From Clostridiaceae bacterium (GTDB lineage: Bacteria > Bacillota > Clostridia > Oscillospirales > Acutalibacteraceae): a DNA stretch of 64,000 bases. Shown here one piece after another: positions 1 through 64,000 of this stretch. How positions within the stretch are numbered: position 1 is the stretch's first letter; every line of letters begins with the position of its first letter. The position numbers were made by a program, and so were the translations under genes. The stretch spans positions 1 through 64,000 of the forward strand of contig JAEEWM010000013.1 of the NCBI GenBank assembly GCA_016287385.1. The letters run 5' to 3'. The notes under the pieces are model-generated. The model did no database searches and was not told where the DNA came from. It worked only from the letters and a program-made list of their open reading frames with translations.

Positions 1-18
1 CACCTGCACGATCTGAGC

Positions 19-1914
19 ATGCTCACCGGCTACTGCGCCGGCTGGAGCCTCAAGCAGCTCATTCAGCAGGGCCTCGGCATCCCGGGCAAGATCAACTCCG
101 CCCCGGCGAGCCATCTGAGCACCCTCTGCAACCAGATGGTCAACTTCCTCGGCATTATGCAGAACGAGTGGGCGGGCGCACAGGCGTTCTCATCGTTTGA
201 TACCTATCTTGCCCCCTTTGTTAAAGTGGATAATCTTACTCAAAAGGAAGTCAAGCAGTGCATACAGTCGTTTGTTTACGGCGTAAATACGCCGAGCCGC
301 TGGGGCACGCAGGCGCCTTTCTCAAACATTACGCTTGACTGGGTAGTTCCTAACGACCTTAAAAATCTGCCGGCGATTATCGGCGGCAAGGAGATGGACT
401 TCACCTACGGCGACTGCCAGAAAGAAATGGATATGGTCAACAAGGCGTTTATCCAGATAATGATCGAAGGCGACGCCAACGGCAGGGGCTTCCAGTACCC
501 GATACCGACATACTCGATAACCCGTGATTTTGACTGGAGCGAAAGCGAGAATAACAAGCTCCTCTTTGAAATGACCGCGAAATACGGCACCCCGTATTTT
601 TCAAATTATATCAACTCCGATATGGAGCCGAGCGACGTGCGCTCAATGTGCTGCCGGCTTCGTCTTGACCTGCGTGAGCTCCGCAAAAAATCCGGTGGTT
701 TCTTCGGCTCGGGTGAATCAACCGGTTCTATCGGCGTCGTAACTATCAACCTGCCCCGTATCGCTTACCAGGCGACTGATGAAAAGGACTTCTACGCACG
801 TCTCGATAAGCTTATGGATATCGCGGCAAGAAGTCTTAAAACCAAGCGCACGGTTATAACCACGCTTCTCGACCAGGGTCTTTATCCCTATACCAAACGC
901 TACCTCGGCACCTTTGCAAACCACTTCTCTACCATCGGTCTTATAGGTATGAATGAAGTCGGTCTCAACGCAAACTGGCTCGGCGCCGACCTTACCGACC
1001 CGCGTGTTCAGCGTTTTGCGCGCGATGTTCTTAACCATATGCGCGAACGCCTTTCGGATTATCAGGAAAAATACGGCGACCTTTATAACCTTGAAGCGAC
1101 GCCGGCAGAATCTACCACCTATCGCTTTGCCAAGCACGATAAGGAAGATTTTCCGGATATCAAGACCGCTAATATGGACGGCACACCGTATTACACCAAT
1201 TCGTCACATCTGCCGGTCGGCTACACAGAGGATATTTTCTCGGCTCTTGATATTCAGGATGATTTACAGACACTTTATACCTCGGGCACCGTTTTCCACG
1301 CCTTCCTCGGCGAAAAACTGCCCGACTGGAAAGCGGCGGCGAATCTCGTTCGCAAGATAGCGGAAAACTACAAGCTTCCCTATTACACCATGTCGCCCAC
1401 CTACTCGGTATGTAAAGACCACGGATATCTTACCGGAGAGCAGTTCACATGCCCGATATGCGGTCAGAAAACCGAAGTCAACAGCCGTATCACCGGCTAT
1501 TACCGCCCGATACAGAACTGGAATGACGGCAAAGCCCAGGAGTATAAGGATCGTAAGGTTTACAACATCGGCAACTCGCATTTGACACATACCGGACCCA
1601 AGCCCGCCCCGGTTGACGACGCCCCCTGCTCCTGCGAAGAGCATCCGGCGTCCGCCGCATCGGCAGGCGCGTCTGCCGGTACAGCCGATATCATTCTTTT
1701 CAAGACGGCTACCTGCCCGAACTGCAAAGCGGCGGCGGCGCTTCTCGAAAAAGCAGGTATTGAGTATCAGGCGCTCAATGCTGACGAAAACGCGGAGCTC
1801 GTTGCAAAATACGGTATCAAACAGGCGCCGACTCTTATAGTTATGAACGGCGACGAATTTGAAAAATACCGCGGCGTTTCGGATATTAAGGGTTATATAA
1901 TGAGCAAACAATAA
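19..1914 (+). CDS. nrdD: Anaerobic ribonucleoside-triphosphate reductase (class III), 5' end probably outside the window, with C-terminal fused redoxin domain
   Basis: NrdD-like body with C-terminal Zn site (CKDHGYL..CPICGQKTEVNSRITGYYRPIQNWNDGK), then a thioredoxin/glutaredoxin-like segment with CPNC motif. Confidence 0.9.
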   Translation: MLTGYCAGWSLKQLIQQGLGIPGKINSAPASHLSTLCNQMVNFLGIMQNEWAGAQAFSSFDTYLAPFVKVDNLTQKEVKQCIQSFVYGVNTPSRWGTQAPFSNITLDWVVPNDLKNLPAIIGGKEMDFTYGDCQKEMDMVNKAFIQIMIEGDANGRGFQYPIPTYSITRDFDWSESENNKLLFEMTAKYGTPYFSNYINSDMEPSDVRSMCCRLRLDLRELRKKSGGFFGSGESTGSIGVVTINLPRIAYQATDEKDFYARLDKLMDIAARSLKTKRTVITTLLDQGLYPYTKRYLGTFANHFSTIGLIGMNEVGLNANWLGADLTDPRVQRFARDVLNHMRERLSDYQEKYGDLYNLEATPAESTTYRFAKHDKEDFPDIKTANMDGTPYYTNSSHLPVGYTEDIFSALDIQDDLQTLYTSGTVFHAFLGEKLPDWKAAANLVRKIAENYKLPYYTMSPTYSVCKDHGYLTGEQFTCPICGQKTEVNSRITGYYRPIQNWNDGKAQEYKDRKVYNIGNSHLTHTGPKPAPVDDAPCSCEEHPASAASAGASAGTADIILFKTATCPNCKAAAALLEKAGIEYQALNADENAELVAKYGIKQAPTLIVMNGDEFEKYRGVSDIKGYIMSKQ

Positions 1915-1916
1915 AA

Positions 1917-1945
1917 TAAAAAGGCTGCCTGAGCAGCCTTTTTAT
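1917..1945. terminator. Bidirectional rho-independent terminator
   Basis: AAAAAGGCTGC-CTGA-GCAGCCTTTTT between convergent genes. Confidence 0.8.
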
Positions 1946-2158
1946 TTATTCGCCAAACTGATATTCAATCAAGTCGCCCGGTTGACAGCGCAGTGCTTCA
2001 CAAAGCGCCTGCAAGGTCGAAAAACGGATTGCGCTTATGTGGCCGTTTTTCATTTTTGAAAGATTAACGTTTGCAACGCCGACCTTTTCAGACAACTCGT
2101 TCAGACTGATTTTCCTGTCCGCCATAACGCGGTCAAGGCGCAGAATTATCCGTCCCAT
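1946..2158 (-). CDS. Small Xre/Cro-type HTH transcriptional regulator (YozG-like)
   Basis: 70 aa HTH: LDRVMADRKISLNELSEKVGVANVNLSKMKNGHISAIRFSTLQALCEALRCQPGDLIEY. Confidence 0.85.
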   Translation of the reverse strand: MGRIILRLDRVMADRKISLNELSEKVGVANVNLSKMKNGHISAIRFSTLQALCEALRCQPGDLIEYQFGE

Positions 2159-2170
2159 ATTGACGCCCCC

Positions 2171-2881
2171 TTAAAGTGTCTCATCCGATTCTTTCTGAAG
2201 CGACGCGCCATAGGTAAAAATCATAACGAGCATGAACACAACAATGATTCCGAACACAACTTTCAAATCTATGCCGATATGAAAACTAACAGAAAGGAAG
2301 TTCCACGCGCTTTCGCTTGTTCCGCTGAAAACCGCGAGCGGTATAAGCGAGAAACCGAAATTTCGCATTTTCTTTATTACATCGTCGCAAAACGGTGTTT
2401 CGCACTTTTCGATCGCTTTCATAAGCGCTCTGATCATAAAAAGCACGACAGTAATGCAAACGGTATCAAGAAAAGTAAACGAAAAAGCGGTCAAAACTCC
2501 TTTTTTGCTGATATCAAGGCGATGTGAATTCACGCCGAGCGTAAAGCCGTTTTCGGTTTTCCGGGCTGTAACGTCTCCGGAGACTGAATCTTTAACATCA
2601 CCGATCGCAATGTTTGTGTCGCCGATCATGATTTTTCCTTTTCCGCCCTTTGCCGAATCAATGATTGCATCGGTAACGCTTTCGAGTATCTTACCCTTTG
2701 CGGTTACATCGGCAGTGCCGGTAACTTCAACCGAAAGCGCGTCCTCAGGCATTGACGCGACCACCCCGATACCCGCGGCGAAAGCTACGGCGCCGATAAT
2801 CATAAACACCGCTGCTATCGTTGCAAGTATTCTTCCGACCTTGGCGATAGTGTTGATTCTTTTGTTCATTTTTGTTTCCAT
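2171..2881 (-). CDS. DUF2975-type multi-pass membrane protein
   Basis: Hydrophobic segments; adjacent to small HTH, the usual DUF2975/HTH pairing. Confidence 0.65.
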   Translation of the reverse strand: METKMNKRINTIAKVGRILATIAAVFMIIGAVAFAAGIGVVASMPEDALSVEVTGTADVTAKGKILESVTDAIIDSAKGGKGKIMIGDTNIAIGDVKDSVSGDVTARKTENGFTLGVNSHRLDISKKGVLTAFSFTFLDTVCITVVLFMIRALMKAIEKCETPFCDDVIKKMRNFGFSLIPLAVFSGTSESAWNFLSVSFHIGIDLKVVFGIIVVFMLVMIFTYGASLQKESDETL

Positions 2882-3016
2882 AAATACAACTCCTTTTGTT
2901 AATCGTAAAACAATTAACGTTTATCGTTAAACGTAGTATAGCATATCATTTTATCTTTGTCAACACTTTTTTAATGTTTTTCGTTAAATATTTAATTTTG
3001 CAGAAAGGATTTTGCT

Positions 3017-3937
3017 ATGTATGATATAATCGTTGTCGGCGGCGGACCCGCCGGTATGACCGCGGCGCTATATGCCCGCAGGAACGGCAAGAGCGTGCTT
3101 GTAATCGAGAAAACCGGCTTCGGCGGCCAGATAACCCACTCGCCGAAGGTTGAAAATTTTCCCGGAACAGTAACGATAAGCGGCACCGCACTCGCGGACA
3201 GTATGATGTCTCAGATACTCGAACAGGGTGCCGACATTGAATTTGAAACCGTCGCGTCCATCGAGGACAAAGGCAATACGAAAACCGTAAAGACCGAGGA
3301 GGGCGGCGTATATGAGTGCCTCGCGGTAATAATTGCCACCGGCGTTAAGCACCGCCTGTTGGGACTCCCCGGCGAAGAAGACCTTATCGGCGAGGGTATA
3401 TCCTTCTGCGCCGTTTGTGACGGCGACTTTTACACCGGTAAAGACGTACTTATGGCGGGCGGCGGCAATTCCGCGCTTCAAGAGGCGATACTGCTTTCCG
3501 ATAAATGCAAAAGCGTAACGATGCTGCAGGACCTTGACTTCTTCACAGGTGAAGAAAGTCTGCAAAAGCTGCTTTTTGCGCGCGATAACGTATCTTCTTA
3601 TACAGGCGTTAAAATAACCGGCTTGCTCACCGAAAACGGCGAATTTCGCGGCGTCGAAATAAGTATTGCCGCGACCGGCGAAATTAAGCGCCTTTTTGCC
3701 GACGGGCTTTTTGTGGCTATCGGTCTTATACCGGAAAATGAGCCGTTCAAGAACCTTGCCGACCTTAACGCATACGGGTATTTTGATACGGACGAAACCT
3801 GCGTGACCAAAACAAAAGGCGTATTCGCCGCCGGCGACTGCCGCAGTAAAGCAATAAGGCAGGTCACCACCGCCGCGGCTGACGGTACCGTTGCCGCGCT
3901 CGCCGCTTGCAGATATGTAAACGAAATCAAGGGTTGA
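3017..3937 (+). CDS. trxB: Thioredoxin reductase / FAD-dependent oxidoreductase
   Basis: GGGPAGMTAALYARRNG, CAVCDGDFYTGK redox site, GVFAAGDCR. Confidence 0.93.
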   Translation: MYDIIVVGGGPAGMTAALYARRNGKSVLVIEKTGFGGQITHSPKVENFPGTVTISGTALADSMMSQILEQGADIEFETVASIEDKGNTKTVKTEEGGVYECLAVIIATGVKHRLLGLPGEEDLIGEGISFCAVCDGDFYTGKDVLMAGGGNSALQEAILLSDKCKSVTMLQDLDFFTGEESLQKLLFARDNVSSYTGVKITGLLTENGEFRGVEISIAATGEIKRLFADGLFVAIGLIPENEPFKNLADLNAYGYFDTDETCVTKTKGVFAAGDCRSKAIRQVTTAAADGTVAALAACRYVNEIKG

Positions 3938-3944
3938 TAGTGTA

Positions 3945-4571
3945 ATGAAAAAAAACTATCAACTTATAATGGACTCGGTAATATGCGAAATAGAAAAAGG
4001 CGGCAAAAAGCCGACCTTGCTTCTTCAATGCTGTTGCGCTCCGTGTTCAAGCGCCGTGCTCGAAAGACTAAGCGCACATTTCATTCTTAAACTGTACTAT
4101 TATAACCCGAATATATACCCCGCCGCCGAATACGAAAAACGAAAAGAACAGTTTGATAAACTGCTTAACTTCCCCGCCTTTTCAAACAACGCCGAAATGA
4201 TACCCGCACCTTACGAGCCGGAAAAATTCGACGAAGCGGTAAAAGGCTTAGAAAGCGAAAAAGAAGGCGGCGCGCGGTGCGAAAAGTGCTTTATACTTCG
4301 CCTTTTTGAAACCGCGAAAAAGGCAAAAGAAATCGGCGCGGATTATTTTGCAACCACGCTGACGGTAAGCCCGCATAAAAACGCCGAGCTGTTAAACCGA
4401 ATCGGTTTGCAGGCACAAGAGGAATACGGCGTAAAATTCTTAGTTTCCGACTTTAAGAAAAAAGAGGGCTACAAAAGATCTACCGAGCTTTCAAACGAAC
4501 TCGGCTTATACCGGCAAAACTACTGCGGGTGTAAGTATTCGATATGGTACAAAGACAAAGAAGAGGACTGA
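3945..4571 (+). CDS. queH: Epoxyqueuosine reductase QueH
   Basis: LLLQCCCAPCSSAVLERL and RCEKCFILRL cysteine motifs; QNYCGCKYS. Confidence 0.88.
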   Translation: MKKNYQLIMDSVICEIEKGGKKPTLLLQCCCAPCSSAVLERLSAHFILKLYYYNPNIYPAAEYEKRKEQFDKLLNFPAFSNNAEMIPAPYEPEKFDEAVKGLESEKEGGARCEKCFILRLFETAKKAKEIGADYFATTLTVSPHKNAELLNRIGLQAQEEYGVKFLVSDFKKKEGYKRSTELSNELGLYRQNYCGCKYSIWYKDKEED

Positions 4572-4592
4572 AAAATCAGTCCTCTTTAATTA
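4566..4592. terminator. Bidirectional terminator
   Basis: GAGGACTGA-AAAA-TCAGTCCTC between convergent genes. Confidence 0.7.
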
Positions 4593-5864
4593 TTCTTCAA
4601 GCTCCGTCGGCAATATTTCCACGCCGACTTTAAGCACCCTGAAATCTTCGATGTCTTCCACGGTAAACCGAAGTCCGAGGTAATCAAAAGTATCTCCTTT
4701 TTCAACCTCGCCCTCAAGCATTGCGGTTACAAAGCCGCCAAGCGTCGTAATATCGCCGTCAAAATCTTCGTTCTGTTCAATATCGATATCAAACTCATCG
4801 AAGAAATCGTATATTCGCATATCTCCGAGCGCCTCGTAATGAGTGTCGTCAATGCAGACGAATTCCGGCTCGATATCGTCGGTTTCGTCAAATATTTCAC
4901 CTACAAGCTGTTCGAGTATATCCTCCATAGTGATAATACCGAGCGTACCGCCGTACTCGTCAAGCACCACCGCAAGGTGACATTTGCTCTCTTTCATTTT
5001 TTCGAGTACGTCGGGTATAGGCATGGTTTTGTGCACGAAAACCGGTTCAAGCATGATTTTTCTGATACTTATCGTACTCTTATCCGCCATTGCCTTTAAG
5101 GCGTGGTTAATATAGAGTACGCCTATTATATTATCAGGCGTATCCTCGTATACGGGCAGACGCGAATAGGTCGTTTCAAGTATCTTTTTAACATTCACGT
5201 CGTACGGGTCGCGGATATCGAGCGCTTCCATATCGACGCGCGGAGTTATAATCTGATAAGCTAAAACCTCATCGAAATCCAGCGCGTTCTGAAGCAGGTC
5301 GACTTCATCCTCGTCGAGCACGCCCTCGTCGCCTACTATATCTATAATGTTTTCAAGGTCGTCCTCGGATACGGCGTCGGTATCGTCCACCCTGTCCTGC
5401 CAAAGCTTTGAAATCAATTCGATAAATTTAATTACCACAAACAAAAACGGTTTAAGTATAACGGTTATAACATAAATCGGAATTGCTGAAATGCGGCAGA
5501 ACTTTTCGCTGAAACGCTTTGCCAGACTTTTCGGTATTATTTCGCCGAAGGTGAGCACCAAAACGGTCATAATAAGGGTTGAAACAAACGCGTAACCCTG
5601 ACCCAGAAGCGAAATGATTATTACCGCCGCTATCGCCGCGGAAAAGTTGTTTACAAGACCGTTGCCTACGAGTATCGCGGCGAGCGAATCGTCAAACTTG
5701 CCTTTGATTTTGAGCGCCGCGCGGGTTGAAAGCGTGCTTTTTGTCTCGTCAAGAGTTTTAAGCCGCAGAGTGCTTACCGAAGCAAACGCCATTTCGCTCG
5801 CCGAAAAGAAGGCGGAAAACGCCAAAAGCACGGCGATTTCAAGATACAAAACAAAATCACTCAC
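4590..5864 (-). CDS. Hemolysin-C/CNNM-type transporter (DUF21 + CBS pair + CorC_HlyC)
   Basis: SAFFSASEMAFASV, FGEIIPKSLAKRF, ITPRVDM, CBS repeats, C-terminal CorC domain. Confidence 0.9.
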   Translation of the reverse strand: MSDFVLYLEIAVLLAFSAFFSASEMAFASVSTLRLKTLDETKSTLSTRAALKIKGKFDDSLAAILVGNGLVNNFSAAIAAVIIISLLGQGYAFVSTLIMTVLVLTFGEIIPKSLAKRFSEKFCRISAIPIYVITVILKPFLFVVIKFIELISKLWQDRVDDTDAVSEDDLENIIDIVGDEGVLDEDEVDLLQNALDFDEVLAYQIITPRVDMEALDIRDPYDVNVKKILETTYSRLPVYEDTPDNIIGVLYINHALKAMADKSTISIRKIMLEPVFVHKTMPIPDVLEKMKESKCHLAVVLDEYGGTLGIITMEDILEQLVGEIFDETDDIEPEFVCIDDTHYEALGDMRIYDFFDEFDIDIEQNEDFDGDITTLGGFVTAMLEGEVEKGDTFDYLGLRFTVEDIEDFRVLKVGVEILPTELEE

Positions 5865-6898
5865 GGGGCGTCACCCCCGATCTCTTCCTCATCGTAGATC
5901 TCGCCGACAAGCTCTTCAAGTATGTCTTCAATTGTTATAACACCGAGAAGCGACTGCCCGCGCTTTACTATCGCGAGATTTCTTCTGTGATTGCTGAGGT
6001 CTGTAAGAAGGTCGTCAATATTCACATCCGGCTTGACGTAATAAGGATAATCCATTACCGAGGCGAGTATAACGCGGTTATTCTTTATATAAGCGCGCAG
6101 GAATTTTCTTATCTGCAAAATTCCTCTTACCTCGCCGTCACGCGACATAACCGGTATTCGCGAATGCGACGTGGTTTTGATTATTTCCGGTATATCGGAT
6201 ATTTTTGTTCCCGCTTCGATTTTCACAACGTCAGACCACGGAACCATTATTTCCCTTGCCGTTTTATCGGAGAATTTAAGCGCGGACTTTACAAGCTCGC
6301 CCGTATCCTTATCGAAATCATCCTCTTCGGAAATGTTCTCAACTATCGTTTGCAGTTCATCCTCGGTCATGGTTACTTCCGGTTCGATATGTTTGCCGAA
6401 GGGCGCCGACACCGCCTTTGATATAAAGGCGAAAAACAGAGCCAGCGGCTTAAATATCTTCATAAGAAGTATAAGCGCCGGAGCCGCCCATTTTGAAAAC
6501 GACTCGTTACAGTACCTCGCGTAGCACTTCGGCAGCATTTCGCCGAGAAAGAACAAAAGCGCCGTTGTTACAAGTGTGGCAATCGACGCGGCACGCGCAT
6601 CACTCATCGAATTCAATGCGCGTCTTACAATAACTACCGCCGCGGTGGTGCAGGCGATATTTACTATATTATTACCTATAAGAAGTGTCGAAAGCGCCTC
6701 ATCAAAATTATCAAGAAGGTAAAGTACCTTTTGTGCGCGGCGGTCGCCGTTATCGGAATAACTCATAATATGAATACGGTTCACGCTTGAAAGCGCGGTC
6801 TCCGCACCGGCAAAATATCCGCAAAGCACTATCATCAGAAAATAAAAAATCAGAAGCGCGATGCTACTCCCGGGGTCGTCCGGCATAAGGATAATCAA
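5861..6898 (-). CDS. Second CNNM/hemolysin-family transporter, tandem paralog
   Basis: GYFAGAETALSSVN, FLGEMLPKCYARY, REIMVPWSDV, CBS pair; overlaps neighbour by 4 nt. Confidence 0.9.
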   Translation of the reverse strand: MIILMPDDPGSSIALLIFYFLMIVLCGYFAGAETALSSVNRIHIMSYSDNGDRRAQKVLYLLDNFDEALSTLLIGNNIVNIACTTAAVVIVRRALNSMSDARAASIATLVTTALLFFLGEMLPKCYARYCNESFSKWAAPALILLMKIFKPLALFFAFISKAVSAPFGKHIEPEVTMTEDELQTIVENISEEDDFDKDTGELVKSALKFSDKTAREIMVPWSDVVKIEAGTKISDIPEIIKTTSHSRIPVMSRDGEVRGILQIRKFLRAYIKNNRVILASVMDYPYYVKPDVNIDDLLTDLSNHRRNLAIVKRGQSLLGVITIEDILEELVGEIYDEEEIGGDAP

Positions 6899-6988
6899 CT
6901 CCTATACATTAAGACTATTATATTTATTTTAACATCGATACTATAATATTGCAACAGAAATTTGCAATAATACCTTTGAGGTGACCCT

Positions 6989-7666
6989 ATGATACCGATA
7001 ATAATAAGAACCCTTATTCTTTATCTGACTGTTGTAACAGCGATACGGCTTATGGGTAAAAGGCAAATCGGAGATATGCAACCAAGCGAGCTTGTAATTA
7101 CTCTGCTGATATCCGAAATCGCCGCCATACCCTTACAGGACAAGGACCAGCCGCTCGTAAACGGAATTGTCGCGGTGTTTATGCTTGTGATACTCGAAAT
7201 AGGTGTATCGGCGCTGACCATTAAGTGCTTTGCCGCCAGAAAGCTTTTAAGCGGCAAATCGGTCGTTATAATCAAAAACGGCACGGTAGATATGCAGGCG
7301 ATGCGCGATGTTCGTATGACGGTGCTCGACTTGATAGAGCTGCTGCGCGGTCAAAGCGTTTTTAATATCGAAGACGTGAACTTTGCCGTTTTGGAAGCAA
7401 ACGGCAATTTAAGCGTATTGCTGAAATCGGATAAGCAAACCGTCACCGCGCAGGACCTTAAAATTAAAAATAAGCCCGACGCTCTCCCCCTTCCTGTTGT
7501 ATGCGACGGCAAAATAATATCCGAATCGCTCGACGCTCTGTCGGTAGGCAAAAATACGGTTAAAGAAATTATTACAGCCAACCGTACAAGCTTAAATGAA
7601 GTTTTAGTCATGACGCTTGACCGCGACGGCAAATATAAAATCATAAATAAGGAGGCGGGCGTCTGA
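6989..7666 (+). CDS. DUF421 (YetF-type) membrane protein
   Basis: TAIRLMGKRQIGDMQPSELVITLLISEIAAIPLQD signature. Confidence 0.88.
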   Translation: MIPIIIRTLILYLTVVTAIRLMGKRQIGDMQPSELVITLLISEIAAIPLQDKDQPLVNGIVAVFMLVILEIGVSALTIKCFAARKLLSGKSVVIIKNGTVDMQAMRDVRMTVLDLIELLRGQSVFNIEDVNFAVLEANGNLSVLLKSDKQTVTAQDLKIKNKPDALPLPVVCDGKIISESLDALSVGKNTVKEIITANRTSLNEVLVMTLDRDGKYKIINKEAGV

Positions 7667-8046
7667 TGAAACGGCTGATACCCGCATTTATTATTCTTGC
7701 GCTGATAATCGCCGCCTGCGCCGTCAGCAACGCTGCCGTTTGCCGCCGCATAGAGGATGCGAAAGCTCAGATAAACGAATGCAAAGACCTTTATGAAAGC
7801 GGACGATTAAAGGAATCGCTTGAGGCCGCGCTAAGCTTTAAGGCGAATTGGATCGAGCGCGCAAAAGGTATTTCCGCTTATACAAACCACTGTCTGCTCG
7901 ACGACATAACAAAGCTTGCCTCCATACTGCCCGAAGCGATAAGGCAAAACAACGGTTTTGAGTTTTATTCGACTGTCAGTCAGATAACAACGGCGCTTAA
8001 CGCCGTAAAGCGCGAGCAGTCGTTCACATTGCAAAGTCTGTATTAA
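7666..8046 (+). CDS. DUF4363-type small membrane-anchored protein
   Basis: N-terminal TM; overlaps preceding DUF421 gene as commonly paired. Confidence 0.65.
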   Translation: MKRLIPAFIILALIIAACAVSNAAVCRRIEDAKAQINECKDLYESGRLKESLEAALSFKANWIERAKGISAYTNHCLLDDITKLASILPEAIRQNNGFEFYSTVSQITTALNAVKREQSFTLQSLY

Positions 8047-8151
8047 TATGCAAATTTTATGAATAATATTCGTCAATATGCAATATATATGCAAATTCAA
8101 CGCATTTTATGTCAAAAAAGAATGTATAATTATGCAAATAATGCTTGACAA

Positions 8152-8180
8152 AGCAGAAAAACGGTGCTATACTCGTAACA
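8152..8180 (+). promoter_or_regulatory. Sigma-A promoter of amino-acid ABC operon
   Basis: TTGACA-17 nt-TATACT immediately upstream of the substrate-binding protein gene. Confidence 0.7.
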
Positions 8181-8192
8181 TCCTAAAAAGAA

Positions 8193-9086
8193 ATGAGGAA
8201 AACTAAAATGAAAAACTTTAAGAAAATTATGGCTTTACTGCTTGCCGTTATGTTTGTTTTTTCACTGGCGGCTTGCGGTGAAAGCAGCGGTAACGGCGGT
8301 TCAAAAGGAAGCGCCCTGACTGCAAAGGTGATCGATATTCCGCTTTCAAGTGAAGAATATGCTTTTGCGGTAAACCCGAAGGATGAGGCGCTTTTGACGT
8401 CCGTTAACGCCTTCCTTGCCGAAATCAAAGAGAACGGCAAGTATGACGAAGTGATAGACCACTATTTCGGCGACGGCAAACCTGTCGAAATTGAGTCCGC
8501 GAAGGAAGATACCTCAAAAGACCAGCTGATCGTCATTACTGAGCCGGGATTTGAACCGTTTGAGTATACAAGCGGTAACAAATACGTAGGCATCGATATG
8601 GAATTTGCAAAAATGCTTGCAGATTATTTAGGAAAAGAGCTTGTTATTAAATCAATAGATTTTGATTCGATTTTCAACACTCTTAACAACGGCGATGCGG
8701 ATATCGGTATGGCGGGCATCACAATAAAACCCGACCGTGAATTGCTTGTTAAATTCAGCAATCCCTATTACAATGCCGCTCAAAAGCTCATAGTAAAAAG
8801 CGACGACACAAAATTCAACGATTGCAAGACCAAAGAGGATGTTGATAAAATTCTCCAAAGCTTTGATTCATCTGTAAAAATCGGCGTACAGACCGGTACA
8901 ACCGGAAATTTCTACGTAGAAGGCGACGATGATTTCGGATTTGCTAAACTGAATGCCAAGGCAGTCGGTTTTGCAACCGGTTCATTGGCGGTACAAGCTA
9001 TGATGAACGGCGACGTAAGCTATGTTATTATTGATGAAGCTCCGGCAAACTGCATTACAAAAGCAATCAACAAATTTGCCAACTGA
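8193..9086 (+). CDS. Amino-acid ABC transporter substrate-binding lipoprotein (SBP_bac_3), apparently circularly permuted
   Basis: Lipobox LAAC; SBP_bac_3 lobes; followed by permease and ATPase genes; the tail motif usually at the C-terminus is at the N-terminus. Likely start is MKNFKK at 8208. Confidence 0.9.
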   Translation: MRKTKMKNFKKIMALLLAVMFVFSLAACGESSGNGGSKGSALTAKVIDIPLSSEEYAFAVNPKDEALLTSVNAFLAEIKENGKYDEVIDHYFGDGKPVEIESAKEDTSKDQLIVITEPGFEPFEYTSGNKYVGIDMEFAKMLADYLGKELVIKSIDFDSIFNTLNNGDADIGMAGITIKPDRELLVKFSNPYYNAAQKLIVKSDDTKFNDCKTKEDVDKILQSFDSSVKIGVQTGTTGNFYVEGDDDFGFAKLNAKAVGFATGSLAVQAMMNGDVSYVIIDEAPANCITKAINKFAN

Positions 9087-9156
9087 TTTCTATTTATCTT
9101 GATACCATACCTCGCCCCAACGGCGAGGTATGACTTTTATTATATGGAGAGACTTA

Positions 9157-9867
9157 ATGGGAAATTTTGGATTAAGATATCAATTGTTCAGGGAAGAATT
9201 GATAGATAAACAAGGGTACTTAAAGGTTCTTGAAGGATTAAAGAACACCGTTCTTATAGCCGTTGCAGGTCTTGTTATAGGAATAATAATCGGTATAATC
9301 ATCGCCTCAATCGAGGTAATGCCTAAATACAAAATAGTTCCGAGAATTCTTGACCGTATTTGCCGCGTCTATGTCGCTTTTTTCAGGGGCACGCCGCTTG
9401 TCGTTCAATTACTTGTCGGCTACTATGTTCTGCGCCCGCTGATGGGTATTACCGTAAACGCTATCGAATCGTGTATGATAATATACGGGCTTAACAGCGG
9501 CGCTTACGTATCTGAAATTATGCGCGGCGGTATCAACTCCGTTGATCCGGGGCAAATGGAAGCCGGCAGAGCAATAGGATTCAAGTACAGCACGACAATG
9601 TTTAAAATAATAATTCCACAAGCCGTAAAAAACATACTTCCCACACTCGGAAACGAGTTTATCGCACTTATTAAAGACACTTCAATAGTCAGCTTCGTCG
9701 GAGCGATGGATTTATACGTCGCGTTTAAATACATAGGCACAAACAATTACGAGTTTATGGTCCCCTATCTGGCGATGGCGCTGATATATATTGTCCTTGT
9801 TATGTTCATTTCATTACTTATAAAGTGGATGGAAAGGAGTCTGAAAAAGAGTGATAGAAGTAAATAA
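9157..9867 (+). CDS. Amino-acid ABC transporter permease (HisM type)
   Basis: [12 protein letters not shown]..., [37 protein letters not shown]-loop. Confidence 0.92.
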
Positions 9868-10609
9868 TCTTGTAAAAACATTTGATAAAAAGACAAATGT
9901 TCTGAAAGGCATCTCCTTAACCATACACGACGGTGAAAAAATCGCCATCATAGGTCCTTCCGGTTCGGGAAAATCAACCTTCCTTCGTTGCCTCAACTGT
10001 CTTGACGACCCTACCGACGGGCAGATTTTGTATAACGGCGTAGACTTGGTAAACCCAAAAGTTGATATTAACTTATATCGCCGCAAAATGTCTATGGTGT
10101 TTCAACAGTTCAATTTATTCAATAATAAAACCGTAATTGATAATATAATGCTCGCTCCGTTATATTTTGAAAAAAAGAATTGCAAAAAGGAAAACAAGAC
10201 GCGCGCCCAGGTAAAAAACGAAATACGGGAAAGAGCGCTCCAACTGCTTGATAAAATAGGACTTGCGGAAAAAGCCGACGTATATCCTTCAAAGCTCTCC
10301 GGCGGGCAGAAACAGCGTGTGGCTATCGTCCGCGCGCTTGCCATGAATCCGGACGTTATGCTCTTTGACGAGCCGACAAGCGCCCTTGACCCCGAAATGG
10401 TCGGCGAGGTGCTCGCCGTTATGAAACAGCTTGCCGCAAGCGGTATGACTATGGTAATAGTTACGCACGAAATGGGCTTCGCCCGCGAAGTCGCCGACAG
10501 AGTCCTCTTTATCGACGACGGAATAATTATGGAAGAGGGCACGCCGCAAGAGGTGTTTGAAAATCCAAAATGCGCGCGGCTTAAAGACTTCCTCAGCAAG
10601 GTTCTTTAA
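9851..10609 (+). CDS. Amino-acid ABC transporter ATP-binding protein (GlnQ type)
   Basis: Walker [44 protein letters not shown] start. Confidence 0.95.
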
Positions 10610-10615
10610 TAAACA

Positions 10616-10655
10616 AAAAGCACAACCCCGATTAACACGAGGTTGTGTTTTTTTA
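10616..10655. terminator. Bidirectional terminator
   Basis: AAAAAGCACAACC...GGTTGTGTTTTTT. Confidence 0.75.
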
Positions 10656-11180
10656 CAGTTTTTTCAGCTTTTCAACTTCTTTTTTCAGGGGCAGGTACAA
10701 AGGCACTATAAGTATGCCCATAAAAGAATTGCTCACGCCGTGCACAACATCAAACGGAATACCGGATATTATCCAGGCGATCATTCCTTTGAAATTCAGC
10801 CCGAACGCCCACGCCTGAAACGGCGCGTAAAGCGTTCCGTACAAGAAGCCGTGAGCGCCGCAAACAGCGATACAGCAAAGTGAAAGCCAAACAGGTTTAA
10901 GTCTGCGCGGTATCAGCATGGCCGCGCCCCAGAGAACAGCCCAAATGTACAGATACGGCACCCACCAGATGTTAAACCCGCAAAGTATGCCCTCCAAAAG
11001 AATGAAGACGTATACGGGGATAAGCGCTCTTACCCTGAAAAGCAGCGTATAAAGCACGGTGAGCATGCCGAGTATATGTACGTTCGGGAACACTTCCATA
11101 ACCTGCTTTGAGGCGAACATAAACGAGCCGAGCAATGCGTAAAGCACCGCCTCCGGCAGACTTATTATCGCTTTTTTCAT
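10653..11180 (-). CDS. ECF transporter S component, possibly corrinoid/cobalamin related
   Basis: Hydrophobic ~175 aa protein; translationally coupled to DUF4430 gene under a cobalamin riboswitch. Confidence 0.75.
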   Translation of the reverse strand: MKKAIISLPEAVLYALLGSFMFASKQVMEVFPNVHILGMLTVLYTLLFRVRALIPVYVFILLEGILCGFNIWWVPYLYIWAVLWGAAMLIPRRLKPVWLSLCCIAVCGAHGFLYGTLYAPFQAWAFGLNFKGMIAWIISGIPFDVVHGVSNSFMGILIVPLYLPLKKEVEKLKKL

Positions 11181-11656
11181 TACGCCGGCGTATATACGAA
11201 TGAATACTCCGCGCCCGCCTCTATTTCGGTAGCGGTGACACCGGTATTCGCGTACTCGCCGTTAATGTAAAACGCCCAATACGCTTTATCGAGATTGAAA
11301 TCGGCGCGTACGCCGTTCACCGTATCGACCATGAGTCCGTACTCACTGTCACTGCCGGAGATAAGACCGGCGTCAAGCAATGCGTCGCCAACGGTCTTTT
11401 TGTCGGTCTTAACAATGTAGTTTTCAGACTTCCCGCCGTCATAAGTAACGGTGAACTTAAACGAAGTCTCGCCCTCGCCGACTTCCTTCGGCTCGGCAGT
11501 CTTCACATCACCGGTCTGAGTTGAAGACGTTGTCGAACCGGTCTTTTTATCAGACTTGGCATTTCCGCACGAAGTCACACAAAGCGCCATAGCCGCAATA
11601 AGCACAAGTGTTATGATAAGCGCGGAGATTTTTACACAAAAATTCCTTTTTTTCAT
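11180..11656 (-). CDS. DUF4430 (transcobalamin-like C-terminal domain) lipoprotein
   Basis: Lipobox VTSCG; 'VDTVNGVRADFNLDKAYWAFYINGEYANTGVTATEIEAGAEYSFVYTP' typical of DUF4430; start chosen at MKKRNF after AAAGGAG. Confidence 0.8.
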   Translation of the reverse strand: MKKRNFCVKISALIITLVLIAAMALCVTSCGNAKSDKKTGSTTSSTQTGDVKTAEPKEVGEGETSFKFTVTYDGGKSENYIVKTDKKTVGDALLDAGLISGSDSEYGLMVDTVNGVRADFNLDKAYWAFYINGEYANTGVTATEIEAGAEYSFVYTPA

Positions 11657-11689
11657 AAACATTTCTCCTTTATAATCTGTCGCGAAACA

Positions 11690-11905
11690 TAGTCGGCGCT
11701 CGCAACTGCCGATATGGCGCTGTTTCGCTTTTCCGGCACAGGTCTTTCGACTTAAAGCATGCTTACCGACCTTCTCGGAAATTGCTTCCAATGGCGTTCA
11801 TCCCCTGCGGCGGAGATATACGGCAAACAATAATCGCTTATCACGGCGGCGTGCCCGTGCGGGGATTTCACCCGACTTCCCTTATGCCGAGGAATATTTT
11901 ACCAC
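11690..11905 (-). ncRNA. Cobalamin riboswitch
   Basis: Minus strand: AAGGGAAGTCGGGTGAAATCCCCGCACGGGCACGCCGCCGTGATAAGCGA ... GCCATTGG ... B12-box-like AAGTCGAAAGACCTGTGCC; then a GCGAAACA/TGTTTCGC hairpin before the RBS. Confidence 0.9.
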
Positions 11906-11988
11906 AAAACCCGGATATTTGCCACAACAAATTACAAAAAAGCAAAAAAACGCGGGCGGATAATCTCCGCCCGCATAATATGTGCGTA

Positions 11989-12543
11989 TCAGGTAAGCTC
12001 ATAGAGCTTCCAGATACCTTTTTCATTTGTAAATATCATATAACGCGTTTTATTGGTTGTTTTGCCGTCTTTATCCGTTACGCCAAGCTCTACCGTAACT
12101 CTGACTGCGTCTGTTACGTCACCCTCACCAATAACGCCGCCTTTTGCGACTTCGGCTTTAACCTCGCCTAAATTGCTTATCTTTTGGGTTTCACCGATTG
12201 TATACGTAACTTCGTATTCATTTCTGACGTTCTCCGGCAGTACCATATCCACCGAACGCTCTTCAATCTTCTGCCTGTCGCCGAATTTTGAACTCAAAAG
12301 CTCCTTCATCGTTTCCTTGTCACCGCTGACGATGGCTGTCATTGCGATATCCGCGGCTTCGGAAGCTTCATCTGTTTTGATGGCGTCAAACGGCTCTTCA
12401 CGCTTTGATGGACTGCCGTTTTCGCCGGAAGCGTACTTTTCCTTTTCAGCGCCGCAAGCCGCCGTACAGAGCACAAACACAAATGCGAGTAAAACCGATA
12501 TAATCAGATAGAATATTCTCTTTTTCAAGCAAACTGATTTCAT
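11989..12543 (-). CDS. Lipoprotein with the same C-terminal domain as the adjacent zinc-ribbon proteins
   Basis: Lipobox CTAACG; shared pattern 'EVTYTIGETQKISNLGEVKAEV..GVIGEGDVTDAVRVTVELGVTDKDGKTTNKTRYMIFTNEKGIWKLYEL'. Confidence 0.7.
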   Translation of the reverse strand: MKSVCLKKRIFYLIISVLLAFVFVLCTAACGAEKEKYASGENGSPSKREEPFDAIKTDEASEAADIAMTAIVSGDKETMKELLSSKFGDRQKIEERSVDMVLPENVRNEYEVTYTIGETQKISNLGEVKAEVAKGGVIGEGDVTDAVRVTVELGVTDKDGKTTNKTRYMIFTNEKGIWKLYELT

Positions 12544-12605
12544 TATAAATTTTCCCTTTATTTATTTGAAAGTGCGGGGTCGTTCAGAAAACGACCCCTT
12601 TGAAA

Positions 12606-13445
12606 TTACCAGTCGTAATAGTCGCCGTAATCTTCGTCGTCATCGTAGTAGTCATAATCTTCTTCATCGTCGTCATCGAAGTAGTCGTAATCTTCATCGT
12701 CATCATCGTAGTAGTCGTAGTCTTCATCATCGTCATCGAAGTAGTCGTAATCTTCTTCTTCGTCGTCATCGTAGTATTCCTCCGGCGTGAAGATACCGGA
12801 ACTCTTATTCTTCGCCAGATACTCTACCTCGTAATATGAGCCGAAGTATTTCCACTTGCCCTTTTCCTTTGTGAATACCACCCACGATGTATTTCTGCCG
12901 CCGTCACCGGTTTTCTTTTCCTTATAAGTAACGGTTATTTTAACTTTTTTAGCGGCTTTAATATAATCGCTGTCTTCGTCGGTATTGTTTTTAATATACT
13001 TTTTAATCGCCTTCAATTCGGAAGAGGAAACTTTTTTGGCTTCTTTGATTTTATAGCTGATTTTATACTTGTCTTGCTCATCATCGTCATCATCGCCAAC
13101 CATACTTTCCGCCGCTTCTTCTCTGTCTTCCTCGTCCTCGCCGTACCTTATGCTGAGCACCTTTGCAAGCGCCGAGGATTTAGACTTCTTCATGGCGCTG
13201 TAATATTTCCTCGCGGCGCCCTTCGCACCGGTAAAGTTTGAAATAGCGATAATGCCGGAAACAACAATGATAGCGGCAACAATAAGCGCAATAGCCGGTT
13301 TTATAAATTTCTTTATTCCGCCTGCGCGCTTAACTGAAGCGCCGTCTTCGGCAACGTCAGCCGCACCGAACGGCGTGCCGCAATTACCGCATACGAAGGC
13401 GGCGTCGTCCGCCTGAGCGCCGCAGTTAGTGCAGAATTTTGACAT
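12606..13445 (-). CDS. Zinc-ribbon + TM protein with Asp/Glu/Tyr repeat tail
   Basis: MSKFCTNCGAQADDAAFVCGNCGTPFG; TM; C-terminal DDDDEDYDYY/F repeats. Confidence 0.8.
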   Translation of the reverse strand: MSKFCTNCGAQADDAAFVCGNCGTPFGAADVAEDGASVKRAGGIKKFIKPAIALIVAAIIVVSGIIAISNFTGAKGAARKYYSAMKKSKSSALAKVLSIRYGEDEEDREEAAESMVGDDDDDEQDKYKISYKIKEAKKVSSSELKAIKKYIKNNTDEDSDYIKAAKKVKITVTYKEKKTGDGGRNTSWVVFTKEKGKWKYFGSYYEVEYLAKNKSSGIFTPEEYYDDDEEEDYDYFDDDDEDYDYYDDDDEDYDYFDDDDEEDYDYYDDDEDYGDYYDW

Positions 13446-13506
13446 ATAAATCTCACCTTTCTAATCAGAATGATTTAACATTTCAGGTTTTATTACGATT
13501 CGCGAA

Positions 13507-14175
13507 TCAATCGTCATCGTCATCGCCGCTATAATATCCGTAATACTTCCATTTGCCGTTTTCTTTTGTCATTATCACCTTTTTGGTAACTGTATGATAA
13601 TCACCCTTATACAAACCGCTTTTTTCTTTGGTGGTTTTAACCCTTGTGGTAACCTGAACTTTAACGATTTTTGCATCGGATACGTAATCCTCATCCTCAT
13701 CGAATCTTTCTGCGATGCTCTCCTGAATATCCTCAAGTTCATCCGAAGGCATATCCTTTACGCCTTTTATCTTATAAGTAATTTTATATTTTTTGGACTC
13801 GCTGTTTGTCAGGTAAAAATCAAGTTCCTTAGCCGATTTTTTTCTTGCGCTTTCCTTTTCGCCGTAGCGAATACTTAAAACCGAAGCCAGCTTATCGGCT
13901 TTACCGTTTATGCCGGCGTTCAGACCTTTGCGAACCGCTCCCTTAACACCGACAGACTGAAAAATCTTAAGTGCGCCGAGAGCCAAAGCCAAAACAACAA
14001 TAACAGATATAACCGGGACAAGTATCTTTTTTAATACGCCTGACGCTTTACCCGAAGCCGGATCCTGAACAGCGGCTTCAACCGGAGCCGCGCCGAACGG
14101 AGTACCGCAATTACCGCAAACAAAGGCGGCGTCATCCGCTTGTGCGCCGCAGTTAGTACAGAATTTTGACATATC
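13507..14175 (-). CDS. Zinc-ribbon + TM protein, paralog
   Basis: MSKFCTNCGAQADDAAFVCGNCGTPFGAAPVEAA; same C-terminal domain; start chosen at MSKFC. Confidence 0.8.
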   Translation of the reverse strand, partial: DMSKFCTNCGAQADDAAFVCGNCGTPFGAAPVEAAVQDPASGKASGVLKKILVPVISVIVVLALALGALKIFQSVGVKGAVRKGLNAGINGKADKLASVLSIRYGEKESARKKSAKELDFYLTNSESKKYKITYKIKGVKDMPSDELEDIQESIAERFDEDEDYVSDAKIVKVQVTTRVKTTKEKSGLYKGDYHTVTKKVIMTKENGKWKYYGYYSGDDDDD

Positions 14176-14242
14176 CTTCACACCTTTCATTAAATAAATA
14201 TTTCGCCTCGCCCGAAAGCGAGGCGAAATCGCCGATCAGTAA

Positions 14243-14842
14243 TCAGTTGAAGTCATAAAGTTTCCAAGAGCCCTTCTCTTTCGTCATAGTAAGACGAATG
14301 GTACTGGTATCTTTATCACCTGTGTCTTTATCCTTAGTAGTAACCTCGATTTTAACTTTAACTGCCTTTTTAACATCTTTTTCATCAAGTACGCCACCGT
14401 TGGCAACTGCTTCTTTTATGTCTTTAAGGTCATCTTTTTTAACCTTTTCGGTACCTTTAACCTTAAAGGTGACTTTTACATCGTCATCATCAAGAGCTAA
14501 GTATTTGGCGTAGGTTTCTCTGTCATCCTTATCACCGTATCTCGCGCTGAGCATTTTAGCGACAGTCTTCTCATTGCCCTTGATCATTGCCTTCATGGTT
14601 TTCTTCGCGGCCTTTTTAGCGCCGCCGCCGAAAATGCTGATGCAAAGAATTATAGCAAGAATGGCAGCAACAGCGGCAATTATCGGTTTGATGTACTTCT
14701 GCAAGCCGGAAGCCGCAGGGGCAACGCCTGCCGCCGGGGTAGTGTTATCCGCACCCGCGGATTCAAACGGTGTACCGCAGCTGCCGCACACCATAGCGGC
14801 GTCATCAGCCTGAGCGCCGCAATTTGCACAAAATTTTGACAT
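14243..14842 (-). CDS. Zinc-ribbon + TM protein, paralog
   Basis: MSKFCANCGAQADDAAMVCGSCGTPFESA; C-terminal 'VTFKVKGTEKVKKDDLKDIKEAVANGGVLDEKDVKKAVKVKIEVTTKDKDTG'; start chosen at MSKFC. Confidence 0.8.
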   Translation of the reverse strand: MSKFCANCGAQADDAAMVCGSCGTPFESAGADNTTPAAGVAPAASGLQKYIKPIIAAVAAILAIILCISIFGGGAKKAAKKTMKAMIKGNEKTVAKMLSARYGDKDDRETYAKYLALDDDDVKVTFKVKGTEKVKKDDLKDIKEAVANGGVLDEKDVKKAVKVKIEVTTKDKDTGDKDTSTIRLTMTKEKGSWKLYDFN

Positions 14843-14951
14843 TTGAGTTTCCACCTTTCAAAAAAATTTTTGTATGTACAAAATAATGTAACCGAATCAG
14901 TTCGCTCAAGTCCGTAGGAGCGTCGGTAAAAAAGATTTTTACAAGAGGTGT

Positions 14952-15650
14952 TTACCCGAGTTTCGCGCCGCACTGGGTGCAGAAAAGAGAATCGGGTTCA
15001 AGTTCAGCGCCGCAGGCGGGGCATCTTTTTACCGCGGGGGCAACGGGCTCAACCGGAGCCGCGGGAGCGGCGATGGGTTCAACGGGAGCTGCCGGAGCGG
15101 CGGGAGTTGCCGGTGCGGCAGGTACGACAGGAGCAACCGGTGCGACAGGCGCAGCGGGGGTAACCGGAGCCGCAGGTGCCGCAGACGCCAAAACAACCGT
15201 CATTGCCTGACCGCAGGAAGTGCAGAAACGCATATTCTTATCAATCATCGCGCCGCAGGCGGGGCATTTAACCATATTCGGATCGGCAACTGCGGGAGCG
15301 GACATTCTGTTGCCGCAGGCGTTACAGAACTGTGCTCCGACAGGAACCTCGGCTCCGCATTTTTCACAGTGCGTAATGCCTTTTATATCCTTTATCTGCT
15401 GTCTGTATTCAGCGATTTTCGACTCGGAATCGGCAACCGCGGCCACCATGCCTGCAAACTCGCTGTCACAATTATTCCTGTACTTTGCGTAAAAAAGTTT
15501 ACCGATTTGAAGATAGGTGCTGTTTATCTTCTTTTCCTCATCGGAAATCATACCGTTTATTCTTGCAACATCGGTCATATTTTTAGTCTTTTGAACAACG
15601 CTCTGCGTGCCCTGGGAAATCTTTTTACCTAAATCATCGAAAAATGCCAT
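14952..15650 (-). CDS. Multi-zinc-ribbon protein with Ala/Pro-rich linker
   Basis: Three CxxCG pairs (CEKCGAEVPVGAQFCNACG, CPACGAMIDKNMRFCTSCG, CPACGAELEPDSLFCTQCG) and PAAPVTPAAPVAPVAP linker; RBS GGAGGATTATT before ATG at 15650. Confidence 0.85.
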   Translation of the reverse strand: MAFFDDLGKKISQGTQSVVQKTKNMTDVARINGMISDEEKKINSTYLQIGKLFYAKYRNNCDSEFAGMVAAVADSESKIAEYRQQIKDIKGITHCEKCGAEVPVGAQFCNACGNRMSAPAVADPNMVKCPACGAMIDKNMRFCTSCGQAMTVVLASAAPAAPVTPAAPVAPVAPVVPAAPATPAAPAAPVEPIAAPAAPVEPVAPAVKRCPACGAELEPDSLFCTQCGAKLG

Positions 15651-15960
15651 AATAATCCTCCGTATGTGTCTATATTGTATAGTCGCCACAACCGATATAC
15701 CAAGTCATGTGCTTTACAATAATAATTATATATTATGAATATGTAAATTGCAACGGTTTTTTTATGAAATAACAGCCTTTTTCGGTTAAATTACAAAAAC
15801 GAAATGCAACCCGCACAAAAAATATTATATATATTTATTAAGTTTGCCCGATACGGTATTAAAGAAGCACGCACGCGGGCTTTGCGACCGTTCACCGAAA
15901 GGTCGCAATTTTGCTGAGCAAAACCGCCCTGTTCAAATCTCTCCTCTGCTTTACAAAATA

Positions 15961-15992
15961 TTAAAAGCACCCGAAAAGGGGTGCTTTTAATA
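15961..15992. terminator. Rho-independent terminator-like hairpin
   Basis: TTAAAAGCACCC-GAAAA-GGGGTGCTTTTAA adjacent to tRNA-Ser 3' end. Confidence 0.8.
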
Positions 15993-15996
15993 TTGG

Positions 15997-16083
15997 CGGA
16001 GTAGGAGAGATTTGAACTCTCGCGCCGGTTGCCCGACCTACTCCCTTAGCAGGGGAGCCTCGTCACCACTTGAGTACTACTCC
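15997..16083 (-). tRNA. tRNA-Ser (GCT)
   Basis: GGAGTAG...CTACTCC acceptor, loop CTGCTAA, long variable arm, T-loop TTCAAAT; CCA not encoded. Confidence 0.92.
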
Positions 16084-16133
16084 ATAATGATAAACATCAT
16101 AAACAATATATTAACTTCCGAGATATCTTTTGG

Positions 16134-16219
16134 CGGAGAGGATGGGATTCGAACCCATGTGGCATCGCTGCCAAACGGTTTTCAAGACCGCCTCGTTATG
16201 ACCGCTTCGATACCTCTCC
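16134..16219 (-). tRNA. tRNA-Ser (TGA)
   Basis: GGAGAGG...CCTCTCC acceptor, loop CTTGAAA, long variable arm, T-loop TTCGAAT. Confidence 0.92.
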
Positions 16220-16321
16220 GTGTGACCAAATCATTTTAACACAAACACCTTGAATTGTCAACACTACAATTATCAAAACTAAAAAGACACGGTGCAAATT
16301 ATATTGCACCGTGCAAAAAGG

Positions 16322-17113
16322 TCACATTTTTGATATCTTAACTATCCGCTCGTATGCGGTTTTAACGTACTCTTCATCAGTCATATGAGCGTATTTATCA
16401 TTCTTTTCGAGTTCAACTGTGAGAGTCCCTTTATAGCCCACCGCGTTTAACCGCCGCATCATATCGGCGTAATCGATATTACCGTCAAACATCATCAGAT
16501 GATCGTCCGGATCGTCGCGCCCGTCCCTGCCGAAGTTGTCGTGTATGTGGGTACAAAGTATGCGGTCACCGAAAAGCTCGGTAAAATGCACTGTTTCGGT
16601 GTAACAATGCTCGTGACCGCAGTCATAGCAATAACCCACGTTATCGAGAGAGCGGTAACGCTGCATCATAGCGGAGAGAGTGCCGAAATTGCGTATATTC
16701 TCAAACGCTATTTTCACGCCTTTTTCACCGGCATACTGAACGAGTGCGTCAAAGCGGTTTAAGCCGATATCACAGATGGGCGGAGGATTCCATCCCGAAT
16801 CAACGTGCATAATGATAACCGGTATACCGTATTCGGCGGCGCTGTTTACGCTCTGATAAATAGTGTCCTTTATCGCAAGGTAAGCGTCGCCCGCGCACCA
16901 GAAATTGTTAATTCCCCGAAACGGGGCGTGCAAAAACTCAACTTCAATGCCGAGCAAATCGGCTTGCGCCTTTATTTCACCCACGGTTTTCATATCATAT
17001 TGGTTGCTGAAAACCGCGTCAAAACCGGCGTTTTTTATAATTTTGAGAACCGCAGCGTTATCGAGACCCGAAAATCGCAGACATTCAAGCTCAATACCAA
17101 ATTTTCTTTTCAT
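16322..17113 (-). CDS. Sugar phosphate isomerase/epimerase (xylose-isomerase-like TIM barrel)
   Basis: VKIAFENIRN, GYCYDCGHEHCY, ILCTHIHDNFGRDGRDDPDDHLMMFDGNIDYADMMRRL; start chosen at MKRKFG. Confidence 0.8.
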   Translation of the reverse strand: MKRKFGIELECLRFSGLDNAAVLKIIKNAGFDAVFSNQYDMKTVGEIKAQADLLGIEVEFLHAPFRGINNFWCAGDAYLAIKDTIYQSVNSAAEYGIPVIIMHVDSGWNPPPICDIGLNRFDALVQYAGEKGVKIAFENIRNFGTLSAMMQRYRSLDNVGYCYDCGHEHCYTETVHFTELFGDRILCTHIHDNFGRDGRDDPDDHLMMFDGNIDYADMMRRLNAVGYKGTLTVELEKNDKYAHMTDEEYVKTAYERIVKISKM

Positions 17114-17124
17114 AAAAACACCCT

Positions 17125-18348
17125 CTAAATCAAGCCGAGTTCGTGATTCAGATAAACGTACACCCCGGCGGTCCACCCCATCATTTTAGGCGCCTTGTAA
17201 TCACTGCAGGCGACATCACCGGTCAAGCCGTTATACTTTTCCCAAAGGTTTCCGGTTTTTTCAAAGCATCTTTCTACCAAAGCGACATACTTCTCCGCGA
17301 CGGTACGCGCCTGCGCGTCATAACCGTAATTTTTAAGCGCGTTATACATAATAAACTGCAAGGGCGCCCAAACATTAGGATAATCCCACTGACAGTTAAG
17401 CTGTCTTTTCGACTCGCCCGCGCTTATGCCGTATTCCAAATTCAGGTCATCAAAGAGAGCAACTGTCTTTTCTGCTTCTTCTTTTGACGCCATATTAACA
17501 TACATAGGATAAAAACTCGCAACCGAAGCATAGGTTGAAAACTCGCCCGTTTCAAAGTTTCTGTCCATAAAAAGACCGCGTTCGGCGTTCCATAAAAGCG
17601 CCGCCTTATCACGGCGCGACTGCTTACGCGCCTCCCACTCTGCTTCCTCACCCGTGCCGAGAATTCCGGAAAACTTACGCATATTTTCCTCCATACCGTA
17701 AAGCAGGCTGTTGAGGTCTATCATATCAAACTTGTTGCCCTCGCCCTTAAAGCGCGAACTGCAATCCCAACCGCTTTCATAGCAGGATACACCGCCGTAA
17801 TACGCATCAAGCAAATCTTCCCTTGTGGGATTTTCCTTTGCGGTAAGACCGAGTCTTCTGTAAAAATACGAATAATTCTTTACAAGCACGTCTTCAAACA
17901 ACTCGTAATTGAAATATCCGTTAAGTCCGGTCGGCGTTACGCGCTTGCCCTGCCAGAAGTCATATTCCTTTTTAAGCACCGTGTAAGCGTGAGCCAACCA
18001 CTCTTTATCGCCGGTGACGTTAAAGAGATCTTTTACCATTTCGGATAAAAAAGGCGGCTGCGAACGGTTGAGGTAATATGTGCGATTACCGTTCGGCATA
18101 AATCCGTATTTATTCACAAGATAAAACATATTCTCGATATTGTTTTTTACAATATCTGTCCTGCCGAGCAAAAGCATACCCGCGTTGGTGAAATATGTAT
18201 CCCAGTAGTACATTTCCTGGAAGCTGTCCTCCGCGCAGGGCGTGGTATAAGGAAAAGGCAGACCTATGAGCGTATCGCAGCTTTCTTTTGTGGTTTTGAC
18301 CGTCTTATCAATATTCTCATTCAAGTATTTCTTTATTGCACTGTTCAC
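17125..18348 (-). CDS. Trehalase/GH37-like glycoside hydrolase
   Basis: EMYYWDTYFTNAGML, NRSQPPFLSEMV and CQWDYPNVWAPLQ match GH37 trehalase signatures. Confidence 0.8.
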   Translation of the reverse strand: MNSAIKKYLNENIDKTVKTTKESCDTLIGLPFPYTTPCAEDSFQEMYYWDTYFTNAGMLLLGRTDIVKNNIENMFYLVNKYGFMPNGNRTYYLNRSQPPFLSEMVKDLFNVTGDKEWLAHAYTVLKKEYDFWQGKRVTPTGLNGYFNYELFEDVLVKNYSYFYRRLGLTAKENPTREDLLDAYYGGVSCYESGWDCSSRFKGEGNKFDMIDLNSLLYGMEENMRKFSGILGTGEEAEWEARKQSRRDKAALLWNAERGLFMDRNFETGEFSTYASVASFYPMYVNMASKEEAEKTVALFDDLNLEYGISAGESKRQLNCQWDYPNVWAPLQFIMYNALKNYGYDAQARTVAEKYVALVERCFEKTGNLWEKYNGLTGDVACSDYKAPKMMGWTAGVYVYLNHELGLI

Positions 18349-18561
18349 TGTATTCTCTCTCCAAATAAAACTTGCTTACTTCGCGGCATTATGCATGATA
18401 ATGCAATTATACTACTTAATAATACACCACCGAAAAGTATTTGTATATCATTTTTTTGCGGTTTTTTGTCATTTTTTTGCACTAAATAAAAATAATAACG
18501 AATATAAGCGAAAAATATTGTTGATTTTCAATATCAAAGACTTTATAATGATACTCGTGAG

Positions 18562-19443
18562 GTGGTAACTTTGGAACGCAAACCGATAAACGAAAAAAAG
18601 TCTTTTAATGTATCCGATGCTAATTTACCGATTTATATGGAAGGAATTTTCAGAAGGATCAGACGCAGCAGCGATCCGGGCATATTTCACTATCACGAAT
18701 GTATAGAACTGCTTTACTGTGTTAAAGGAGAGTTGGAGGTCAATATTCCCGGCGAGACCATAATGCTTTCACCCGGAGATTTTGTTTATCTTGCGCCTAA
18801 CACGCCCCATTCCACCGACACAAACAGTGATATCAACGAGCATATATTCATTAAATTTTTACCTTCGGTACTGCACGTTCCGGCAAGCCGAAAAATACCG
18901 CCCGTAAACTATTTTTTGTCGATTACCGGCAGCTATAACGTTTTCAGAGCAAATCCGAAAAACAGAGAGCGTATAAACAGTATGTTTTTCGAGGCGTATG
19001 AGAACTACTCTCATACCGACTATTTCAAGCGCCTTATGCTACGCGCAAATATAATGCAGCTTATGGCGTACGTTTTTGAAAATTCAATAAGCAACATTGA
19101 TGCGGAGAGGTCCAAAGCCATTCCCGACGTATTTTTGGCGGTGCTCGATTTCATCGATAACAATTACGCTTCTGTAACGCTTGAAGAGGCAGCGGATTTC
19201 TGTTCACTTTCGTACAGTTATTTCAGCCGAATGTTTAAATCCACCTTCAACGTATCTTTTTCGAACTATGTGATTAAAAAGCGCATTGAAAAATCTCTTA
19301 ATCTCATCACGAATTCAAATTTGAGTCTCAACGATATCGCGCTCGAATGTGGTTTTGCAAACCTCAGTCACTTCATCAAATGCTTTACAAACGAAAAAAG
19401 CATTACTCCGAAACAGTTTCGTTTAATAGTGACGCAAAAATAG
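18562..19443 (+). CDS. AraC-family regulator (cupin + HTH)
   Basis: N-terminal cupin (PGDFVYLAPNTPHSTD), C-terminal HTH (SLNDIALECGFANLSHFIKCFTNEKSITPKQFR); divergent from trehalase cluster; GTG or TTG start. Confidence 0.88.
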   Translation: MVTLERKPINEKKSFNVSDANLPIYMEGIFRRIRRSSDPGIFHYHECIELLYCVKGELEVNIPGETIMLSPGDFVYLAPNTPHSTDTNSDINEHIFIKFLPSVLHVPASRKIPPVNYFLSITGSYNVFRANPKNRERINSMFFEAYENYSHTDYFKRLMLRANIMQLMAYVFENSISNIDAERSKAIPDVFLAVLDFIDNNYASVTLEEAADFCSLSYSYFSRMFKSTFNVSFSNYVIKKRIEKSLNLITNSNLSLNDIALECGFANLSHFIKCFTNEKSITPKQFRLIVTQK

Positions 19444-19503
19444 GAATTCCTGCGAAATCTGCTTTTGTCAGGCGGATTTCGCTTTTTTTCAACGAAAAAT
19501 ACC

Positions 19504-19531
19504 TTGACAAACAGCGGCTTTGTGGTATAAT
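19504..19531 (+). promoter_or_regulatory. Sigma-A promoter for tRNA-His
   Basis: TTGACA-~17 nt-TATAAT just upstream of tRNA. Confidence 0.75.
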
Positions 19532-19545
19532 AACTTGTACGTCAC

Positions 19546-19623
19546 GGTGGATGTAGCTTAGTTGGTTAAAGCGCCGGTTTGTGGCACCGGAGACCGTGGG
19601 TTCGAGTCCCATCTTCCACCCCA
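19546..19623 (+). tRNA. tRNA-His (GTG), with G-1 and encoded CCA
   Basis: G-GTGGATG...CTTCCAC-C-CCA; loop TTGTGGC. Confidence 0.93.
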
Positions 19624-19741
19624 ATAGTTATAAGCGAAAAATGAATAATGAATAGAGAGTTGGGGAATTGACCTGTGTGGCTTTTCTGAGATATTCAATA
19701 TTCATTATTCATCTTTCATATTATGGCGATTTTTCCGCCGG

Positions 19742-19879
19742 CAATTTAATATTGGGGTGTCGTCAGGCCGGAAGCTGATAAGGGTCAAATCCGTAACGCT
19801 TAAGCGGCAAAATTTTCGCCCCTCATTGCTTCGTCATTTGGTAAGACACAGCACTTTGACTGCTGCATTCGTAGGTTCG
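19742..19879 (+). pseudogene. Broken tRNA-Gln copy: 24 nt 5' part, 74 nt insertion, 40 nt D/anticodon/T-arm part
   Basis: 19742-19765 is identical to 20019-20042 and 19840-19879 is identical to 20046-20085. Confidence 0.85.
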
Positions 19880-20029
19880 TCGAAGTGGGCGCAAAACCGC
19901 GTCAGGTTTTGCGAACCGCGGAGTCTCGAGCAATGAGATTTTTTCGTTAACACCCGCAGTGTTCGAAAAAATCCATGGCGCAGAGTACCCTGCCACTTGT
20001 GGCAGGATTCATCTGAAACAATTTAATAT

Positions 20030-20104
20030 TGGGGTGTCGTCAAGCGGTAAGACACAGCACTTTGACTGCTGCATTCGTAGGTTCGAATCCTGCCACCCCA
20101 GCCA
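20030..20104 (+). tRNA. tRNA-Gln (TTG), CCA encoded
   Basis: TGGGGTG...CACCCCA-G-CCA; anticodon loop CTTTGAC. Confidence 0.93.
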
Positions 20105-20105
20105 T

Positions 20106-20150
20106 GCTGAGTGTTCATAACGCAAGTGAGTTATGGACACCCGGCTTTTT
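20106..20150 (+). terminator. Terminator downstream of tRNA-Gln
   Basis: GCTGAGTGTTCATAAC-GCAAGTGA-GTTATGGACACCCGGC-TTTTT (with G.U pairs). Confidence 0.75.
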
Positions 20151-20215
20151 ATATATTCAACTTATCTGATTTTCGTATGTAGGTGAGCAGGCTCGGTGAG
20201 TCTGCTCTATTTTTG

Positions 20216-21922
20216 TCAGGCGGTCACGGTATGGGGAAGATATTCGACCGCGACGCCCCGACGGGTGTTGAGCTTGTGAAAATTCTGCAACGGTGTTGCA
20301 GGAATTTCCAATGCTCCGATAAAACGATAATGGATCTTGATTCGCTGGGTTCGGTTTTTGCCGGTGCCTTCGATGTTGTACACCTCGATCTTTTCGATCA
20401 GTTCTCGCAGAAGTACAGGCGTAAGCGTCTGCATCTCCATAAAAGTGCGTATTGCCGAGAGAAAATGATCCTTTTCGTGCCGGATGTCCTCTAAATTCAG
20501 AAGCCGCATCCGAAATTGCTTTATTTTGTCCTGCAATTCGCCGCGCTCGATCTCGTACTTCTGCGACATGTGCATATACCACTGCTCCGTGACCTTGCCG
20601 TTTACCATATTCTCATACAGTCCTTCATACAGCCGGTCCACGTCTTTACTGCGGACGATGGCTTTTTGAAGCGCTTCCTGAGTGGCTTTCTGCTGTGCGG
20701 CGATGTCGCTGTTCGTCTTGGATTCCAGCAGGTCGGCGAAGGAATCTTCGTCGTCTCTCAGAAAGTCGGTCAGACGCTTTAGTTCCATCAGCACAACGGT
20801 TTCAAGCGAATCGGCACGGATATAGTGCGTTCCCTCGCAGGTGCCTCTGTTACTCTTGTAATTGGAGCATTTGAAGTGGGTGATGCTTGTGTTCGGATGA
20901 CAAACGTTAAACCACATCTTATGCCCGCAATCGGCGCAGTAGAGAATATCGCAGAACATATTCTTCTCAGCCAGTTTTTTGTTTGGCGCACGCCGCTTTG
21001 TTTTGGCGATATGCGCCTGCACCTGCTCAAAGGTGTCGCGGTTGATGATCGGCTCGTGAACGTCCTTGAAAATCTTCCATTTTGACGGATCATTCGGGAT
21101 GCGTGTCTTGTTCTTGAAAGATTTCGAGTAGGATTTGAAGTTGATCACGTCACCGCAGTATTCCTGCTGAGCAAGGATCTTGGCAACCGTCGATTTGCAC
21201 CACTTGTACGGGTTCTCCTGTGTTTTCTTGCCTCCGCGCGGTAATCCCTTGCTCTGCCAGTACGCCATCGGCACAAGCACCTGCCGTTCCTGCAAAAGCC
21301 GGGCGATGGTCTCGTTGCCCTTGCCCTCGATGCACATACGGAAAATATCTCGCACGATTCCGGCGGCCTCCGGGTCGATTACCCACTTTTTCTTATTCAG
21401 CGGGTCTTTCATATACCCGTAAGGCGGCGGAGATAGCGGCTCGCCCATATTGCCTCGAAGCCTATGCGACGTCTTGATCTTTTGCGAAATATCTCTCGCA
21501 TACATCTCGTTCATAACGTTTTTGAACGGTGCGATCTCGTTTTCTCCCTCCGCGCTGTCCACCATATCGTTTACGGCGATAAAGCGGACGCCGTGCTCGG
21601 GAAAGTAACTGTCGAGAAAGGTGCCGACCGCCACATAGTCACGACCGAGACGGGACAAGTCTTTTACCATAATGGTACTGACAAAGCCCATGTCAATGTC
21701 GTCAAGCATCGACTGAAAGCCCGGACGGTTGATATTCGTACCTGTATAACCGTCATCAAGGTAATACTTTGTGTTGGTAAGCCCGTATTCCTTTGCTTTC
21801 TGCGCCAGATACTTTTTCTGATTGGCGATGGAATTGCTCTCGCATTCGGTGCCGTCGTCACGGGATAAACGGCAGTACAAAGCGGTGATCCCCGCGTTTT
21901 GTTTTTTCTTGTTCGACTGCAT
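20216..21922 (-). CDS. Large serine recombinase (TnpX/DUF4368 type)
   Basis: ALYCRLSRDDGTECESNSIANQKKYL resolvase N-terminus, recombinase domain, zinc ribbon CADCGHKMWF...C, C-terminal coiled coil; start coupled to upstream gene through TAATG. Confidence 0.93.
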   Translation of the reverse strand: MQSNKKKQNAGITALYCRLSRDDGTECESNSIANQKKYLAQKAKEYGLTNTKYYLDDGYTGTNINRPGFQSMLDDIDMGFVSTIMVKDLSRLGRDYVAVGTFLDSYFPEHGVRFIAVNDMVDSAEGENEIAPFKNVMNEMYARDISQKIKTSHRLRGNMGEPLSPPPYGYMKDPLNKKKWVIDPEAAGIVRDIFRMCIEGKGNETIARLLQERQVLVPMAYWQSKGLPRGGKKTQENPYKWCKSTVAKILAQQEYCGDVINFKSYSKSFKNKTRIPNDPSKWKIFKDVHEPIINRDTFEQVQAHIAKTKRRAPNKKLAEKNMFCDILYCADCGHKMWFNVCHPNTSITHFKCSNYKSNRGTCEGTHYIRADSLETVVLMELKRLTDFLRDDEDSFADLLESKTNSDIAAQQKATQEALQKAIVRSKDVDRLYEGLYENMVNGKVTEQWYMHMSQKYEIERGELQDKIKQFRMRLLNLEDIRHEKDHFLSAIRTFMEMQTLTPVLLRELIEKIEVYNIEGTGKNRTQRIKIHYRFIGALEIPATPLQNFHKLNTRRGVAVEYLPHTVTA

Positions 21923-22158
21923 TAGTCCTCCTTCCCGGCAGTCGATACACATTCTGTGCTCATTATACCACCGTTTTCGTCATTTGTCCATTGTGCGAGA
22001 TCGTTTTGAATATACTTTCCGATGACCTCCGCGAGCGTATCTTTGAAATTATTCAAGTCAACTTTTTTGAACTCGGAGTTTACGATATACTTCACGCCGT
22101 TGACGGTGTATTCATGTTCTCCCTGTCCGATACCGATAATAAATCTGTCTTTACTCAT
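21922..22158 (-). CDS. TnpW-like small transposon-encoded protein
   Basis: 78 aa; 'YTVNGVKYIVNSEF' pattern; overlaps recombinase start. Confidence 0.6.
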   Translation of the reverse strand: MSKDRFIIGIGQGEHEYTVNGVKYIVNSEFKKVDLNNFKDTLAEVIGKYIQNDLAQWTNDENGGIMSTECVSTAGKED

Positions 22159-23246
22159 CTTTCAATTTCCTCCTTCTTTTTTCTTGTTCTTTTAGGTTGT
22201 AATTCGGGCTGTTCTTTTGGTTTTTCCTTTGGTTTCAGCAGGTTTGAAAAGAAAGCTTTGACCTTTTCGGGAAACCGTTTCATCGCTTCCAGATACGGAC
22301 GGCAGAAGTTTTCAAGTCTTTCAAGCTGGCTTTGTAACCGCTCTATCTGACTTTCAAGGTTCCAGACACGATTCCGTAACCGACCGTTCTCGTCTTTCAG
22401 ATCCCGTATTTTGCCTCTGCTCGAAATACCTTCCTTCGCAAGTGCGGTGAGGGCTTCATAATCTTCCTTCGCCACTGTGTACTTACCGGTGATGCCTTTC
22501 TTTCCCATTTTGTCAATCTCCATAAAGGTCTTGTGCTCGGGACTTATGACGTCATACCGAACGGTTTCGGCTTCAACTTTCTTTTGTATTTCATTCAGCC
22601 GTTCCGTATCCTTTTTGATTTGGTAATCAAGAGAAGAAAGGTGTTCGGTCGTGCTGCCTCTTTCACCCCGAATAAAATCCTTAAAACCGGCACTGCTCAT
22701 ATGCTCGAAAAACCTATCCTGCAGAAGACTGTATGACGGTATAAGCGCAGGCTTGCCGTTTGGCAATATAACCGGTGAACCTCGTTCATCTAACTGCGGC
22801 AGAGACTTCCACTTTTTTGAGTGGCTTATTTGCTGTACGGTTTCCTTTACCGTGCCTACAAGATTTTTGTCCTTGCACCGCTTTGACCAGAGTATCTTTT
22901 TCTCCACGACGGGTATTGCCACAATGTGCATATGATAATGATACACCGGATAACCATAATGCTCTGTCATTGCCTTATTCAGTTCGTCGGCGTGCATAAC
23001 GGCGGAGATAATATTCTCCTCGCCGTATTTGTTAGCGGCGAAACAGTACGCTTCTTCATAGAATCGGACGGCATAATCGTAGCCGCCGTGCTCTTCAAAA
23101 TACTGTGTGTTTATATCCACTACCATTTCGTCAAAGACCTTTGCATTCTCTTTCAGCCCTCTCGTTGATACCTTTCCGCCATCAAGCATCTTTTTCAGCG
23201 TTTCGTTGTAGGTCATCTCACCGGGATCTTTGAAATGCACATTCAT
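22155..23246 (-). CDS. MobV/Pre-type relaxase (ORF lacks N-terminus; upstream frame is broken)
   Basis: MNVHFKDPGEMTYNETL..., HYHMHIVAIPVV (HxHxH-like motif), C-terminal coiled coil. Confidence 0.85.
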   Translation of the reverse strand: MNVHFKDPGEMTYNETLKKMLDGGKVSTRGLKENAKVFDEMVVDINTQYFEEHGGYDYAVRFYEEAYCFAANKYGEENIISAVMHADELNKAMTEHYGYPVYHYHMHIVAIPVVEKKILWSKRCKDKNLVGTVKETVQQISHSKKWKSLPQLDERGSPVILPNGKPALIPSYSLLQDRFFEHMSSAGFKDFIRGERGSTTEHLSSLDYQIKKDTERLNEIQKKVEAETVRYDVISPEHKTFMEIDKMGKKGITGKYTVAKEDYEALTALAKEGISSRGKIRDLKDENGRLRNRVWNLESQIERLQSQLERLENFCRPYLEAMKRFPEKVKAFFSNLLKPKEKPKEQPELQPKRTRKKKEEIER

Positions 23247-23426
23247 CGGCGACCGCTCCGGTACAACGTTCAGGTTCCCGTAGTTTTTGTTCTTGCGCTC
23301 GTTATGGCGTTCGATTTTTCCTACGCCCTCCGTCGTGTACGCTTTTACGCGGGCGACGCTATAGTTCTTTTTTGCGATAATTCATCGCTCCTTTCCTTAT
23401 TTTTTTCTTACAATGGTTCGCTTTGC

Positions 23427-23455
23427 GGTTACGCAACTTTAAAAAGTGCGTAACC
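23427..23455. other. Candidate oriT-type hairpin upstream of relaxase
   Basis: GGTTACGCA-a-CTTT..AAAG-TGCGTAACC inverted repeat ~40 bp upstream of the relaxase start region. Confidence 0.35.
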
Positions 23456-23661
23456 CACTATGACACTTTCAGCAAAGCTGCAAAGATGTCATGGTCGTGG
23501 GCTCTGCGAGGCAGATTGCGGTATCTGCGGACACCGCCTTTGCCTGCGGAGAATATGCCGCGCCATTTCCGTCGGCGCATCATATTTCCTTCGGTGGGGT
23601 ACGCTCTGCGGAGCGTACCCAATAGAGACATAATGAATTTCGGAAGCGGTTTCCGAAATTA

Positions 23662-24099
23662 TTAAACATCCCAACTTTTTTCTTTTCTGACGCGCCGTAA
23701 ATATGCCGCAATTTCTTTTACGGTATTACCGTTGTGATAAAATCTTGCCGCAAGCGTTGCGGCGTAAATGATAGTGTCTTCGCCGTAACCGTCCTGCACA
23801 TGCATCCGTCCGAGCTGCTCAATGATTTCACATTTTTCGATACAGGCGTTTCCGTCGATTCGAAAGATTCCTTCAAGGTAAGGAATGTCATTGTGATCCT
23901 CTAAAATGCCGAATACAGCACTGCGGTAATAATGGGCGACAATTGTTCTTCGAGTTTTCTCCCTATACGCACCTGTAATAAGGCGGTCGAAATCTTCCAT
24001 ATGATCGCGCTCAAATACGGTCGGTCTGCCACGCCGGCGCTTATTTTCGGAAACCGCTTCCGAAATTGCGTTTCCCGCCGGATTGCTTTCTTTTTCCAT
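23662..24099 (-). CDS. Conserved mobile-element hypothetical protein
   Basis: 145 aa intact ORF in the mobility operon orientation; basic RRRGRP patch near N-terminus. Confidence 0.6.
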   Translation of the reverse strand: MEKESNPAGNAISEAVSENKRRRGRPTVFERDHMEDFDRLITGAYREKTRRTIVAHYYRSAVFGILEDHNDIPYLEGIFRIDGNACIEKCEIIEQLGRMHVQDGYGEDTIIYAATLAARFYHNGNTVKEIAAYLRRVRKEKSWDV

Positions 24100-24401
24100 T
24101 TTTTAACCCCCCTTTCGTAGCAAAATATGTATAGTATTGTTTTTGCCGTTTTCCCTGAATGCAGTTCCTTCCCGAGGATCTCTCCGGAGTCGCCGCGCTC
24201 ATATCATCGCACAGTCGTATCCCATTCAGACGGTCATTAAATTGTCAAGGTGCAAGTATCCCCATATAAAAGGCACTGAAAAGGTCTAAAAATTAAGCTC
24301 TTTAAAAAATTTTTAAAATTTCTCAGATTTAGCCCCTCCATATAACGTCTAAAAACAGCCTTTTTGTGCATATGTTTCTTAAAAATTTACAAATTGTATA
24401 C

Positions 24402-24475
24402 AAAAAAGCCGCTACATAGAAACACCACTAAGCGAGACAACTACCTCGCTTAAAAAAGTGTGTCTATGTAACGGC
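24402..24475 (-). terminator. Long nested hairpin plus U6 (attenuator/terminator-like) on minus strand
   Basis: 24408-24425 pairs with 24458-24475 (16/18) enclosing TAAGCGAG/CTCGCTTA, followed on the minus strand by TTTTTT. Confidence 0.75.
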
Positions 24476-24656
24476 TCTTGTTAGGATCCGGGAACACTGT
24501 CTTGCATCCCGCCCGTGTTCCAGAGGCAAAAGGGATGTGTGCGGTAATTTAATCAGCTTACCGCAGCATTAGCAGGCTAACGCCGGCAATATGTATATGT
24601 GACACCGATATTCAGTTTTCGTGACATTTCGCACAAGGCAAATTGTCACAAATAAC

Positions 24657-24685
24657 ATTATAACGAACATTTGTTCGTTTGTCAA
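24657..24685 (-). promoter_or_regulatory. Consensus promoter with LexA/TetR-like palindrome in spacer
   Basis: Minus strand TTGACA-17-TATAAT; spacer contains CGAACAAATGTTCG (24664-24677). Confidence 0.75.
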
Positions 24686-24789
24686 GTAAAAAAGCAACAT
24701 TTGCCAAATTACATATTTCAATATTGTCAAAACTTAAGTTTTATGATACAATGATATCAGCTTAAATTCGCATACGAGGGGGCGAGCGG

Positions 24790-25497
24790 TTGAAGAATTT
24801 GACAAAAGAACTGATTAAAGAAACATTTATATCTCTTCTTGAGCGGAAACCGCTTACACAGATCACCGTAAAAATGATTGTGGAGGAATGTGGCATCAAC
24901 CGCAATTCTTTTTATTATCATTATCAGGATCTCCCTACTCTTATAGAAGAAATGATTCGCGAAGAGGCAGATGAAATCATAAATAAATATCCCACCATAG
25001 AATCCGCCGAAGCCGCTCTTTTCGCGGCAACGGATTTTGCATCAAAAAACAAGAAAGCAATTCTTCACATAAAGCGCTGGTACAATGCTTTTTATTTGGG
25101 ACTTCAAACCTACACGGCAGGTGTAACACAGGCGGCAGGCGGCGCAAATGAACTTAAAGCCGGCGCAGCGAGCCTAAAAGGCGGCAGCGCAAAACTTTCA
25201 GCCGGAGCAGATAAACTCTATAACGGAATTTTAACAATGAAAAACGGGACTCCTGCGCTGGTTGACGGAGTTACTGAGCTTCGTGACGGTTCTATGAAAC
25301 TGTCCGGCGGTCTTAAAGAATTCAATGAGAAGGGCGTTCAAAAACTCATCGGCGTCGTAAACGGAAATCTTACGGGCCTTATCGAACGCTTGAAAGCAAC
25401 GGTAAAGGTTTCTAAAAACTATAAGAGCTTTGCCGGACTCCCTGATGGTATGGATGGACAGGTGAAATTTATTTATCGCACAGGCGAGATTGAATAA
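24790..25497 (+). pseudogene. In-frame chimera: TetR DNA-binding domain fused to YhgE/Pip-family internal fragment
   Basis: N-terminal 'QITVKMIVEECGINRNSFYYHYQDLPTLIEEM' (TetR) then 'AGGANELKAGAASLKGGSAKLSAGADKLYNGI...ALVDGVTELRDGSMKLSGGLKEFNEKGVQKL' (YhgE/Pip). Confidence 0.75.
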
Positions 25498-25507
25498 CAG
25501 ATTATGG

Positions 25508-25624
25508 AACTTAAACGGAGTTTGGCTTATGGCAAGCGTTTCGGCTGTCGCCAGCGGTATCTTGACGCTGCTCCTTGCAAAAACATTAAATATGAGCGAT
25601 ACCCATATTATTAAAAAGCATTAA
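25508..25624 (+). pseudogene. Possible C-terminal remnant of a MATE-type transporter
   Basis: NLNGVWLMASVSAVASGILTLLLAKTLNMSD... no upstream gene body. Confidence 0.3.
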
Positions 25625-25691
25625 AACAATTTATTTGCTATTTTTTTAATACCAGTCTATAATTAACCATGTAATATAAGGAGAGAAACTA

Positions 25692-26870
25692 ATGAAAAAA
25701 ATAATTGCCGCAGTTTTAACCGTAGTTGTTTTAACTGTATTTGCATCCTGCGGAGAACTTTATGATAGTTCTTCGAATCCGGAAGAAGAGATAAAAAATT
25801 CTTTAATATCCGCGCTTACTTCCAAAGTTGACAGAGGAAATTTAAACAGTTATGATTTTAGTGCCGCCGCCTTTCAATACCTTACTTATATAGGCGAGAA
25901 TTTTAAGGACAGAAATATGGGCAAAGAAGACCACGATAAAACTGCCGATTGGATAGTTACCGAGTTAAAAAAAGGCGGTTACAACGAGGAACAAATAGTA
26001 TTACAAAAGTTCACTTACAGCGATTATGACGATAAAGAACAAAGCGGAGCAAATATTGTGCTTACAGTCGAAGGTGAAGACGACTCGCACAGGATAATAG
26101 CGGGTGCACATTATGACGGTGACGGAATAGGCGACAACGGTTCAGGTATTGCATTGCTTTTGGCAAATGCCGTGGGACTTGCTAAAATTAAGCCGCATTT
26201 CACTATAACATATATTTTCTTTGATGCGGAAGAGTGCGGATGTAAGGGCAGTAATTATTATGCGGAAAACATGAGCGAAGAAGAGGTAAAATCAACAATC
26301 TATATGATAAATATTGACTCATTGGCGTTTGGTGATTATTGCAATATTTACGGCGGAGACCTAAACAACTTAATTGATGAATATACAAAACCGAGTAAAA
26401 CAGACGGATATAAATTTGCGGCAAAAACAGCCGAAAGCATAGGCTTTAATGTGATGAGAACCGCCGATTTAGACGGATATTATGAGAAGCATAAAAAAGG
26501 TCCCGAAATTAAGATAAAAACCTTGTACACAAATCCATGGACTTTTGAAAATCAATCGCCTGTCAATTATTCTGTGCCTTCACCTGCGACACTTGCCGCC
26601 AGCGACCACACGGGCTTTATGGACAGGTGCATAGAATACATATATTTTGAGGCGACAAACTGGTTTGCAGAGGGTGAAAACGATGATGTTACCGCCACGT
26701 CTTATACCGGTTATGTTGAGACAATCGATTATTCAATCGGTGCGCACGGTATGTTTATGAATACAGAATACGATACATGGGAGTTGCTTAACAAGTATTT
26801 CCCCGGTAGAGCCGAGGAGCATTATAAAATCTATTCGCCCTTGCTTTCGTCTTTGATTATGGTAAGTTAA
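25692..26870 (+). CDS. M28-family metallopeptidase lipoprotein
   Basis: Lipobox FASCG; 'IIAGAHYDGDGIGDNGSGIALLLANAVGLA', 'YIFFDAEECGCKGSNYY'. Confidence 0.85.
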   Translation: MKKIIAAVLTVVVLTVFASCGELYDSSSNPEEEIKNSLISALTSKVDRGNLNSYDFSAAAFQYLTYIGENFKDRNMGKEDHDKTADWIVTELKKGGYNEEQIVLQKFTYSDYDDKEQSGANIVLTVEGEDDSHRIIAGAHYDGDGIGDNGSGIALLLANAVGLAKIKPHFTITYIFFDAEECGCKGSNYYAENMSEEEVKSTIYMINIDSLAFGDYCNIYGGDLNNLIDEYTKPSKTDGYKFAAKTAESIGFNVMRTADLDGYYEKHKKGPEIKIKTLYTNPWTFENQSPVNYSVPSPATLAASDHTGFMDRCIEYIYFEATNWFAEGENDDVTATSYTGYVETIDYSIGAHGMFMNTEYDTWELLNKYFPGRAEEHYKIYSPLLSSLIMVS

Positions 26871-26906
26871 TTTAATCTGGCGAGAGTTGAACTCGCCAGA
26901 TTAAGC
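26871..26906. terminator. Palindromic terminator
   Basis: TTAATCTGGCGAG-agttgaa-CTCGCCAGATTAA. Confidence 0.65.
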
Positions 26907-27022
26907 CAAATTGTAGTAAAAATACGCCCGATCGGCAAATGCCTGATATAAAAAATTTTTAATTTGATGTAACGAATTGCATTTTTTCGGCTTTAATGTA
27001 CAGACGAATGAAAGGAGGAGAT

Positions 27023-27220
27023 ATGACTATGCAGTCTTTGGAAAAAATATATCGCGAACACGCACAGACTGTGTACCGTTATCTCCTCTCAAGGACCGGT
27101 AATCCCGATCTCTCGGAAGAACTCACGCAGGAGACGTTTTATCTTGCCGTAAAGGGTGAAATTAAACCCGAAATAGAGGCAGGCCCCAAGAAAATCATTA
27201 CAGTTTATGCTGAATTTTAA
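27023..27220 (+). pseudogene. Truncated ECF-type sigma factor (region 2 only) joined to unrelated tail
   Basis: MTMQSLEKIYREHAQTVYRYLLSRTGNPDLSEELTQETFYLAVKG then unrelated EIKPEIEAGPKKIITVYAEF; no region 4. Confidence 0.6.
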
Positions 27221-27251
27221 TATTCGGCTTTAAAATGCAGGAGGTTATTTT

Positions 27252-29005
<1,754 letters not shown>

Positions 29006-29008
29006 AAT

Positions 29009-29845
29009 ATGCTTGTAAACTTAAATGATGTGCTTAAAAAAGCACAAAAGGAACATTATGCGGTAGGTCTTTTCAATACTACCGATTCCGATATGTTAGA
29101 GGCTGTAATAGCAGCCGCAGAAGAGATGAAATCTCCCGTAATTCTCGGCACAGCGGAAGTTTTACTGCCTTACGGCGAATTAAAGCTTATTGCTCCCTCA
29201 ATTATTGCGGCGGCAAAAAGAGCTACAGTTCCGGTTGTTGTTCACTATGACCACGGCCTTACATTTGAAAGATGTATGGAAGCGTTGCAGCTCGGCTTTA
29301 CAAGTATTATGTTTGACGGCTCGGCAGGGGACTCGGACAAAAACATTGCCGATACTAAAGAGGTTGTCCGTATAGCTCATTCTATGGGTGCTACTGTTGA
29401 GGGTGAAATCGGTCATGTAGGCGAAGCGGCAAACTGCGATAACGCTACAAGCGACCGCTATACAACTGTAAAAGAAGCTAAAGATTTTCTTGAGGCTACA
29501 GGTGTTGACGCTCTTGCTATTGCTATCGGCACGGCACACGGCGCATATAAAGCAAAGCCCTGCCTTGATATTAACAGATTAAAAGAAATCAGAGCAAATG
29601 TTGACACACCGCTGGTTCTTCACGGCGGTTCGGGACTTTCGGATGACGATTTCAAGAACACAATTAAAGAGGGTATTGCCAAAGTTAACATCTTTACCGA
29701 CCTTTGTGTTGCCGGTGAAAATGCGGTCAAAAAGGCAATAGCCGAAAATAAGGGTTATCTTGAAATGAGAAACGAAAAGGTTGAGGCTATTAAAGCGGCA
29801 GTAAAGACCAAAATGCAACTTTTCGGTTCACAGAACAAGGCGTAA
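29009..29845 (+). CDS. Class II ketose-bisphosphate aldolase
   Basis: VPVVVHYDHGLTFERCMEALQLGFTSIMFDGSAGDSDKNI, VEGEIGHVGEAANCDNATSDRYT, AIGTAHGAYKAKP, LHGGSGLSDDDFKN. Confidence 0.9.
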   Translation: MLVNLNDVLKKAQKEHYAVGLFNTTDSDMLEAVIAAAEEMKSPVILGTAEVLLPYGELKLIAPSIIAAAKRATVPVVVHYDHGLTFERCMEALQLGFTSIMFDGSAGDSDKNIADTKEVVRIAHSMGATVEGEIGHVGEAANCDNATSDRYTTVKEAKDFLEATGVDALAIAIGTAHGAYKAKPCLDINRLKEIRANVDTPLVLHGGSGLSDDDFKNTIKEGIAKVNIFTDLCVAGENAVKKAIAENKGYLEMRNEKVEAIKAAVKTKMQLFGSQNKA

Positions 29846-29852
29846 TATAGTC

Positions 29853-30680
29853 ATGGCTGCTTTGTATTTATCAGATACGGAGTGCATTTATAAAACGGTG
29901 GGCAAAAAAGAACTGAAACTTTCTTTTTTGCCCCCTACTGTTAAAATGTATAATTACGCTCCGCTTTATTTTTTAATTCCCGGCGGAGGCTGGCATTCGG
30001 CAGACCGCCAGAGTATGATTAACTTTTCAAATATTTCCGTTGAAATACTGCGAAAAAACGGGTTTGCCGTTGCATCAATAGAATACCGCACAGTTGGTGA
30101 AGAGACTTTTGTTTTCGATACGCTTGAAGACTGTTTCGACGCACTCGGCTACATGTTCGAGCATAGCGAGGAATTCGGCATTGATGTTAAAAGGATAGTA
30201 ACATCAGGTCATTCTGCAGGGGGACACCTTGCTTTGATGTTAGCCTATGCAGACGGAAATATCTTTTCAAACCGTTATGATTTTAAAGGTAAAGGAATAA
30301 AACCGTCTGCTGTGGCGGCACTTTCGCCTGCAACGGTTTTTCATACCGAAGGGTATCCTAAAACAATAGGCTTCGGGATAGATTATCTGTTTTCGGACCC
30401 CTCCTGTTTGGATGACAGAAAAAAAGCCGGCCCGATGGAATATGTTAATTCTTTGACACCGCCTACGATTTTGTTTGCAGGCGGTGCAGACCCGATAGTT
30501 TTTGCCAATTCGTCCGAAATTTTATATGAAAAACTCAAAAAGGCGAATGTTAAGGCAAAACTGGTTTTATCCCATAATGCAGGGCATTGTTTTGAAAAAC
30601 TGATGCCTGACAGCGAGCCTTCAGTATCATTTGAAGAGACACAAAAAATACTTGCGGATTTTGTTTTGGAAAATCTGTAA
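29853..30680 (+). CDS. Alpha/beta hydrolase (esterase/lipase type)
   Basis: PGGGWHSADRQS oxyanion region, TSGHSAGGHLALMLAY nucleophile elbow, C-terminal HNAGHCFEK. Confidence 0.82.
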   Translation: MAALYLSDTECIYKTVGKKELKLSFLPPTVKMYNYAPLYFLIPGGGWHSADRQSMINFSNISVEILRKNGFAVASIEYRTVGEETFVFDTLEDCFDALGYMFEHSEEFGIDVKRIVTSGHSAGGHLALMLAYADGNIFSNRYDFKGKGIKPSAVAALSPATVFHTEGYPKTIGFGIDYLFSDPSCLDDRKKAGPMEYVNSLTPPTILFAGGADPIVFANSSEILYEKLKKANVKAKLVLSHNAGHCFEKLMPDSEPSVSFEETQKILADFVLENL

Positions 30681-30738
30681 TAAAGGAAGATAAATTGTGA
30701 TTAGCACAGTCAAAATTATTTTATGGAGATATGACTAA

Positions 30739-31584
30739 ATGAAAAGAATACTATGCTTTATACTTGCATTTGTTGCGGTAACTTTCACTGCCTGTAACAA
30801 AAACACGCCTGAAAGCGGCAAGTTACCGCAATCGGCGTATCTGATAGACAATAAAATTATTGACGAGGTATGTGTCGCACTCGAAAAAAGCGGACTTCAA
30901 AACACGAGTGTTTATAAAGAATGGGTGAAAGAATTTTCCGACACTTCGGCTAAAAAAACAGAATTGCCGCAGCAATGGACTAAACTCTCCGACCTTAAAG
31001 GGGATACTTTTGCGTGCGCAGATTATTGGGAGAAAACTCATAACTATTCGGATGCGAATTGTAGAATGACGGCAATGCTTTTAATGGGTGATTTGATAAA
31101 GGTCGATAACCCCGAAAAAGAGTATAACGGCACCTATCTTATGATGGATGTTGATGCGATAGAAAACGAAGCAAAATACAGTATGATTAAGGATAGGTAT
31201 TATGAATTCACGACCCTTTTCGGTGAGACCGCAATTCCTGATATCGGACTGGTAAACGCCCTGCCGCAAAACTGGGAAAAGCACGGAATTCATTTTGACG
31301 CGGAAAACATATCTTTGATAAGCGTTGTAATGGAAGATACTATGAGCCCGACCGCTTTTGTCGGTCACACCGGGTTACTGATAGACGAAGGTGATCATCT
31401 TTTATTTGTTGAAAAATTGGCGTTTGAGCAACCGTATCAAGCAACAAAATTCAATAATATTAACGAACTTGTTGATATGCTTTCTTCACGACCTGAATAT
31501 GCCGCAGAGGACGGAAAAGCACCGAGTGTTATTTGCTGCAATAATGAAGTTATAGGGCAAGTTGAAATGAACAATAAAGAGTAG
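30739..31584 (+). CDS. DUF4300-type lipoprotein
   Basis: Lipobox FTACN; 'NCRMTAMLLMGDLI', 'PTAFVGHTGLLIDEGDHLLFVEKLAFEQPYQATKF'. Confidence 0.7.
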   Translation: MKRILCFILAFVAVTFTACNKNTPESGKLPQSAYLIDNKIIDEVCVALEKSGLQNTSVYKEWVKEFSDTSAKKTELPQQWTKLSDLKGDTFACADYWEKTHNYSDANCRMTAMLLMGDLIKVDNPEKEYNGTYLMMDVDAIENEAKYSMIKDRYYEFTTLFGETAIPDIGLVNALPQNWEKHGIHFDAENISLISVVMEDTMSPTAFVGHTGLLIDEGDHLLFVEKLAFEQPYQATKFNNINELVDMLSSRPEYAAEDGKAPSVICCNNEVIGQVEMNNKE

Positions 31585-31631
31585 AGATATTTTTATTGTG
31601 ATAAGCAATTAGATATATTTATGCTAATCAA

Positions 31632-31697
31632 ATGAATAAAAACGAAAAATACATAGCATACACAAGAGCATTGAGTGAATTGTACATATTAGAGTAA
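31632..31697 (+). pseudogene. Possible UvrD/PcrA-like helicase motif VI remnant
   Basis: 21-codon reading frame MNKNEKYIAYTRALSELYILE. Confidence 0.3.
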
Positions 31698-31730
31698 AAA
31701 CAAATATGTTGCAATATGTTATAGTGTTTA

Positions 31731-31760
31731 GCGGAGCCGTGTAAGCGGCTCCGCTTTAAT
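31731..31760. terminator. Terminator for the TnpV/DUF6809 genes
   Basis: AGCGGAGCCG-tgtaa-GCGGCTCCGCTTT. Confidence 0.65.
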
Positions 31761-31761
31761 G

Positions 31762-32022
31762 TTATTGGGCTGATTCTGTTAGCAACCATACTGCCAGATC
31801 GAAACCGAATTTGAACGCCGCCGTTTCGGAGACGGAGTTCATTTCATTTGCTGCTGCGTAGTATTTCTCGAATAGTTTGGCTTGTTCAGGGTTAAGAGTT
31901 GCTTCGAGTTTTTCACGGTTGCTTCCTACAAGGCGAAGCAAGTTCTTGTATTCCTTATTGCCTTCAACGAACTGTTCGACCGGACGGATATTGCCGTACC
32001 AAAGGTTTTCAAGAGCCGTCAT
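31762..32022 (-). CDS. DUF6809-like mobile-element protein
   Basis: MTALENLWYGNIRPVEQFVEGNKEYKNLLRLVGSNREKLEATLNPEQAKLFEKY; overlaps TnpV stop. Confidence 0.7.
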   Translation of the reverse strand: MTALENLWYGNIRPVEQFVEGNKEYKNLLRLVGSNREKLEATLNPEQAKLFEKYYAAANEMNSVSETAAFKFGFDLAVWLLTESAQ

Positions 32023-32399
32023 GCGAACACCACCTCGCTTTTCACGATCTCTTCGGCGCGGCCCCTGATGGAATTCATACGGCACACCCATTCCAACTGG
32101 TCGGCAGCTTTGAGCTGTTCGGTTACGCCTTCGGCTTGCTTCATTTGATCAACAAGCTGAGCAAACATATCCTCCGCCTGACGGTCAATATCTTCAATAT
32201 GCTCTTTCAATTTGCCAGAAAGCATAAGCCCAGAATATGTAACTCTCTTATGGTTACGCAGATAATCGTGATACATCATCCCGAATCTGCCGACCTTTGG
32301 TGCCTCCGGTGCGGCAAGGCAGGGATAATAGTAATCGCCCACCAATTCATATTTCAGCCCGGTTTTTTCGTCAATAATATACTTTTCTGATTCTTTCAT
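32019..32399 (-). CDS. TnpV-family transposon-encoded protein
   Basis: GRFGMMYHDYLRNHKRVTYSGLMLSGKLKEHIEDIDRQAEDMFAQLVDQMKQAEGVTEQLKAADQLEWVCRMNSIRGRAEEIV; start after GGAGG. Confidence 0.8.
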   Translation of the reverse strand: MKESEKYIIDEKTGLKYELVGDYYYPCLAAPEAPKVGRFGMMYHDYLRNHKRVTYSGLMLSGKLKEHIEDIDRQAEDMFAQLVDQMKQAEGVTEQLKAADQLEWVCRMNSIRGRAEEIVKSEVVFA

Positions 32400-32533
32400 A
32401 ATCTGAAACCTCCAAAATTTCTTTGTTTTTTTTGTTTCAGACAAGCCGAATAGTTGTTTCAGTCGGTTTTCAGAATGTGTATCTCTGCCGGATTTCATAA
32501 TAAAATTCACTTGCGTTATGAACACTCCGACCA

Positions 32534-32574
32534 GAAAAGACTCATCTTTTGTCTACCAAAAGATGAGTCTTTTC
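32534..32574. repeat. 18-bp perfect hairpin, loop TCTAC (copy A)
   Basis: GAAAAGACTCATCTTTTG-TCTAC-CAAAAGATGAGTCTTTTC. Confidence 0.95.
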
Positions 32575-32578
32575 AACT

Positions 32579-32754
32579 AAATCCGTCCTTGCGGACGGGA
32601 TAAATCGCCCTAACGGGCGGTGAAATCACTTCGTGGTGAAATCCGCACTTCGTGCGGGTGAAGGGACGGATTTAATTTCACCGAAGTCGCAGACTTCGAT
32701 TTCACCTGAGGGGCGTAGTCCGAAGATTTCACCGCGGCATAGCCGCGAGTTCAC
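32579..32754. repeat. Multi-hairpin array A (spacer word GTGAAAT, switching to ATTTCAC)
   Basis: CCGTCCTTGCGGACGG, CGCCCTAACGGGCG, CACTTCGTG, CCGCACTTCGTGCGG, GAAGTCGCAGACTTC, CGCGGCATAGCCGCG separated by GTGAAAT then ATTTCAC. Confidence 0.9.
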
Positions 32755-32761
32755 TTTTTTA

Positions 32762-32790
32762 TTGACATTTTCCGCAGAAGTGGGTATATT
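32762..32790 (+). promoter_or_regulatory. Sigma-A promoter
   Basis: TTGACA-17 nt-TATATT. Confidence 0.75.
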
Positions 32791-32796
32791 ATGTTT

Positions 32797-32873
32797 AGAA
32801 GACATATTACCAAGGGGCTTTGACCCCACTACGGCTATTAGTTTAGCTGACGGTAGTTTGTCTTCTTTTATTT
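32797..32873 (+). ncRNA. Candidate small structured RNA
   Basis: Begins ~7 nt after the -10; closed by AGAAGACA/TGTCTTCT, contains GGGG/CCCC and CTAC/GTAG stems; followed by TTTATTTT. Confidence 0.45.
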
Positions 32874-32976
32874 TGCCAATATTATATATTGTTGCTACTA
32901 TTGTATCGTTGCAAAACGTGTATCATTTTGGCTGACTTACTACGGTTTACGTATCATTATGGCGGACTTATACACC

Positions 32977-33013
32977 AAAAACGCATCTTTTGTCTACCAA
33001 AAGATGCGTTTTT
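32977..33013. repeat. 16-bp perfect hairpin, loop TCTAC (copy B)
   Basis: AAAAACGCATCTTTTG-TCTAC-CAAAAGATGCGTTTTT. Confidence 0.95.
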
Positions 33014-33017
33014 TGAA

Positions 33018-33195
33018 CGATGTGTTCCATCTTCGCGGAACGTGATGCACACTTCGTGCGTGATGTATCCTTTGGACGTGATGTTTGCCTTCGGCAAGTG
33101 AAAAGGAACGCATCACATCACTGATTGCGTAGCAATCTACATCATTTCGGCAAAGCCGATACATCATCAGGCGCAACGCGCCGGCATCATTGATT
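33018..33195. repeat. Multi-hairpin array B (spacer word GTGATG(T), switching to (A)CATCA(T/C))
   Basis: Mini-hairpins GTTCC..GGAAC, TTGCCTTCGGCAA, GATTGCGTAGCAATC, TCGGCAAAGCCGA, GCGCAACGCGC with complementary spacer words in the two halves. Confidence 0.88.
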
Positions 33196-33359
33196 TTTCT
33201 TTTTCTTTGCATAATGATATTATCATTTCACATTACCGATTAACTCCGCTGCGGTAAGCTTTCCAAACGAATATCAAAAACTCAAAAATAAGTATTGATT
33301 TTAGTAAAAAAACCTGTATAATTAGACTTTGTAATACTTTATGGTAAGGAGAATCTATT

Positions 33360-34118
33360 ATGAAAAGAATTATTGTTTTAGCGTTGTGCTTTGTGTTTGT
33401 ACTTACGCTTACGTCATGCGGTAAGGACGCAGTCGTAGAAAGCAATGATACCGGAAAGGTTACTGACACAGAAGTGATGTCGCACGCCGAATATGCGGCG
33501 GCGGAAATCGGGAGTGACGTCACCGTTGAAACCTACATTCAGGCAAAACAGTCCTGGTGGGAGGGAAAAGCAACCTTCTATACTCAGGCGCCGGACGGTG
33601 CATACTTCATCTACCAGATGCCCTGCACAAAAGAGGAATTTGACGCGCTGACGGTTGGAACGAAAATAAGAGTTTCAGGCAAAAAATCCGAGTGGTCGGG
33701 TGAATCGGAGATAACCGACGCCACATTCAAAACGCTTGACGGAAACTACGTCGCCGAGGCTGTTGATGTAACCGCGCTTCTCGGCACGGACGAGCTTATT
33801 GTCCACCAGAACGAGCTTGTACATTTTACCGGTATGACGGTTGAGGCAAAGACAGATACCGCAGGCAATGAAGCGGCATTTCTTTTCAACTGGGACGGCA
33901 CCGGCGAAGAAGGCAGCGACCTGTATTTTGACGCTTCCGTAAACGGAAGCAAGTATACCTTTACCGTCGAGTCATATCTCTGCGGGCCGGACACCGAGGT
34001 TTACAAGGCGGTTAAAGACCTTAAAATCGGCGATGTGATCGACCTTACCGGTTATCTGTACTGGTACGAGGGCGTAAACCCGCATATTATCGCGGTTACA
34101 AAAACAGCCGCGCCGTAA
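33360..34118 (+). CDS. Putative lipoprotein, possibly with two OB-fold-like domains
   Basis: Lipobox LTSCG; repeated 'VGTKIRVSG..' / 'IGDVIDLTGYL' patterns. Confidence 0.6.
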   Translation: MKRIIVLALCFVFVLTLTSCGKDAVVESNDTGKVTDTEVMSHAEYAAAEIGSDVTVETYIQAKQSWWEGKATFYTQAPDGAYFIYQMPCTKEEFDALTVGTKIRVSGKKSEWSGESEITDATFKTLDGNYVAEAVDVTALLGTDELIVHQNELVHFTGMTVEAKTDTAGNEAAFLFNWDGTGEEGSDLYFDASVNGSKYTFTVESYLCGPDTEVYKAVKDLKIGDVIDLTGYLYWYEGVNPHIIAVTKTAAP

Positions 34119-34208
34119 ATATGCGAATCCGGTTTGTGCTTACTGAAAGCAACTATCAGTTCCGTAGTACAGGAAAAAATACTGTAATACTTTTTTAGGT
34201 GACAAAAA

Positions 34209-34520
34209 ATGGCTTCAAGCAAAGAATATCTTGAATTTGTACTTGAACAGTTATCCGAGACCGAAGGTGTTTCTTTCCGGGCAATGATGGGCGAGTACAT
34301 AATATATAAGGGCGGCAAAGTGATAGGCGGCATCTACGATGACAGATTTCTTGTTAAAGAAACGGCGTCGTCACGGCGGCTTATGCCGGATGCTCCGTTT
34401 GAAACACCGTACGAAGGCGCAAAAAAAATGCTTTTGGTGGAAGATATGGAAAACAAAGAGTTTTTAAGAGAACTCTTTGAAGCAATGTACGGTGATTTAC
34501 CGTTGCCCAAAAAGAAATAG
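34209..34520 (+). CDS. TfoX/Sxy N-terminal domain protein
   Basis: VSFRAMMGEYIIYKGGKVIGGIYDDRFLVKETASSRRLMPDAPFETPYEGAKKML. Confidence 0.85.
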   Translation: MASSKEYLEFVLEQLSETEGVSFRAMMGEYIIYKGGKVIGGIYDDRFLVKETASSRRLMPDAPFETPYEGAKKMLLVEDMENKEFLRELFEAMYGDLPLPKKK

Positions 34521-34529
34521 GATTATATT

Positions 34530-34565
34530 GAAACGCGACTGCCGGTAACCGGCAGTCGCGTTTAT
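34530..34565. terminator. Bidirectional terminator
   Basis: AAACGCGACTGCCGG-TA-ACCGGCAGTCGCGTTT near-perfect palindrome between convergent genes. Confidence 0.8.
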
Positions 34566-34579
34566 TATTTACTGTTCTG

Positions 34580-36424
34580 TTATTCAGCCGCCATAATCTT
34601 CTGGAACTCTTCACCGGACAACTTTTCGTTTTCAAAAAGCTGTTTTGCGACTTCGTGAAGCTTAGGCATTGCCGATTTAATGATTTCAATCGCCTTTTTA
34701 TACTGCGTCATTACGACCGATTCTATTTCATCATCGATAGTAGCTGCGGTTTTTTCGGAATAATTCGGCGTTGAGGAAAAATCTCGCCCGAGGAAAACCT
34801 CGTTGTTGTCATTACCGTAGGTTACAAGTCCAAGGCGCTCGCTCATACCGAAACGGGTGATCATTTTACGCGCAAGGTCGGTAGCGCGCTCAATGTCGTT
34901 TGAAGCGCCGGTGCAGATATCGTCCTGCGTGAGCTGCTCCGCCGCACGTCCGCCAAGCAATGAACAAATCTGCTCGAGCATTTGCTTACGCGTCATGTGA
35001 CCCTTATCCTCATCCGGCAGATACATTGTATACCCCGCCGCCATACCGCGCTGAATAATCGATATCTGATGAACGGGGTCCTGCGTGGGCAGGAAGAAAG
35101 AGACCACCGCGTGACCCGCTTCATGATACGCGGTTATCATCTTATCTTTATCGCTTACGACGTGCGATTTCTTTTCCGTACCCATAACGACCTTTATAGT
35201 CGCTTCCTCAATTTCCTCCTGCGTTATTGCCTTTTTGCCGTGACGGACAGCCAGAAGCGCCGACTCATTAAGAAGGTTTTCAAGGTCTGCGCCGGTAAAG
35301 CCCGCGGTGGATTTTGCAATGGTTTTAAGGTCAACATCCGGACCGAGCGGCTTGCCGCGGGCATGAACCTTAAGTATCTCTTCCCTGCCCTTAACATCCG
35401 GATAATTAACCGTTATCTGCCTGTCAAAACGGCCGGGGCGCAGTAAAGCCTTATCGAGTATATCGGGACGGTTTGTCGCCGCCATAACGATTACGCCTTC
35501 GTTTTCGCCGAAACCGTCCATTTCAACAAGCAACTGGTTAAGAGTCTGCTCGCGTTCGTCGTGGCCGCCGCCGAGACCCGCGCCGCGCTGACGTCCCACC
35601 GCGTCTATCTCATCGATAAAGACAACCGCGGGAGCGTTTTTCTTTGCCTCGTGGAACAAGTCTCTTACTCTTGAAGCACCGACGCCTACGTACATTTCAA
35701 CAAAGTCCGAGCCGGAAATCGAGAAGAAAGCAACGTCAGCTTCGCCTGCGACCGCACGGGCAAGCAGTGTTTTACCGGTTCCCGGAGGACCGACAAGCAA
35801 TACGCCTTTCGGTATACGTGCGCCGAGTTCGTTAAACTTTTTGGGGTCTTTAAGGAATTCGACGATTTCCGCCATTTCCTCTTTTTCCTCATCCGCGCCC
35901 GCAACGTCCGCAAAGGTGGTTTTTTTGCGATTATCGGCGCGTTTTGCCTTTGATTTGCCGAAGCCGAGCGTTTTATCTGTACCCATGGTGGCGTTCATCC
36001 TGCGCATCATGAATATCCAAAATATGACGAGCGCGCCTATCAGAATTATTGTAGGCAGCATACTGAGTATCCACGAGCCCTGACCGCCCTGAATGACGTC
36101 GTACTCTATCGGTTTAACATTGCTGTCCTTTTCTTTTGCCTTATCGTTGATTTCGAGCACGATATCGTTAACGTCGTTATAGAACATCGTCGGATTTGCG
36201 ACGGTGTAACGGTATGTCTTGCCGTCAGAACGGAGTTTGTAATTCAGTTCGCCGCTGTAAAGATTGATTTTGAATTCTGAAACCTCATTATTTCTTACAA
36301 GCTGTACTACCTCCGAATACTTCGTCTGCGTACTCTTCTTTGAAATATTGGTGACCACCAGATATGAGGCAATCATAATCAGCGGTATGCCGATATAAAT
36401 CAGCCATTTTTTATTCCATTTCAA
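34580..36424 (-). CDS. ftsH: ATP-dependent zinc metalloprotease FtsH
   Basis: [19 protein letters not shown]+ motifs. Confidence 0.97.
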
Positions 36425-36442
36425 AAGAAAAAATCTCCCTTC

Positions 36443-36982
36443 CTATTTCTCGTACACACTCGGCGATAAAACGCCGACATACGGTAAATTTCTGTATTTC
36501 TCATCATAGTCAAGCCCGTATCCGACGACAAACTTGTCCGGTATTACGGCGCCGACGTAATCAGCCTTTATATCCGCCTTGCGGTTTTCCGGTTTATCAA
36601 GAAGTGTGCATATTTTGATACTTGCGGCGTTTCTGTCCGCCAGAATGTTTTTAAGATAAGCGAGAGTAACGCCGGAATCGAGTATATCCTCGACTATAAG
36701 TATATCGCATCCTTCGGGGCTGATATCAAGGTCTTTTTTGAACTTGACAAAGCCTGTGCTTTTTGTTCCGCTGTATGACGACACAGCCATAAAATCTATA
36801 CGGCAATCACAGGTTATCTCACGAAGCAGGTCGGAAAGAAAGACGACCGCGCCTTTGAGCACGCTGACCAAAAGCAGATTTTTACCCTCGTAATCGCGGG
36901 ATATCTGCTCGCCCAGCTTTTTGCAGATTTGTTTTAATTCGTCCTCCGGTATCAAAACCCCAAGCACGTCTTCTTTTTTCAT
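36443..36982 (-). CDS. hpt: Hypoxanthine phosphoribosyltransferase
   Basis: VSVLKGAVVFLSDLLR, ILIVEDILDSGVTL, DYVGAVIPDKFVVGYGLDYDEKYRNLPYVG. Confidence 0.95.
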   Translation of the reverse strand: MKKEDVLGVLIPEDELKQICKKLGEQISRDYEGKNLLLVSVLKGAVVFLSDLLREITCDCRIDFMAVSSYSGTKSTGFVKFKKDLDISPEGCDILIVEDILDSGVTLAYLKNILADRNAASIKICTLLDKPENRKADIKADYVGAVIPDKFVVGYGLDYDEKYRNLPYVGVLSPSVYEK

Positions 36983-38280
36983 TTTGTATTATTTCCCCCT
37001 GAAATTATTTCATAACTTATTTTACAAAGAAAAGCACTGTTTTCATCGGGAGCGACCCTTTCGGCAACGCCGAAACCGCAAACCCATACAACACCCTTAT
37101 CATCCGCTATCACAGGTAAGACATCACGTTCAAAAAGCGGAATGCCGCTTTCGTTAAACAGCTGTTTTAACGTCTTGGTACAGCCTCTGCCTAAAAGCCG
37201 TATCTTATCGCCGCTTTCACGTGTGCGCACTATCGCCTCACCTGCTATTTTATCACAGTCGAAAAGGTTTTTTAATAACAAATTATTAACTTTTTTATCT
37301 TTTTTTATTAAATCGTTTTTTATCTTTTCAAGACTGACTTTGTAATGCGGCGTATCATACGGAAAAAGTATTTTCAAAATATTCTTTTGCCGCATTGCCG
37401 TCGCCCCGCCTGAAAGACCGCATCTGCCGCCGCTTACCGCCACGCCGAACAGGTCGTTTGTGTGCCTGTAATCGGGCGATTCGCCGGTTTTTTCAAGGCA
37501 GAAAAGCCGCAGTACCCTGCCCGCCGTCGCCATACCGGATTCGGCTAACCCGTTAACTTTGAGTCCCTCTTTACAGAGTCTTTTTTTATACTCGTCTTTC
37601 GCCGCGGAGTCGAGCGCGTCACGGTCGAAGGCAAGCTCAACCGAGGTATTCGCAACACTGTTTTCAACCGAAGGGTTAAGCTGTTTTAACACAGGCACTA
37701 CTTTATGCCTTATCAGATTACGCGAATAATCGTCGCAAAGATTTGTGCTGTCGGTAACGTATCCGAGATTCTCTTTGCGGCAATACGCCTCGATTTCATC
37801 CCGCGTACAGAAAATAAGCGGGCGGATATACCTGCCGCGTTTTGGCGGTATACCGCAAAGTCCGGCTATACCGCTGCCGCGGGTAAGATTAAAAATAACG
37901 GTTTCAAGATTATCGCTGGCGGTATGCGCGGTCGCAACATAATCGGCGGGAAGTTCATCAAAAAAGTCATAACGCATTTGCCGTGCGGCAAGTTCCGTGC
38001 TGAGTTTATGCTCTCTGGCAAACTCCCCGACGTCGCCCTCGCCGCAAACAAGCTCAACTCCGAGATCCGCGCAAAGCTCCTTTACGAAAAACATATCGCG
38101 CTCGGACTCTTCGCCGCGCAGCTTATGGTTAAAATGTGCCGCGAAAACGTCAATACCGTATTCACTTTTAAGTTTCAGCATAACGCTGAGCAACGCCACC
38201 GAGTCGGCGCCGCCGGATACGGCGACCGCCACCCTTTTCCCTCTCGGCAGCAACAGCGCTTCTTTAACCTTTTTTAACAT
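36979..38280 (-). CDS. tilS: tRNA(Ile)-lysidine synthase
   Basis: VAVSGGADSVALL, AAHFNHKLRGEESERD, TAHTASDNLETVIFNLTRGSG. Confidence 0.93.
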   Translation of the reverse strand: MLKKVKEALLLPRGKRVAVAVSGGADSVALLSVMLKLKSEYGIDVFAAHFNHKLRGEESERDMFFVKELCADLGVELVCGEGDVGEFAREHKLSTELAARQMRYDFFDELPADYVATAHTASDNLETVIFNLTRGSGIAGLCGIPPKRGRYIRPLIFCTRDEIEAYCRKENLGYVTDSTNLCDDYSRNLIRHKVVPVLKQLNPSVENSVANTSVELAFDRDALDSAAKDEYKKRLCKEGLKVNGLAESGMATAGRVLRLFCLEKTGESPDYRHTNDLFGVAVSGGRCGLSGGATAMRQKNILKILFPYDTPHYKVSLEKIKNDLIKKDKKVNNLLLKNLFDCDKIAGEAIVRTRESGDKIRLLGRGCTKTLKQLFNESGIPLFERDVLPVIADDKGVVWVCGFGVAERVAPDENSAFLCKISYEIISGGNNTK

Positions 38281-39671
38281 TATCTCATCCTGTCGATAGA
38301 AGTGAACCTTGTGTGCTTTTCATCCCAGTGCAGTTCCACCTTGCCGGTTTCACCGTGACGGTTTTTAGCGACAATGCACTCACTGTTGAGCGAACCGCCC
38401 TCCGGAGCGCCCTCATCGTCCGCACCTTCATTTTCGGCACGGTAATAATCCGGCCGGTAAAGGAACAAAACTATATCCGCGTCCTGCTCTATCGAGCCGG
38501 AATCACGAAGGTCCGCAAGCATGGGTCTGTGTGACTTGCCTTTTGTTTCGGTTCCGCGCGAAAGCTGCGAACAAACAATTACGGGAATGGCGAGCTCTTT
38601 TGCCATTATTTTAAGATTACGTGTTATTTCGGATATTTCCTGAACGCGATTGTCAATTTTGCGCGCCGAATGCATAAGTCCCAGATAATCTATAATCACC
38701 AGATCAACGTTCTTCATACGGCGAAGCTTTGCCTTTATCTGCGGCACGGTTATATCCGAAGTTTCATCAAGATACAACCTGGTTTTTGCAAGGTGCTCTC
38801 CGGCACGGGTAAGCATGGTCCATTCATCCGCCGTAAGCTCGCCGGTGCGAAACTTTCTGCTCTCAATACCCGATTCGCTCGAAAGCAGACGCTGTGCCAA
38901 CTGGTCGCGCGACATTTCGAGTGAGAAAAAGCAGACCGTCTTCCCGGTATCAACCGCTACGTTGCGCGCAATATTGAGCGCAAGCGAAGTTTTGCCCATA
39001 CCGGGTCTTGCGCCGAGAATTATAAGGTCGGACTTGTTAAGACCGGTTATCATTCTGTCAAGCTCGCTGAGCCCGCAGGGGATGCCGACGTAATCGTCGT
39101 GCGTTTCCGGGTCCGCGATTTTTGATAAGCGGTCATAGGTTTCCTGCTCTATAACATCCTTTATCGAGGTAAGTCCCGATCTATCGTTGCCTGTGCGGAT
39201 ATCATAAATGCGCTGCTCGGCGCGCTCTATCATTTTATCCGGCTCAACGGCGTTTTCCTCAATATCTTTAAGGATATTTCGCGCGGCGTTGGTCAGTGCG
39301 CGCGCATAATAACGCTCCCGCAGGATTTCGGTATACGTCATTACGTTGGCTGAGGTCGGCACATTTTCAACAAGCAGTGTGAGATACGCCTTGCCGCCCG
39401 CCTCGTCGTAAACGTTCTTATCCTTGAGCTTTTCAAGTAAAGACACAAAATCTACGACCTGATTCACCTCAAACATAGTAATAATGGCGTTATATATTTC
39501 CTTGTTCTGCGGTATGTAAAAATAGTCGGGTTTTATCTCGGTTATTACGTCGGCAATGCACTGCGGGTCGATTATCATCGCACCGAGCACCGCCTGTTCC
39601 GCCTCTACCGAATACGGAACGCGCCTGCCCTCCGCGTCGTACAGTAAGTTTTCGTTATTCATATTATTCAA
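38280..39671 (-). CDS. dnaB: Replicative DNA helicase DnaB
   Basis: ILGARPGMGKTSLALNIA, FSLEMSRDQLAQRLL, CSQLSRGTETKGKSHRPMLADLRDSGSIEQDADIV. Confidence 0.97.
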   Translation of the reverse strand: MNNMNNENLLYDAEGRRVPYSVEAEQAVLGAMIIDPQCIADVITEIKPDYFYIPQNKEIYNAIITMFEVNQVVDFVSLLEKLKDKNVYDEAGGKAYLTLLVENVPTSANVMTYTEILRERYYARALTNAARNILKDIEENAVEPDKMIERAEQRIYDIRTGNDRSGLTSIKDVIEQETYDRLSKIADPETHDDYVGIPCGLSELDRMITGLNKSDLIILGARPGMGKTSLALNIARNVAVDTGKTVCFFSLEMSRDQLAQRLLSSESGIESRKFRTGELTADEWTMLTRAGEHLAKTRLYLDETSDITVPQIKAKLRRMKNVDLVIIDYLGLMHSARKIDNRVQEISEITRNLKIMAKELAIPVIVCSQLSRGTETKGKSHRPMLADLRDSGSIEQDADIVLFLYRPDYYRAENEGADDEGAPEGGSLNSECIVAKNRHGETGKVELHWDEKHTRFTSIDRMR

Positions 39672-39674
39672 CCT

Positions 39675-40124
39675 TTATTCTGTTACATTTACGGTAACTT
39701 TTGCAGTTATACCCTTATAGAGCTTCACCTCGGCGGTGTAAACGCCGAAATTCTTTATATCGGCGACCGAAAGCTTTTTCTTATCAACCGAAACTGAAAA
39801 CGCCCGGTTTATCTCATCGGCAATTTCCTTTGAAGTTATACTGCCGAAAAGCCTGCCGGAGGAACCCGCCTTGGCTTTGAGCGTAACGCTTTTACCGTCA
39901 AGCGTTTTTGCAAGCGATTTTGCGGCGTCGATTTCCTCCTGCAGGTGGTGTTCAGCCGCCGCTTTTCTGCTTTCCATTTCCGCCATAGCGGCGTTATCCG
40001 CCTGAATGGCAAGATTCTTCGGAAAAAGGAAATTCCTCGCGTATCCGTCCGAAACGTTAACGAGCTCTCCCTTTTTTCCTTTGGATTTTACATCCGCAAG
40101 TAAAATTACTTTCATATTTTTCAC
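39675..40124 (-). CDS. rplI: 50S ribosomal protein L9
   Basis: [36 protein letters not shown]. Confidence 0.96.
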
Positions 40125-40128
40125 CCTT

Positions 40129-42018
40129 TTACTGTATTTCCAATATTATCGGCAGAACCATGGGGCTCCTGTGCGTCTTCTGGTAAAGGAACTTTGCGAC
40201 GCCGTCCTTAACGCGTGTCTTGATGCCGTTCCAGTCGCGCACACGATATGCGGAGCAACTTTCAAGCACCTCGCGTACAACGTCTTTCAGTTCGTCCATA
40301 AGCTCTTCCGATTCCTTCACGTAGATAAAACCGCGGGATACGACGTCAGGACCCGAAACTATCTCGCGGGTAACGGAATCGATAGCCGCCGTAACGACTA
40401 TAATGCCGTTATCCGACAAATGCTTGCGGTCGCGAAGCACTATGCTTCCGACATCGCCCACGCCGAGACCGTCTACCAGCACTCTTCCCGCCTGAACACT
40501 GCCGACGTTTTTTATAGCGGTATCCGATACCTCAATAACGTTGCCGTTGGCGGCAACTATCACGTTATCGGGTTTAAGACCCATTGTATAGGCAAGCGTC
40601 TTGTGCTTGTACAGATGCTTCTGCTCGCCGTGAACGGGAATAAAGTATTTCGGATTTATGAGACTGAGCATAAGCTTCTGTTCTTCCTGACAGGCGTGCC
40701 CCGAAACGTGAACGTCGTACATTTTTTCATATATAACGTTGGCACCGCGCTTCATAAGCTCGTTGACAACGCGGCTTACGAGAATTTCGTTTCCCGGTAT
40801 GGGAGTCGCCGAAATAATTATCATATCGCCCGGTATTATTTCGACCTGCCGATGGTCGGAAAACGCCATTCTGTGCAGCGCGGAAAGCGGTTCACCCTGC
40901 GAGCCGGTGGTTATCACCACGAGTTTCTCCGGCGCATAGTTTTTGATTTGCTCTATATCGACGAGAATGCCCGACGGAACTTTAAGATATTTGAGCTCCG
41001 CCGCCATTCTGACAACGTTTATCATGCTTCTGCCGGATACTGCGACCTTGCGCTTACATCTGTGCGCCTCGTCGATTATCTGCTGAATACGGTGAATATT
41101 GGACGAGAAGGTCGCGACTATTATTCTGTGACCCTGCGCCTTCCTGAAAAGATTTGCGAGCGATTCGCCCACAATGCGCTCGGAAGGTGTGTACCCGGGT
41201 CTCTCTGCGTTGGTGGAATCCGAAAGCAAAGCAAGAACGCCGTTCTTACCGAGCTCCGCGAAACGGGCAATATCAATAACCTTGTCATCTATTGGCGTGG
41301 TATCGATTTTGAAATCGCCCGTCTGCACCACGGTTCCCGCCGCGCAGGTTATCGCAAAACCGACAGCATCGGGAATCGAGTGATTAACGTGGATAAACTC
41401 TACGCTGAATTTGCCGAGTTTTACCGTCTGTCCCGGTTTTACAACGTTGAGCTTCGCCTCCGGCAGCGATTTGTGCTCCGAAAGCTTGCCTTCTATAAGA
41501 CCTACGGTAAGACGTGTAGCGTAAATCGGCACATTCAGTTCTCTCAGCAGATACGGTATTCCGCCGATATGGTCCTCGTGACCGTGAGTTACGACAAGAC
41601 CTCTGATTTTATCCTTATTTTCAACAATATAGGTAAAATCGGGTATTACCGCGTCTATACCCGGAGTTTCCTCATCGGGAAAGCTCATACCGCAATCCAC
41701 GATTATCATATCGCCGTCAAACTCGTAAAGCGTTATGTTTTTACCGATTTCACCGAGTCCGCCGAGCGGAATTATTCTTATCGGTTTGTTATTCTTTTGC
41801 TGTGACGCCGGCTTACCGTTTTTTGTACGGTTCCTCTTTTTGACGTCAGAAGAGCTCTTGCCGCCCTTTTTGGCGGTCTGTTTTTCAGGTTTGAAACTGC
41901 CTTTCACAAGACTGTTTACCGCGTTTTTGGCAACAGAAACACCGCCGTCTTTCCTTTTATAACGGCCTTTTGCGGTTTTTTTGGTTTGTGTTTCGTTCAT
42001 TAAATTATTTACCTCCAA
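40129..42018 (-). CDS. rnj: Ribonuclease J
   Basis: [53 protein letters not shown]. Confidence 0.94.
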
Positions 42019-42131
42019 AAGTTAAGTTAAAAATGATGAGAATATGTAACGCAGGAAAAAAGCGAGTACGTCTTTTCCCTATGCGTTAAGAGTATTGACC
42101 GTATTTTTAAGTCATAATCAGAGAATTGCAT

Positions 42132-42575
42132 TTATTTGGTGCCGGTAGAACCGAAGCCGCCATCCGCTCTTTCGGTTTCATCAAGGCTTTCGCTTTCGGC
42201 AAATTCGGCTTTTACATAAGGCATTATAACGAGTTGCGCTATGCGCTCGCCGGAAGCTATGACCTGCGGCACGTCCGAATGATTGTGAAGCGACACCATT
42301 ATCTCGCCGCGGTAATCGCTGTCTATTACCCCGACTTTATTTGCCGGAGCAAGTCCCCGTTTTGTGGCAATACCGCTGCGTGCGAAAATAAAGCCGCCGC
42401 AGCCTTCGGGTATCTGCATGGCGATACCCGTATGCACTATAACCGTCTGCCCGGGCATAATCTCCGTATCGCCGCAAGGCAGAGCGTATATATCCGCACC
42501 GGCGGCGTACTCTGTACCGTAGGTCGGCACAATGGCTTTTTCATTAAGCTTTACAAATTTAACGGTCATATCCAT
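42132..42575 (-). CDS. dut: dUTP diphosphatase
   Basis: AGADIYAL, FARSGIATKRGL, GVIDSDYRGEIMVSLHN, RIAQLVIMP, RADGGFGSTG. Confidence 0.95.
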   Translation of the reverse strand: MDMTVKFVKLNEKAIVPTYGTEYAAGADIYALPCGDTEIMPGQTVIVHTGIAMQIPEGCGGFIFARSGIATKRGLAPANKVGVIDSDYRGEIMVSLHNHSDVPQVIASGERIAQLVIMPYVKAEFAESESLDETERADGGFGSTGTK

Positions 42576-42580
42576 TCTCC

Positions 42581-44863
42581 TTAAAGAACGTCGATTTTTA
42601 TTTTACCGTCCTTTGCGGTAACGCTTATACCGCTGATATTATCCTCACGTTCAATTATGAGATCGACAATTCTATCCTCAATATTTCTGCGGATAACGTT
42701 GCGAAGTTCTCTCGCCCCCGTCTTATCGGTATCGGCGTTCTCCACAACGAAATCGCAAACCGAATCGCTGTATTTGAAAGCGATGCGGCGTTCGGCGAGA
42801 GAATTTTTCAGTTCATTGAGCATAAGCGCCGCGATTTTTATGAGGGACTCCTTTGAAAGCGGATCAAAAACGACTATCTCGTCAACACGGGCAATAAACT
42901 CGGGGCGCAAAAACTCTCTTAACGCCTTCTGAGCCTTATCTCTCGACGCCTTGGCGGCGCTCTGTCCAAAGCCCATAAGGTTAGTCGCTTTATCGCTTCC
43001 GGCGTTTGAAGTCATTACGATAACCGTGTTTTCAAAATTAACGGTGCGCCCCTGCGCGTCGGTAACTCTGCCTTCATCAAGTATCTGCAAGAGTATATTC
43101 AGAACATCCGGATGCGCCTTTTCTATCTCGTCCATAAGGATGACCGAGTAAGGCTTTCTGCGTACCTTTTCGGTAAGCTGACCCGCTTCGTCATATCCAA
43201 CGTATCCGGGAGGCGCGCCTATAAGACGGGAAACCGAGTGCTTTTCCATAAACTCGGACATATCAAATCTTATCAGCGTTTCCGGCGTGCTGAAAAGCTG
43301 TTCGGCAAGAACCTTTACAAGCTCGGTTTTACCCACGCCCGTGGGACCTACAAATATGAACGACGCGGGACGGTGCAGTGCGCTTGTGTGCACTCTTGAC
43401 CGCTTTACAGCCGCCGCGACAAGTCTTGTCGCCTCCGGCTGACCTATTACCTTTTCGTTAAGCTTGCTTTCAAGCTGTGATAGCTTTGAAAGCTCGCTTT
43501 CCTCCACCTTTGAAGCCGGGATTCCGGTCCAAAGCTCTATGACCTTTGCGAGATCCTTTTCGGTTACGGTATTGTCCGACGCCGCCTCGTAAAGGCCGTT
43601 TGCAACGTTTTTGTATTTTTCAATATCAACTTTCAGCATTGCCTGCTTTTCATAATCGGTATTCTCGGGATCGGCGGTGAGCTCGTCAAGCGCCCTTTGC
43701 GCCTCTGCGACCTTTTTATTTGCAATATATAATTCGTCTATTGCCTTGTTTTGCAAACTGGCGCAGGCACACGCCTCGTCAAGCAGATCTATCGCCTTAT
43801 CGGGTAAATAACGGTCGGTAACGTATCTTTCCGAAAGCCTGACCGCCTTTTCGACTATGGCGTCGGGCACCTTGACACCGTGATAACCCTCATAGTATGA
43901 CTTGACGCCCATAAGCACGCTTTTTGCATCTTCAAGCGACGGCTCTTCGATTATGACCGGCTGGAAGCGGCGTTCAAGCGCGGCGTCGCTCTCAATATGC
44001 TTACGGTATTCCTTGAAAGTGGTGGCTCCTATAACCTGAATCTCGCCGCGGGAAAGCGCGGGCTTAAACATATTGGCAGCGTTCATTGAGTTTTCAACAT
44101 GGTCACCCGCACCGACGAGGGTATGAACCTCGTCAATAAAAAGTATTACGTTGCCGGCGTCCTTTATCTCATCTAAAAGTCCTTTGACTCTGCTTTCAAA
44201 CTGACCGCGGAACTGGGTCCCGGCGACGAGGGCGGTAAGGTCAAGGAGTTGAATTTCCTTATCAAGCAGCCGCGCGGGCGCCTGACCGGCGGCGATTTTC
44301 TGCGCGAGGCCCTCCGCTATCGCGGTTTTTCCCACGCCGGGCTCACCTATGAGGCAGGGGTTGTTTTTTGAACGGCGGGAAAGTATCTGTATGGTGCGGT
44401 AAAGCTCCTTTTCCCTGCCTATGATGTTATCGAGTTTTCCCTCTTTTGCACGGGCGGTAAGGTTAGTGCAGTATTGATCCAAAAACCTCTTGCGCTTTTT
44501 CTTTGGCTTCTCCTCGCCCTTTGTGCCTTTTTCCTTTTGCTCATCCGACTGCTTCGGCGCGCCGAAAAGGTTTTTAAGAAACGGTATGGCGGGGGTAGTA
44601 CCCATATCGAAGGTCTCGTCGTTCATAGCTTCATCGTCAACGTCATCCGACGCCTCGGGAGCCATCATCTCCATAAACTGGTCGCTCATTTGCTCTATAT
44701 CCTCATCGGTGATATTCATACTTTTCAGCATATCATCAACCGGCTTTATGCCGAGTTCTTTCGCGCATACGAGGCAAAGTCCCTCCGGCTCTGCCGAAGG
44801 ATTAAGCGGATTTGACATAAACACCACCGCGGGGCGCTTCTTGCATTTTGAACAAAGTTTCAT
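42581..44863 (-). CDS. ClpC/ClpE-type AAA+ ATPase with N-terminal zinc finger
   Basis: N-terminal [10 protein letters not shown]...CLVCAKELG; two Walker A motifs ([16 protein letters not shown]). Confidence 0.9.
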
Positions 44864-44885
44864 TTAATATATTTCTCCTTAACTG

Positions 44886-45575
44886 TTAAACGAACGGCGA
44901 AAAGCCGTATAATATTTTGAAAAGGTTCGACGAATTTATATTTTTCGCGGTAAACGGGAAAAATTCACCGAACGCTATAATCAGTATGCTTATTATCATA
45001 CAAAAGATGACGGCAAAGCCCACTCCCTTGAATACGCCGACCACGCCGCCGAGAAACGCGTTGACCTTCCCGATAACCGAAAAGGAAAACATCTTGTTTA
45101 TCCAAACGGCAAGAACTTTTGTAAGAATAATAATCGCGATCACGATAACGGTCGAATAGAACACGCCGAATATTTTTGTGATTACCGGCTTTATAATGTT
45201 ATCCGATATCTTAACGGCGGAAGTCGAAGCGTTATCGGTGACCAAAGTATCCACTTTCCGGGTAAACGAGTCCTTTGAAAAGCCGAAATCGGCTGAACCG
45301 TTTTTTACCAGACCCGGAAGAGCGTCCCATAACTTTTCCGCAACCCGGTCACCCTCATCCACGGCGTTTTGAGCGGTTGAAATTATTGACGGCTCAACAA
45401 TTTTATCATAAGTAACGTCCGCAAGTGGTGAACTGACTGTAAACGCTATCAAAAAAGCCGCCACAAAGCCCGCAACTTCTATCAGTGTGCGCACAAAGCC
45501 GCGCTTTGCGGAAGAATAAACCGCCAAAACAACTATAAGGACGACGATAACGTCAAGCAGTAAACCCAACATCAA
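44886..45575 (-). CDS. CvpA-family membrane protein
   Basis: LLLDVIVVLIVVLAVYSSAKRGFVRTLIEVAGFVAAFL. Confidence 0.8.
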   Translation of the reverse strand: MMLGLLLDVIVVLIVVLAVYSSAKRGFVRTLIEVAGFVAAFLIAFTVSSPLADVTYDKIVEPSIISTAQNAVDEGDRVAEKLWDALPGLVKNGSADFGFSKDSFTRKVDTLVTDNASTSAVKISDNIIKPVITKIFGVFYSTVIVIAIIILTKVLAVWINKMFSFSVIGKVNAFLGGVVGVFKGVGFAVIFCMIISILIIAFGEFFPFTAKNINSSNLFKILYGFSPFV

Positions 45576-46843
45576 TTACCCTTCTTTATCTCTGTTTTTT
45601 GAATTTCGCTGTCGGTAATAATACAGACTGTATTTGAGCCGGTCACAGCAAGTCTGATACCGCCGAAACCGCAGCTGTCGCTCCTGAGGTTATTACCCTT
45701 TTTATCAAATATTTCCACCTTGCTGTCACCCATGGAATAAACGCAGCCTTTTGCGAACCGTATATCGTTTACTATGCCTTTTATCTCAAACTCAGATATC
45801 TTTTTGCCCGAGTTTGAGAAAAGCATTACGTTGTTTTCGCTTTTGTCGTTGGTTTTATTATAAAGCGCCAGAACGCCCGCGCTTGAAAACCTGAGCGAGG
45901 AAAGCTCGCCTTCAAAATCAAAATCAACGCCGTTGTATTTCGACCAGGTGATAAACCTGATTTTGTTATGAGTCGACACGAAAAAGCCCTTCCCTGCGTT
46001 TTCCACGTCATAAGCGATATCCTGACCCAAATCAAGCTTATAATCGGGATCGGCCTTACTGAAATTATAAACGCGAATGCAGGAAGACAGTTTGCCGCCG
46101 TCTGAATTCACGGTTGAAATCGCAATCTTTTTGCCGGAAGAAGCGATATCCACGTGATTTACCATATCCGTGGCAAAGTTGATATTGTAAAGCGATTTGC
46201 CGTTGCGGCTGTAAACGAGAACGCTGCTCGCATAGGAATCGGACTTCAAAGCGAAGGCATACTCGCCGTTTTTGGCAATATCCGCCGTAAGAATGTTGCC
46301 TTTCGTCTCTACGGTATCAACTACCCCGGCAAGATTATATATCACCGCCGTATTCTTACCCTGATCAAACACGAGCGCCCTTGTTTCGCTTGTAACTATA
46401 ACCGGCGACGAAAAGCCGTGAACGTATGAAAAAATCTTTTTACCGCCGTTTGAATATGCCATTACGCTTGTGTCGGTCAAAACGTAATAATAATTGCCTT
46501 TCGGCACACAGTTTATAACCGTGGTGCCGGATATTTCAGCCGGGAAAGAACCCGAGCCGAGCGACAAAAAGAAATTCTGCGCGCTTTCAATAAGACCTAC
46601 GGGCAACACTATTGAAAGGATGATAAGCAGAGCCGCGATCACTGCGGCTATCGAGGCAATTATAAGCAGCTTTTTACGCTTTTCGCCCTTTTTGCCGCGC
46701 ACGACGCGAATGCTGTCGTCCTGCGTTATATCTTTATTTACTCTTTTCGGGCGCCTGACCGCGTTGCTTTCGGTCACCACTACTTCCGGTTTTTTCCTTT
46801 TCGGTCTGCCGGCATGAGTCTTTTTTCTCTTATATTCAGGCAT
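45572..46843 (-). CDS. DUF5711-type membrane-anchored beta-propeller-like protein
   Basis: Basic N-terminus, single TM, repetitive propeller-like segments; overlaps cvpA-like gene. Confidence 0.6.
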   Translation of the reverse strand: MPEYKRKKTHAGRPKRKKPEVVVTESNAVRRPKRVNKDITQDDSIRVVRGKKGEKRKKLLIIASIAAVIAALLIILSIVLPVGLIESAQNFFLSLGSGSFPAEISGTTVINCVPKGNYYYVLTDTSVMAYSNGGKKIFSYVHGFSSPVIVTSETRALVFDQGKNTAVIYNLAGVVDTVETKGNILTADIAKNGEYAFALKSDSYASSVLVYSRNGKSLYNINFATDMVNHVDIASSGKKIAISTVNSDGGKLSSCIRVYNFSKADPDYKLDLGQDIAYDVENAGKGFFVSTHNKIRFITWSKYNGVDFDFEGELSSLRFSSAGVLALYNKTNDKSENNVMLFSNSGKKISEFEIKGIVNDIRFAKGCVYSMGDSKVEIFDKKGNNLRSDSCGFGGIRLAVTGSNTVCIITDSEIQKTEIKKGN

Positions 46844-46853
46844 ATTTTACCTC

Positions 46854-47585
46854 TCAATAAAAAACTTTATCCAGAAACAGTCCGTGTGCGGGAAGCGTAT
46901 CTCCCGCAAGCGACCTGTCTTTTTCCGCGAAAACCCTGTCAGCCACATCGGCGTCAAGTCTGCCGTATCCCACGGCGAGCGCGGTTCCCGCAAGTATTCT
47001 TACCATATTATAAAGAAAGCCGTTTGCCGTCACGCTGAAATAAATCTTGTTATTCTTTCTTTCAGCGGCGCAGGCGCTGATTTTCCTTACAGTATTTTCA
47101 ACCGTTCTGCCGGATGATGAAAAACCGCAGAAATCATGTTCGCCTGTAATTCTTACGGCAAATTCGTTCATAAGGTCAATATCCGGTTCGCTGTCAATAT
47201 GCAAAAAGTATCTTTCGTCAAAAGGATTTTTGTTTCCGGAATACATACCGTAAACGTAACGCTTGCCGATAATATCATATCTCGCGTGAAAATCCGCCGG
47301 CACCGCCCTGCAGGCGTTCACCGCGATATCCTTCGGCAATATTGAATTAAGACCTTTAAGGAACGCCTCTTCGGGTATGCCGTCGTCACAGTCGATATGA
47401 AACGCAAATTCTCTCGCGTGAACGCCGGTATCGGTGCGGCTGCAACCCGTAACGCCGGTAGGCACGCCCAAAAGCTTTTCAAGGCTTTCGTTCATCACCC
47501 TTTGTACCGTCATAAGCCCGGGCTGGACCTGCCAGCCGTGGTATGCCGTACCGTCAAAAGCGATTGTAATCAGATATCTTTTCAT
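46854..47585 (-). CDS. truA: tRNA pseudouridine(38-40) synthase TruA
   Basis: FDGTAYHGWQVQPGLMTVQ, CSRTDTGVHAREFAFH. Confidence 0.95.
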   Translation of the reverse strand: MKRYLITIAFDGTAYHGWQVQPGLMTVQRVMNESLEKLLGVPTGVTGCSRTDTGVHAREFAFHIDCDDGIPEEAFLKGLNSILPKDIAVNACRAVPADFHARYDIIGKRYVYGMYSGNKNPFDERYFLHIDSEPDIDLMNEFAVRITGEHDFCGFSSSGRTVENTVRKISACAAERKNNKIYFSVTANGFLYNMVRILAGTALAVGYGRLDADVADRVFAEKDRSLAGDTLPAHGLFLDKVFY

Positions 47586-47599
47586 ATTTCACACTCGTA

Positions 47600-48412
47600 T
47601 CAAAGCAGAATATTGAGGATGATTATACCGCCGCAAAACAACAGGTTAAAAAGCGCCGCGGCAAGGTCAAGAGAGGAAAACCTTAACCGCTTCATTCTTA
47701 CCCTGCCGACGCCGCCGTTATAACAGCGGCATTCCATCGCCTCCGCAAGCTCATAAGCACGCCTCACCGAGGAAATAAGGAGCGGGATAAGTATCGGTAT
47801 AAGCGCCTTTATCTTATCAAACAGTTTTCCGTTTTCGAGGTCCGCGCCCCTCGCCTTCTGAGCGTTCATTATTTTTTCGGTCTCTTCAACGAGAGTGGGT
47901 ATGAACCTGAGCGCTATCGTCATCATCATAGCAAGCACGTGAACCGCGCCCCTCAAGCCGAAAATGCGCAGGAAAGAAAGCAGAGACTCTATCGCGTCGG
48001 TTATATCGTTGGGAGTCGTGGTATAGGTGAGCAGTGAACTTATAAGGATAAGCAAAACTATCCTGCCCGCGATAAAAACCGCCCTGTATATGCCGCCGGT
48101 AGTTACCGTAAGATTCCAAAACAGCGTAAAAAGCACCGTTCCCCCGCCGCCGTAAAAGAGGTTAAGAAGCGCGGTAAAAACTATAATCGGCAAAATAGTT
48201 TTAATGTTTTTAAGGAACATACGCGCCGGCACTTTTGATAATAGCAGCACAAATGCGACATATACGGTGCAAAGCGCGAGAGAATAATAGTTTTTCGCCA
48301 AAAACAGAAAAACGATATTGAATATCAAAAGCAGTATCTTTGTGCGGGCGTCAAGTCGGTGAATAAAGGAACCGCTTCCGTAATACTGACCGAAAGTAAT
48401 ATCTTTAAGCAT
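47600..48412 (-). CDS. ecfT: ECF transporter T component
   Basis: HRLDARTKILLLI, LIPLLISSVRRAYELAEAMECRCY. Confidence 0.93.
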   Translation of the reverse strand: MLKDITFGQYYGSGSFIHRLDARTKILLLIFNIVFLFLAKNYYSLALCTVYVAFVLLLSKVPARMFLKNIKTILPIIVFTALLNLFYGGGGTVLFTLFWNLTVTTGGIYRAVFIAGRIVLLILISSLLTYTTTPNDITDAIESLLSFLRIFGLRGAVHVLAMMMTIALRFIPTLVEETEKIMNAQKARGADLENGKLFDKIKALIPILIPLLISSVRRAYELAEAMECRCYNGGVGRVRMKRLRFSSLDLAAALFNLLFCGGIIILNILL

Positions 48413-49271
48413 GCGCGTCACCCGCGCCGTATCCGCAAAGATATTTCACCGCTTCATCGAGCGTGAAAATATCGGTACGGATATTACGGTCCTTTTCATT
48501 CAGCAGATACAGTATCTTGGTCACCGTCGGAACGGAAAGACCTATTTCATTCAAGCGGGCGCCCTGTGAAAACACATTGTATACCTTATCAAATATTTCA
48601 AGCCGTCCGCCGTTCATAACGAGCAGTTTATCGGCGAGTACCGCCATATCCTCCATGTTATGTGAAACGATTATTACGGCGGCGCCGAATTTTTCACGGT
48701 AATTCTTTATCATCGAAACTATATCCCGTCTGCCCTTAGGGTCGAGACCGGCTATGGGTTCGTCGAGAATAAGCACCTTGGGCTGCATTGCCATAACGCC
48801 GGCAATAGCCACGCGCCGCTTTTCACCGCCGGACAGGTCAAACGGAGATTTCTCGAAATATTCTTTTCTTATTCCGACAACCTCACAAATGTTTTCAACA
48901 CGGCTTTTAAGTTCATCGCCCGAAAGCCCCATGTTTTTGGGACCGAAAGCAATATCCGCAAACACGGTTTCCTCAAAAAGCTGATATTCGGGATACTGAA
49001 ACACAAGTCCCACCTTGAAGCGAACATCTTTGATTTTTTTCGGCTCATCCCATATATTTTTGCCCTCTAACAGCACTTCGCCGGCAGTGGGTTTAAGCAG
49101 TCCGTTAAGGTGCTGGATAAGGGTTGATTTACCCGAACCCGTATGACCGATCACACCGATTATTTCGCCGTAACCGACAGAAAAAGAAACGTCCTGTACG
49201 GCGTACTTTGAGTCCTTCGCGCCGCTGTCGTACGAAAAGCTCAGGTTTTTTACCTCAATGATTTTTGACAA
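48405..49271 (-). CDS. ecfA2: ECF transporter ATPase A2
   Basis: GHTGSGKSTL, DLSGGEKRRVAIAGVMAMQPKVLILDEPIAGLDPKGR. Confidence 0.94.
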   Translation of the reverse strand: MSKIIEVKNLSFSYDSGAKDSKYAVQDVSFSVGYGEIIGVIGHTGSGKSTLIQHLNGLLKPTAGEVLLEGKNIWDEPKKIKDVRFKVGLVFQYPEYQLFEETVFADIAFGPKNMGLSGDELKSRVENICEVVGIRKEYFEKSPFDLSGGEKRRVAIAGVMAMQPKVLILDEPIAGLDPKGRRDIVSMIKNYREKFGAAVIIVSHNMEDMAVLADKLLVMNGGRLEIFDKVYNVFSQGARLNEIGLSVPTVTKILYLLNEKDRNIRTDIFTLDEAVKYLCGYGAGDAHA

Positions 49272-50129
49272 CTATTTATCCTCCAAATGAAACGCCGCAG
49301 TGATACGCGCGGCTGTTTCTTCAACAGAAATAGCATCGGTATCAACGTCGATACCGCTTTTTTTAAGTTCGTATAAAAGCTCGGTGCTTTGCGGGACGTC
49401 GAGCCCGGTCTCTTTAAGCGTTTTAATATCCGAAAAAATCCCGCCCGGCGTACCGTCGCGTATTATCTCGCCGTCCGACAAAAGCAACACTCTGTCCGCA
49501 AGCTCTGCTTCTTCCATAAAGTGAGTAATAAGCACTACGGTCATTTTTTCTTCACGGTTAAAGCGGGTTATTATATCCATAACCTCCGCTCTGCCTTTCG
49601 GGTCAAGCATGGCGGTCGGCTCGTCAAGAATAAGGCACTCGGGGCGCATTGCTATGATACCCGCTATCGCCACACGCTGTTTCTGTCCGCCGGAAAGGTG
49701 ATGCGGCGTAGATTTCCGGTACTCGTACATACCGACAGATTTAAGCGCCTCGTCAACACGCTCGCGCGTTTTTTCGGACGGCAACCCGAGATTCTCCGGT
49801 CCGAAAGCAACGTCTTCCTCAACGACAGACGCTATAAGCTGGTTATCGGGGTTCTGGAAAACCATACCGACCTTTCGCCGTATTTCTATTTCGGTTTTCT
49901 CATCCCTCGTATCAATGCCGTCGACGAGAACGCACCCGTCGGCGTTTGTCGGCTTATAAAGTCCGTTCATAAGTTTTGCGAGCGTCGATTTACCCGAGCC
50001 GTTATGCCCGAGAATTACAGTAAAGCTCCCGCGCTCGATACCAAGACTGATATTTTTTATAATATCGCGCTTTTCTTCGCCGTCAGAGTATGAAAACGTA
50101 ACGTTTTTCAGTTCGATATGATTATCCAT
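49272..50129 (-). CDS. ecfA1: ECF transporter ATPase A1
   Basis: [58 protein letters not shown]. Confidence 0.94.
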   Translation of the reverse strand: MDNHIELKNVTFSYSDGEEKRDIIKNISLGIERGSFTVILGHNGSGKSTLAKLMNGLYKPTNADGCVLVDGIDTRDEKTEIEIRRKVGMVFQNPDNQLIASVVEEDVAFGPENLGLPSEKTRERVDEALKSVGMYEYRKSTPHHLSGGQKQRVAIAGIIAMRPECLILDEPTAMLDPKGRAEVMDIITRFNREEKMTVVLITHFMEEAELADRVLLLSDGEIIRDGTPGGIFSDIKTLKETGLDVPQSTELLYELKKSGIDVDTDAISVEETAARITAAFHLEDK

Positions 50130-50993
50130 TTACCTCGTCCAAACAGTGGTGTTGCCGCACGGCAGCACTATATCCTTTTTTGTTACGGGCAGTCCGATTT
50201 CCTCGGTGCCGACCCGACCCTCACCCCTTGGGGCAACACAGGTTTTTACCATATAATTGAGAATTGACGGCGAAAGTCCGCCCGTATAGGAATTGAGCAT
50301 AAAGAAGAGCGGCTCATCGCTTAGCAGTTTGCCGACGTCGCTCAGCAGCTCGTCAAGACTCTGTTCAAGCTTCCATATCTCGCCGGAAGGTCCTCTGCCG
50401 TAAGAAGGCGGGTCCATAATTATCGCGTCATATTTTTTGCCGCGCCGGATTTCCCTTTTAACAAACTTCATACAGTCATCCACAAGCCAGCGCACGCTTC
50501 TGTCCGCCACACCGGAGGATACCGCGTTCTCCTTTGCCCAAGTCACCATTCCCCGCGACGCGTCCACGTGAGTTACCGCCGCGCCGCTTTTAAGGCACGC
50601 GACGGTCGCGCCGCCGGTGTAGGCGAAAAGATTGAGCACGGAAACAGACCGGTTTGTGCTTTCAATAAGCTTTCTCGCAAGCGACCAGTTTACCGCCTGC
50701 TCCGGGAAAAGCCCGGTATGCTTAAAGCCCATCGGTTTAAGATTAAAGGTCAAATCGCCGTAGGAAACGGTCCAACTGTCCGGCACAAATCCCTTTTTCT
50801 CCCAGAAACCGCCGCCGGAAGAAGAGCGGTGATAAACCGCCGCCGCTTTCTGCCAGCGTCCGTCGCTTTTGCCCTTGTTCCATATCACTTGCGGGTCGGG
50901 ACGGATAAGCAGAATATCGCCCCAGCGTTCAAGACGCTCGCCCGCGTCCGCGTCTATGAGTTCAAAATCCTTAAAATCGTTGACCGAGCGCAT
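50130..50993 (-). CDS. Class I SAM-dependent methyltransferase (RlmI/PUA-less type)
   Basis: VLNLFAYTGGATVACLKSGAAVTHVDASRGMVTWAKEN, DAIIMDPPSYGRGP. Confidence 0.88.
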   Translation of the reverse strand: MRSVNDFKDFELIDADAGERLERWGDILLIRPDPQVIWNKGKSDGRWQKAAAVYHRSSSGGGFWEKKGFVPDSWTVSYGDLTFNLKPMGFKHTGLFPEQAVNWSLARKLIESTNRSVSVLNLFAYTGGATVACLKSGAAVTHVDASRGMVTWAKENAVSSGVADRSVRWLVDDCMKFVKREIRRGKKYDAIIMDPPSYGRGPSGEIWKLEQSLDELLSDVGKLLSDEPLFFMLNSYTGGLSPSILNYMVKTCVAPRGEGRVGTEEIGLPVTKKDIVLPCGNTTVWTR

Positions 50994-51005
50994 TAAAATA
51001 CCTCG

Positions 51006-52037
51006 TTAAATCAATTGTTGCTGACCCGACGGGGTCATTCCCAAATGCTCGTAGCACGCCGGAGTCACACATCTGCCCCTCGGCGTTCTCGAAAGAAAAC
51101 CTATCTGCATAAGATACGGTTCGTATACATCTTCAATGGTGACAGCTTCTTCGCCGACCGCCGCTGAAAGCGTTTCAAGTCCTACCGGACCGCCGCCGTA
51201 ATTCGTTATTATCGTTTTGAGCATTCGCCTGTCAAAATCGTCAAGGCCGAGCTCATCGATTTCAAAACGCCTGAGCGCTTCACGGGCAACCTCTTCGGTT
51301 ATTCTGCCATCAAACTGTATTTCGGCGATATCCCTTACCCGCTTTAACAGGCGGTTTGCTATACGCGGTGTGCCGCGCGCACGTGAGGCGATTTCAAGCG
51401 CGCCGTCGCGGTCTATCGGTATGCCGAGTATGCCCGCGGAACGCGTAACTATCTGCCCCAACTGCTCGGGGGTATAGAGATCAAGCCGCAAAAGTACGCC
51501 GAATCTGTCGCGCAGCGGTGCGGTAAGCTGACCCGATCTGGTCGTAGCGCCCACCAGCGTAAAGCGCGGAACGTCAAGTCTTATAGACCTTGCCGAAGGA
51601 CCTTTGCCGAGGATAATATCAAGCGAAAAATCCTCCATGGCGGGATATAAGATTTCTTCGACGTTGCGGGCAAGGCGGTGTATTTCATCGATGAAGAGAA
51701 CGTCGCCCTCGTTAAGAGCGGTAAGTATCGCCACAAGGTCGCCCTGCTTTTCGATGGCGGGACCTGAGGTCACCCTGATATTTACTCCCATTTCACGGGC
51801 GATAATGCCCGCAAGGGTAGTTTTACCGAGTCCGGGAGGGCCGTAAAGCAAAACGTGGTCAAGGCTTTCCTTCCTTTTACGCGCCGCCTCAATATAAATG
51901 CCGAGATTATCCTTCACTTTATCCTGCCCGATATACTCTGAAAGCGTTTTCGGGCGTAGCGTAATTTCCGAATCATCCTCGACCGAGGTAAACTCCGGCG
52001 ATACTATGCGATTTTCAAAATCCATATCTTCGATCAC
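51006..52037 (-). CDS. ruvB: Holliday junction helicase RuvB
   Basis: [48 protein letters not shown]. Confidence 0.97.
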
Positions 52038-52040
52038 GGT

Positions 52041-52646
52041 TTATATCCCCCTTGCCAAGCTTTTAAGAGCGCCGCGTATCAAATCGTCGGTCGGAAGCGA
52101 GCCGTCAAGCTTGCCGACTGCGAGCGACGCTTCGCTTTGTGTATAGCCGAGAGAAACAAGCGCCTCTATCGCCTCTTTTGCGGAGGTGTTCGCGTTGGCG
52201 TTGCCCACGGCGCTTACCGTGCTGAACGCTTCGCCCGTCGCGACCGAACCGACCTTGTCTTTCAGTTCAAGCACTATTCTCTGCGCGAGTTTGATTCCCA
52301 CGCCGGAAGCCGCGGTAAGCGACTTCGCGTCGCCGCTGGCTATAAGCAAAAGCACCTTCTCAAAATCAAATTCCGAAAGTATCGCAAGACCTATTTTGGC
52401 TCCTACGCCGTTTACCGAGGTTATCAGCTTAAAGACGTCAAGCTCACCGCTCTTTGAAAAGCCGTAAAGGTCGAACGCGTCCTCCCTTACGATGAGGCAG
52501 GTATAAAGAAACGCGCTCTCCCCCGTGCCGCCTAACGCGTAGTAGGTATTCTTTGTGACAAAACATCTGTACCCTACGCCGGAGCACTCGATAACAACCG
52601 AGTTTTCGTCCTTTTGAATTATTTTGCCGTTAAGTGATGCTATCAT
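52041..52646 (-). CDS. ruvA: Holliday junction helicase subunit RuvA
   Basis: MIASLNGKI..., FKLITSVNGVGAKIGLAILS. Confidence 0.94.
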   Translation of the reverse strand: MIASLNGKIIQKDENSVVIECSGVGYRCFVTKNTYYALGGTGESAFLYTCLIVREDAFDLYGFSKSGELDVFKLITSVNGVGAKIGLAILSEFDFEKVLLLIASGDAKSLTAASGVGIKLAQRIVLELKDKVGSVATGEAFSTVSAVGNANANTSAKEAIEALVSLGYTQSEASLAVGKLDGSLPTDDLIRGALKSLARGI

Positions 52647-53168
52647 TTACTTTTTTCCTTTCAGTATGGCGTTGAGTTTACCGTAAGAGCTTCCCGCGCT
52701 GTGACCGTGACAAACAGTCAGCGCCAGCGCGTCGGCGGTATCGTCCGGCTTCGGTACCTCGGAAAGCGAAAGCAGACTCTTTACCATTTCCATGACCTGA
52801 TGCTTTTCGGCTCTGCCGTAACCGGTTATCGATTGCTTGACCTGAAGCGGAGTGTACTCGAAAATCTCAATTCCCGCTTTCTGCGCGGCGAGCATTATAA
52901 CACCCCGCGCCTGCGCGACGTCAATGGCGGTGGTTGTATTCGTGTTAAAGTAAAGCCGCTCTATGGCCATACACTCCGGCTTATACTTTTCAATCACGGT
53001 CGTAATGTCATCGAATATCGCTTCGAGGCGCTTTGAAAAGGACGTGCCGGCATCGGTTGTGACCGCGCCGTAACCTACGGTTTTGAAACGCACACCGTCA
53101 TATTCCGCGACGCCGTAGCCGACTATCGCATACCCCGGGTCGATACCGAGAATCCGCAAGCGAACCGC
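52647..53168 (-). CDS. ruvC: Holliday junction resolvase RuvC
   Basis: RILGIDPGYAIVGYGV, AIERLYFNTNTTTAIDVAQARGV; start inferred near MRILGIDPG upstream codons. Confidence 0.92.
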   Translation of the reverse strand, partial: AVRLRILGIDPGYAIVGYGVAEYDGVRFKTVGYGAVTTDAGTSFSKRLEAIFDDITTVIEKYKPECMAIERLYFNTNTTTAIDVAQARGVIMLAAQKAGIEIFEYTPLQVKQSITGYGRAEKHQVMEMVKSLLSLSEVPKPDDTADALALTVCHGHSAGSSYGKLNAILKGKK

Positions 53169-53264
53169 CCCCTCTTTGAAGCTAAAAAGCATACTGCCCC
53201 AATATTAAAAGATATTATAACATAAGTTAATAATAATAGCAACTGTTTTCTGCAAAGAAAAACG

Positions 53265-53300
53265 TACAAAACCGACTTGGCTTTGTACGTTAAAAATCAA
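53265..53300. terminator. Terminator-like hairpin
   Basis: AACGTACAAA...TTTGTACGTT. Confidence 0.6.
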
Positions 53301-53316
53301 CTGTTTTTACTGTTAA

Positions 53317-53697
53317 TCACGGAACATCAACGGCTCTGCCCTGATCATCCCCCACTATCGGCTTATCGTTGATATTGGAACCGCCGGACGGGGTATCGCC
53401 CGAAGGCGTGTCAACATCAACCGGATTATCGCCGGGGGTATCGATTGTGCCGCCCGGTTCGGAAGAATCATCACCGGGCGAAGGGATAACGCCCGAGCCG
53501 CCCTTATCGGTATCGGAAGGTGTGTCAATATCGACTGTGCCGCCGTCTTGCTCAACCGGATCGGGATGGCTTACTTCAATATAATCAGAAGCCGCACCGT
53601 AATAATCCTCCACTTCACCGCAACCGGCGAAGAAGGTAAGCATAAACATAACAGCGATAATCATTACGGCTGATTTGAAAAGCGGCCTTCTGCGCAT
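53317..53697 (-). CDS. Small low-complexity lipoprotein
   Basis: Signal peptide/lipobox FFAGCG; D/P/G/S-rich low-complexity mature part. Confidence 0.6.
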   Translation of the reverse strand: MRRRPLFKSAVMIIAVMFMLTFFAGCGEVEDYYGAASDYIEVSHPDPVEQDGGTVDIDTPSDTDKGGSGVIPSPGDDSSEPGGTIDTPGDNPVDVDTPSGDTPSGGSNINDKPIVGDDQGRAVDVP

Positions 53698-53864
53698 AAA
53701 AACACCTCATAGCATACATTCTGCAAATATAATATCAAATTTTTGCCCGAAATGCAAGTAAAACTTATGAAAATATATCAATTTTTCAAAACGCTGATTT
53801 TCTGATTGACATGAATAACCGATTATGATAAAATTTCATCAGGCGATGAAAGGAGGATACCGTT

Positions 53865-54299
53865 GTGACTTATTCTGTTTTTTCCTCCTGTGAAAATGAT
53901 ACAATGAACGCCGCCGCCGCGCTTTCCGAGCGGCTTTCCGGCGGTGAGATCGTTGCTCTCAGAGGCGGGCTCGGTATGGGTAAAACCTGCTTTGTTAAGG
54001 GTTTGGCAAAGGGACTCGGATATAAGGGCGAAGTAACCTCCCCTACTTTTGCGATTGTCAACGAGTATATCGGCGGCAGACTTGATTTATTTCATTTTGA
54101 TATGTACAGGATAACCGGTTGGGACGATTTGTATTCCACCGGTTATTTTGATTATCTGGGCGCGGGCGGCGTAACCGCCGTTGAGTGGAGTGAAAACATC
54201 AGCGGCGCCATGGACGGTGAAAAGGTCATATCCGTGGAAATCGAGCGCGTTTCGAACAGCGACAGAAAAATCACGGTTTCGGACGGTGAAAGCACATGA
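53865..54299 (+). CDS. tsaE: tRNA threonylcarbamoyladenosine biosynthesis ATPase TsaE
   Basis: LRGGLGMGKTCFVKGLAKGLG, SPTFAIVNEY. Confidence 0.93.
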   Translation: MTYSVFSSCENDTMNAAAALSERLSGGEIVALRGGLGMGKTCFVKGLAKGLGYKGEVTSPTFAIVNEYIGGRLDLFHFDMYRITGWDDLYSTGYFDYLGAGGVTAVEWSENISGAMDGEKVISVEIERVSNSDRKITVSDGEST

Positions 54300-55000
54300 A
54301 TATACTTGCCATAGAGTGCTCCGCGGGTCCTGTTTCGGCGGCGGTCGTAAGCGATAAAAAAGTATTAAGCAGTTCTTTTTCGGATATCAAACTTACCCAT
54401 TCACAGACGCTTTTTCCGATAATACAAAATGCCGTTTCGGCGTGCCGGCTTAAGTTTTCCGATATTGACGCGGTAGCCGTGGCGACCGGTCCCGGTTCTT
54501 TTACGGGACTTCGCATAGGCATAGCTTCGGCAAAAGGACTTGCCGAGCCGAAAAATCTTATATGCGTAGGCGTATCAACGCTTTTAGCCGCCGCGTATAT
54601 GTTCCTCGGCGAAAACGCCGTGATCTGCCCGGTTATCGACGCGCGATGCGGTCAGGTCTATAACGCCCTTATAAAGGTAGAAGGCGATACCGTCACACGG
54701 CTTTGCGAGGACAGGGCAATACTTATAAACGACCTGGTCGGCGAGCTTAAAAGCACCGACGGAAGAATCATTCTTTGCGGCGACGCGGCACAGGCGGTGT
54801 TCAGCGCGGCACATGGCATAAAAAACGTGATGAAAGCGCCTCTTTCGGCACGGCTTCCGAGCGCGGTAGGCGTCGCGCTTTACGCGGCGCACGCGATAGA
54901 AACCGGCGAATATACCGACGCCGCGGGTCTTATGCCGGTATATCTTAAGTTGCCTCAGGCGGAAAGAGAATTAAGAGAAAAGAAGGGCGAGAATATATGA
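54296..55000 (+). CDS. tsaB: tRNA threonylcarbamoyladenosine biosynthesis protein TsaB
   Basis: ILAIECSAGPVSAAVV, VAVATGPGSFTGLRIGIASAKGLA. Confidence 0.93.
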   Translation: MNILAIECSAGPVSAAVVSDKKVLSSSFSDIKLTHSQTLFPIIQNAVSACRLKFSDIDAVAVATGPGSFTGLRIGIASAKGLAEPKNLICVGVSTLLAAAYMFLGENAVICPVIDARCGQVYNALIKVEGDTVTRLCEDRAILINDLVGELKSTDGRIILCGDAAQAVFSAAHGIKNVMKAPLSARLPSAVGVALYAAHAIETGEYTDAAGLMPVYLKLPQAERELREKKGENI

Positions 55001-55437
55001 ACATTGCAATCGGATGCGACCACGGCGGTTTCGAGCACAAATGCGCTATCGCCGAGCATTTGAAGGAGCGCGGCTTCGAAGTGACCGACTGCGGCATTTA
55101 CGAAAAAGTATCGGTGGATTATCCCGATATCGCCGTAAAAGTCACCGAAAAAATCGTCGGTAAAACCTGCGACCTCGGCATACTTGTCTGTGGTACCGGC
55201 ATAGGTATGTCAATGGCGGCAAACAAGGTAAAAGGTATCCGCGCCGCTGCTTGCAGCGACCATTTTTCCGCAAAGTATACAAGACTTCATAACGACGCCA
55301 ATGTCCTCTGCCTCGGCGGCAGAGTTATAGGGATAGGCACCGCGCTTGAGCTTGTCGACCTGTTCGTAGATACCGCTTTCGAGGGCGGGCGCCACGAAAA
55401 ACGCGTACAAAAAATATCAGATATTGAAAACAAGTAA
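54997..55437 (+). CDS. rpiB: Ribose-5-phosphate isomerase B
   Basis: [37 protein letters not shown]. Confidence 0.95.
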
Positions 55438-55450
55438 AGGGGAAGTAAAA

Positions 55451-56086
55451 ATGGAAGAAAAAAACGTATTTATCATGGATCATCCGCTTATTCAGCACAA
55501 GTTGACTATACTGCGCGATGAAAAGACCGGCTCAAAGCAGTTCAGGGAGCTTGTAAGCGAAATCGCGATGCTGATGTGCTATGAGTCTACGCGCGATCTG
55601 CCGTTACGCGAAATAGAAACCAAAACGCCTATCGCAACCGCAAAAACAAAGGTGCTTGCAGGCAGAAAAATGGCGTTTGTACCGATACTTCGCGCGGGGC
55701 TTGGCATGGTTGACGGCGTGCTCAGTCTTATTCCCGCCGCAAAGGTGGGTCATATCGGTATGTACCGTGACCCGAAAACCCATAAGCCGGTGGATTATTA
55801 CTGCAAATTGCCGGCAGACCTCAACGAGCGCGACGTTTTCGTGCTCGACCCGATGCTCGCGACCGGCGGCAGCGCTATCGACGCCGTCGCCCGCATTAAA
55901 GAGTTTAATCCGAAGAGAATTAAGTTTATGTGCATAATTGCCGCCCCCGAGGGACTTGAAGCCTTCACAAAAGTTCACCCCGACGTGCCGGTTTACTGCG
56001 CGGGACTTGACGATCACTTGAACGAGCATTGTTACATTGTTCCCGGCCTCGGCGACGCCGGCGACAGAATTTTCGGAACGAAGTAA
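55451..56086 (+). CDS. upp: Uracil phosphoribosyltransferase
   Basis: [46 protein letters not shown]. Confidence 0.96.
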
Positions 56087-56106
56087 GCAAAATATCAGGC
56101 AAAGAA

Positions 56107-56136
56107 TCCGGCGGTTCTCCCGCCGGATTCTTTTTT
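56107..56136 (+). terminator. Rho-independent terminator
   Basis: GAATCCGGCGG-TTCT-CCCGCCGGATTCTTTTTT. Confidence 0.85.
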
Positions 56137-56302
56137 CCTTCGACTTTTGATATCATGATATCAAGATATCAAAAATACGCGGCGAACGGTATATAAAGCG
56201 CAACGGCGAGGGTCACCCCTCGCCGTTGTTTACAAAACAAATTTCCACAAGCACTATATCAAATTTGTTTTGAATCTGGCATTAAATGCCTATACTTCAT
56301 TC

Positions 56303-58216
56303 TTAACCAATCCTTTTTAATTTGCACGCTTGCCTATCAAGCCTAAATATCGAATTATCCGTTATTTCATTTGCATCCTCAAACAATGACATATAATGGT
56401 GACTGAAATAATCGTTTGTTTTACAGATTACCACATAATCATATTCTTGGGTTAAAATTGTATTTCTGAAATCTGCGGCTGATATCTTTTTTGTCCAAAT
56501 ATCTCCGTCATAGAACGGTCCGTCTTCGCTTAAACTCCATGAAAAACCTTCATTGACCAAACGCGGTCTTATTGAAAATCTGATAACCTGATAATCATAC
56601 CCTTTATCCTCCTGTGAGACAAAATATATCTTTGCATTTTTCTCACAATTCTTATTCACTACATCTATTATCTTCGAGTATCTGCTTCTAACTGATATCG
56701 ATTCCTTTACGCCATTTCTGTTTATAAATTTTTCTACTTTGCTAAACGGTGTTATTATAACAACTATCGCGGCAAAAATTGCAAAAGTAGTTTTGCTGTC
56801 ATTACTGTTATTGAAATAGCAAGTAAAGCAAATAATTACTGTTATACATAACGACCTGAACACTATATCCATGTATCTTTGATAGGATGCCAAGTTTTGT
56901 GCTTCGTACTCAGAAAAATTAGCAATATAAATCGCACCCAAAGAATAAATATACAGCACGAATTGCACCACAATAATAACCGCCAAAAGCTTAAATGTGG
57001 TTTTTCCTCTTTTACTCTTGATTTTTGAACAATATAACGCAGAGAATAAAAACAGAGCTAAACAAAGACACACACTTAACACAAAATATGATGTTTTAAA
57101 ATCAAAATCACCTATAGTAATACGATTCTCAAAATAAGCTGTTTTTACTTTTTCAACCACCTCTTGCTTATACGATTGATCGTTCTTCAAGAAAAACATT
57201 CTGGTATATGTAAGCAATTCTGTCTTGCCGCCGAAGATTTGAACTTTTGATATATTCAATTCCATTTTCCATAATATTTTTGCAATTGTTGTTAAAAGAA
57301 TCGGTAGAGAACAAATCAATATACTTTTTACGCGCAAACGTTTCTCTGCGCTCCTAAAATCCATTCTCCCTAAATGTCGGATTACGAAACAAATACAGAT
57401 AAAGCAGGAAAAATAAAGACCGATATCTTTTGCCAACACCAGTGTAAAACATATCATCGAAATATAGACTATTTGTATTTTCTCAAGTTTATCGCATAAC
57501 AGTAGATTTGCAAATGCACAGCCGGTCAAAACGGAAATAAACGGATCAATGACAACAACTGTCATTATATCGGGGTAAAATAAAAGCGTGGCGCAGATTA
57601 TTATCATACACGACATCAAAAAACGCCAAAGCTTTTTAGTATTCAGCATTTTGAAAAACGGCAAAATCAGCGATACCACAAAAACCTGATATGCAACATA
57701 CACTTTTTCTTCAACAAAATCATTGCTACGAAAAATCAAGGCATTTACTCTTTGAAAGAAATATTGGAAGAGTGCCATTATAGGCGGATAAGATTTGAAT
57801 AACGAATGTGAGTTTTCATTAGTTATAAAATCGTCGAGTAAAAACATTGTTTTTACTGAATCTACCCAATGCGAAAACTCGTCCGTGTGAGCAGCAAGTT
57901 TTCCCCGATTACATAAGCATATAATAAAGAACAAAAATGAAAAGATAAAAAAAGCCGGAGTAAAAAAGCCCTTAACAAACTGCAAAAAATCTTTCTTGAT
58001 AATAGTGTTTAGTAAAGAAATGAGAACTAATGCAATAAGCGCAGCAAATATGAGCCAGAAGCCGATTTTCAGCATGCCAAACATACCAAAAATAAACAAT
58101 ATCCCCGATATTCCCATACAGGTTATAGGTAATACTTCCTCAAACTTTTTTTCAAAGAAAGAAACACCAAACACACTACCGGATGCAAGTAACATAAAAA
58201 CTGTTGAACTAAACAT
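56303..58216 (-). CDS. Large polytopic membrane protein (glycosyltransferase-C-like), function unknown
   Basis: Many predicted TM segments; 'AHTDEFSHWVDSVKTMFLLDDF' acidic loop; soluble C-terminal tail. Confidence 0.6.
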   Translation of the reverse strand: MFSSTVFMLLASGSVFGVSFFEKKFEEVLPITCMGISGILFIFGMFGMLKIGFWLIFAALIALVLISLLNTIIKKDFLQFVKGFFTPAFFIFSFLFFIICLCNRGKLAAHTDEFSHWVDSVKTMFLLDDFITNENSHSLFKSYPPIMALFQYFFQRVNALIFRSNDFVEEKVYVAYQVFVVSLILPFFKMLNTKKLWRFLMSCMIIICATLLFYPDIMTVVVIDPFISVLTGCAFANLLLCDKLEKIQIVYISMICFTLVLAKDIGLYFSCFICICFVIRHLGRMDFRSAEKRLRVKSILICSLPILLTTIAKILWKMELNISKVQIFGGKTELLTYTRMFFLKNDQSYKQEVVEKVKTAYFENRITIGDFDFKTSYFVLSVCLCLALFLFSALYCSKIKSKRGKTTFKLLAVIIVVQFVLYIYSLGAIYIANFSEYEAQNLASYQRYMDIVFRSLCITVIICFTCYFNNSNDSKTTFAIFAAIVVIITPFSKVEKFINRNGVKESISVRSRYSKIIDVVNKNCEKNAKIYFVSQEDKGYDYQVIRFSIRPRLVNEGFSWSLSEDGPFYDGDIWTKKISAADFRNTILTQEYDYVVICKTNDYFSHHYMSLFEDANEITDNSIFRLDRQACKLKRIG

Positions 58217-58489
58217 AGGAGTGCCCCCAAAGCAAAAAAAGTGCGGCTACCGAAGTAAACCGCACAAAAAACGCAAACTCCGATAGTCGCCAAACTAACA
58301 TTATGCATATAGGTGTAAGCACACTCATAAACAACTGGAATTTGCATTTTTATCAAATTCACCGCTTATGAGTGTTTGCAAAAATACACAAAGTATTCTC
58401 ATCAAAAGAAAATACACCCGTATGCATTATTCAGTTAGTTTGGCACATTCATTTTACCATTGTTTTTTTGATTAGTCAACAAATAAAAT

Positions 58490-58515
58490 AGGCACGCCCT
58501 GACGGGCGTGCTTCG
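58490..58515. terminator. Terminator-like hairpin
   Basis: GCACGCCC-tgac-GGGCGTGC. Confidence 0.6.
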
Positions 58516-58546
58516 ATTTATACTATATCTAAAAAGCTAAGCCGTA

Positions 58547-59905
58547 TTATTTTATCAGATCTATCGCTTCCTTGATATTCCTAACGCCGATAAGGTTTAT
58601 TCCCTCGGGCGTTTTTGTAATTTGCTTGAGCGACGCTTTCGGCAGAATGCACTCGCAGAACCCGAGGCGAGCCGCCTCAAAAACGCGGGCTTCGGCGCGC
58701 TGTACGGCACGTATTTCGCCCGAAAGTCCCACCTCGCCGAACACTATGCTTTTTTCGCCGAGCGGTATGTCCCGCAGACCGGAAACGAGCGCCATACACA
58801 CGGCGAGATCCGCCGCCGGTTCATTAAGCCGCATACCGCCCACCACGTTAAGGTAGGTATCGAGATTTGAAAAGTAAAGTCCCTGCCGCTTTTCGAGTAT
58901 CGCAAGCAGCATATTGAGCCGGTTATAATCAAATCCGTTCGACATTCTGCGCGGGTTGCCGAAGCCGGTCGTGGCGACAAGCGCCTGAACCTCGGAAAGT
59001 ATCGGCCGCGTGCCCTCTATCATACAGGTAATGCAACCGCCCGAAACCTCGGGTCTTCTGCCCGAAAGCATCATAGCCGAGGGGTTTTCAACCTCGAAAA
59101 GGCCGTTTTCGCGCATTTCAAAAACGCCTATTTCATTAGTCGAGCCGAAACGGTTTTTAATGGCGCGCAGTATCCTGTAAGACTGCGTTCTCTCGCCCTC
59201 AAAGTAAAGTACGGTATCGACAATATGTTCAAGCACCTTCGGTCCGGCGATTTCCCCGCCCTTATTGACGTGACCGACTATAAACAGCGGTATATCAAGC
59301 GGCTTCACGGTATGAAGAAGCATATTTGTAGACTCCCTGACCTGCACCACGCTGCCCGCCGCCGATGATATTTCCTCTATCTGCATTGTCTGTATGGAAT
59401 CTATCATCACCATATCGGGTTTATTGGTTTTAATATACTCGCAGACCGCCCCTGTATCGGTCTCGGTTATGACCGTGACATTTTTACCCGAAACACCCAG
59501 CCGCCCGGCTCGCAGTTTTATCTGTACCGCGGATTCCTCACCCGCGACATAGAGTATATTCAGAACGTCCCCGAACGCCTCGCACGCCTGCAAAAGTATG
59601 GTTGATTTACCTATCCCCGGATCGCCGGAGAGCAGTACGACCGAACCCTTTACAACGCCGCCTCCAAGCACCCTGTCAAACTCAGAAATGCCCGAAACCA
59701 GGCGATGTTCGCCGGACGTGTTGACTTCGCTTAAAACCGCCGCGCCGGAGATTTTTCGCGGCGAAGCGGCGGACGGCGCTTTCTGAACGCTTAAGACCTC
59801 TTCGAGCGTGTTCCACTCGTGACAGTCAGGGCACTGCCCTACCCATTTTACGCTTTCATATCCGCAGGACGAGCAAACGTAAACAGTTTTTGATTTTTGA
59901 GCCAT
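58547..59905 (-). CDS. radA: DNA repair protein RadA
   Basis: CSSCGYESVKWVGQCPDCHEWNT, SGDPGIGKSTILLQ, KNRFGSTNEIGVFEM. Confidence 0.96.
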   Translation of the reverse strand: MAQKSKTVYVCSSCGYESVKWVGQCPDCHEWNTLEEVLSVQKAPSAASPRKISGAAVLSEVNTSGEHRLVSGISEFDRVLGGGVVKGSVVLLSGDPGIGKSTILLQACEAFGDVLNILYVAGEESAVQIKLRAGRLGVSGKNVTVITETDTGAVCEYIKTNKPDMVMIDSIQTMQIEEISSAAGSVVQVRESTNMLLHTVKPLDIPLFIVGHVNKGGEIAGPKVLEHIVDTVLYFEGERTQSYRILRAIKNRFGSTNEIGVFEMRENGLFEVENPSAMMLSGRRPEVSGGCITCMIEGTRPILSEVQALVATTGFGNPRRMSNGFDYNRLNMLLAILEKRQGLYFSNLDTYLNVVGGMRLNEPAADLAVCMALVSGLRDIPLGEKSIVFGEVGLSGEIRAVQRAEARVFEAARLGFCECILPKASLKQITKTPEGINLIGVRNIKEAIDLIK

Positions 59906-60687
59906 TATCCGTTCCTCCTGTATTCGTTCGGGCTTATCCCGAAGTGTTTTTTGAAGGTGTAATTAAAGCTTCTCACACTGCCGAAGCCGCTTTCAAAGGC
60001 GATATCGGCAATTTTTTTATCGGTTTCATCCATAAGCGATATCGCGGTTTCAAGGCGGTAAGCGCCGAGAAGCTCGGCAAAAGACATATCGAAAACCGAA
60101 TGAAAATAGCGCGAAACGTAGTGATAATCATAACCGAGAAGCTTTGCGATATCATTAAGTCCGATATCCCGCGTGTGGTTTTTTGCAAGATAATCGGTTA
60201 TTGCTATTATAGACTGCTTTCTGTCCTTGTTTTCGGACAGAGTGACCGACTTTAAGAACTCGTCGCAAACCGTGTAAAGGCAGGATTTGAGTGTATAAAC
60301 CGTGGGGTCGCTGTTCCGAACAAGTCTTTTTAACAGGAAATCCCTTATTTCGCCTTTCGGAGAAAAGACGAATCCGTCGGCGCTCTTGCCTTTTATCTGC
60401 CGTTCAAAAAGGCGTACATAATCAGCCGAAAAAACGCAAACATAATACTCCGTATTTTCCCCCGGCGTGTAGGCGTGAACGTCATAGGGCAGGCACAGCC
60501 CGAAATCACCTGAAAACAGACGGTACTTTCTGTTGTTAACTTCACAGTCAACCGTGCCGGACAGCACATATATCAGCTCCAGATTCTTATGAAAATGATG
60601 CTGCCATACTTCATCCGTATAAACCAAAGCGTTGTAATTATAATTGCCCATTGAGTTATGCGGCTGATGAAAAAGCATAGTTATCAC
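59905..60687 (-). CDS. AraC-family regulator
   Basis: N-terminal cupin; 'KKIADIAFESGFGSVRSFNYTFKKHFGISPNEYRR'. Confidence 0.88.
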   Translation of the reverse strand: MITMLFHQPHNSMGNYNYNALVYTDEVWQHHFHKNLELIYVLSGTVDCEVNNRKYRLFSGDFGLCLPYDVHAYTPGENTEYYVCVFSADYVRLFERQIKGKSADGFVFSPKGEIRDFLLKRLVRNSDPTVYTLKSCLYTVCDEFLKSVTLSENKDRKQSIIAITDYLAKNHTRDIGLNDIAKLLGYDYHYVSRYFHSVFDMSFAELLGAYRLETAISLMDETDKKIADIAFESGFGSVRSFNYTFKKHFGISPNEYRRNG

Positions 60688-60777
60688 CGTAAAAGATAAA
60701 TTATTGCTACTATATTATAACATATTGCGAGAAAAAGTCAACTTTTTGCAATACAATATTATCGGAGGATGATAAAA

Positions 60778-62769
60778 ATGTTATACGGAAGCAAACTTTA
60801 CAATACCATTATAAACAAGGAACATCACAAATTCCGCAAAAAGGTGGACTTTGACCTTGCCGGTGAATATTCAAAAAAAGGACTTTCGCCGATAGAGCGT
60901 ATGGCGGATCGTTTTGAACGCGTTATAAACGAAGAAACACCGGTCATCCTGCCGGATGAAAAAATCGTTTTTATGCGCACGGTATCAAACCTTCCGGCAA
61001 TTTTCACCGACAGTGAGTGGGAGGATATAAAGAGCCGTCATTACATTCACGAGCTCGGGTTTATGTCTAACCTCTCCCCCAATTACTACGACACAATAAA
61101 GACAGGTCTTATTGAAAAGCGCAAAAGCGCCGACGAATACGGCAAGCGCGCCATTGATAATATAATCGCTCTTTCAGACAGATATCTTGAAGAGGCGCGC
61201 AGACAGGGGCGCGACGATATTGTCGAGGTTCTCACCCGCGTGCCGCGTTACAGCGCGCGCAACTTCCGCGAGGCGTTGCAGTTTTTCCGCATCCTGCACT
61301 ACGCTCTCTGGCTTGAAGGCAATTATCATAATACCGTCGGGCGTTTTGATAAGTATATGTATCAATACCTTAAAGCCGACATGGACGCGGGCGTTTACAC
61401 CGAGGAAACCGCGCTCGAGCTGCTTGAAGATTTCTTCCTTTCCTTTAATAAAGACAGCGATATTTACGTTGGCGTTCAGCAGGGCGATAACGGTCAAAGT
61501 ATGATGCTCGGCGGTATGGATGAAGACGGAAACGAGGTCTTCAACCTGCTTTCAGAGCTTTGTCTTAAAGCGTCGCACAACAATAAGCTTATTGACCCGA
61601 AAATAAATCTTCGCGTATGCAAAAACACTCCCGCGGAGCGTTATACCGAAGCGACAAAACTTACAAAAGCGGGGCTCGGCTTTCCGCAGTATTCAAACGA
61701 CGACGTAGTTATTCCCGCTCTTGAAGCTCTCGGATACGAGCATAACGACGCGGTAAACTACACCGTCGCGGCGTGCTGGGAGTTTATTATCCCGAACGTC
61801 GGCGCGGACGTTGCGAACATCGCGGCGCTTTCCTATCCGAAGGCGGTCGATACGGCGTTTCATAACAATCTTATAGGAAGCGAAACCTACGATGAGTTTT
61901 TCAGCGCGGTGAAAGCTCAAATCGCAAAGGAAACGGAAAAGATACACGAAAGCATCAAAGACCTCTGGTTTATACCGTCGCCGTTTATGAACGTGCTTAT
62001 GGACTGCGATATTTACACCGGCGGAAAATATAACAACTTCGGCATCCACGGCACCGGCATTGCCACCGCGGCTGACAGTCTCGCCGCTATAAAGAAGTAT
62101 GTTTACGAAGAAAAAAGCATAGATAAAGCGGCATATATAAAGGCGGTAGATGAGAATTTCGAGAATTCTCCCGAACTGCTCCACAAACTGCGCTACGAGA
62201 GTCCGAAGCTCGGCAACAACGACGATTACGTTGACGGCATAGCCACCGCGCTTTTAGACGCGTTCGCCGATTCGCTCGAGGGTAAAATAAACTGCAGAGG
62301 CGGTATTTACCGCGCGGGCACGGGAAGCGCAATGTACTATTTATGGCACGCAAACGAGATAGGCGCCTCGCCGGACGGCAGAAGGGATAAAGAGCCCTTC
62401 GGCACCAACTTCTCGGTAAGTCTTTTTGCCAATGTAAAAGGCCCGGTATCGGTCATTGCCTCAATGACCAAGCCGCATTTCAGTCGCGCAATAAACGGCG
62501 GTCCGCTCACGCTCGAATTTCACCAGAGCCTTTTCAGCGATGACGACGGTGTAGTCAAGGTCGGTGCGCTTGTCAAAAACTTTATTGACCGCGGCGGTCA
62601 CCAGTTACAGCTGAACACCGTTAATCTCGACGTTATGAAAGACGCACAGATACATCCCGAAAATCACAGGCAACTGGTTGTCCGCATTTGGGGCTGGAGC
62701 GCGTATTTCGTTGAGCTTGATAAGGAATATCAGGATCACGTAATGGCGCGGCAGGCGTATAGCGTATGA
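60778..62769 (+). CDS. Glycyl radical enzyme (pyruvate formate-lyase-like) of unassigned substrate
   Basis: PFL-like fold; thiyl-site segment NYTVAACWEFIIPN; C-terminal glycyl segment VVRIWGWSAYFVELDKEYQDHV; start chosen after GGAGG. Confidence 0.85.
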   Translation: MLYGSKLYNTIINKEHHKFRKKVDFDLAGEYSKKGLSPIERMADRFERVINEETPVILPDEKIVFMRTVSNLPAIFTDSEWEDIKSRHYIHELGFMSNLSPNYYDTIKTGLIEKRKSADEYGKRAIDNIIALSDRYLEEARRQGRDDIVEVLTRVPRYSARNFREALQFFRILHYALWLEGNYHNTVGRFDKYMYQYLKADMDAGVYTEETALELLEDFFLSFNKDSDIYVGVQQGDNGQSMMLGGMDEDGNEVFNLLSELCLKASHNNKLIDPKINLRVCKNTPAERYTEATKLTKAGLGFPQYSNDDVVIPALEALGYEHNDAVNYTVAACWEFIIPNVGADVANIAALSYPKAVDTAFHNNLIGSETYDEFFSAVKAQIAKETEKIHESIKDLWFIPSPFMNVLMDCDIYTGGKYNNFGIHGTGIATAADSLAAIKKYVYEEKSIDKAAYIKAVDENFENSPELLHKLRYESPKLGNNDDYVDGIATALLDAFADSLEGKINCRGGIYRAGTGSAMYYLWHANEIGASPDGRRDKEPFGTNFSVSLFANVKGPVSVIASMTKPHFSRAINGGPLTLEFHQSLFSDDDGVVKVGALVKNFIDRGGHQLQLNTVNLDVMKDAQIHPENHRQLVVRIWGWSAYFVELDKEYQDHVMARQAYSV

Positions 62770-63521
62770 ACGGGATTATTTTCGACGTAAAGGAAATGGC
62801 GGTGCACGACGGACCCGGTCTGCGCACCACGGTATTTTTCAAGGGTTGCCCGCTTCGCTGTATGTGGTGCCACAACCCCGAAGGGCTCAGTACCGCGCCG
62901 CAGCTCATGTTCAAGGAAAATAAGTGCCGCCACTGCGGACTTTGCTATAACGCGTGCCGCCATGAAGAATGCAAGCCGTTTGGCAGATGCGTTCATATAT
63001 GCCCCGAAAACTGTCTTGAAATCGTGGGCAGAAGCATTGACGCCGCCACACTGGCGAAGGAATTAAAACAGAGCGCCGGCGTGCTCGGCGATACCTTCGG
63101 AGGGTTCACTTTTTCGGGCGGCGAGCCGCTTTTCCAGCCGGAGTTTCTGCTTGAACTGATTGAAAAACTGCGCGGCTTTCACCTGTGCATAGAAACGAGC
63201 GGATTTGCCAAAAGCGAAGTCTTCAAAGAGGTTATCGACAAGCTTGATTTTATAATAATGGACTTAAAAATCGCCGACGGTGCTCTGCACAAAAAGTACA
63301 CCGGGCAGGATAACACGCTCATACTAAATAACCTTTCTTATCTTAAATCGACCGGCAAACCGCATATTATAAGAACCCCACTGATACCGGGCATCACCGA
63401 TACAAAGGAAAACCTCTCGGCAATAGAAAAAATCATCGGCGAAAGCACGTGGGAAAAGCTTCCCTACAATGCTCTCGCCGGTGCAAAATATAAAATGCTC
63501 GGTATGCACTATAAGCTATAA
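62766..63521 (+). CDS. Glycyl-radical enzyme activating enzyme (radical SAM)
   Basis: FFKGCPLRCMWCHNPEG (CxxxCxxC), ferredoxin-like Cys clusters, overlaps GRE stop by 4 nt. Confidence 0.9.
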   Translation: MNGIIFDVKEMAVHDGPGLRTTVFFKGCPLRCMWCHNPEGLSTAPQLMFKENKCRHCGLCYNACRHEECKPFGRCVHICPENCLEIVGRSIDAATLAKELKQSAGVLGDTFGGFTFSGGEPLFQPEFLLELIEKLRGFHLCIETSGFAKSEVFKEVIDKLDFIIMDLKIADGALHKKYTGQDNTLILNNLSYLKSTGKPHIIRTPLIPGITDTKENLSAIEKIIGESTWEKLPYNALAGAKYKMLGMHYKL

Positions 63522-63526
63522 GATAT

Positions 63527-63556
63527 AAGCAGTCTTTGAAAAGACTGCTTTTTTAT
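63527..63556. terminator. Bidirectional terminator
   Basis: AGCAGTCTTTGAAAAGACTGCTTTTTTATTT. Confidence 0.75.
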
Positions 63557-64000
63557 TTAACCGTAATATGTGATTATTCCGAGAGCGATACAAAACGCCA
63601 TTTTTTGCTGGTAAGCTTCGTTCTTTAAGTTTTTAAGATCGCCGGAATTGCTCAAAAAGCCGCATTCTACTATTACCGCGGGTATTTTTGCGTTTTTAAG
63701 GAGATATGTACTGTCGTTCCCACGTTTAACAACACGGCGGTTTTCGGGCTGCAATCGGGTAACGACCGTTCTTTGAATAGACTCGCCGAGCGCCTTTGCG
63801 CTCTCGAAATTTGGCGTATAAAACACCTGCGTTCCGCTCGCGGCGGAGGTTGTAAATTTATTCAGGTGTATGCTTACGTAAACACCCTCGCCTGCCGTTT
63901 CCATCAATTCAAGGCGGTTTTTAAGGTCGCTTTTTTTACGCGATGCGATACTCTCGCCGGAATTGTCCTCTGTACCGCTGTCGTCGGTTCGGGTCATAAT
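63557..64000 (-). CDS. N-acetylmuramoyl-L-alanine amidase (CwlD-like), truncated by window edge
   Basis: SIHLNKFTTSAASGTQVFY, VVKRGNDSTYLLKNAKIPAVIVECGFLSN. Confidence 0.88.
   Translation of the reverse strand: MMTRTDDSGTEDNSGESIASRKKSDLKNRLELMETAGEGVYVSIHLNKFTTSAASGTQVFYTPNFESAKALGESIQRTVVTRLQPENRRVVKRGNDSTYLLKNAKIPAVIVECGFLSNSGDLKNLKNEAYQQKMAFCIALGIITYYG

Follow-up and report, generated by a model that had tools for sequence, protein, structure and literature searches.

Word–hairpin arrays as front parts of probable small mobile elements with a 23S_rRNA_IVP gene in rumen and gut Clostridia

Two arrays of mini-hairpins, A and B, lie on the plus strand of the window (the whole stretch of 64,000 nucleotides that was analyzed), and in each of them the short words that separate the hairpins turn into their reverse complements at mid-array. 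What kind of object is built in this way? A first-pass annotation of the DNA offered three guesses: a structured RNA, a recombination or transfer site that folds as single-stranded DNA, or a self-propagating palindromic element. The last of these is the one that finds support, from scattered copies and from empty sites in relatives. On this reading, the arrays make up the front of small mobile elements of ~0.6 kb (about 560–660 bp when complete). The earlier reading had neither the leader hairpin nor the link to tRNA genes, and it missed the IVP gene and the match to Gut-1; all of these are described below.

Layout of Arrays A and B

Each array has a short word four times between mini-hairpins, followed by its reverse complement four times, and each is headed by a perfect leader hairpin. 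The leader, or junction, hairpin of element A (32534..32574, plus strand) has a stem of 18 bp with the inner part CATCTTTTGTCTACCAAAAGATG, and CCGACCA stands just before it. Array A proper, made up of words, reversed words and the mini-hairpins between them, occupies 32575..32754 (plus strand). Its words W, at 32599-32605, 32620-32626, 32636-32642 and 32658-32663, read (GA)TAAAT, GTGAAAT, GTGAAAT and GTGAAG; its reversed words W', at 32675-32681, 32699-32705, 32726-32732 and 32748-32754, read ATTTCAC three times and then AGTTCAC. The first-half pairing reported earlier was confirmed: the arm X, AAATCCGTCC (32579-32588), is complementary to X', GGACGGATTT (32664-32673).

Element B repeats this plan on the same strand, with a leader hairpin at 32977..33014 that has the same inner part as that of A and an array at 33019..33190 whose arms are X 33019-33028 and X' 33105-33114. 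Here, W is GTGATG at 33042-33047, 33060-33065 and 33078-33083, with GTGAAA as the fourth word (33098-33103). The reversed words are ACATCAC (33115-33121), ACATCAT twice (33139-33145 and 33161-33167) and GCATCAT (33184-33190). The order of parts in both arrays is as originally described, but the feature begins earlier, at the leader hairpins. The two arrays had been said to share a design without sharing primary sequence. Since near-identical perfect hairpins head both arrays (88% identity between the leaders), primary sequence is common to A and B at that point.

The word scheme was matched by none of 100 shuffles for array A and by 2 of 100 for array B (scored as L012+1504 and L012+1945, respectively). 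In RNA folding, array A with its leader gave z = -7.3 and array B gave z = -4.6, and in both cases, 0 of 200 dinucleotide shuffles were as stable. Behind array A, at 32762..32790 (plus strand), lies a promoter-like site with TTGACA (32762-32767) and TATATT (32785-32790) at a spacing of 17 bp; its score of 12.3 was reached by none of 200 shuffles. A convincing promoter was looked for behind array B, and none was found.

Copies and Word Inversion

The leader hairpin and array recur together in the window's own genome, which has over ten copies, and in many genomes of rumen and gut Clostridia; within the order, the hairpin pattern turns up in 36 of 295 genomes. The tRNA flanks in the window's genome show arrays directly behind the CCA ends, with the words GTGAAAT, GTGATGT, TGATATA and GTGAAGT. 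Exact matches to the hairpin in IMG/VR are confined to two contigs, so phage carriage is no main route. Exact-hairpin matches in Colwellia, Pelagibacter, Mycoplasmopsis and other unrelated taxa look like chance; the sole one to survive the array filter, L109, was dropped from the arrays, with 6 of 100 shuffles reaching its score.

Among arrays whose words vary widely, 54 have at least two words and at least two reversed words in the correct order, and for nearly all of these, none of 100 shuffles reaches the word-scheme score. The mid-array flip noted in the first-pass annotation is confirmed in A, in B and in these other arrays. The same annotation had tied its reading to the words staying complementary in other copies, and this was examined by taking the two words of each of 38 arrays independently from fixed halves. 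Complementarity held: the second-half word is the reverse complement of the first-half word in 34 of the 38 and has the same orientation in none, against a mean of 9.9 and a maximum of 18 when the partners were shuffled. Since the words differ between copies, this sustained complementarity amounts to covariation. The mini-hairpin loops behave in a similar fashion, with the C-TTC-G class outnumbering the C-GAA-G class by 70 to 13 in first halves and standing at 25 to 38 in second halves (Fisher p = 3e-8). The second half is an inverted unit of the same kind as the first. Mismatches within the mini-hairpin stems, counted as a test of strand, gave a ratio of G-T to A-C of 18:10, which is not decisive for the strand.

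The Complete Element and Its IVP Gene

A complete element runs from the junction hairpin, which adjoins the 3' end of a host gene, through the array, often followed by a promoter touching the last word, to a single PF05635 ORF. The ORF behind the array belongs to the 23S_rRNA_IVP family (PF05635; E 6e-19 to 5e-29). Each of the three IVP places in the window's genome has an array immediately ahead of it, and IVP genes are carried by 57 of 70 genomes of this genus. Among 30 IVP loci of the genus that were picked regardless of arrays, 13 have an array, 3 have a short-word version of it and about 11 have a layout that we term class II; among 20 loci of close relatives, the corresponding numbers are 12, 6 and 2, the classes being assigned by eye in both sets. 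The words track the IVP tree, with 13 changes compared to a possible minimum of 11 and a shuffled mean of 29. When copies at different sites are compared, the likeness runs from the hairpin and stops at about the IVP stop codon, which, judged from these comparisons, is the end of the complete element.

Of 27 IVP copies, 22 have a sigma-70 promoter whose -35 box touches the last reversed word or lies close to it; no more than 6 of 100 shuffles yield one equally good. The promoter-like site of array A occupies the same place as the promoter ahead of the IVP gene in these IVP-bearing copies. Copies located right behind a host stop codon are without this promoter, and in them, the array and IVP gene are probably co-transcribed with the host gene. 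The IVP gene is absent from both copies in the window, and we infer that A and B are either IVP-less remnants or copies moved in trans.

The predicted structure of the IVP (pLDDT 93) matches the solved IVP/S23 proteins 2RLD and 2GSC, with five chains each, and gives weaker fold matches to Avd (4DWL, TM 0.77) and to a ribonucleoprotein of diversity-generating retroelements (DGR RNP, 8UB7). Its best viral structure matches are Avd-like proteins. As modeled, the IVP is an Avd-like four-helix bundle. The 23S_rRNA_IVP family has been described as of no known function, and the Xanthomonas member was reported to be a homopentamer (PMC4990558).

Class II is a related but simpler layout in which the IVP gene is located between tandem short words on one side, such as (AATTCGG)n, and their reverse complements on the other. 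In the class II loci L149, L151, L154, L155, L160, L161, L165, L166, L167 and L175, the IVP gene lies between protein genes, for example of the atpG-atpD or gyrB-gyrA type. Cargo-like genes were also seen directly behind the IVP gene or the array in unrelated copies (L096, L098, L170, L171; L070, L133; L172, L186); among them are genes resembling those for methyltransferases and nucleotidyltransferases, as well as an antisense coiled protein module.

Insertion Sites and Empty Sites

Of the 52 arrays that could be placed, 31 are directly behind an intact tRNA gene, with 12 isotypes represented, and most of the rest are behind a repeated tRNA 3' end. The window copies A and B adjoin an IS-like end and a TnpV gene and not an intact tRNA gene. 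Further hosts are ilvE, guaA, a GGGtGRT-type gene and what we take to be 5S rRNA (L150) and RNase P RNA (L214), the last two recognized from their sequence.

Protein genes provide occupied and empty versions of the same site. In genome G019, an array, an IVP gene and about 0.9 kb more follow ilvE; the site is empty in G004 and G033, which are 94–98% identical to G019 on both sides, while G009 has a different array with an IVP gene, and G011 and G349 have remnants. The GGGtGRT-type gene of G019 is followed by an insertion of 562 bp, comprising the array and IVP gene and measured from host stop codon to IVP stop codon. It sits ahead of the native terminator, and the site is empty in G004 and G011. 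Behind guaA, there are different insertions in G009, G344 and G012, and several other genomes are empty; only the left junction can be read at this gene because the right flanks are not collinear. The empty sites in close relatives at ilvE and at the GGGtGRT-type gene show that the arrays there arrived by insertion.

The GGGtGRT-type gene has a peculiarity of its own. In many genomes, its last 60–97 bp are duplicated 1–15 kb downstream, as in an integrase attachment site (e.g., G004:C39:82047-82143 and G011:C1:90339-90435).

Junction Arms

At four of the five protein-gene insertions checked, the element opens with ~9–14 nt that are reverse-complementary to the host gene's own end. The arm and gene-end pairs at guaA are GGAACAATCGAATT/AATTTGATTGTTCC in G009, CATAGAATTTGAAT/ATTCAAATTCTATG in G344 and AGAATACGAAT/ATTCGTATTCT in G012, with 13, 14 and 11 matched bases and exact matches of 9, 14 and 11. 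These exact matches to the arm's own host exceed those to a swapped host (4–8), and empty guaA sites, which lack the arm, give 5–9 with one mismatch allowed. The arm of the GGGtGRT insertion is shorter, at 9. In the automatic test at ilvE, the native terminator stem and the new arm both scored 10; given that equality, the ilvE arm rests on the reading of the alignment, where a longer arm, AATTTTTTTAAGTTTATAA against TTATAAACTATAAAAAATT, was seen by eye. An inverted copy specific to the host is difficult to account for unless the host strand was copied during insertion, and arms of this kind suggest that fold-back copying takes place at that step.

The junction arm is clear at protein-gene insertions only. 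The leader hairpin of the tRNA copies has a conserved core, TTTTGTCTACC, and because of this core, a copied arm, a native terminator and the element itself are inseparable there. The leader may be any of the three.

Proposed Mechanism

We put a probability of about 0.78 on the reading that the arrays belong at the front of small, selfish mobile elements that settle at the 3' ends of transcription units, with the following mechanism included. In a single-stranded form, either ssDNA or RNA, the words would pair with the reversed words to give a rod with hairpins on both sides, and rings of IVP would bind this rod. A synthesis step, with the host strand folding back and being copied, would attach the element to the 3' end of a transcription unit. 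The arm made in this way would then serve as a hairpin at the end of the host gene, keeping the insertion harmless, and solo copies without an IVP gene would be mobilized in trans. The element has no catalytic enzyme and no integrase, and its copies are known here from sequence comparison. It probably needs no reverse transcriptase. The word–hairpin ladder may work as RNA or as ssDNA; tRNA-linked copies are flanked by a terminator-like hairpin and the promoter, and the others are probably transcribed. Some copies may have come in as passengers, since integrase-type targets also include tRNA 3' ends and the end of the GGGtGRT gene.

It is more tentative, and somewhat short of an even chance, that there is a whole class of mobile elements without a recognizable recombinase, built from an Avd-like ring and a word–hairpin ladder and added harmlessly by fold-back at 3' ends, with the intervening sequences (IVSs) of 23S rRNA as its rRNA branch. 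A 23S rRNA IVS is likewise small and selfish, is strongly structured, and has PF05635 as its only ORF, at a host-tolerated stable-RNA site (PMC4990558). The ORF family and the life style are common to the complete copies here; the window copies A and B lack the ORF. The present element differs in having the ladder, often its own promoter, and a junction arm copied from the host. No insertion inside a 23S rRNA helix was found, the sites read following tRNA, 5S, RNase P RNA or protein genes, and because this defining site was tested and not found, we do not file the element as an IVS.

Known Families and Alternative Explanations

An Rfam family already takes in part of the feature, which corrects the first-pass annotation. 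This is Gut-1 (RF01706), a model of 77 positions that corresponds to the first part of GTGAAAT-type and some TGATATA-type arrays. It matches the first part of array A (32574..32647, plus strand) with 53.1 bits against a cut-off of 50, leaves the rest of that array outside and gives no match to array B. Counted by locus, 12 of 20 other array loci also reach the cut-off, and in the loci read, the Gut-1 match is a piece of a larger array, several with an IVP gene behind. Gut-1 was listed in 2010, from human gut samples only, as a probable free ncRNA (PMC2864571). Following that view, the array could be an independent small RNA with a defined fold that acts in trans and is transcribed from a promoter of its own or by tRNA read-through, with the RNA's need for the rod keeping the words complementary. 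The very stable predicted folds of A and B, the Rfam classification of the first half as an sRNA that matches array-bearing loci, and the probable co-transcription of arrays directly behind stop codons are all in keeping with this. However, the tRNA-linked arrays lie between a terminator-like hairpin and a downstream promoter, so their transcription would be poor; the copies are dispersed, and at orthologous sites some genomes have one and others do not, as for a mobile element; and words that change so freely preserve no fixed target or ligand site. We regard the small RNA as improbable. We differ from the Gut-1 description in taking its model as the leading half of something larger, a mobile element that also occurs with words beyond the model's reach, as in array B.

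The array might instead be a passenger, forming the ends of integrative elements that attach at the 3' ends of genes, with no movement of its own. The strong placement at tRNA 3' ends would be expected, as would the repeated tRNA 3' ends beside several copies and the duplications of the GGGtGRT gene end of up to 97 bp. On the other hand, neither the ilvE nor the GGGtGRT insertion has a duplicated gene end next to it, and the latter is only 562 bp long; the sequence common to copies extends only from the hairpin to the IVP stop; and an integrase is absent from the element. We regard this explanation as unlikely.

By analogy to diversity-generating retroelements, transposition could proceed through reverse transcription, with the IVP in the role that Avd has beside the DGR reverse transcriptase. 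The fold of the IVP matches Avd and the DGR RNP chains, PF05635 has been likened to Avd (PMC10053308), and fold-back copying at the junction would suit self-primed synthesis. The likeness to these retroelements is in the fold of the encoded protein. No RVT_1 protein was found in the window's own genome, which is 99.97% complete and has over ten copies, and neither template nor variable repeats were seen. Without RVT_1, the route of Avd with a reverse transcriptase is not available in that genome now, and we give it little credence.

Least likely is an array of REP/BIME type that a RAYT (Y1 tyrosine transposase) mobilizes, in which the word would play the role of the REP tetranucleotide and the link to the IVP would be secondary: the dispersed, intergenic, direct-then-inverted palindromic units do resemble a BIME, and the genome has one Y1-type ORF (25 bits), but that sole ORF is weak, is on another contig (C26) and is not near the arrays, no RAYT gene is found beside an array in this genome, the genes linked to arrays at 3' gene ends are IVP genes, and the words differ even within one genome with no fixed GTAG-like signal, whereas one RAYT recognizes one fixed signal.

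The exclusions made in the first-pass annotation, of CRISPR, of an ordinary terminator and of coding as an explanation, all stand. CRISPR arrays have identical direct repeats of about 23–50 nt and unique spacers, whereas the repeated words here are 6–7 nt and inverted at mid-array. An intrinsic terminator is one hairpin and then a T run; only the leader hairpin fits this description, the array being seven mini-hairpins with no T runs between them. The arrays could nonetheless pass for terminators, CRISPR-like repeats or sRNAs during annotation. In open-licence papers, searches for Gut-1, for IVP and for arrays that follow tRNA genes gave no earlier description of the whole element.

Reading the arrays as parts of selfish mobile elements joins an RNA family known since 2010 with no function, Gut-1, to the 23S_rRNA_IVP protein family in one element. 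The many natural copies, with words that change yet remain complementary, make it possible to test directly whether the IVP binds RNA or ssDNA. The host-derived junction arms leave an uncommon footprint, from which the copying step should be identifiable.

Neighboring Features

A TnpV gene (PF14198; E = 1.8e-41) lies at 32019..32525 on the minus strand, outside element A. TnpV adjoins the arrays at this locus alone, and no general link was seen. TnpV or an IS as the cause of the arrays was considered and rejected, TnpV being adjacent only here and an IS-like end preceding a minority of the copies. In the window, that IS-like end, with two TATCATTWTGGCKGACTT repeats, is at 32911..32965 (plus strand), before element B and outside it. 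A similar end with TATCATTWTGGCKGACTT repeats stands immediately, or all but immediately, ahead of the leader hairpin in L005, L007, L057 and L064, placed as if an IS had inserted between the tRNA end and the leader hairpin.

A second small element is located at 15750-15997 of the window (minus strand), behind tRNA-Ser (15997-16083). It is about 165–180 bp long, has no ORF and consists of a terminator hairpin, an inverted tRNA T arm, a conserved core (AAAGGGCGGTTTGC..GCAAAGCCCGTGGGCGTGTAGCC..) and a further copy of the tRNA 3' end. It occurs behind many tRNA genes, sometimes in tandem (L023, L025, L027, L032, L034, L036, L037, L039).

Finally, a long inverted repeat with an inner hairpin (e.g., AGAAGACATATTACC..GGTAGTTTGTCTTCT) is present at 32800-32866 of the window and recurs in L001 (reverse strand, about 1090–1210), in L145 (about 240–350), and behind a gene end in L266 and L283. 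The copies searched gave no Rfam match at the gathering cut-off. This repeat precedes small genes, several of them for lipoproteins.
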